From: a virus
Virus record (IMG/VR): IMGVR_UViG_3300042691_021189
Location: 1-23,019 of that record
Strand: one strand, 5' to 3'
DNA length: 23,019 bases
In this document: one piece after another, positions 1-23,019 of the stretch
Position numbering within the stretch: position 1 is the first letter of the stretch
How the letters are laid out: each line of letters starts with the position of its first letter
Translations under genes and position numbers: made by a program
The notes under the pieces: model-generated
Database searches by the model: none
Seen by the model: the letters and a program-made list of their open reading frames with translations, nothing else
Told to the model about the DNA's origin: nothing

Positions 1-1050
1 TTTGGCACAGATGGTAGTTTAACTGTACCAGGTGATATCCGCAGCGAGGGTGCTATCAACATTGACATCAACTTATCAGATAGTACTCTGCGTAGATGGC
101 AGTTTGGTGAGGATGGTGTAATAACATTACCAAACTCTATGACCATCGATGGTTCTGGTACTGGCGGTCAAACCGTTATAATTGGCGGTGATAATACTCG
201 GATCACAATTGACAACAACGGAGCACCTCCAGGATTTTCTGTTACGACCAACGCACTAATGTCAGGTCCAACAGGCACGGCTCACACTTGGCGTTTTGGC
301 CCAGATGGTGAAATAACATTCCCTAACGATAAAATCAAAGCACCTGTATCCAGCAACATATCTATAGAAACTGAAGTACCAATATCAGATCCACCGACTA
401 CCATCGTTATCAGTGGTGCTGATTTTACAGCAGTGAATTTAACCTACATCAAAGATGGAGCAAATTCAATTTGGTATCCTGCTGGTTATAATCCTGCCAC
501 CGATCCTTACATTGAGTTTGGAATGGGCTTTGGAATTTTTGTTCCAGGATTTGATCAAGCACTTTATGTCAACACAGGCTCATTGAATGAACCATTGGCA
601 CAGTGGAACACTAATCCTCCATTGGGTAGTGTGGCTCCAACAGGTGTATACACCTATCCCAATACTTACGTTCACAATTGGGAGTTTGGTGATGATGGTT
701 CATTAACATTCCCAGATGCCACAGTTCAGACCACAGCGTTGGTACAAGGCGAGCAGGTATTTACAGTTGACACTGGTGCAGTTGACTATGCCCCAACAAC
801 AGTAGATTTTAATCTATTGTTTGTTACACCGGCAATAGGGTATTCAGGAACCGATCCTACTTCAGTTACGCTACCGGCCGGTGTACCTGGACAACGTTTG
901 GTTATTTTCAACGGTTCTAGTCTTGCTACCCTTACAGTAAATCCTGGACTGCTTGGCAGAGATATATCAGCTGGCGTTGTAGCAGAGTTTATCTACTCCG
1001 GTTTCGACGGGTTATGGATGCCGCTATATGGAACAAATAGTCCAACTTAA
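1..1050 (+). CDS. tail fibre protein, 5'-truncated by window edge
   Basis: The frame is open from base 1 through the first ATG at 139, so this is the C-terminal 349 residues of a longer protein. It contains a recurring motif W-x-F-G-x-D-G-x-(I/L)-T-F/L-P: a partial copy at residues 2-10 and copies starting near residues 33, 97 and 227, the last followed by D-A-T-V-Q-T-T-A. This motif is common in tail-fibre or baseplate proteins of marine T4-like phages. The last 100 residues (VTLPAGVPGQR..., FNGSS...) lack the repeat and look like a terminal beta-rich domain, possibly the receptor-binding or trimerising tip. It lies at the head of a run of fibre genes. The fibre role is inferred from repeats and context; no enzymatic motif is visible. 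Confidence 0.75.
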   Translation, partial: FGTDGSLTVPGDIRSEGAINIDINLSDSTLRRWQFGEDGVITLPNSMTIDGSGTGGQTVIIGGDNTRITIDNNGAPPGFSVTTNALMSGPTGTAHTWRFGPDGEITFPNDKIKAPVSSNISIETEVPISDPPTTIVISGADFTAVNLTYIKDGANSIWYPAGYNPATDPYIEFGMGFGIFVPGFDQALYVNTGSLNEPLAQWNTNPPLGSVAPTGVYTYPNTYVHNWEFGDDGSLTFPDATVQTTALVQGEQVFTVDTGAVDYAPTTVDFNLLFVTPAIGYSGTDPTSVTLPAGVPGQRLVIFNGSSLATLTVNPGLLGRDISAGVVAEFIYSGFDGLWMPLYGTNSPT

Positions 1051-1059
1051 ACAATAACG

Positions 1060-1066
1060 GTAAATA
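1060..1066 (+). promoter_or_regulatory. weak candidate late promoter box (GTAAATA)
   Basis: GTAAATA lies 17 bases before the ATG at 1084 in the short gap between two fibre genes. It resembles the T4-type late box but departs from the GATAAATA form found five times elsewhere in the window. Confidence 0.3.
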
Positions 1067-1083
1067 TACTAGAGAGATAAAAT

Positions 1084-1536
1084 ATGCCCATACAAACAAT
1101 TAACTTAGGAAATTACGCAAATGACGGTACTGGAGACGATCTTCGTACGGCCTTTGAAAAAGTCAATGCTAATTTTAACTTTTTAAATGTAGAAAATACC
1201 ACATCAGCTCAAAATTTAGGGTCTGGTCAGGTCATATTTGCCCAAAAATCTGGAAACACTTTACAATTCAAAAGCCTGGTTCAAGGGCAAAATATATCAC
1301 TAACTTCAGATGGTAACACTGTTACCATATCTGGATCTGGAAATTTACAAAGCGAAACATCACCCACATTAGGTGGCAATTTAAACATGAACGGGTTTAA
1401 TATTGTTGGTGGCGGGAACATAGAAGCACTAATTTACGGAATCGATGTTCGTACACTCGTTGGAGCTTCAGGGGACTTGGATTTTGGATCTTTCACAATT
1501 CCTTCAAGTTTTGATATAGATTTAGGAACATTCTAA
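1084..1536 (+). CDS. short tail-fibre/baseplate-associated protein
   Basis: A 150-residue protein beginning MPIQTINLGNYANDGTGDD, followed by LRTAFEKVNANFNFLN. This N-terminal pattern (N-x-G-T-G-D-D-L-R-x-A-F-x-K-x-N-x-N-F) is frequent at the start of tail-fibre or baseplate proteins of marine T4-like phages and probably forms a docking or trimerisation segment. The middle is rich in Gly, Ser, Thr and Asn (TSPTLGGNLNMNGFNIVGGG), typical of beta-helical fibre shafts. No catalytic motif or signal peptide is seen. It sits between two other fibre genes, 33 bases after the first and 17 before the next. The structural role is inferred from composition and context. Confidence 0.7.
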   Translation: MPIQTINLGNYANDGTGDDLRTAFEKVNANFNFLNVENTTSAQNLGSGQVIFAQKSGNTLQFKSLVQGQNISLTSDGNTVTISGSGNLQSETSPTLGGNLNMNGFNIVGGGNIEALIYGIDVRTLVGASGDLDFGSFTIPSSFDIDLGTF

Positions 1537-1553
1537 AAGAATTAGGAGACATC

Positions 1554-3197
1554 ATGGCGTTACAAATTAGACGAGGTACAAATACACAAAGACTAGCACT
1601 TTCCGGTGTTGACACACCACTAGTCGGCGAGCCTCTTTACACAACTGATACTAAAAAACTTTTTATAGGTGATGGCTCTACTGCTGGTGGCACTAGTTTA
1701 GGATACTATAGCAATGTAGCCGTAGCTGGGCAAGATACACTATCTGCGATTAACAATACAGAAACATTAACTCTTATTGCAGGGAATAATATTGTTTTAG
1801 CTACAAACGGCCCCAGTGATGCTGTTACTATATCAGTAGCAACTACATTAAATGAACTAAACAACGGAAATATCAGAATAATAAACAACAATATTAATGG
1901 CCTAGTTGGTAACGAAAACATTAATATCGATCCTTCTGGAACAGGTAAAGTAGTTGTTAACAGTGCATTGAACTCTTTAGGTATTGAAACCAATGAACTA
2001 AAAGTTGGAGTGTACAATGATACTCCAACTAACTACTACTTTGAAAGTGAAGGTCCAAGTATTGAACGAGTATTCAGAGCAGGCGGTCCTGGTGGACTTA
2101 TAGGAGCAGAATTTTCTGCTTATTATGCATCGCCTACAAATGGACAGAAAGGTCTCGAATTAAGATTTAGACAAAGCGTAGCAGCATCATCAAATTTACC
2201 TGTAGGAAATATTTCTACCACAGTCACTGATGTTTCTTTAGGTTCAGTAGATAGTAAATTTGATTTCGAAGTTAGATCTAACAATTCAATGATTGTTGGC
2301 GGGTCAGTGACCGGTAGTGGATTCTTAGGTAATTTGACAGGTAACGTCACAGGTGATTTGACAGGTAACGTCACAGGTAACGTCACAGGATATCATACCG
2401 GTGATGTAAAAGGTTCTGTATTTGCTGATGACAGTACTATTTTAGTGGATGGAATTGCTGGTGTACTAAGAGGTGAATTGCAGGGAACCCTTAACACCGG
2501 TGATTTAGTAATTTCCACAAATACAATATCAACAGCTACTACCGGCGACAATATTGAACTATCTCCAGCTAGTGGCGGTGTTGTTAACACGTCTGCGATT
2601 TTAAGAGCACAGCGATTAGAATTATTATTTGATGCTGTTAATTCTGGTATTTCTATTGCCAATGCTGTTAATAACAACAGTTCATTAAATATTTCTACAA
2701 CTCACAATACAGCATCAACCTCTGCTGATCTCCCTTCGGGAGAATTCAGTCCTGTCGGTCCGGTTACTGGATCAACAGTTAACTTTTTAAGAGCTAGAGG
2801 GTCGAATCCAATATTTCCACAAGCTGTACAGAACAACGATGAAGTTTCTACTATAAACTATAGTGTATTAACTGGTCTTGCTGGTTTTCAAAGTACGGCA
2901 AAATTTAGAGTTGCTATCGATAGCACTGTAACTAATGGTATTGCACCTGCTGGTAGATTTGAGTTTGTGACATCAGATGCGTCGGGATCTAGTGCTATAC
3001 GATTAACAGCAAGTTCCAAATCAATCACAGGCACTGTGCCATTTAAACTACCAGTTTATGCAGATCCCACCGATAGAAATGCTGCTATCACAAGTCCGGA
3101 AATTGGCATGATAATTCTAGTATCAGATAGCACCGGAAGTGGCGGTCCAACAAAATTCCAAGGATACATTAGTTCAGGATGGGTAGATTTAAACTAA
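1554..3197 (+). CDS. tail fibre protein with Mtd_N-like N-terminus and GNVT repeats
   Basis: A 547-residue fibre protein with an AGGAG ribosome site at 1544-1548. Residues 1-50 (LQIRRGTNTQR... GEPLYTTDTKKLFIGDG) resemble the N-terminal domain of phage major tropism determinants and related fibre proteins, which attaches the fibre to the particle. Residues 259-286 hold a tetrapeptide repeat of the form G-[ND]-[LV]-T, encoded by near-identical 12-base units. The C-terminus (PEIGMIILVSDSTG..., FQGYISSGWVDLN) matches a terminal domain common in marine phage fibres. The body is rich in Asn, Thr, Ser and Gly, consistent with a beta-structured shaft. It probably takes part in host recognition. Which fibre of the particle it forms cannot be read from the sequence. 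Confidence 0.8.
   Translation: MALQIRRGTNTQRLALSGVDTPLVGEPLYTTDTKKLFIGDGSTAGGTSLGYYSNVAVAGQDTLSAINNTETLTLIAGNNIVLATNGPSDAVTISVATTLNELNNGNIRIINNNINGLVGNENINIDPSGTGKVVVNSALNSLGIETNELKVGVYNDTPTNYYFESEGPSIERVFRAGGPGGLIGAEFSAYYASPTNGQKGLELRFRQSVAASSNLPVGNISTTVTDVSLGSVDSKFDFEVRSNNSMIVGGSVTGSGFLGNLTGNVTGDLTGNVTGNVTGYHTGDVKGSVFADDSTILVDGIAGVLRGELQGTLNTGDLVISTNTISTATTGDNIELSPASGGVVNTSAILRAQRLELLFDAVNSGISIANAVNNNSSLNISTTHNTASTSADLPSGEFSPVGPVTGSTVNFLRARGSNPIFPQAVQNNDEVSTINYSVLTGLAGFQSTAKFRVAIDSTVTNGIAPAGRFEFVTSDASGSSAIRLTASSKSITGTVPFKLPVYADPTDRNAAITSPEIGMIILVSDSTGSGGPTKFQGYISSGWVDLN
2328..2411 (+). repeat. 12-base tandem repeat coding for G-N-V-T units
   Basis: Seven consecutive 12-base units in frame with the fibre gene: GGTAATTTGACA, GGTAACGTCACA, GGTGATTTGACA, GGTAACGTCACA twice, then two diverged copies. 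The translated pattern is GNLT GNVT GDLT GNVT GNVT GYHT GDVK. Three units are identical at the DNA level, so the array could change length by slippage or recombination. Confidence 0.85.
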
Positions 3198-3207
3198 TTT
3201 AGTCCTC

Positions 3208-3215
3208 GATAAATA
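3208..3215 (+). promoter_or_regulatory. T4-type late promoter box GATAAATA
   Basis: GATAAATA lies 18 bases before the ATG at 3234, in the 36-base gap after the Mtd_N-like fibre gene. It matches the TATAAATA-type late box used by T4-like phages at seven of eight positions and recurs before four other genes here. Confidence 0.6.
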
Positions 3216-3233
3216 CAGTATCAAGGACTAATT

Positions 3234-5609
3234 ATGTTGGATATCTGGACTGTCAATAATGACCACTCTTTCGGAATCATAGAAGAAAGTAATTCAGTGA
3301 TTCTGGCTTTGCCAGTTGCTAGTCCACCATCGACAATAAAATACTCAATAATTAGTGGCAGTTTACCACCCGGTTTAAGAATATCTGGAAATAACATCGT
3401 AGGTACTCCATTTGAAGTTCCTAGACCGACGGAATTCAAATTTGTTATACGAGCCAGTAATTTTAACACATCAACAAATGTCACAGAACTGTCTGATAGA
3501 GCATTTTCAATAACGATAGACGGCAGTGATCAACCAGTAATATTGAATAATACTGGAGCACTGCCAATAGGTGCGAATGGACAACTTTTTATTTTAGATT
3601 CATCGTATGTTGATTTCCAAATAGATGCTATTGATAATGATACTGCTGCTGGACAAAAATTAAGATATTTCATTTCTAGCGGAGACGGGGATCTCCCGCC
3701 AGGCCTTAGTTTAACTGAAGATGGAAGAATACAGGGGTTTATACAACCACTATTATCGATTCCCGTTGAAGAAAGGGATGGCAGTTATGGTAATGCACTG
3801 TATGATCAGTACGGATATGATTATGGCCTTCGTCCAGACAACGGATATGACAGTTTCTTATTTGATTCAGGTGCTTACGATTTATTTTTACCGTCAAAGT
3901 CTCCTAGAAAATTAAATAGAAATTACGAATTTATTTTAAGTATAACAGATGGTGACACTGTTACAAAAAGACAATTTAAAATTTTCGTAGTAGGCGACGA
4001 CTTCCTACGTGCAGATAATACAATAACATCAGCAGGTAATGGTGTATATACTGCTGATGGCACATACCTAAGATCACCAATTTGGACCACTGATACAGAT
4101 TTGGGTCTTTATAGAGCCAATAACTATGTTACTATCTTTTTAGATGTTTATGAAGCTCAGGTATTAGGCCCTGTATTTTATCAGCTAGATTCTGTAAATC
4201 CAGATAGTACACCGAGCGTGATACCACCTAATTTACAATTTGATCCATTAACTTCAGAACTTTATGGAATAGTTCCTTATCAGCCTGCGGTTATAAAGAA
4301 TTATAGATTCACTGTAACTGCTTCTAGGTATGGTACTGACAATGAAATCGCGTCAACGAAAAGAACATTTACAATAAAGGTTTTAGGTGAAGTTAACAGC
4401 ACAATGGCCTGGGAAACCCCAAGTACATTGCCACCAATCGATGCCAATTACATCAGTACATTAAAAGTTGAGGCAAGCTCTACTTTTCAAAATCCAGTGA
4501 TAACATATAATTTAGTTGCAGGTTCGTTACCACCAGGACTTACCCTTCAACTGAACGGAGAAATAACTGGTAAAGTAAATCAATACAGCTCTATCGGGAC
4601 TGTTGGAATGACAACTTTCAGCGATGGCATTTACGTTAATCAAACTTTTGATGGTGGTACTACCAGTATTGATCGAGAATTTAAATTTGTAATAAGAGCG
4701 CATGATCAAGCAGAATACAGTAATATTGATCGAGAATTTAATCTAAGAGTAAACACACCAAACGATAGACTATACAGTAGTATCTATATTAGAGCATTTA
4801 TGGATCAGAAAAAGAGATTTCTTTTCAACTCCTTTGTAAATGACAATAATATATTTTCCCCAGAGTTAATTTATAGACCCAATGATTTAAATTTTGGTAT
4901 ACAGAGAGATATGTTATCTTTAGTATATGCAGGTATTGAAACTAAGGATGCTGCTAGGTTCGTTAGTGCCATGGGATTAAATCACAAAAGGAAAAGTTTA
5001 ATATTTGGTGACGTCAAAACAGCAAAGGCCAAATTGCCGGGGACAAACAACATAGTGTATGAAGTGATTTACGTAGAATTATTAGATCCTTTAGAACCTA
5101 ATGGGTTGAAGTTAAATTCAAAAATCACACATCATAAAAATGCAGTTAACAAAATAACTGCTGATACCAGTAATGCAATATGGGATGGTCGTGAAAATCT
5201 ATCTAGAATGAACATAGACGAACCGTACTTACCTAGACCTAATCAAAAAATAACCGTAGATCAAACAAACATTTCTGTCAGCGATCCAAATGCCAAAAGC
5301 CAATATCCCAGCAGTATTAGTATCTGGAGGGAAAGATTAAAAGCAGTTGGACTTACTGAAAGAAACTATCTCCCATTATGGATGAGATCTGTGCAGGATG
5401 ATGTCCGTCAAGAGCTTGGATTTGTGTTAGCTATGCCCATTTGCTACTGTAAACCTGGTACCAGCGATATTATCTTAACAAACATAAATTTCAACAAATT
5501 TGATTTTAAAAATTTAGATTTTACTGTAGATAGATATATAATCGATGCGGTTACCGGATATGGTAGCGATAAATATCTAGTGTTTAAAAACGATGGAGTT
5601 ACAATATGA
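3234..5609 (+). CDS. large structural protein with Ig-like (He_PIG) repeats
   Basis: A 791-residue protein with four copies of the putative-Ig (He_PIG) pattern: Y-x-(I/L)-x-x-G-x-L-P-P-G-L followed by G-x-(I/V)-x-G. Copies lie near residues 40-62, 137-172, 310-362 (diverged, with IPPNLQFD and LYGIVPYQP) and 419-447. Such domains are adhesion or spacer modules in phage tail proteins. A Tyr/Asp/Gly-rich insert at about residues 180-222 contains YDQYGYDYG and DSGAYDLF. From about residue 525 onward the protein changes character (IRAFMDQKKRFLFNSF..., YRPNDLNFGIQRDMLS) and looks like a conserved globular virion domain. A late box precedes it and its stop overlaps the next start (ATGA). Its exact place in tail or baseplate is not determinable here. 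Confidence 0.7.
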   Translation: MLDIWTVNNDHSFGIIEESNSVILALPVASPPSTIKYSIISGSLPPGLRISGNNIVGTPFEVPRPTEFKFVIRASNFNTSTNVTELSDRAFSITIDGSDQPVILNNTGALPIGANGQLFILDSSYVDFQIDAIDNDTAAGQKLRYFISSGDGDLPPGLSLTEDGRIQGFIQPLLSIPVEERDGSYGNALYDQYGYDYGLRPDNGYDSFLFDSGAYDLFLPSKSPRKLNRNYEFILSITDGDTVTKRQFKIFVVGDDFLRADNTITSAGNGVYTADGTYLRSPIWTTDTDLGLYRANNYVTIFLDVYEAQVLGPVFYQLDSVNPDSTPSVIPPNLQFDPLTSELYGIVPYQPAVIKNYRFTVTASRYGTDNEIASTKRTFTIKVLGEVNSTMAWETPSTLPPIDANYISTLKVEASSTFQNPVITYNLVAGSLPPGLTLQLNGEITGKVNQYSSIGTVGMTTFSDGIYVNQTFDGGTTSIDREFKFVIRAHDQAEYSNIDREFNLRVNTPNDRLYSSIYIRAFMDQKKRFLFNSFVNDNNIFSPELIYRPNDLNFGIQRDMLSLVYAGIETKDAARFVSAMGLNHKRKSLIFGDVKTAKAKLPGTNNIVYEVIYVELLDPLEPNGLKLNSKITHHKNAVNKITADTSNAIWDGRENLSRMNIDEPYLPRPNQKITVDQTNISVSDPNAKSQYPSSISIWRERLKAVGLTERNYLPLWMRSVQDDVRQELGFVLAMPICYCKPGTSDIILTNINFNKFDFKNLDFTVDRYIIDAVTGYGSDKYLVFKNDGVTI
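5568..5575 (+). promoter_or_regulatory. T4-type late promoter box GATAAATA inside gene end
   Basis: GATAAATA lies within the last codons of the He_PIG-repeat gene, 30 bases before the ATG at 5606. It could give the next fibre gene its own late transcript, although ATGA coupling would also serve. Confidence 0.45.
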
Positions 5610-6178
5610 CAAGCCAAATAAACGTTTCTAATATTGATGGAGCGTTTCCTGTTGCAGGACAGGACAATAACAGTCAAGGTTTCAGAGAAAATTTTACAAA
5701 TATAAGAACAGCACTAACTGTGGCCAAAGATGAGATTTCTGATCTACAGAGCGATACTGCAAAACTAAATGAAGCAAACAACTTCAACGGACTTCTTTTA
5801 GAGAACGCCGAAGTGAATAAGTTTTATGGGTCAGTAAGAAACAATGGCACGACAACTGGCGCCACTGATGTTAATCTCGACAATGGACCATTACAAGTAT
5901 TCACTTTGGGTGGTGATCATTCGTTAACTTTTAGAAACTGGGCCGACAGTGACTTATATCATATTGTTAAAGTTCATATTATAAATCAATCTGCTTCACC
6001 AAGAACTGTCACGTTTGGTACAGAAGCTGGTGGTATATTTAAACAAGTAACTGGTGAATTCACTGGCGGTGCTAGTCCACAATTGTCGGTAGCTGGCAAT
6101 AGTGAAGTAGTTATCGAAGCTTGGAGTGTTAACCAAGGTTTAAGCGTATACTTGAAAAAGATTGGTGTATTTCAATGA
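5606..6178 (+). CDS. tail-fibre-like structural protein
   Basis: A 190-residue protein whose start overlaps the previous stop (ATGA at 5606-5609), implying translational coupling. Its N-terminus (NIDGAFPVAGQDNNSQGFRE, then NFTNIRTAL) follows the same scheme as the 1084-1536 product: a Gly/Asn/Asp stretch, then R-x-x-F-x-x-(I/V), then a short helical region (AKDEISDLQSDTAKLNEANN) that may trimerise. The C-terminal two thirds are predicted beta-rich (LGGDHSLTFRNW, SPRTVTFGTEAGG, NSEVVIEAWSV), like a small fibre tip or collar domain. It closes the fibre module. Function is inferred from composition and position. Confidence 0.65.
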   Translation: MTSQINVSNIDGAFPVAGQDNNSQGFRENFTNIRTALTVAKDEISDLQSDTAKLNEANNFNGLLLENAEVNKFYGSVRNNGTTTGATDVNLDNGPLQVFTLGGDHSLTFRNWADSDLYHIVKVHIINQSASPRTVTFGTEAGGIFKQVTGEFTGGASPQLSVAGNSEVVIEAWSVNQGLSVYLKKIGVFQ

Positions 6179-6414
6179 CAGCTATTAATCCTTTAGTCGA
6201 CGATATGAGTTCACTTAAGGATTCAGAAATTGAATCCAAAATACAAGATTTGAGTAAAAAATACTGGACTACATCGAATCCTAATCTAAGATTTCAAATA
6301 GCACAATTCCTAGAAATTTATAAAGAAGAAATTAATACCCGAAGAGCCAAAGCATGGGAACAACAATATCAAAAAAGAAACAAAGATCTTGACAATTTAA
6401 TTCAAGTAAACTAA
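6175..6414 (+). CDS. small unknown protein, coil-rich
   Basis: A 79-residue charged protein, coupled to the previous gene by ATGA at 6175-6178. Residues 10-60 are predicted helical with regular charged positions (SSLKDSEIESKIQDLSKKYW, QFLEIYKEEINTRRAKAWEQ), followed by a basic C-terminus. No membrane segment, signal peptide or known motif is visible. Its position directly after fibre genes suggests a small virion or assembly protein, but that is only context. I do not recognise a family. Confidence 0.6.
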   Translation: MTAINPLVDDMSSLKDSEIESKIQDLSKKYWTTSNPNLRFQIAQFLEIYKEEINTRRAKAWEQQYQKRNKDLDNLIQVN

Positions 6415-6423
6415 AATACTTGG

Positions 6424-6936
6424 ATGACCTATGATAAATTTGGCAATGTTATATATGACGAGAAAGATCTAATTGATCTGATCTACAGAGATCAATTGGA
6501 CTGTATAAGTCAGATCAATTTGTCCGACACTCCAGAAATACAAAAATTTAAAAAAACCACAGAAATAAACATCAATATTTTCGATCAATCAATTTTCGAA
6601 AATATTGATCAAAGCACGTTTGATCACTTACATCAAGATAACTGGTTTCTACCGGAAGAATACGAAAGTTTTGACATAGAACATTACTGTCTTAATCTTT
6701 GTTCAAATGACTGTGAAACACAACGTGTAAAAGACGAGTATAGTGAATTTCAAAGAAGAAAAATGGTGCCATTGCTAAGATGGCTTAAATATCTAGTAGA
6801 CACTTGCAGAAGAAACAATATCGTCTGGGGTGTAGGTCGGGGTAGTAGTGTCAGTAGTTTTGTGTTATTCTTAATAGGTGTACACAAAATAGACCCGATT
6901 AAATACGGTCTAGATTGGAAAGACTTTTTGAGATAA
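6424..6936 (+). CDS. DNA polymerase III alpha (DnaE) GS-motif-like fragment
   Basis: A 170-residue protein. Residues from about 110 to the end resemble the start of the palm domain of bacterial C-family polymerases. A helical segment (RRKMVPLLRWLKYLVDTC) takes the place of the DnaE stretch before the GS motif. Then comes W-G-V-G-R-G-S-S-V-S-S-F-V-L-F-L, corresponding to DnaE V-G-P-G-R-G-S-x-x-G-S-L-V-A-Y. It is followed by I-G-V-x-x-I-D-P-I-K-Y-G-L, as in DnaE, ending at D-F-L-R. The protein stops just before the place where DnaE carries its catalytic PDFDxDF aspartates, so it cannot be an active polymerase alone. The first 100 residues are acidic, Asn/Asp/Phe-rich and not recognised. There is no strong ribosome site. 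Homology is my reading of the motif order; function is unknown. Confidence 0.65.
   Translation: MTYDKFGNVIYDEKDLIDLIYRDQLDCISQINLSDTPEIQKFKKTTEININIFDQSIFENIDQSTFDHLHQDNWFLPEEYESFDIEHYCLNLCSNDCETQRVKDEYSEFQRRKMVPLLRWLKYLVDTCRRNNIVWGVGRGSSVSSFVLFLIGVHKIDPIKYGLDWKDFLR
6571..6609. repeat. perfect 14-bp inverted repeat inside a gene
   Basis: ATCAATATTTTCGA at 6571-6584 and its exact reverse complement TCGAAAATATTGAT at 6596-6609 flank an 11-base loop. The repeat lies within the DnaE-fragment gene and encodes residues around N-I-F-D-Q-S-I-F-E-N-I-D. It would form a strong hairpin in the mRNA. No T-tract follows, so it is not a standard terminator. Confidence 0.8.
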
Positions 6937-6953
6937 CTTAAGGAGATTTTTAA

Positions 6954-7175
6954 ATGTCAATGAAAGAAAAACAAAGAACCATTTACAGAAGTGCTCAAGG
7001 TAAAGAAGTGGATATGGAAAAATTAAGAAATCAAAATGAACTTACACCAGCGGTAGGAAATGCTCGTGTAAACGCTCGTGGAGACGAATTGGGTCCAGGG
7101 GGCAAAATTATCCGAAAGCGTGAAGATGTTTTGAAAGATTATTATAAAGGCACAGCATCAAAGGACGAACAATGA
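6954..7175 (+). CDS. small conserved-looking basic phage protein
   Basis: A 73-residue, Arg/Lys-rich protein with a strong AAGGAG ribosome site at 6940-6945, eight bases before the ATG. A second in-frame ATG follows two codons later. The sequence includes YRSAQGKEVDMEKLRNQNE, AVGNARVNARGDELGPGG and KIIRKREDVLKDYYKG. I recall similar short proteins in T4-like marine phages, but no function is known to me. There are no membrane or cysteine motifs. Its stop overlaps the start of the GroES-like gene (ATGA at 7172-7175), so the two are probably co-translated, which hints at a role in head assembly. Confidence 0.7.
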   Translation: MSMKEKQRTIYRSAQGKEVDMEKLRNQNELTPAVGNARVNARGDELGPGGKIIRKREDVLKDYYKGTASKDEQ

Positions 7176-7498
7176 ACGTTGTAAAAGGTAAATTAAAACC
7201 TATAAGAAACAATGTTTTTGTTTCTGACATGGAGTTTGATATGCGTGTAAGTGCTGGGGGTATTGTTTTGCCTAATGACGATGGTAAAACTGAAGGTATC
7301 AGACCTAGATGGGGTAAAGTTTTTGCTATTGGGCATGAACAAACTGACGTAGCTGTTGGTGAGTGGATTTTGGTTGAGCACGGCCGTTGGACCAGAGGTA
7401 TCACTATCGAAGATGAAAGCGGCAACGAAATCATTATTCGAAGAGTAGACACTGATTGTATTCTTGCCAAAGCCGACGAAAAACCTTTAGACGTTTAA
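7172..7498 (+). CDS. groES: GroES/gp31-like co-chaperonin
   Basis: A 108-residue protein of the Cpn10 fold, close in length to T4 gp31 (111 residues) and host GroES (about 97). It starts with a beta strand (KLKPIRNNVFV) as in GroES (I-R-P-L-x-D-R-V). The mobile loop carries SAGGIVLP at residues 27-34, the segment that docks on GroEL. Later strands include RWGKVFAIG, VAVGEWILVEHGRW and CILA. No GroEL is encoded in the window, so it should act with host GroEL, as T4 gp31 does to fold the major capsid protein. It is coupled by ATGA to the preceding small gene and is followed at once by a terminator. Confidence 0.9.
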   Translation: MNVVKGKLKPIRNNVFVSDMEFDMRVSAGGIVLPNDDGKTEGIRPRWGKVFAIGHEQTDVAVGEWILVEHGRWTRGITIEDESGNEIIIRRVDTDCILAKADEKPLDV

Positions 7499-7517
7499 AA
7501 CGATAAGAAAAAATGTT

Positions 7518-7545
7518 ATAGGGCCTTGACGGGCCCTATTTTTTT
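7518..7545 (+). terminator. rho-independent terminator after groES-like gene
   Basis: A perfect 8-bp stem ATAGGGCC (7518-7525) / GGCCCTAT (7532-7539) with a six-base loop, followed by six further T residues. It lies 19 bases after the co-chaperonin stop codon. Confidence 0.85.
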
Positions 7546-7554
7546 CTGTACAAT
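7526..7554 (+). promoter_or_regulatory. sigma70-like promoter nested in the terminator
   Basis: TTGACG (7526-7531) and TACAAT (7549-7554) are separated by exactly 17 bases. The -35 box occupies the loop of the preceding terminator hairpin and the T-tract lies in the spacer. Predicted transcription start is near 7561, about 20 bases before the ATG at 7581. It would let host RNA polymerase start the replication/nucleotide gene run. Confidence 0.7.
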
Positions 7555-7580
7555 TAAGCTAATACCTTGGAGGCTGTAAA

Positions 7581-7832
7581 ATGAACGAACATGAAAAAAA
7601 CATAGAAGCAATGAAAGAACTACGCTCTAGAATTGATAAAGTACTAGCTGGTGAGCCAGAGCCAGAAATAAACTATAAACATCCTGATCCAGTCAAACAC
7701 AAATACATTAGTTTTGCTAAGAGTGCCGTTAGAGTTGCAGCAGGCGTGGCATTGTGTTATAGTATGCTTTGGTATGCAGGTAGTTTATTAATACTTGCAG
7801 AAGTGTTAGGTGTCGCAGAAGAAATGGTATGA
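7581..7832 (+). CDS. small membrane protein of unknown function
   Basis: An 83-residue protein with TTGGAGG at 7567-7573 as ribosome site. Residues 1-48 are hydrophilic and charged (NIEAMKELRSRIDKVLAGEP), then one long or two short hydrophobic segments run from about 50 to 78 (AVRVAAGVALCYSMLWYAGS, LLILAEVLGV). The N-terminus is probably cytoplasmic. It is the first gene after the nested promoter, and its stop overlaps the next start (ATGA at 7829-7832). No family is recognised. Confidence 0.65.
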   Translation: MNEHEKNIEAMKELRSRIDKVLAGEPEPEINYKHPDPVKHKYISFAKSAVRVAAGVALCYSMLWYAGSLLILAEVLGVAEEMV

Positions 7833-8269
7833 GAGTAGGGTTTACTTGTTCAACATTTGATTTGTTTCATGCCGGGCATATTATGATGCTCGAAGAAGCA
7901 AAAAAACAATGTGACTTTTTGATTGTGGGATTACAGACCGATCCTACTATTGATCGTCCGGAAAAAAATAAACCAGTACAAACATTATTTGAAAGATTCA
8001 TTCAATTGAATGCCTGTAAGTTTGTAGATCAAATTATACCGTATGCCACAGAGAAAGAACTACGTGACATATTGCTTTCTTTTAGAATAGATATTAGAAT
8101 ACTGGGTGAAGAATACAAAGGCAAAGAATTTACAGGTTGGAATATTCCAACTGAATTCTATTTTAATCAACGTAGGCACAGTTTTTCAACATCCGAACTG
8201 CGCCAACGTGTCATAGAGGCAGAACATGAAAGAACTATGGGTAGAAAAATATCGTCCGAAAACAGTTGA
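7829..8269 (+). CDS. TagD-like cytidylyltransferase (HxGH nucleotidylyltransferase)
   Basis: A 146-residue protein with the complete signature of small cytidylyltransferases related to glycerol-3-phosphate cytidylyltransferase. It has an N-terminal strand and G-F-T-C-S-T-F-D-L-F, the nucleotide-binding HAGH at residues 14-17, RPEKNKPVQTLFERF around 43-57, and the second signature STSELR at 120-125, equivalent to the ISSTxxR loop. Such enzymes join a nucleotide to a phosphorylated alcohol or sugar and release pyrophosphate; the substrate cannot be told. The C-terminus overlaps the clamp-loader gene by 44 bases. Being beside replication genes may point to nucleotide or cofactor metabolism, though that is inference. 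Confidence 0.85.
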   Translation: MRVGFTCSTFDLFHAGHIMMLEEAKKQCDFLIVGLQTDPTIDRPEKNKPVQTLFERFIQLNACKFVDQIIPYATEKELRDILLSFRIDIRILGEEYKGKEFTGWNIPTEFYFNQRRHSFSTSELRQRVIEAEHERTMGRKISSENS

Positions 8270-9140
8270 TGGTTATGTATTTCGCGATGAGCATCAAAAA
8301 CAACAGATAAAAAGATGGATTAAAGAAGGAACAATACCACATTTGTTATTCAGTGGAAATGCTGGTATTGGTAAAACTACTCTGGCAAAAATACTTCTAA
8401 ATGAACTAGAAGTCAACGATTTAGATGTGTTAGAAATCAATGCTAGCCGTACAAATAGTGTTGAAGATGTCAGAGATAGGATCGTAAACTTTGTACAAAT
8501 GATCCCTTTTGGGAACTTTAAGGTGGTGCTATTAGATGAAGCTGATTACTTATCTCCAAACGCTCAAGCAGCGTTACGTGGTGTTATGGAAGAATACCAC
8601 ACGACATCGAGATTTATTCTCACTTGTAACTACCCCAATCGTATTATCCCTGCTTTACATTCACGATGCCAGGGATTTCACATTGAGCGAACGGATATTA
8701 CTGAGTTTACCGCTCGTGTTGCTACTATTCTTGTTGAAGAGAATGTTAACTTCGATCTTGACACGCTGGACACATTTGTAAAAGCAACGTATCCAGATTT
8801 ACGCAAATGCATCAATATGGTGCAAATGAATAGTGTCGATGGCGAACTACACAGTCCGGAAAAAGGAGACACTGGTGATGCTGATTATAGAATTGAAATG
8901 GTAGAATTGTTTAAGGCTGGCAAAGTTAGTGATGCACGTAAACTTATCTGTAGCCAAGCACGTCCAGAAGAAATTGAGGATATATTTAGATGGCTCTACG
9001 ACAATGTATCAGTATTTGGTGACGAGGGCAAACAGGAAAAAGCAATTCTAGTTATCAAACAAGGGTTGGTTGACCATACTCTTGTAATTGATCCTGAAAT
9101 CAATCTTTCTGCAACATTAATTCGGCTATCACATCTATGA
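8226..9140 (+). CDS. 44: clamp loader ATPase subunit (T4 gp44-like)
   Basis: A 304-residue AAA+ ATPase of the sliding-clamp-loader family (T4 gp44 is 319 residues). It begins [16 protein letters not shown], the conserved start of clamp loaders. Walker A is GNAGIGKT at residues 44-51, Walker B is VVLLDEAD ending at 107, sensor 1 is LTCN near 132-135 and the arginine-finger motif SRC is at 146-148. The C-terminal helical collar follows. With gp62 and the gp45 clamp it would load the processivity clamp at primer ends; neither partner gene is in the window. The start is fixed by the conserved N-terminus even though it lies 44 bases inside the upstream gene. Confidence 0.95.
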
Positions 9141-9463
9141 CACATCTAGTAACTGAAAATTGTATTAAATGTAAACACACTGACTGCGTTGATGTGTGTC
9201 CTGTGGATTGTTTTTATGAAGGTCCTAATTTTTTAGTTATCAATCCAGATGAATGTATTGATTGTGCAGTTTGTATTCCCGAATGCCCAGTAAATGCTAT
9301 TGTTCCTGATACAGACCTTTCGGAACAAGAAAAAATATTCTGGACTGATTTAAATCAACGGTTGAGTATCAAGTGGCCAAATATTAAAGAGAAAAAACTT
9401 CCGCTACCCGACGCAGAATCATGGAACGGCAAACCAGGAAAATTAGATCTCTTAGAAGAATGA
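9137..9463 (+). CDS. fdxA: 7Fe ferredoxin [3Fe-4S][4Fe-4S], FdxA type
   Basis: A 108-residue ferredoxin matching bacterial FdxA over its whole length. The N-terminal cluster domain has C9, C12, C17, C21 and C25 ([18 protein letters not shown]) and [10 protein letters not shown]. The second has C40, C43, C46 and C50 ([18 protein letters not shown]). By analogy with Azotobacter ferredoxin I, C9, C17 and C50 would bind the [3Fe-4S] cluster and C21, C40, C43 and C46 the [4Fe-4S] cluster. The C-terminal tail ([22 protein letters not shown]) is also typical. It is an electron carrier of host type, hence a probable acquired metabolic gene. It is coupled by ATGA to gp44 and to the next gene; its redox partner is unknown. 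Confidence 0.95.
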
Positions 9464-9951
9464 CAAAGAAAAAGTCCAACGTTGCCAAAGGACGTGAAAG
9501 TTATGATTCGGAGTTAGGCACTGGCTTAGTAGCATTTTTTAATAAGAATGTTACTCCCTATCCTACTGATGTGGGAGCACCTAGTTTTGATTTGATCCCA
9601 GTGTCTAAACAAAAAGACATTATGATCAATCATGCTAGAATGTATGCACAACAGGAATACAATAGGATAATGGAGTTAGTTGCTGTTCTGCAAAAACAAG
9701 CTGACAGTATCAAAAGAAGATTAGATGTTACTGATGCTGTTCATGCTGCCGAGTATCAGTTTCAAATAGTGATGGGCCACTACTATTGGTTAGTTTGGGA
9801 CACTAGACACGAAAAAACACTGTTAGTTCACCATGGGCCCGATGAGTGGACTACCGGTGCTCCGGAAAATTATGCATATCAAACTCGCGTCAAATACATG
9901 GGTGATCATACTTGGCTAGAGGTCGATGAAGAAGGCAAACCTGTAGAATGA
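9460..9951 (+). CDS. DUF2452-like protein of unknown function
   Basis: A 163-residue protein, taken from the ATG at 9460 that overlaps the ferredoxin stop (ATGA). An in-frame ATG at 9421 would add 13 basic residues encoded inside the ferredoxin gene and is less likely. The layout fits my memory of DUF2452, known mainly from Bacteroidetes: a Gly/Pro-rich start ([17 protein letters not shown]), a central helix ([20 protein letters not shown]), then a globular part with F-Q-x-x-M-G-H-x-Y-x-L, H-H-G-P-D-E-W and M-G-D-H-T-W-L-E-V. No catalytic residues are assigned to that family to my knowledge. It lies between fdxA and dCMP deaminase. Confidence 0.7.
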
Positions 9952-10418
9952 AAGAAAAATTTAAACAAGCATACATGAAGACTGCTGAAACTTTTGCAGA
10001 ACTCAGTCATGCACGTAGATTACATGTCGGTGCTATTATTGTAAAAGATGATAGGATTATTTCTATCGGCTACAATGGTATGCCTGCTGGTTGGGATAAC
10101 AACTGCGAATATGAAGATATAGGATTCTCTGATGCAGTATTTGGGGAACCACAAACATTAGTTAACAGAGGTCTAAAAACTCGACCGGAGGTCTTACATG
10201 CTGAAACGAATGCCATCGCTAAACTGGCTAGAAGCACTGAGTCTGGTGTTAATGCTACTATGTTCATTACTCATAGTCCTTGCCTTGATTGTGCCAAACT
10301 CATTTATCAAAGCGGGATTGGTACTGTGTTTTATCGCGACTCTTATCGTAGCGAAGATGGAATACAATTTCTCCAAAAATCAGGAGTAAAGGTAGAACAA
10401 ATTGAAAAGGGCTCCTAA
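9948..10418 (+). CDS. deoxycytidylate (dCMP) deaminase
   Basis: A 156-residue zinc-dependent deaminase. The zinc site and catalytic residue are visible: H84-A-E86 (HAETNAI) and P-C112-L-D-C115-A, with E86 as proton shuttle. Upstream are H-V-G-A-I-I-V-K-D-D-R-I-I and G-Y-N-G-M-P-A-G, which form the core strand and the substrate loop typical of T4-type dCMP deaminase. It converts dCMP to dUMP, feeding dTMP synthesis for phage DNA. The start overlaps the previous stop (ATGA at 9948-9951), and the stop codon lies in the loop of a terminator, so this ends the rightward transcript. Confidence 0.92.
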   Translation: MKEKFKQAYMKTAETFAELSHARRLHVGAIIVKDDRIISIGYNGMPAGWDNNCEYEDIGFSDAVFGEPQTLVNRGLKTRPEVLHAETNAIAKLARSTESGVNATMFITHSPCLDCAKLIYQSGIGTVFYRDSYRSEDGIQFLQKSGVKVEQIEKGS

Positions 10419-10432
10419 GAGCCCCTTCTTTT
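10407..10432. terminator. bidirectional rho-independent terminator between convergent genes
   Basis: GGGCTC (10409-10414) and GAGCCC (10419-10424) form a stem around the loop CTAA, which contains the dCMP deaminase stop codon. On the plus strand CTTCTTTT follows. On the minus strand TTTTC follows, about 30 bases after the phoH stop. It separates convergent transcripts. Confidence 0.75.
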
Positions 10433-10441
10433 ATTGACTCA

Positions 10442-11155
10442 TTAGTCGCCGTATATTTCTAACACCTCCTTGACGGCCTCATGTCTTTCAATGTCCTGCA
10501 TATCAAATTGCACTATGTCAATATGTTTTGTCTGTTTATCTGCGAGTAGGTTGCAAAAATTTATCAATCCGTTATCGCTCCTTCTGTCTGCCTGTGCCAG
10601 ATCTCCTGTCACCACCATTTTGGATCCTTCTCCCAAGCGTGTCAGTAGCATCTTCATTTGATTTACTGTAGCATTTTGCATTTCATCTGCTACAATGTAT
10701 GCGTTTTTGAATGTGCGTCCACGCATATACGCAAGCGGGCTTATTTCGATAATACCTTCCTTTAGCATCTCTGCTATATCTGATTGTTTATAATACTCTC
10801 CCATGACATCAAAAATAGGTCTTGTCCATGGTGCCATTTTTTCATTTAAATCACCTGGTAAAAAACCTAAATCTTCATCCACGGAAACGGCGGGTCTTGT
10901 AACAATGATTTTGTCAATCAAACCTTCTTGAAACATTTTAATACCATGCATAACTGCTAACATTGTTTTGCCCGTGCCAGCCGGCCCAATAGCAAATACT
11001 ATGCTTGTTTCTTCATTTTGCAGTTTCTGGAGGTATGTTTTTTGATTGGGCGAACGTGCTGACATTACTACACGTTGCTTCTTCTGCGGAAGATATGGTT
11101 GAAAATCTATTACTTTAACTTCTGATGTAAAGCGTTTCTTCACTCTTTTGCTCAT
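10442..11155 (-). CDS. phoH: PhoH-like ATPase
   Basis: A 237-residue P-loop protein and the only minus-strand gene here. After a basic N-terminus it has the PhoH core: S-P-N-Q-K-T-Y-L, Walker A GPAGTGKT at residues 57-64, I-I-V-T-R-P-A-V-S-V-D-E-D-L-G-F-L-P-G, R-G-R-T-F-K-N-A, Walker B IVADEMQN ending at 161, and TGDLAQAD near 183-190. PhoH proteins are widespread in marine phages; they are ATPases possibly tied to RNA metabolism or phosphate stress, with no settled role. The gene has a structured leader and an AGGAG ribosome site (see leader entry) and ends at a bidirectional terminator facing the dCMP deaminase gene. Confidence 0.93.
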   Translation of the reverse strand: MSKRVKKRFTSEVKVIDFQPYLPQKKQRVVMSARSPNQKTYLQKLQNEETSIVFAIGPAGTGKTMLAVMHGIKMFQEGLIDKIIVTRPAVSVDEDLGFLPGDLNEKMAPWTRPIFDVMGEYYKQSDIAEMLKEGIIEISPLAYMRGRTFKNAYIVADEMQNATVNQMKMLLTRLGEGSKMVVTGDLAQADRRSDNGLINFCNLLADKQTKHIDIVQFDMQDIERHEAVKEVLEIYGD

Positions 11156-11236
11156 CTAAGTTGTTCTCCTACTCGTAAAAGTAGGACTTGTAGCGACCGC
11201 CCTTGATAACTACAGAGGTCCTACAAAGATATTTAA
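11156..11236 (-). promoter_or_regulatory. structured phoH mRNA leader with alternative hairpins
   Basis: Read on the minus strand, three short segments compete. A is GTAGGAC (11224-11218), B is GTCCTAC (11187-11181) and C is AGTAGGA (11173-11167). A with B gives a 7-bp stem extended by TGTAG/CTACA, with a 16-base loop. B with C gives a 7-bp hairpin (TCCTACT/AGTAGGA, loop TTTACG) that buries the AGGAGA ribosome site (11170-11165). The two forms cannot coexist. A TTAAATA box at 11236-11230 could place the transcript start near segment A; that promoter is weak. Confidence 0.5.
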
Positions 11237-11280
11237 CATCTTCGGGAGAAAGTAAACACATAACACAATGATTCTAACCA

Positions 11281-11288
11281 GATAAATA
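11281..11288 (+). promoter_or_regulatory. T4-type late promoter box GATAAATA
   Basis: GATAAATA lies in the 159-base divergent region, 26 bases before the ATG at 11315. It would drive the run of structural and lysis genes that follows. TTTAGGATG lies just downstream, before the start codon. Confidence 0.6.
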
Positions 11289-11314
11289 ATTTAGTAAAAA
11301 TTTAGGATGCCTAT

Positions 11315-11836
11315 ATGCGCGATATTTTAGACGTAATCAAGAACGTTGAATCTATATATAATAACAACTCTAGCCTAGCAGTGCTTAAAGACTTTGAGCG
11401 AGTACTAGATGAACTAGATATCTACGTATATAAAAACTGGTCGGACGGGGAACTAGCATCCGGACCCAAAATTGATCGCCATTGGGTTACATGTGAATTC
11501 ATGTGGCCACATAAACAGATGCCAGATCCTATTGCAGGTAAAAGATTATCAGGAATAGGGTGTAAAGTTAAATATATTAAGAGTAACGTTATAGAGCCAA
11601 GAAAAATACGTTCACCAGATGATTTTCGCCCAGGCACCAAAAAAGGTAAATTAGATACCAAACCTATTTGGCTAGTAGAAATTGCAATGCCTAAAAAAGT
11701 AGTGTTTGATATTTTTAACAGCTACATGGATCGAATTAGAGAAGAACGTAAAGGCGACCCAGAACAACAAATTAAAAAATCAGAAACATCAGCTGCACCA
11801 GCCCCGGCGGCACCACCAGCAGGAGCACCAGCATAA
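11315..11836 (+). CDS. unknown phage protein with Pro/Ala-rich tail
   Basis: A 173-residue protein. Residues 1-140 look globular (DFERVLDELDIYVYKNW, HWVTCEFMWPHKQMP, GIGCKVKYIKSNVIEPRKI, KPIWLVEIAMPKKVVFDIF), ending in a helical, basic segment. The last 20 residues are low-complexity Pro/Ala (SAAPAPAAPPAGAPA), a flexible tail. There is no signal peptide, membrane segment or recognised catalytic motif. The stop codon overlaps the next ATG (TAATG at 11834-11838). A late promoter box in front suggests expression with virion and lysis genes, so a structural role is plausible but unproven. Confidence 0.65.
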   Translation: MRDILDVIKNVESIYNNNSSLAVLKDFERVLDELDIYVYKNWSDGELASGPKIDRHWVTCEFMWPHKQMPDPIAGKRLSGIGCKVKYIKSNVIEPRKIRSPDDFRPGTKKGKLDTKPIWLVEIAMPKKVVFDIFNSYMDRIREERKGDPEQQIKKSETSAAPAPAAPPAGAPA

Positions 11837-12567
11837 TGAGATTAGATGAAACATTATTAGCTGGTGATCTTCAAGGTCTAGTCAGTCACGTTTTTGAGAT
11901 CGACAGTTATAAAAGTAAAATAGGTAAAGACGGTGAAATGGTCGTACTTAGCTTTACTGTTGATGAAAAGTCCCCAGCAGATGATCTAGCACGTTTTTTA
12001 GAAATGGGTTACGATTATATAATTGATGCCGACCCAACAAATGGCCCAACTGACAACGGAAAATATAAAGTATTTGTAGAGCTAAAACGTACTAGATACA
12101 TTGCAAAAGAAATTTTTGATATTTTAGATGGAGTAGAACGATTAACTGGTATCAAAAATTTTAAATTTAGATATTATAAAAGTTTTAAAAGTATCCCAGC
12201 TACTATGGAAAATCTAGAAGATCTAGTTCCAAAAGATCAGGGCACATACGAAGAAAGAATTTCAAATAATAGACTTAATAATTTTAGTAATTTTTTTAAT
12301 AAAAGTTATCTAGAGAGTATCAATGTAACTGACGACAATATATCTTTCAAAAAAATGTTTGCAGAATCTATAAACATGAAAATTAAAGATTTTGGTCCAA
12401 AAAAATATATCTATGAAAATTTAGAAGGAAAAATAGATATCGAACCAAAAGCAATGTCTGAAATAATGTTTTTGACTAAAGCATTAGGAAACTATAATAT
12501 CACAAAAATAAACAACAACTATATTTTTGAAAATGAAGATTATGCTGCGGTCATGGAGAAAATTTAA
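11836..12567 (+). CDS. unknown phage protein, probable late gene
   Basis: A 243-residue, Lys/Asn/Ile-rich protein coupled to its neighbours by TAATG overlaps at both ends. The N-terminal half (VLSFTVDEKSPADDLARFLE, GYDYIIDADPT, KYKVFVELKR, EIFDILDGVERLTGIKNFKF) looks like a compact alpha/beta domain. The second half is more helical and AT-biased in coding (SNFFNKSYLESINV, ISFKKMFAESINMKIKDFG). No known motif, membrane segment or cysteine pattern is present. Its place between another unknown gene and the spanins suggests the late region. I do not recognise a family. Confidence 0.65.
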   Translation: MRLDETLLAGDLQGLVSHVFEIDSYKSKIGKDGEMVVLSFTVDEKSPADDLARFLEMGYDYIIDADPTNGPTDNGKYKVFVELKRTRYIAKEIFDILDGVERLTGIKNFKFRYYKSFKSIPATMENLEDLVPKDQGTYEERISNNRLNNFSNFFNKSYLESINVTDDNISFKKMFAESINMKIKDFGPKKYIYENLEGKIDIEPKAMSEIMFLTKALGNYNITKINNNYIFENEDYAAVMEKI

Positions 12568-13028
12568 TGTGGCAACTTAGTTATCTATTTGGATTCATTC
12601 CGGATAGTTTGTTTATATGGATAACCTATGCTTTATTTGGTGCAGGCTTTATACTGTATGTGGTTAGTAAATTAGTAGCGTGGCTTCCATTCATTAGCAG
12701 ATATAAATTTCCTGTAGAAATTATTGGCGTAATATTTCTAGTAGTAGGTTCATATTTCTATGGCGGGTATGCTACGGAAAAAGTATGGCGCGAACGTGTT
12801 GCAGAGTTAGAAGCTAAAGTAGCTAGAGCCGAAGAAGAAAGTAAAAAAGTAAATGTAGTAATTAAAGAAAAAATTGTTACAAAAATAAAAGAAATAAAAA
12901 TATTTCAGGATAGAATCAAAGAAGTAATTGTGGAAAAAGAAAAAATAATTGATGCACAATGCGAAGTACCACAAGAGGCTTTAGACATACTGAACGAAAG
13001 TGCTAAGGGCGTAGGTGAGCAAAAATGA
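12567..13028 (+). CDS. inner-membrane spanin (Rz-like) candidate
   Basis: A 153-residue protein with two hydrophobic segments, about residues 13-38 and 48-67. A long charged coiled-coil stretch follows from 70 to 130 (ERVAELEAKVARAEEESKKV and following), ending in QCEVPQEALDILNESA. A membrane anchor plus periplasmic coiled coil is the plan of Rz-type i-spanins, and a short C-E-V-P-like end is common in that group. The next gene is a small lipoprotein overlapping by ATGA, the usual Rz/Rz1 arrangement. Most i-spanins have a single N-terminal membrane helix; two here would put the N-terminus on the same side as the coil. The function is inferred from architecture and pairing. Confidence 0.7.
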   Translation: MWQLSYLFGFIPDSLFIWITYALFGAGFILYVVSKLVAWLPFISRYKFPVEIIGVIFLVVGSYFYGGYATEKVWRERVAELEAKVARAEEESKKVNVVIKEKIVTKIKEIKIFQDRIKEVIVEKEKIIDAQCEVPQEALDILNESAKGVGEQK

Positions 13029-13291
13029 AAACAATAGTTCTAATTCTCTTAACATCAGTTTTAGTTGGCTGTTCTAGCACTGCTCCGGTAAAGAGGAATT
13101 TTCCAGAAGTTCCTCAAGAACTTATGGCTGCTTGCCCTGAATTAAAACAAGTAGAAAAGACTGAAAAACTCAGTAAAGTAATCACAACTGTTACTGAAAA
13201 TTATGCCTTATATCATGAATGTAGAGCTAAAGTCGATACATGGATACTTTGGTATAATACTCAAAAGAAAATTTTCGATAGTGTACAATAA
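13025..13291 (+). CDS. outer-membrane spanin lipoprotein (Rz1-like) candidate
   Basis: An 88-residue lipoprotein with a classical signal: M-K-T, a hydrophobic stretch (IVLILLTSVLVG) and the lipobox L-V-G-C with the lipidated Cys at residue 16. It is followed by S-S, which favours outer-membrane sorting. The mature part has Pro-containing segments (FPEVPQELMAACPEL) and a helical C-terminus (ALYHECRAKVDTWILWYNTQ). Beside the coiled-coil membrane protein it fits an o-spanin that bridges the envelope with it and fuses the membranes at the end of lysis. Two further Cys residues, in the AACP and HEC segments, might form disulphides. Confidence 0.75.
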   Translation: MKTIVLILLTSVLVGCSSTAPVKRNFPEVPQELMAACPELKQVEKTEKLSKVITTVTENYALYHECRAKVDTWILWYNTQKKIFDSVQ

Positions 13292-13315
13292 AAATAAGAA
13301 AATTAGGACAGTATT

Positions 13316-13696
13316 ATGATTCAAAAAAAACTTTGCGCAGATTCTAGATACAATAAGTATGATGCTGATTTCGATGGTACCGTTGATGACGAAGAAATCG
13401 ATAACGCTCAAGAAATGTTAGAACTAGAATTACGTGAAGAAAAAGCAGATGCTCATCGTCGTATGGCATGGGTCGCTATGATTTCAATGATACTGTTTAC
13501 TGTTGCACTATTTTTACCTATGGTTTCAGAAACCAGAGTCGCAGCCCTTGCCGACTTATTGGGCTTATTTTATATTGCCCAAGCAGGGATTGTTGGTGCA
13601 TATATGGGAGTTACTGCTTGGATGAGTAAAACACAGTCGAGCTCGCCAACTTCTCCATCTTTGCCACCAATAAGGCGCCCAGCATCTAATACATAA
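13316..13696 (+). CDS. EF-hand membrane protein, putative holin
   Basis: A 126-residue protein with an EF-hand-type calcium loop at residues 16-27: D16-A-D18-F-D20-G21-T-V23-D24-D-E-E27, matching the D-x-D-x-D-G-x-(I/V)-x-x-x-E pattern. A charged helix follows (AQEMLELELREEKADAHRRM), then two membrane segments at about 50-70 and 80-103 (LADLLGLFYIAQAGIVGAYM). The Ser/Pro-rich tail is cytoplasmic or periplasmic. Its position straight after the spanin pair, and its two-helix form, suggest a holin. I recall similar EF-hand membrane proteins in marine T4-like phages. Calcium binding and pore formation are untested inferences. Confidence 0.65.
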   Translation: MIQKKLCADSRYNKYDADFDGTVDDEEIDNAQEMLELELREEKADAHRRMAWVAMISMILFTVALFLPMVSETRVAALADLLGLFYIAQAGIVGAYMGVTAWMSKTQSSSPTSPSLPPIRRPASNT

Positions 13697-13713
13697 CTGT
13701 ATTTGATTATCAG

Positions 13714-13746
13714 TTTTTTGACCTGTCGGTCAAAATTTTGTATAAT
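13714..13746 (+). promoter_or_regulatory. sigma70-like promoter nested in a hairpin before dnaJ
   Basis: TTGACC (13718-13723) and a perfect TATAAT (13741-13746) are 17 bases apart. The -35 box is one arm of the inverted repeat TTTTGACC (13716-13723) / GGTCAAAA (13728-13735), which is followed by TTTT. The design mirrors 7518-7554. The predicted start of transcription is about 13752-13754, at the dnaJ ATG. Confidence 0.8.
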
Positions 13747-13752
13747 TAAGTG

Positions 13753-14607
13753 ATGACCTATTATGATATTTTAGGTGTTTCCAACACTGCAAATCCAGAT
13801 GAAATCAAAAAAGCCTATAGAAAATTGGCTAATCAACATCACCCTGACAAAGGTGGTGATGAACACAAGTTCAAAGAAATATCAGTGGCTTACGATGTAT
13901 TAAGTGATTCAAATAAACGTGCCGAATATGATCAATCTCTAATGGGCGGTGGCGGATTTAGATTCCAAAATATGGATGGTGGTTTCTCGGACATGAGTGA
14001 TTTATTTGGTGGAATGTTTGGTGCTCATTTTGGTTCGGGATTTGCAGGGTTTCAACACCCTAGACAGAGAAGAAATCGAGATCTAAACATACGATGCACT
14101 ATAACTTTTAAAGACAGTTACACTGGCAAAGAACTCGAAGCAACATATCCATTACCAAACGGTAAAAAAGAAACTGTAGTAATTTCTGTGCCTCCCGGAA
14201 TTGAAACTGGGCAAACTATTCAATATCGAGGATTAGGTGATAATTCATTCCCTGATTTACCAAGAGGCAATTTAAACGTAACAATAATCGTTGCATTAGA
14301 TCCGAAATTCACTAGAAGGGGTGACGACATCTGCACTGTGTTAGAACTTGATTCTATAGAAGCAATGACTGGGTGTAGTAAAGATGTTGAAACTGTAGAT
14401 GGTAAAACTGTACAAATTAAAATACGACCCGGTGTTGAACACGGTGGTGAATACAGTGCATCTGGAATGGGCTTCAAAAATGCTAGGATGCGTAGGACTG
14501 GAAATTTTGTAATCATAGTTGCTATTCGATCTCTTGCTATCACTGACGAAATCCTAAAGAAAAAACTTCTAGAAATTAGAGATGAAATTAATCGAATTCC
14601 CAAATGA
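13753..14607 (+). CDS. dnaJ: DnaJ-type co-chaperone (class II, no zinc finger)
   Basis: A 284-residue J-domain protein, taken from the ATG at 13753; a GTG immediately before it is not needed. The J domain is residues 1-65 ([20 protein letters not shown]) with HPD at 30-32, the residues that stimulate DnaK ATPase. A Gly/Phe-rich linker follows ([24 protein letters not shown]). The cysteine-rich zinc-finger domain of class I DnaJ is absent, so it resembles CbpA/class II. Two C-terminal substrate-binding domains follow ([58 protein letters not shown]). It would work with host DnaK. There is no ribosome site and the promoter lies directly upstream, so the mRNA is probably leaderless. Confidence 0.93.
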
Positions 14608-15085
14608 AATTTTAAAACAAAAAATGCCAGACTTTGATTTTTACAGCGAAACTGATCCAGTAAAGCTAGAAAAAGAAATGATAGATATCATGCATCAAAG
14701 TAACGGTATAGGTCTAAGTGCGAATCAAGTTGGATTTAGGGGTCGAGTGTTTGTAATGCAGCCTCAAATACTAGACAACAAAACACCTTTCGCATTATTC
14801 AATCCAATTTTATTAGAACAAAGTAAAGAGGAATCACTAAATGAAGAGGGCTGTTTAAGTTTTCCAAATCTTTTTTTAGAAGTTAAACGATCAAAAAAAA
14901 TTAAAGTACAATATGTTGACAAGCATCAAAATACCTGTATAATAGAACTTACAGACATAGATGCTCGATGTTTTCTTCATGAATTAGATCATCTAAACGG
15001 TATATGTTTTACAGATAAAATCAGCCAACTTAGATTAGCATTAGCGTTAAAGAAACAGAGGAAAAAGAATGGTAGAACCAAGTGA
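14582..15085 (+). CDS. def: peptide deformylase
   Basis: A 167-residue metalloenzyme that removes the formyl group from new N-termini. All three signature motifs are present: [10 protein letters not shown] at residues 42-51, E-G-C91-L-S at 89-93, and H133-E134-L-D-H137. C91, H133 and H137 bind the metal and E134 is catalytic. Length is near the bacterial norm (about 168). The start lies 26 bases inside dnaJ and the end overlaps clpA by 17 bases, so the three are likely translated together. Phage deformylases are known from marine phages. The basic tail ([14 protein letters not shown]) differs from many cyanophage forms, which end soon after the HExxH helix. Confidence 0.93.
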
Positions 15086-17345
15086 GAGCCTGAAGTTAGT
15101 TTTTGAAAAGGCTATTGATGTAGCAAGAAAATTGAAGCATGAGTATCTTACCATAGAACATTTATTGTTTGCTATGCTCTGCGAAGATTCATTTTTTAAC
15201 AATGTACAGGGATACGGGGCGGACCCAGATTATATTAAAAAGAATTTAGAACACTATCTTAAAACCAAACTTAATGATATTATTAATGAAAATGTTGATA
15301 AGCCTAAGAAAACACAAGCCGTAGAAAGGGTTTTGAATCGTGCCTTTACTCAAGCACTGTTTAACGGTCGCCAATTGATGGAATTGACTGACGTGTTTTT
15401 AAGTATAATGAGTGAAAAGCGCAGTTGGAGTTTGTATTACATTCAACAAGCAGGCATCGATAAAGACAAATTTGCAGATTATCTCAGTAATGAAATTGGC
15501 GGAGAAGAGGAAGAAGTGCAAGACGGACAAACTGAACGTGCTCTTAGGGCATTTACAACAAATCTAAATGAGCAGGTTAAGAAAAATAAAATCGATCCTG
15601 TGATTGGAAGGATAACAGAGCTTGAAAACGTGGCGTTAGCCATGGGACGTAGAAATAAAAATAATGTCATGCTTGTAGGAGATCCAGGTGTAGGTAAAAC
15701 TGCTATAGCAGAAGGGCTTGCTTTTAATATTGTAAAGGGTGCTGTTCCAGATTTTCTAAAAGAATATACTGTATATAACTTAGATGTCAGTGCCATGCTT
15801 GCTGGCAGTAAGTATAGAGGTGATTTTGAAGAAAGATTTAAGTTTGTTTTGAAGGGTCTACAAACTAAAGGAAAAACTATCCTGTTCATCGACGAAGCAC
15901 ACATGATTAGCGGAGCAGGCAGTGCTGGTAACAGTGCCAACGATCTCAGCAATATGATGAAGCCAGCGTTGAGTAAGGGCAATATTAAGGTAGTTGCAAG
16001 CACAACTTGGGAAGAATATCGAAAATACTTTGAAAAAGATCGTGCGTTAATGCGCAGATTCCAAAGAATCACTGTTGAGGAACCCACTTCAGAAGTGTCA
16101 GTGCAAATTTTAAAAGGTCTTAAAAAATATTACGAACAACATCATAATGTTAAAATTACTGATGATGCCATACAAGCCGCGGTCAAACTCAGTGTAAAAT
16201 ATCAAAGCGACAAAAAGTTGCCAGACAAAGCCATTGATTTGATCGACTGCGCATGTTCTAGATTTAATATCAAGTTGGCCGCTGACAGGATTATTAACGA
16301 GTCAGAGATTCAGTATGAACTAGCACAAATGGTTCAAATTCCCGAAGAGCAGATAGCTGAAACAGAAAGTAATAATCTTTCTAATTTAGAAGATCAACTT
16401 AAGACTGAAGTTTACGGTCAAGACACTGCAATTAATGAAGTTGTTGATAAAATACTTGTTGCTCGTGCAGGTCTAAAATCAGATAATAAACCCATCGGAA
16501 GTTTTGTATTCATGGGTCCTACTGGCACTGGCAAAACTGAAACTGCTAAATCACTCGCAAAGAATCTCGGAGTTAAACTTTTAAGATTTGATATGAGTGA
16601 ATATCAAGAAAAGCATAGTGTAAGTAAATTAATCGGTAGTCCTCCAGGATATGTGGGATTCGAAGAAAACGCCGGATTGTTGATTACACAAATTCAAGAA
16701 AATCCCTATTGTGTTTTACTATTTGATGAAGTAGAAAAAAGTCATCCAGATGTCAGTACAATTCTTTTACAACTTATGGATAATGGATTCATTACCGGAA
16801 GCAACGGTAAAAAAGCAGATTGTAGAAATGTAATATTAATACTGACCACAAATGCAGGCGCTCAGGAATCAGAAAAACTAAAAATTGGTTTTGGGGCTCA
16901 GGAAAAGGATTACGAAGATAAAGAACTTAAAAAATTCTTCAGTCCAGAATTCCGTAATCGTTTAGATGCTGTAGTTTCCTTTAAGAAGCTTGGTAAAGAA
17001 ACTATGGTTAAAATTGTTGGCAAATTTATCGACGAGCTACGTGAGCAGGTCAAAGACAAAGGTGTTAAGATTAAGATCAACGACGCTGCTATCAACTTAC
17101 TCATTGACAAGGGTTTCGATGCTAAGATGGGTGCAAGACCACTACAACGTACTATTGACCAAATGATCAAACGACCTTTAAGTAAGATGATATTATTTGG
17201 GGAATTGAAGGACGGTGGACAACTAAATATCGGCGTCGAAAACGATAATTTAGTGTTAACTAAAAAAATAAAGATACCAAAGATCACTGTTGAAAATGAA
17301 ACTGAATCCGAACATTCAAATCAAAAGAACCAAGAAACTATTTGA
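15069..17345 (+). CDS. clpA: ClpA-like AAA+ unfoldase
   Basis: A 758-residue double-AAA+ protein, matching E. coli ClpA in length and plan. Residues 1-145 form a Clp N-domain (LKLVFEKAIDVARKLKHEYL, TIEHLLFAML). The first ATPase has Walker A GDPGVGKT at 204-211 and Walker B ILFIDEAH around 271-278. The second has GPTGTGKT at 483-490, VLLFDEVEKSHPDV around 549, and F-S-P-E-F-R-N-R-L-D. There is no ClpB-type coiled-coil insert. An I-G-F tripeptide at 606-608 matches the ClpP-docking loop, so it may recruit host ClpP to degrade selected proteins. No ClpP or ClpS gene is in view. It overlaps def by 17 bases and the next gene by 50. Confidence 0.93.
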   Translation: MVEPSESLKLVFEKAIDVARKLKHEYLTIEHLLFAMLCEDSFFNNVQGYGADPDYIKKNLEHYLKTKLNDIINENVDKPKKTQAVERVLNRAFTQALFNGRQLMELTDVFLSIMSEKRSWSLYYIQQAGIDKDKFADYLSNEIGGEEEEVQDGQTERALRAFTTNLNEQVKKNKIDPVIGRITELENVALAMGRRNKNNVMLVGDPGVGKTAIAEGLAFNIVKGAVPDFLKEYTVYNLDVSAMLAGSKYRGDFEERFKFVLKGLQTKGKTILFIDEAHMISGAGSAGNSANDLSNMMKPALSKGNIKVVASTTWEEYRKYFEKDRALMRRFQRITVEEPTSEVSVQILKGLKKYYEQHHNVKITDDAIQAAVKLSVKYQSDKKLPDKAIDLIDCACSRFNIKLAADRIINESEIQYELAQMVQIPEEQIAETESNNLSNLEDQLKTEVYGQDTAINEVVDKILVARAGLKSDNKPIGSFVFMGPTGTGKTETAKSLAKNLGVKLLRFDMSEYQEKHSVSKLIGSPPGYVGFEENAGLLITQIQENPYCVLLFDEVEKSHPDVSTILLQLMDNGFITGSNGKKADCRNVILILTTNAGAQESEKLKIGFGAQEKDYEDKELKKFFSPEFRNRLDAVVSFKKLGKETMVKIVGKFIDELREQVKDKGVKIKINDAAINLLIDKGFDAKMGARPLQRTIDQMIKRPLSKMILFGELKDGGQLNIGVENDNLVLTKKIKIPKITVENETESEHSNQKNQETI

Positions 17346-17946
17346 TAACACTTATAGATTCAAGGTTGTAATACTTTGTATTTTTGCCGGATATTTTAGA
17401 GGCAATGCAGTTCATTTTGCCCAACAGAAACTAAAAGAAGCTAAAAAGACCGGATCATACCCTCTCTGGGCTAAAAAAGCCACCCTTCAAGATGTTGAAT
17501 TTGGTTTGACACTTTGTAAAGAACTTCTAAAATTAGAAAATTATTCTCTTAGAATTGAAAGCCCGATAATATCATTTTACACTAACAACGAAAATGATAT
17601 TAAATCAATAGTTAATATCGACAGTGATGCTGTAAAGTATGTGTCTATGCCTGAACATTATCAGAACATGGAGAAAGACACTGTTTATGTTAAAAAATTA
17701 GACTATGGATTTAAAGTAACAATGGGTAGAACAACCCAAGCCCAAACAAATTTTATACAATGGGCAGGTTCAAATACGCACAAGATTCGTATGCCTAAAC
17801 GCTGCCTAGATGACCTTGCTCACAATCATAGCTGGGGCGGGGGCCATTTTTACGTCAAAGATGATAAAACTCTTACTATGGTCAAAATGTTTCTAGGAAA
17901 CAGCATTGCCAGGGTTGATTCTGTAGTAAAACTCCCTAAAAACTAA
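17296..17946 (+). CDS. unknown phage protein overlapping clpA
   Basis: A 216-residue protein, started here at the ATG at 17296; a TTG two codons upstream is a weaker alternative. The first 50 bases lie inside the end of clpA in another frame. It is basic, with segments RFKVVILCIFAGYFRGNAVH, LQDVEFGLTLCKELLKLENY, and in the second half YGFKVTMGRTTQAQTNFIQW and HNHSWGGGHFYVKDDKTLTM. The hydrophobic ILCIFAGYF stretch is too short for a membrane helix. The Trp/Gly/His-rich part looks like a conserved core. No family is recognised. It ends the dnaJ-def-clpA run, just before a palindromic late promoter. Confidence 0.65.
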   Translation: MKLNPNIQIKRTKKLFDNTYRFKVVILCIFAGYFRGNAVHFAQQKLKEAKKTGSYPLWAKKATLQDVEFGLTLCKELLKLENYSLRIESPIISFYTNNENDIKSIVNIDSDAVKYVSMPEHYQNMEKDTVYVKKLDYGFKVTMGRTTQAQTNFIQWAGSNTHKIRMPKRCLDDLAHNHSWGGGHFYVKDDKTLTMVKMFLGNSIARVDSVVKLPKN

Positions 17947-17959
17947 AAAGTCTGCTAGT

Positions 17960-17983
17960 TTGTGATATTGATAAATATCACAA
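17960..17983 (+). promoter_or_regulatory. late promoter box inside a perfect palindrome
   Basis: TTGTGATATT (17960-17969) and AATATCACAA (17974-17983) form a perfect 10-bp inverted repeat with a GATA loop. The late box GATAAATA (17970-17977) spans the loop and the start of the right arm. It lies 18 bases before the ATG at 17996. The palindrome could be an operator or form an RNA/DNA hairpin; no T-tract follows. Confidence 0.65.
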
Positions 17984-17995
17984 TAGGGGATTGAC

Positions 17996-18457
17996 ATGAC
18001 TGAAAAGGGACTTTCACATTACATGGAATTAGTCGAATCCGATGGGACTGACATATATCAGGGAGATGGGTTCTATTTCATGCTGGACGAAGATACTGGC
18101 GTAGAAACAGAAGTACTAACTGCCTGGGATGACGCTATCTTAGTTGAACTAGATCAAACAGCACTGGCTCTACTTCAGGACATTGGCGCAAAATTTATAG
18201 ATTCCGATGATCTAAATGAAGCAAAATATCAAGGTAGAACCGTACCTTTGGGCAAGCCTATGAAAGGTGATGTAGCCAAAAGCAAAGTTTATGTTCGCAA
18301 ACCGAATGGTAAAATTGTTAAAGTAAATTTTGGCGACAAAAAACTCAGTATTAAAAAACACATTCCTGGCCGTAGAAAAAGTTTCCGTGCCAGACACAAC
18401 TGTGCCAATCCGGGCCCACGTTGGAAAGCACGTTATTGGAGTTGTAGGGCTTGGTAA
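17996..18457 (+). CDS. phage protein with Arg-rich Cys-containing C-terminal domain
   Basis: A 153-residue protein with two parts. The N-terminal 90 residues are acidic (MELVESDGTDIYQGDGFYFM, LDEDTGVETEVL). The C-terminal 60 are strongly basic: KVYVRKPNGKIVKVNFGD, then KKHIPGRRKSFRARHNC and P-G-P-R-W-K-A-R-Y-W-S-C-R-A-W. I recall closely similar ends in proteins of T4-like marine phages, without an assigned function. C136, C150 and H134 might form a metal or disulphide site, and the Arg cluster could bind nucleic acid. It follows a palindromic late promoter and probably belongs to virion or head assembly. These roles are inference. Confidence 0.7.
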   Translation: MTEKGLSHYMELVESDGTDIYQGDGFYFMLDEDTGVETEVLTAWDDAILVELDQTALALLQDIGAKFIDSDDLNEAKYQGRTVPLGKPMKGDVAKSKVYVRKPNGKIVKVNFGDKKLSIKKHIPGRRKSFRARHNCANPGPRWKARYWSCRAW

Positions 18458-18458
18458 T

Positions 18459-18839
18459 ATGAAAATCACAGAACTTTTTAATAATCCAAAAAAACCAATA
18501 GATCAACTATTAGGTAAAGAAAAAGATCACGATATTGACAGTGACGAATTTAAATTTGATCTCGGTGAAGATTTAATTTATTTTATGCACAATAATGATG
18601 ATTTCTACAGAAGGAACCTTTTCCCAGTACTAAAAGTATGCAAAAGAAAATTTGATCTTGGACAAGGTTTCAGTCACCGTATGTTCAAGCCAATCATAGC
18701 TAAAGCATACGAAGCTTACAAAAAAGAATTTCCATTGAGAGAATTACAAGACAGGTTAGAAGAAGAAAAATGTGATGCTATAGCCAAAGAAATTTATAAT
18801 ACTGAGCTAGGTCACATGAAAGATGGAAAATACGAATAA
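18459..18839 (+). CDS. unknown protein with Alt-like N-terminus (M-K-I-T-E-L-F)
   Basis: A 126-residue protein. The ATG at 18459 is chosen because it follows the upstream stop by one base; the open frame extends to 18330 only over the conserved end of the previous gene. The N-terminus MKITELF resembles the start of T4 Alt (MELITELF, from memory), where the prohead protease cuts after the E. The rest is charged and helical (FDLGEDLIYFMHNNDDFYRR, KPIIAKAYEAYKKEFPLREL), with no known motif. The stop overlaps the start of the 1033-residue gene (TAATG). It may be a packaged internal protein or a partner of that enzyme; this is inference. Confidence 0.65.
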   Translation: MKITELFNNPKKPIDQLLGKEKDHDIDSDEFKFDLGEDLIYFMHNNDDFYRRNLFPVLKVCKRKFDLGQGFSHRMFKPIIAKAYEAYKKEFPLRELQDRLEEEKCDAIAKEIYNTELGHMKDGKYE

Positions 18840-21800
18840 TGTTTTTAAGAGAACTTTTTTCGCCTTTGGCAAAGTTTCTACTTTATGAAGGCGGCAACTT
18901 AGTTATAGGTGATGTCGAAGCAAACAAAATCGACACTAGTCAAAGAGCCAGTGTCGTGCCTATACTTGACAACGCACTTACAGCAATCAACAAGGCCTAT
19001 GCCGCACAACACGGCAATAAAGGCATATGGAATCCTAAATTATTGGCTAGTAAAAAATTCTTAGCAGGCTCCAGTTTTCATTTCTTTGATCGTACAGGCA
19101 TATCTGATGAAATTTTTACACAGGTAAAAAGAACTGTTGGCGACATTGACACAATGATCGATAAGGACAAAAGAGATGACGTACTTACTTGGTTATCATC
19201 TCTTTCACAAGGAGCTGTAGTAGGACCTGCACGTTTTGTTGGGTTTGATGATAAAGATCCTGTGCAAATATTAACTATGTGGCAATTCCCTGATATTGTT
19301 ATCCAAAACAATGAAGGAAAACAATTTCCAATCAATATTCAAATAGATTTGGAAATGAAAGAATATGAAAACGACGAACCAACTACTTGGAGTCAATTTA
19401 GTACTAGTAGCAGTTGGGAAGATATCAGTGTTGGAGTCAAAGGTGTATTTCATAAATTTTTAATACAAAGTATGACTGGGTTAACTGCCAAAGACTTTAT
19501 GCTTAGAAAACTTGTGGGTCGAGGTAAAGCTCGTGCACCACAAGACATACCTACTAGAGATAATATGTACAGTTTTGCCATTAAATCAAAAGAAGGTGGC
19601 GGACTTAGACCCAAGTATGATCCAGTAATAGATCCGACTACTGGCAAACAAGAAATAGTAGATGGATTGCCTGTATTTGAACCACGTGCAACTACTGGCT
19701 ACGAAAAAGATTTAGGTAAGATATTTCAAACTATTTTTGGCTCTAGAATGAAGCCAAAAGATTTAAATGCACAAAAAGAGAAATTTTGGAGTTTTGTTGG
19801 TGTAGCAAGTTTGATGAAACAGTATTTGACTCCCGAAGAGCAAAACGAAGTTGTTGATAGTTTTTTAGAAAAACTTTTTGCTCCCGGTGCACAAGGTCTT
19901 TATGCTAATGATAAAGAAAAAGATCAGCAAGAAAAATCAGCTGCTGTAGATAAACTATTTGACATATTAGAAACTAATCCTCCAAAAGGATTGGATCAAA
20001 TGAAACAGCAATACTATGCTGCCTATAAATTAAGAGAAAGTATTTTTGAAGCAGAAGAAAAACCAGAAGTAGTACAAAGCAAACGTAAAAGCATAGTTCA
20101 TTTAGAAAAAATGAAAGATATTGACTTTTTAGATTTACTTGATGAATTACGTGATGAAACTAACGATAAAATAACATTGGATAATATTCCAATGACTGTT
20201 AAAATTGACGGCTTTGGATCACGTTTTGGAAAAAGCGAAGACGGTAGGGCATTTTACGAAACCAGTAGAACTGGGCCTAAATTTGGTCCTGGTAAATTCT
20301 TAAAATATCATCTAGAAAAAGGCACACAGGACGAAGAAATTTTACGCAGAGCTGGATTATTTGATCAACTGCAAGATAAAATTATGGGTGTGATTGAACG
20401 TATTGATAAGCAATTAGGTAAAAACTTTTTAACTGATGTTAAAGTACACGTGGAAGTACTATATCTCCCGTTTGCCAGCGAACAAGAAGACGGTAGATTA
20501 AAATTTGTTGGTATAAGCTACGACAAATTACCTGAAGGTGTTGATCTAGCACTAATTCCTTTATTTGCCGAAATTGGCAGCAGTGGTGCAAAACATCCTA
20601 AAAGTAATCTAATAATCAAACAATTAAAAAATATTGGCAACATGGGTGATACAATGTTCATAGATAATAATCTAACTACTGATGGTAGTATAGATGTTAC
20701 TGGGCTTATACCCCCTATGGAAAATTTAGAAACATTAAGAAGCATGATTCTAAGTAACAAACGTGATGCTAAAAAAGAAGCAGCCGAAGCTTTACAACCA
20801 TTAAAAGATAAACTAGCAAATTACATCATTGAACACCCAGGTATATTAGGTAAAGATATATTAGGTAGAGACTACGAAGGTATTATTTTAAACAGCAAGC
20901 AGGGTCCTGTAAAAATTACCAGTAAGCAACAAAAAGATATAATCAAAGCTAAAAATGATGCTATTAAGGCTGCAAAGCCCCCACAAGCAGATCCTAACAA
21001 ACCCAAGTCAGGCAAAACTGCTGTAGTGACTATCGGTAGTTTCATTGGTCACATTGGTCATCAACAACTAGTCAATATGGTTTTAGATAAGGCACAAGCG
21101 TTAGGTGCTGATCCGTTTGTTTATATCAGTAGTATGACCGGACCGGATGATCCTATTCCACCAGAAGTTAAATTTGAAACTTGGCAAAGACTGTATCCAG
21201 ATCAACGTGAAGTATTTTCACTGATACAGCCCGGCGGCACTCCTGTTAAAAAAATAGAAAAAGAACTAGTAACTGTAAGTAATCCACCGCCTTACGATAA
21301 AATTATAGTAATGGTAGGCGATGATCGTTTTGAAGGTATGCGTAAATGGATGCAACACCTAAGTAAGCGTATGAAAAATCCGCAGTATCCAGGTTTTGAA
21401 CATGTGGAATTTGATGTAGAAAATACACCAAGAAATCCAGATGAAGGCGGCACTGGTATGAGCTTTACCGAATTACGTAATGTATTAAAAGACACAAGCA
21501 AAACAGCACAAGAACAATTTATTGCTTGGCGTAAAGCGTTTGATCCAATATTAGATGATAAATGGATCAAATATCTAATGACTGTGGCGAGAAAAGGAAT
21601 GGGCATACAAGTTAAAAAAGATTTAAAAGAAAGTGTAATGAGTGAGATTGATTATCAAATTGGTAATAAATTGGACAGAGCCATTGCACTTTACAAAAAG
21701 AAAAGAATCAATGACGAAACTTTAGGCGACTTCACTATTAAGTTAGCCGGCAACGTGGCTAGAAAATTAGACCTAGATCAAGATGCAGTACAAGGTGTTA

Positions 21801-21940
21801 TTAATGACTATGTGGATAACGCATTGTCAGATTTAGATGAAGAAGCCGCTGGTGTTGGAATTGTTACAAAACAAAATACAACTGCTGACGTTGGTCCTGG
21901 TACGTTAGGTAAAATGTTAAGAAGTTTGAAACTAGCATGA
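18839..21940 (+). CDS. large multidomain nucleotidyl-transfer protein (NTase + ligase-like + HxGH domain)
   Basis: A 1033-residue protein with three apparent nucleotidyl-transfer domains. (a) Residues 70-210: a Pol-beta-type NTase pattern, GSS at 77-79, G-D-I-D at 101-104 and I-Q-I-D-L-E at 167-172; this is the least certain. (b) Residues 415-710: an ATP-dependent ligase-like adenylation domain with motif I K455-I-D-G-F-G-S-R, motif III-like VHVEVLY (E539), motif IV Y-E-G-I-I-L (E680) and motif V-like V-K-I-T-S-K (K692). (c) Residues 725-905: a cytidylyltransferase-like fold with G-S-F-I-G-H-I-G-H at 733-741 and M-S-F-T-E-L-R at 874-880. A helical tail follows. The N-terminus MFLRELF fits a prohead-protease site. 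No known enzyme of this layout comes to mind; RNA or nucleotide end-processing is a guess. Confidence 0.8.
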   Translation: MFLRELFSPLAKFLLYEGGNLVIGDVEANKIDTSQRASVVPILDNALTAINKAYAAQHGNKGIWNPKLLASKKFLAGSSFHFFDRTGISDEIFTQVKRTVGDIDTMIDKDKRDDVLTWLSSLSQGAVVGPARFVGFDDKDPVQILTMWQFPDIVIQNNEGKQFPINIQIDLEMKEYENDEPTTWSQFSTSSSWEDISVGVKGVFHKFLIQSMTGLTAKDFMLRKLVGRGKARAPQDIPTRDNMYSFAIKSKEGGGLRPKYDPVIDPTTGKQEIVDGLPVFEPRATTGYEKDLGKIFQTIFGSRMKPKDLNAQKEKFWSFVGVASLMKQYLTPEEQNEVVDSFLEKLFAPGAQGLYANDKEKDQQEKSAAVDKLFDILETNPPKGLDQMKQQYYAAYKLRESIFEAEEKPEVVQSKRKSIVHLEKMKDIDFLDLLDELRDETNDKITLDNIPMTVKIDGFGSRFGKSEDGRAFYETSRTGPKFGPGKFLKYHLEKGTQDEEILRRAGLFDQLQDKIMGVIERIDKQLGKNFLTDVKVHVEVLYLPFASEQEDGRLKFVGISYDKLPEGVDLALIPLFAEIGSSGAKHPKSNLIIKQLKNIGNMGDTMFIDNNLTTDGSIDVTGLIPPMENLETLRSMILSNKRDAKKEAAEALQPLKDKLANYIIEHPGILGKDILGRDYEGIILNSKQGPVKITSKQQKDIIKAKNDAIKAAKPPQADPNKPKSGKTAVVTIGSFIGHIGHQQLVNMVLDKAQALGADPFVYISSMTGPDDPIPPEVKFETWQRLYPDQREVFSLIQPGGTPVKKIEKELVTVSNPPPYDKIIVMVGDDRFEGMRKWMQHLSKRMKNPQYPGFEHVEFDVENTPRNPDEGGTGMSFTELRNVLKDTSKTAQEQFIAWRKAFDPILDDKWIKYLMTVARKGMGIQVKKDLKESVMSEIDYQIGNKLDRAIALYKKKRINDETLGDFTIKLAGNVARKLDLDQDAVQGVINDYVDNALSDLDEEAAGVGIVTKQNTTADVGPGTLGKMLRSLKLA

Positions 21941-22251
21941 AGCAATACAAAATAACTTCTGATAATATTAGTAAAGATAGTCCAGATGACTGCTATCTAG
22001 ATCCTAACGATCCTATACAAGAAATAAAAGTTCTACAATATTTAGGCGGCATTAATGCCCAAGGCAGATTATATGAATATCGTCTGCAGAATCAAAAGGC
22101 AGCACAAGGCAGTAATATCAGTGTAACAGGTAATGAAAAAGGCGAGCTTATGAAAAAACATAATATCAAACCTGGAACACCAGAATGGTTTAAGCTATGG
22201 TTCAGTTTACCATATCTTACTGGCGAAGGGCCTGTCGACAAAAGTCGATAA
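21937..22251 (+). CDS. small unknown protein downstream of the triple-domain enzyme
   Basis: A 104-residue protein coupled to the large enzyme by ATGA at 21937-21940. It is hydrophilic, with SPDDCYLDPNDPIQEIKVLQ and YLGGINAQGRLYEYRLQNQK in the first part and MKKHNIKPGTPEWFKLWFSL at the end. No motif, signal peptide or membrane segment is visible. Tight coupling suggests it could be a partner of the enzyme or another virion protein. A late promoter box overlaps its stop codon and serves the endolysin gene. I do not recognise a family. Confidence 0.65.
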   Translation: MKQYKITSDNISKDSPDDCYLDPNDPIQEIKVLQYLGGINAQGRLYEYRLQNQKAAQGSNISVTGNEKGELMKKHNIKPGTPEWFKLWFSLPYLTGEGPVDKSR

Positions 22252-22254
22252 ATA
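22247..22254 (+). promoter_or_regulatory. T4-type late promoter box GATAAATA overlapping a stop codon
   Basis: GATAAATA overlaps the stop codon (22249-22251) of the preceding gene and lies 20 bases before the endolysin ATG at 22275. A GGAG ribosome site follows at 22263-22266. It would give late expression of the lysis enzyme. Confidence 0.6.
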
Positions 22255-22274
22255 TTGAATAATGGAGAAAACCA

Positions 22275-22907
22275 ATGAGTTTTGAATTTGATTTCACTAG
22301 AGAAAAACTAGCAGCTTGCATCTACAAAAACAAGAATCCCGATCCTTGGTATGATGCACTATATGAAAATTTACCAACATTTGAAATTGTAACCCCAGCA
22401 CGTGTCGCTGGGTTTATTGCACAATGTCAGCACGAAAGTTTAGACTTTACTTTATTACAAGAAAACTTGAATTACAGTGCTAAAGGTCTAAATGGAACAT
22501 TTAAAAAATATTTTCCTACGACAGATTTAGCCGAATCATATCAACGCCAACCAGAAAAGATTGCTAATAGAGTTTATGCTAGCCGAATGGGCAACGGTGA
22601 TGAAAGGTCTGGCGACGGATTTAAATTCCGTGGGCGTGGGTTGATTCAACTTACTGGGCGTGATAACTACACAGCATTTAGTCGTGATTTCTTTGGTGAT
22701 GATCACATAGTAGAAGATCCTGACTTAGTACGCACACCGCCATATGCTGTGTTAAGTGCCTGCTGGTTCTGGAACAAAAACAAATTAAATCAGTGGTGTG
22801 ATGCAGGTGATGTAGTTACACTAAGCAAACGTATTAATGGCGGTACCATTGGACTCGATGATCGTATCAGCCATTGGAACCATTGCTTAGATATTTTGGA
22901 ATCCTGA
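22275..22907 (+). CDS. GH19-family endolysin (chitinase-like muramidase)
   Basis: A 210-residue single-domain glycoside hydrolase family 19 protein. Visible family motifs are A-G-F-I-A-Q-C-Q-H53-E54-S with E54 as probable catalytic acid, L-Q-E63-N-L-N-Y-S-A with E63 as probable second acid, F-R-G-R-G-L-I-Q-L-T-G-R at 118-129, S-A-C-W-F-W-N-K-N-K-L-N, and R-I-N-G-G-T-I-G-L-D-D-R near the end. In phages this fold cuts peptidoglycan. There is no signal peptide, so release would need a holin; the candidate lies 8.6 kb upstream with the spanins. A late promoter box and GGAG site precede it. The stop overlaps the next ATG by one base. Confidence 0.93.
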   Translation: MSFEFDFTREKLAACIYKNKNPDPWYDALYENLPTFEIVTPARVAGFIAQCQHESLDFTLLQENLNYSAKGLNGTFKKYFPTTDLAESYQRQPEKIANRVYASRMGNGDERSGDGFKFRGRGLIQLTGRDNYTAFSRDFFGDDHIVEDPDLVRTPPYAVLSACWFWNKNKLNQWCDAGDVVTLSKRINGGTIGLDDRISHWNHCLDILES

Positions 22908-23019
22908 TGAGATTAAGGGAACTATTTGAGGAAGCATCTGCTGGTGCAACCAGTGCCAGCAGTATCGCTGCGGTTCCTAATCCTAATTTAGCAATTGGTG
23001 ACTCACGTGCCAGAAAATC
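22907..23019 (+). CDS. start of a phage protein, cut by window end
   Basis: An open frame starts at the ATG at 22907, overlapping the endolysin stop (TGATG), and runs off the window after 37 codons. It reads MRLRELFEEASAGATSASS, then IAAVPNPNLAIGDSRARK. The M-x-L-R-E-L-F start matches the 18839 product and fits a prohead-protease-type (L/I)-x-E site. The Ala/Gly/Ser-rich part is like other small marine T4-like phage proteins I recall, of unknown function. The rest of the gene is not visible. Confidence 0.6.
   Translation, partial: MRLRELFEEASAGATSASSIAAVPNPNLAIGDSRARK

What the first reader, a model, noticed from the sequence alone, without database searches (positions are those of the whole stretch)
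18839..21940. One protein with three different nucleotidyl-transfer domains
The 1033-residue product appears to join a Pol-beta-type NTase (GSS 77-79, GDID 101-104, IDLE 169-172), an ATP-dependent ligase-like adenylation domain (K455-I-D-G, E539, E680, K692) and an HxGH cytidylyltransferase-like domain (GHIGH 737-741, MSFTELR 874-880). The motif order is seen directly; the family assignments rest on known signatures. I know of no characterised enzyme with this layout. It may process RNA or DNA ends, or make and use a nucleotide cofactor. With the coupled 126- and 104-residue proteins on either side it could be a dedicated repair or host-takeover unit.
Basis: partly seen in the sequence, partly recalled or inferred. 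Interest (0 to 1): 0.85.

Follow-up and report, generated by a model that had tools for sequence, protein, structure and literature searches.

The report
Phage polyprotein of three nucleotidyl-transfer enzymes
A T4-like phage gene joins three different enzyme domains that attach nucleotides, and its sequence suggests that it is cut apart by the phage's head-building protease and carried inside the virus particle, so that a ready-made kit for repairing nucleic-acid ends may enter the host cell with the viral DNA.

Summary
The 1033-aa gene encodes a Pol-beta-type NTase (D1, 18-404), an RNA-ligase-like adenylylation domain (D2, about 411-704) and an HxGH adenylyltransferase of the PPAT/NMNAT fold (D3, 724-925). 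Motif conservation and AlphaFold2 models support all three (D1's fold match is modest). It belongs to a phage family: 39 of 58 non-redundant D1 proteins are the triple fusion; others have the parts as separate genes.

D1 follows a variable leader ending [ILV]xE|GGN (53 of 56; the other 3 start Met-GGN). All 43 D1-D2 fusions carry [ILV]xE between D1 and D2 (17.1 expected); D2/D3 has it in 1 of 39. Both sites lie in disordered stretches. A gp21-type protease was found in 11 of 21 records tested. T4 IPI has a similar leader. NMNAT/cytidylyltransferase proteins, one verified as a D3 relative, were reported in three cyanophage virions.

Best reading: a nucleic-acid end-repair kit packaged in the head and ejected with the genome. 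Packaging is inferred; I have no virion evidence for D1 or D2. Three named phages encode D1 without a leader. Substrates are unknown.

The parts
18839..21940 (+). gene of the 1033-aa D1-D2-D3 polyprotein
   Evidence: full-length relatives; 40-row alignment
18839..18889 (+). residues 1-17: N-terminal leader MFLRELFSPLAKFLLYE, resembling a T4 capsid-targeting leader; predicted cut E17|G18
   Evidence: pLDDT <50 at 1-16; E17 in 38 of 38 rows with a residue there; family pattern; T4 IPI leader
18890..20050 (+). D1, residues 18-404: Pol-beta-superfamily nucleotidyltransferase (GS 77-78, D102, D104, D170)
   Evidence: phrog_19290 3e-18; D1-only model pLDDT 95.1; Pol mu/beta/lambda/TdT, best Z 7.3; motif columns invariant in 55 rows
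20030..20065 (+). D1/D2 linker with predicted prohead-protease site ESIFE404|A405
   Evidence: pLDDT <50 at 398-409; E404 37 of 40, A405 32 of 40; [ILV]xE in 43 of 43 fusions against 17.1 expected
20051..20983 (+). D2, residues 405-715: RNA-ligase-like covalent nucleotidyltransferase (K455xDG, E539, E680, K692); no OB fold seen after motif V
   Evidence: Naegleria gruberi RNA ligase Z 10.9 over 411-704; motifs invariant; secondary structure
21008..21613 (+). D3, residues 724-925: HxGH adenylyltransferase of the PPAT/NadD/NMNAT fold
   Evidence: phrog_3041 4e-16; PPAT Z 13.1, NadD 12.2, NadM 12.0
21614..21937 (+). C-terminal tail, residues 926-1033: helices then disorder; candidate site DLKE931|S
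   Evidence: window site listed; C-tails of the family hold 65 sites against 30.3 by shuffling
18459..18839 (+). 126-aa coupled upstream protein, family recurs
   Evidence: 11 of 46 loci, in 10 of them directly upstream of D1
21937..22251 (+). 104-aa coupled downstream protein, family recurs on either side of D1 genes
   Evidence: 21 of 46 loci
17996..18457 (+). 153-aa protein with phrog_7595 C-terminal module
   Evidence: 8 of 46 loci
15069..17345 (+). ClpA/B-like AAA+ ATPase, the most frequent of the eight window neighbours tested
   Evidence: 27 of 46 loci

Best explanation
The gene encodes a polyprotein of a T4-like phage. Its leader targets it to the prohead core. The phage's gp21-type prohead protease removes the leader at LYE17|GGN and cuts at IFE404|AEE, leaving D1 (Pol-beta NTase, N-terminus GGN) and a two-domain D2-D3 protein (RNA-ligase-like adenylylation domain plus NMNAT/PPAT-like adenylyltransferase), possibly trimmed at the C-terminus. 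The mature enzymes stay in the head and enter the host with the DNA. There D1 adds nucleotides to broken or clipped ends, D2 activates and seals ends through an AMP-lysine at K455, and D3 transfers AMP to a phosphate (NMN, or another 5'-phosphate), either restoring NAD+ or serving end activation. Shown here: domains, conservation, the site pattern, and gp21 in 11 of 21 records of the family. Inferred: cleavage (about 0.8), packaging in the leader-bearing phages (about 0.75), nucleic-acid end repair, probably of RNA such as tRNA (about 0.45). The role of D3 is open.
For: Domains. Split genes in the same order: Moby, X1, IMG/VR loci, checked by alignment. Leader: [ILV]xE before GGN (GSN in one) in 53 of 56 assessable D1 proteins; 3 start Met-GGN; 2 of 58 truncated (with L091 corrected). 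The junction keeps the site where the ORF runs 124-509 residues further upstream (L035, L041, L050). D1/D2 linker: [ILV]xE in 43 of 43 fusions (17.1 expected from shuffled linkers), [ILV]xE[AGS] in 34 of 43 (4.2 expected); controls [ILV]xD 8 (10.5), [ILV]xK 11 (14.5), [FYW]xE 4 (8.2); D2/D3 1 of 39 for [ILV]xE (5.5 expected). Density of [ILV]xE[AGS]: linkers 8.0 per 1000 aa, D1 3.1, D2 1.0, D3 0.9; 52 of the 66 D1 sites are the N-terminal one. Both predicted cuts fall in pLDDT<50 segments, 1-16 and 398-409. gp21 (PF03420) in 11 of 21 records, all 11 over cut-off, four of them with the fused gene. The ORF two genes after gp21, which I take for gp23 from position and recalled sequence, carries [LV]xE|[ASG] in the 5 genomes where I could read it (X1, phiKT1024, Moby and L088's genome; G004). 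Leader-like N-termini in neighbour genes other than D1: 34 of 389, against 3.9 by shuffling and 6 in an internal control. T4 IPI: MKTFKEF...TITE|A (cut recalled). gp21 cleaves after L/I-X-E (PMC9026906 passages). Virion mass spectrometry: S-SCSM1 NMNAT with four neighbouring ORFs annotated 'virion protein' (a D3 relative), S-CREM2 cytidylyltransferase, S-SZBM1 cytidylyltransferase.
Against: No cleavage or packaging was measured, and I have no virion evidence for any D1 or D2 protein. Authors of the S-CREM2 and S-SCSM1 proteomes warn of carry-over from lysates. The homology of the S-CREM2 and S-SZBM1 proteins to D3 was not checked. In phiKT1024, Moby and X1 the D1 gene starts at Met-GGN without a leader, so there the enzyme presumably works without this kind of packaging; three of the five gp23 sites come from these leaderless phages. 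Separately encoded D2 genes are mixed: 4 of 10 have a site in the first 26 residues at the start my script chose, three more only if a longer start is used. Genome-wide in G004 the leader pattern is weakly enriched (loose 20 of 245 against 8.1 shuffled and 15 internal control; strict 11 against 2.2 and 7). At least 6 of the 34 leader-like neighbours are ClpA- or DnaJ-like genes, presumably chance. The reversed control Ex[ILV] was also frequent in the D1/D2 linker (29 of 43 against 17.4). No TATAAATA late promoter lies in the window, and in G004 the gene lies about 85 kb from the gp21-gp23 genes. D1's best Z is only 7.3. Substrate specificity is not shown for any domain.
Confidence: 0.58

Rival explanations
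1. It is an uncut, cytosolic trifunctional RNA-repair enzyme made after infection: RlaP-like NTase plus RNA ligase plus NMNAT. The [ILV]xE motifs are structural or ancestral.
For: The D1 genes of Moby, X1 and phiKT1024 have no leader. Phage tRNA repair with RNA ligases and associated Pol-beta NTases is an established theme (PMC7824862 passages).
Against: Site conservation inside disordered linkers, absence of sites between D2 and D3, and sites kept at junctions when more sequence is fused in front. Two of the three Met-GGN starts have a clear Shine-Dalgarno just upstream, as if the free GGN end matters.
Confidence: 0.2
2. It is packaged, but serves DNA: it repairs or seals the ends and nicks of the incoming phage genome, with D1 as a Pol X-like gap filler and D2 as a DNA ligase, alongside nuclease-like neighbours.
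For: D1 resembles Pol beta, mu and lambda and TdT. Foldseek with the full model also lists human DNA ligase I, presumably through D2 (ranges not shown). Cyanophage copies of D3 lie in the uvsX-gp41-gp61 replication region.
Against: D2 shows no OB fold after motif V, which DNA ligases have. The D2 rows among the 50 shown by VIA are both the same RNA ligase.
Confidence: 0.22
3. It is a packaged host-takeover or counter-defence protein whose main business is small molecules or proteins: D3 restores NAD+ (NMNAT) against NAD-depleting defences, while D1 and D2 nucleotidylate proteins or metabolites.
For: D3 fold NMNAT/NadD/PPAT. Cyanophage authors propose NAD+ synthesis by virion NMNAT. Longer relatives add domains such as amidoligase, lysozyme and GP88.
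Against: A ligase-type KxDG domain is hard to place in that scheme. I did not look for NadV or NadR partners in the relatives. The HxGH fold alone does not fix the substrate.
Confidence: 0.2
4. D3 is a sugar- or glycerol-phosphate cytidylyltransferase and the protein takes part in surface polysaccharide or virion glycosylation.
For: Public annotation as 'cytidyltransferase'; PMC9146016 mentions glycerol-3-phosphate cytidylyltransferase (passage). A separate heptose-adenylyltransferase-like gene lies elsewhere in the window.
Against: The D3 rows shown by VIA are overwhelmingly adenylyltransferases (PPAT, NadD, NadM, NMNAT, FAD synthetase). The genes directly beside it that gave family matches are not sugar genes.
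Confidence: 0.05

Closest known systems
T4 internal head proteins with capsid-targeting sequence (IPI, IPII, IPIII, Alt) cut by gp21
   Same: Short N-terminal leader ending (I/L)xE before a small residue; gp21 encoded in 11 of 21 family records tested; putative MCP with the same site where read
   Different: T4 IPs are small single proteins; here one leader serves a polyprotein of three catalytic domains with a further internal site; the window leader is 17 residues and not identical to any T4 leader
Phage/plasmid 'polyvalent proteins' (PMC5512222, passages read)
   Same: Many unrelated enzymatic domains in one phage protein, thought to be injected with the DNA; long relatives add lysozyme, amidoligase, GP88
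   Different: No metallopeptidase or ArdC match in the window protein; cleavage predicted by prohead protease; the NTase-ligase-HIGH trio is not described in the passages read
Phage tRNA repair: Rnl1/Rnl2 ligases with RlaP Pol-beta NTases (PMC7824862, passages read)
   Same: Ligase-type KxDG domain plus Pol-beta NTase
   Different: D1 and D2 of the window match no Pfam family above its cut-off, so membership in RlaP, Rnl1 or Rnl2 is not claimed; a third HxGH domain; probable virion delivery
Cyanophage virion NMNAT/cytidylyltransferase (S-SCSM1 ORF91, S-CREM2 ORF154, S-SZBM1_140)
   Same: HxGH adenylyltransferase found in virions by mass spectrometry; S-SCSM1 ORF91 is a D3 relative and starts MKSFLQFLKE|AAE
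   Different: Stand-alone protein; no D1 or D2 match in the six cyano-, pelagi- and other phage loci tested by profile, nor in cyanophage records by tblastn (D1 at E 1e-5; D2 at E 10); the leader is not discussed in the passages read

Membership tests
Pol-beta superfamily nucleotidyltransferase (D1) | GS motif, DxD carboxylates and a third Asp | tested here: met
   G77 S78 G101 D102 D104 D170 invariant in 55 rows
Pol-beta superfamily nucleotidyltransferase (D1) | Pol-beta palm fold | tested here: met
   49 of the 50 rows shown are Pol beta, mu, lambda or TdT and one is TUT7; caveats: best Z only 7.3 over 180 aa, Foldseek best E 9.6e-3, and the PDB holds many Pol beta entries
RlaP (RNA-ligase-associated Pol-beta) | match to the family profile | tested here: inconclusive
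   no Pfam match of this kind to D1; that Pfam holds an RlaP model is recalled; a missing match does not exclude
Covalent nucleotidyltransferase (RNA/DNA ligase, capping) superfamily (D2) | KxDG lysine and motifs III, IV, V | tested here: met
   K455 D457 G458 E539 E680 K692 invariant in 40 fused rows and in X1 and Moby
Covalent nucleotidyltransferase superfamily (D2) | adenylyltransferase-domain fold | tested here: met
   N. gruberi RNA ligase Z 10.9, 189 aa, rmsd 3.4
ATP-dependent DNA ligase | OB fold C-terminal to motif V | tested here: not met
   only a helix 696-712 before D3 in the model
HIGH/cytidylyltransferase-like superfamily (D3) | HxGH and SxTxxR motifs with the fold | tested here: met
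   H738 G740 H741 R880 invariant, S875 T877 at least 90%; PPAT Z 13.1
NMNAT | use of NMN/NaMN with ATP | not testable with these tools
   PPAT, NadD and NadM rows lie within about 1 Z unit
T4 gp21 substrates / CTS internal proteins | (I/L)xE before the mature end, near the N-terminus | tested here: met
   window LYE17|GGN; family 53 of 56 with [ILV]xE; V at P3 is my extension of the published L/I-X-E
T4 gp21 substrates / CTS internal proteins | presence in the head and actual cleavage | not testable with these tools
   only NMNAT/cytidylyltransferase proteins in cyanophage virions, from papers
Polyvalent proteins | combination with metallopeptidase or ArdC hub domains | tested here: not met
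   no such Pfam match in the window protein; a weak M78-like match only upstream of D1 in L041

The most novel reading that the evidence does not exclude
A large group of T4-like phages pack a pre-made end-repair kit into the capsid as one polyprotein: a terminal nucleotidyltransferase (D1) and a ligase-adenylyltransferase pair (D2-D3). The prohead protease releases them, and they are ejected with the genome to reverse host nuclease or NAD-depleting defence before any phage gene is expressed.
Probability: 0.4. Interest if true: 0.9.

Novelty: new variant of a known kind. Interest (0 to 1): 0.75.

Why it matters
If true, phages do not only make tRNA or DNA repair enzymes after infection: they would bring them in, processed by the same protease that matures the head. 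That would help explain why NMNAT-like 'cytidyltransferases' keep appearing in cyanophage virions, give a sequence rule (short leader ending [ILV]xE, then A, G or S) for finding ejected proteins of T4-like phages, and point to the defences they are meant to meet. It also assigns folds to D1 and D2, whose PHROG families (19290, 12709) are listed as of unknown function.

Tried and rejected
Sequence-only routes gave little for D1 and D2. In the window protein Pfam found only sub-threshold matches (FAD synthetase in D3; CTD1 and Phi6_P8, taken as chance). Over the 40 fused rows FAD_syn matched 20 and three other families one row each. PDB profile searches gave RibF for D3, weak PC4/SFRS1-interacting protein rows in D2 (E 0.19 and above) and one Colicin-E1 row (E 0.052) for D1, taken as chance. 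PADLOC gave nothing.

Late promoter: no TATAAATA in the window; 8 of 88 D1 genes have one within 600 nt upstream. Not informative.

A loose genome-wide leader pattern was too unspecific (20 of 245 genes against 8.1 shuffled and 15 internal control). A stricter one gave 11 of 245 against 2.2 and 7 in G004 and 34 of 389 against 3.9 and 6 in neighbour genes. The 60 of 425 counted the D1 genes themselves and is not used. The strict pattern was written after seeing leaders of this family, so it is descriptive. V at P3 and A/G/S at P1' were also my choice; the published rule is L/I-X-E. Gene starts in these scripts come from a simple Shine-Dalgarno rule of mine, not from a gene caller.

One search printed 52 leaders and 4 direct starts. 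L091 was mis-set by the script: its sequence reads FVLE|GGN, hence 53 and 3. X1 is counted as a direct start, as annotated, although an in-frame extension upstream exists. L054 and L043 are truncated and were left out of the N-terminus count.

The 46 loci and the 36 are non-redundant loci that I picked by hand out of the 80; several end near D1, so neighbour counts are lower bounds. D1 relatives beyond the best 80 of 154 were not read. Only 21 records were tested for gp21.

Published IBB_35 virion list: 38 proteins by mass spectrometry, but the table is in a supplement I could not open, so whether its D1 protein AEF56792.1 is among them is unknown. In the CP21 and CP220 papers I saw passages only, with the gel legends in part or not at all; these name no D1 homologue.

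Literature: searches (two found no paper). No title or abstract start listed there, and none of the passages read, describes this trio or links it to the prohead protease. That is not proof of absence: only open PMC papers were searched, I read passages and one section, not whole papers, and no supplements.
Full report
Observation. The window is a 23-kb virus record of T4-like character, probably a fragment: clamp loader, PhoH, dCMP deaminase, baseplate and head proteins, with ClpA-like, peptide deformylase, DnaJ and endolysin genes around the finding.

Domains. D1 (18-404) matches PHROG 19290, of unknown function, and folds with high confidence on its own (mean pLDDT 95.1, pTM 0.90). Its best structural neighbours are Pol mu, beta, lambda and TdT (Z up to 7.3, 180 aa, rmsd 4.0). 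The Z is modest, but 49 of the 50 rows shown are Pol X enzymes and the fiftieth is TUT7, another member of the superfamily (that membership is recalled). The three catalytic carboxylates are invariant in 55 sequences. D2 resembles RNA ligases (N. gruberi RNA ligase, Z 10.9, 411-704) and carries the nucleotidyltransferase motifs; the model shows no OB fold after motif V. D3 has the PPAT/NadD/NMNAT fold (Z 13.1, 12.2, 12.0). The full model has mean pLDDT 85.0 but pTM 0.44, so domain arrangement is not determined.

Family. Two close full-length relatives exist in IMG/VR (100% and 82% in the best segment), and 154 stretches encode D1 relatives, of which 80 were kept. Among 58 non-redundant D1 proteins in the fetched loci, 39 are D1-D2-D3 fusions, 4 D1-D2, and 15 D1 alone; the fusions are 913 to 2135 aa long. 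Split forms are D1 | D2-D3 (L038, L065), D1-D2 | D3 (L071, L087), D1 | D2 | D3 (L075, L081), and D1 with a following D2 gene (L060, L070, L088). In named phages the order is kept as separate genes: Stenotrophomonas phage Moby 048, 050, 051 and Xanthomonas phage X1 317, 319, 320, with one extra protein after D1. Vibrio phage phiKT1024 has D1 and, further on, a gene with a D3 match and a KxDG N-terminal half. Campylobacter group II phages have D1. A scan of GTDB genomes gave one contig, whose D1, D2 and other long ORFs look identical to those of virus locus L088 in the stretches shown, so it is probably a phage contig. Longer relatives carry Phage_lysozyme and LysM (L019), Amidoligase_2, a sub-threshold second NTase match and DUF6934 (L062), or GP88 (L039).

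The polyprotein signal. Of 56 D1 proteins with an assessable N-terminus, 53 have a leader ending [ILV]xE directly before GGN (GSN in one), and 3 (Moby, X1, phiKT1024) start Met-GGN. Of the 52 leaders printed, 49 are 8 to 22 residues long as the ORFs were taken; the others run 124, 139 and 509 residues further upstream and still read LME|GGN, ISE|GGN and ITE|GGN at the junction (L035, L041, L050). Between D1 and D2, 43 of 43 fusions hold [ILV]xE (17.1 expected by shuffling each linker), and 34 of 43 hold [ILV]xE[AGS] (4.2 expected). The control patterns [ILV]xD, [ILV]xK and [FYW]xE are not enriched; the reversed Ex[ILV] is moderately so (29 against 17.4). Between D2 and D3 there is 1 of 39 (5.5 expected). 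Density of [ILV]xE[AGS] is 8.0 per 1000 aa in linkers, 3.1 in D1, 1.0 in D2 and 0.9 in D3; 52 of the 66 D1 sites are the N-terminal one. In the 40-row alignment E17 is present in 38 of 38 rows with a residue there and E404 in 37 of 40, amid variable neighbours. AlphaFold2 gives pLDDT below 50 at 1-16, 398-409 and most of 1000-1033; the D2/D3 linker is also weakly predicted (block mean 55 at 711-720) but has no site. The predicted products, D1 and D2-D3, are the two genes found in L038 and L065.

The protease. T4 gp21 cuts after L/I-X-E, and the first ten residues of IPIII suffice to bring foreign proteins into the head (PMC9026906, passages; PMC10229621, passages). A gp21 homologue was found above cut-off in 11 of 21 records tested, four of them with the fused gene (L015, L029, L057, L090); the negative records may be fragments. 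The ORF two genes after gp21, which I take for the major capsid protein from its place and recalled sequence, reads LNE|A (X1), VNE|G (phiKT1024), LHE|A (L088's genome), LAE|S (Moby) and LAE|S (G004). T4 IPI itself reads MKTFKEFTSTTTPVSTITE|A (the cut position is recalled). In 36 loci around D1, 34 of 389 other genes have a similar leader, such as MRAKEFVQE|G, against 3.9 expected and 6 in an internal control; at least 6 of the 34 are ClpA- or DnaJ-like genes and presumably chance. Genome-wide in one 219-kb record the enrichment is weak.

Virion evidence from the literature. NMNAT/cytidylyltransferase proteins were detected in purified virions of S-SCSM1 (ORF91; PMC9602691, passages), S-CREM2 (ORF154, 3 unique peptides; PMC10665884, passages with Table 3 in part) and S-SZBM1 (gene 140, with gene 139; PMC9146016, passages). 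S-SCSM1_91 is 69.6% identical to the S-SM2 protein, which matches window D3 (5e-6), and it matches the D3 profile (2e-94; the profile contains its cyanophage kin). Its N-terminus is MKSFLQFLKE|AAE, and its neighbours _89, _90, _92 and _93 are also annotated 'virion protein'. The homology of the S-CREM2 and S-SZBM1 proteins to D3 was not checked. Authors warn that such proteins may be carry-over from lysates. I have no such evidence for D1 or D2.

Mechanism. The sequence shows the three catalytic sites and the cut pattern. Chemistry that follows from the folds (established knowledge, recalled): D1 adds NMP to a hydroxyl, D2 forms enzyme-AMP at K455 and activates a 5' phosphate, D3 transfers AMP to a phosphate. 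I infer that D1 and D2 act on nucleic-acid ends, RNA more likely than DNA, because D2 resembles RNA ligases and shows no OB fold. Whether D3 makes NAD+ or acts on another phosphate is open. That three phages encode D1 without a leader says that the enzyme can also work when made in the cell; packaging would then be a variation in delivery.

Comparison. By parts, this works like phage tRNA repair (RNA ligase plus Pol-beta NTase; PMC7824862, passages) with an NMNAT-like enzyme added. By delivery, it works like T4 internal proteins, and in spirit like the 'polyvalent proteins' of PMC5512222 (passages). No Pfam profile places D1 or D2 above its cut-off, so membership in RlaP or Rnl is not claimed.

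Verdict. The finding is real, and more interesting for its probable processing and packaging than for being a single trifunctional enzyme. I rate it a new variant of a known kind.

Noticed in passing
window 7829-8269 (+): A second, stand-alone HxGH adenylyltransferase gene (phrog_7878, heptose adenylyltransferase-like), separate from D3.
   Followed up: no
L118 1539-7017 (S-SCSM1 genes 89-93): The NMNAT gene and four neighbours are annotated 'virion protein'; gene 90 has a possible PD-(D/E)XK pattern (motif recalled, not tested).
   Followed up: partly
L081 5417-6907: A 496-aa protein between the D2 and D3 genes is related to S-SM2 gene 160 (E 2e-25), linking the D1-D2 loci with the cyanophage cassette.
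   Followed up: partly
L070 7077-9029: One protein joins D2 to DUF6267, which holds a second KxDG; HTVC008M gp127 is a DUF6267 protein and DLP6 gene 66 its relative, both near cytidyltransferase genes.
   Followed up: partly
L019, L033, L034, L062, L039: Very long relatives (1272-2135 aa): lysozyme and LysM in L019, amidoligase and DUF6934 in L062, GP88 in L039, and repeated VAE|G or VAE|A sites in L033 and L034, as if whole head-protein cassettes were fused.
   Followed up: partly
36 loci around D1; G004: A set of genes starts like MRAxEF[IV]xE|[AGS]; these are candidates for further ejected proteins.
   Followed up: partly
L119: The only GTDB hit, an Anaerolineae MAG contig, carries what look like the same proteins as virus locus L088: probably a phage contig binned with a bacterium.
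   Followed up: partly
L012 5255-5917: HTVC008M gp129 has a P-loop (GGPGSGKT) and lies next to the cytidyltransferase gene.
   Followed up: no
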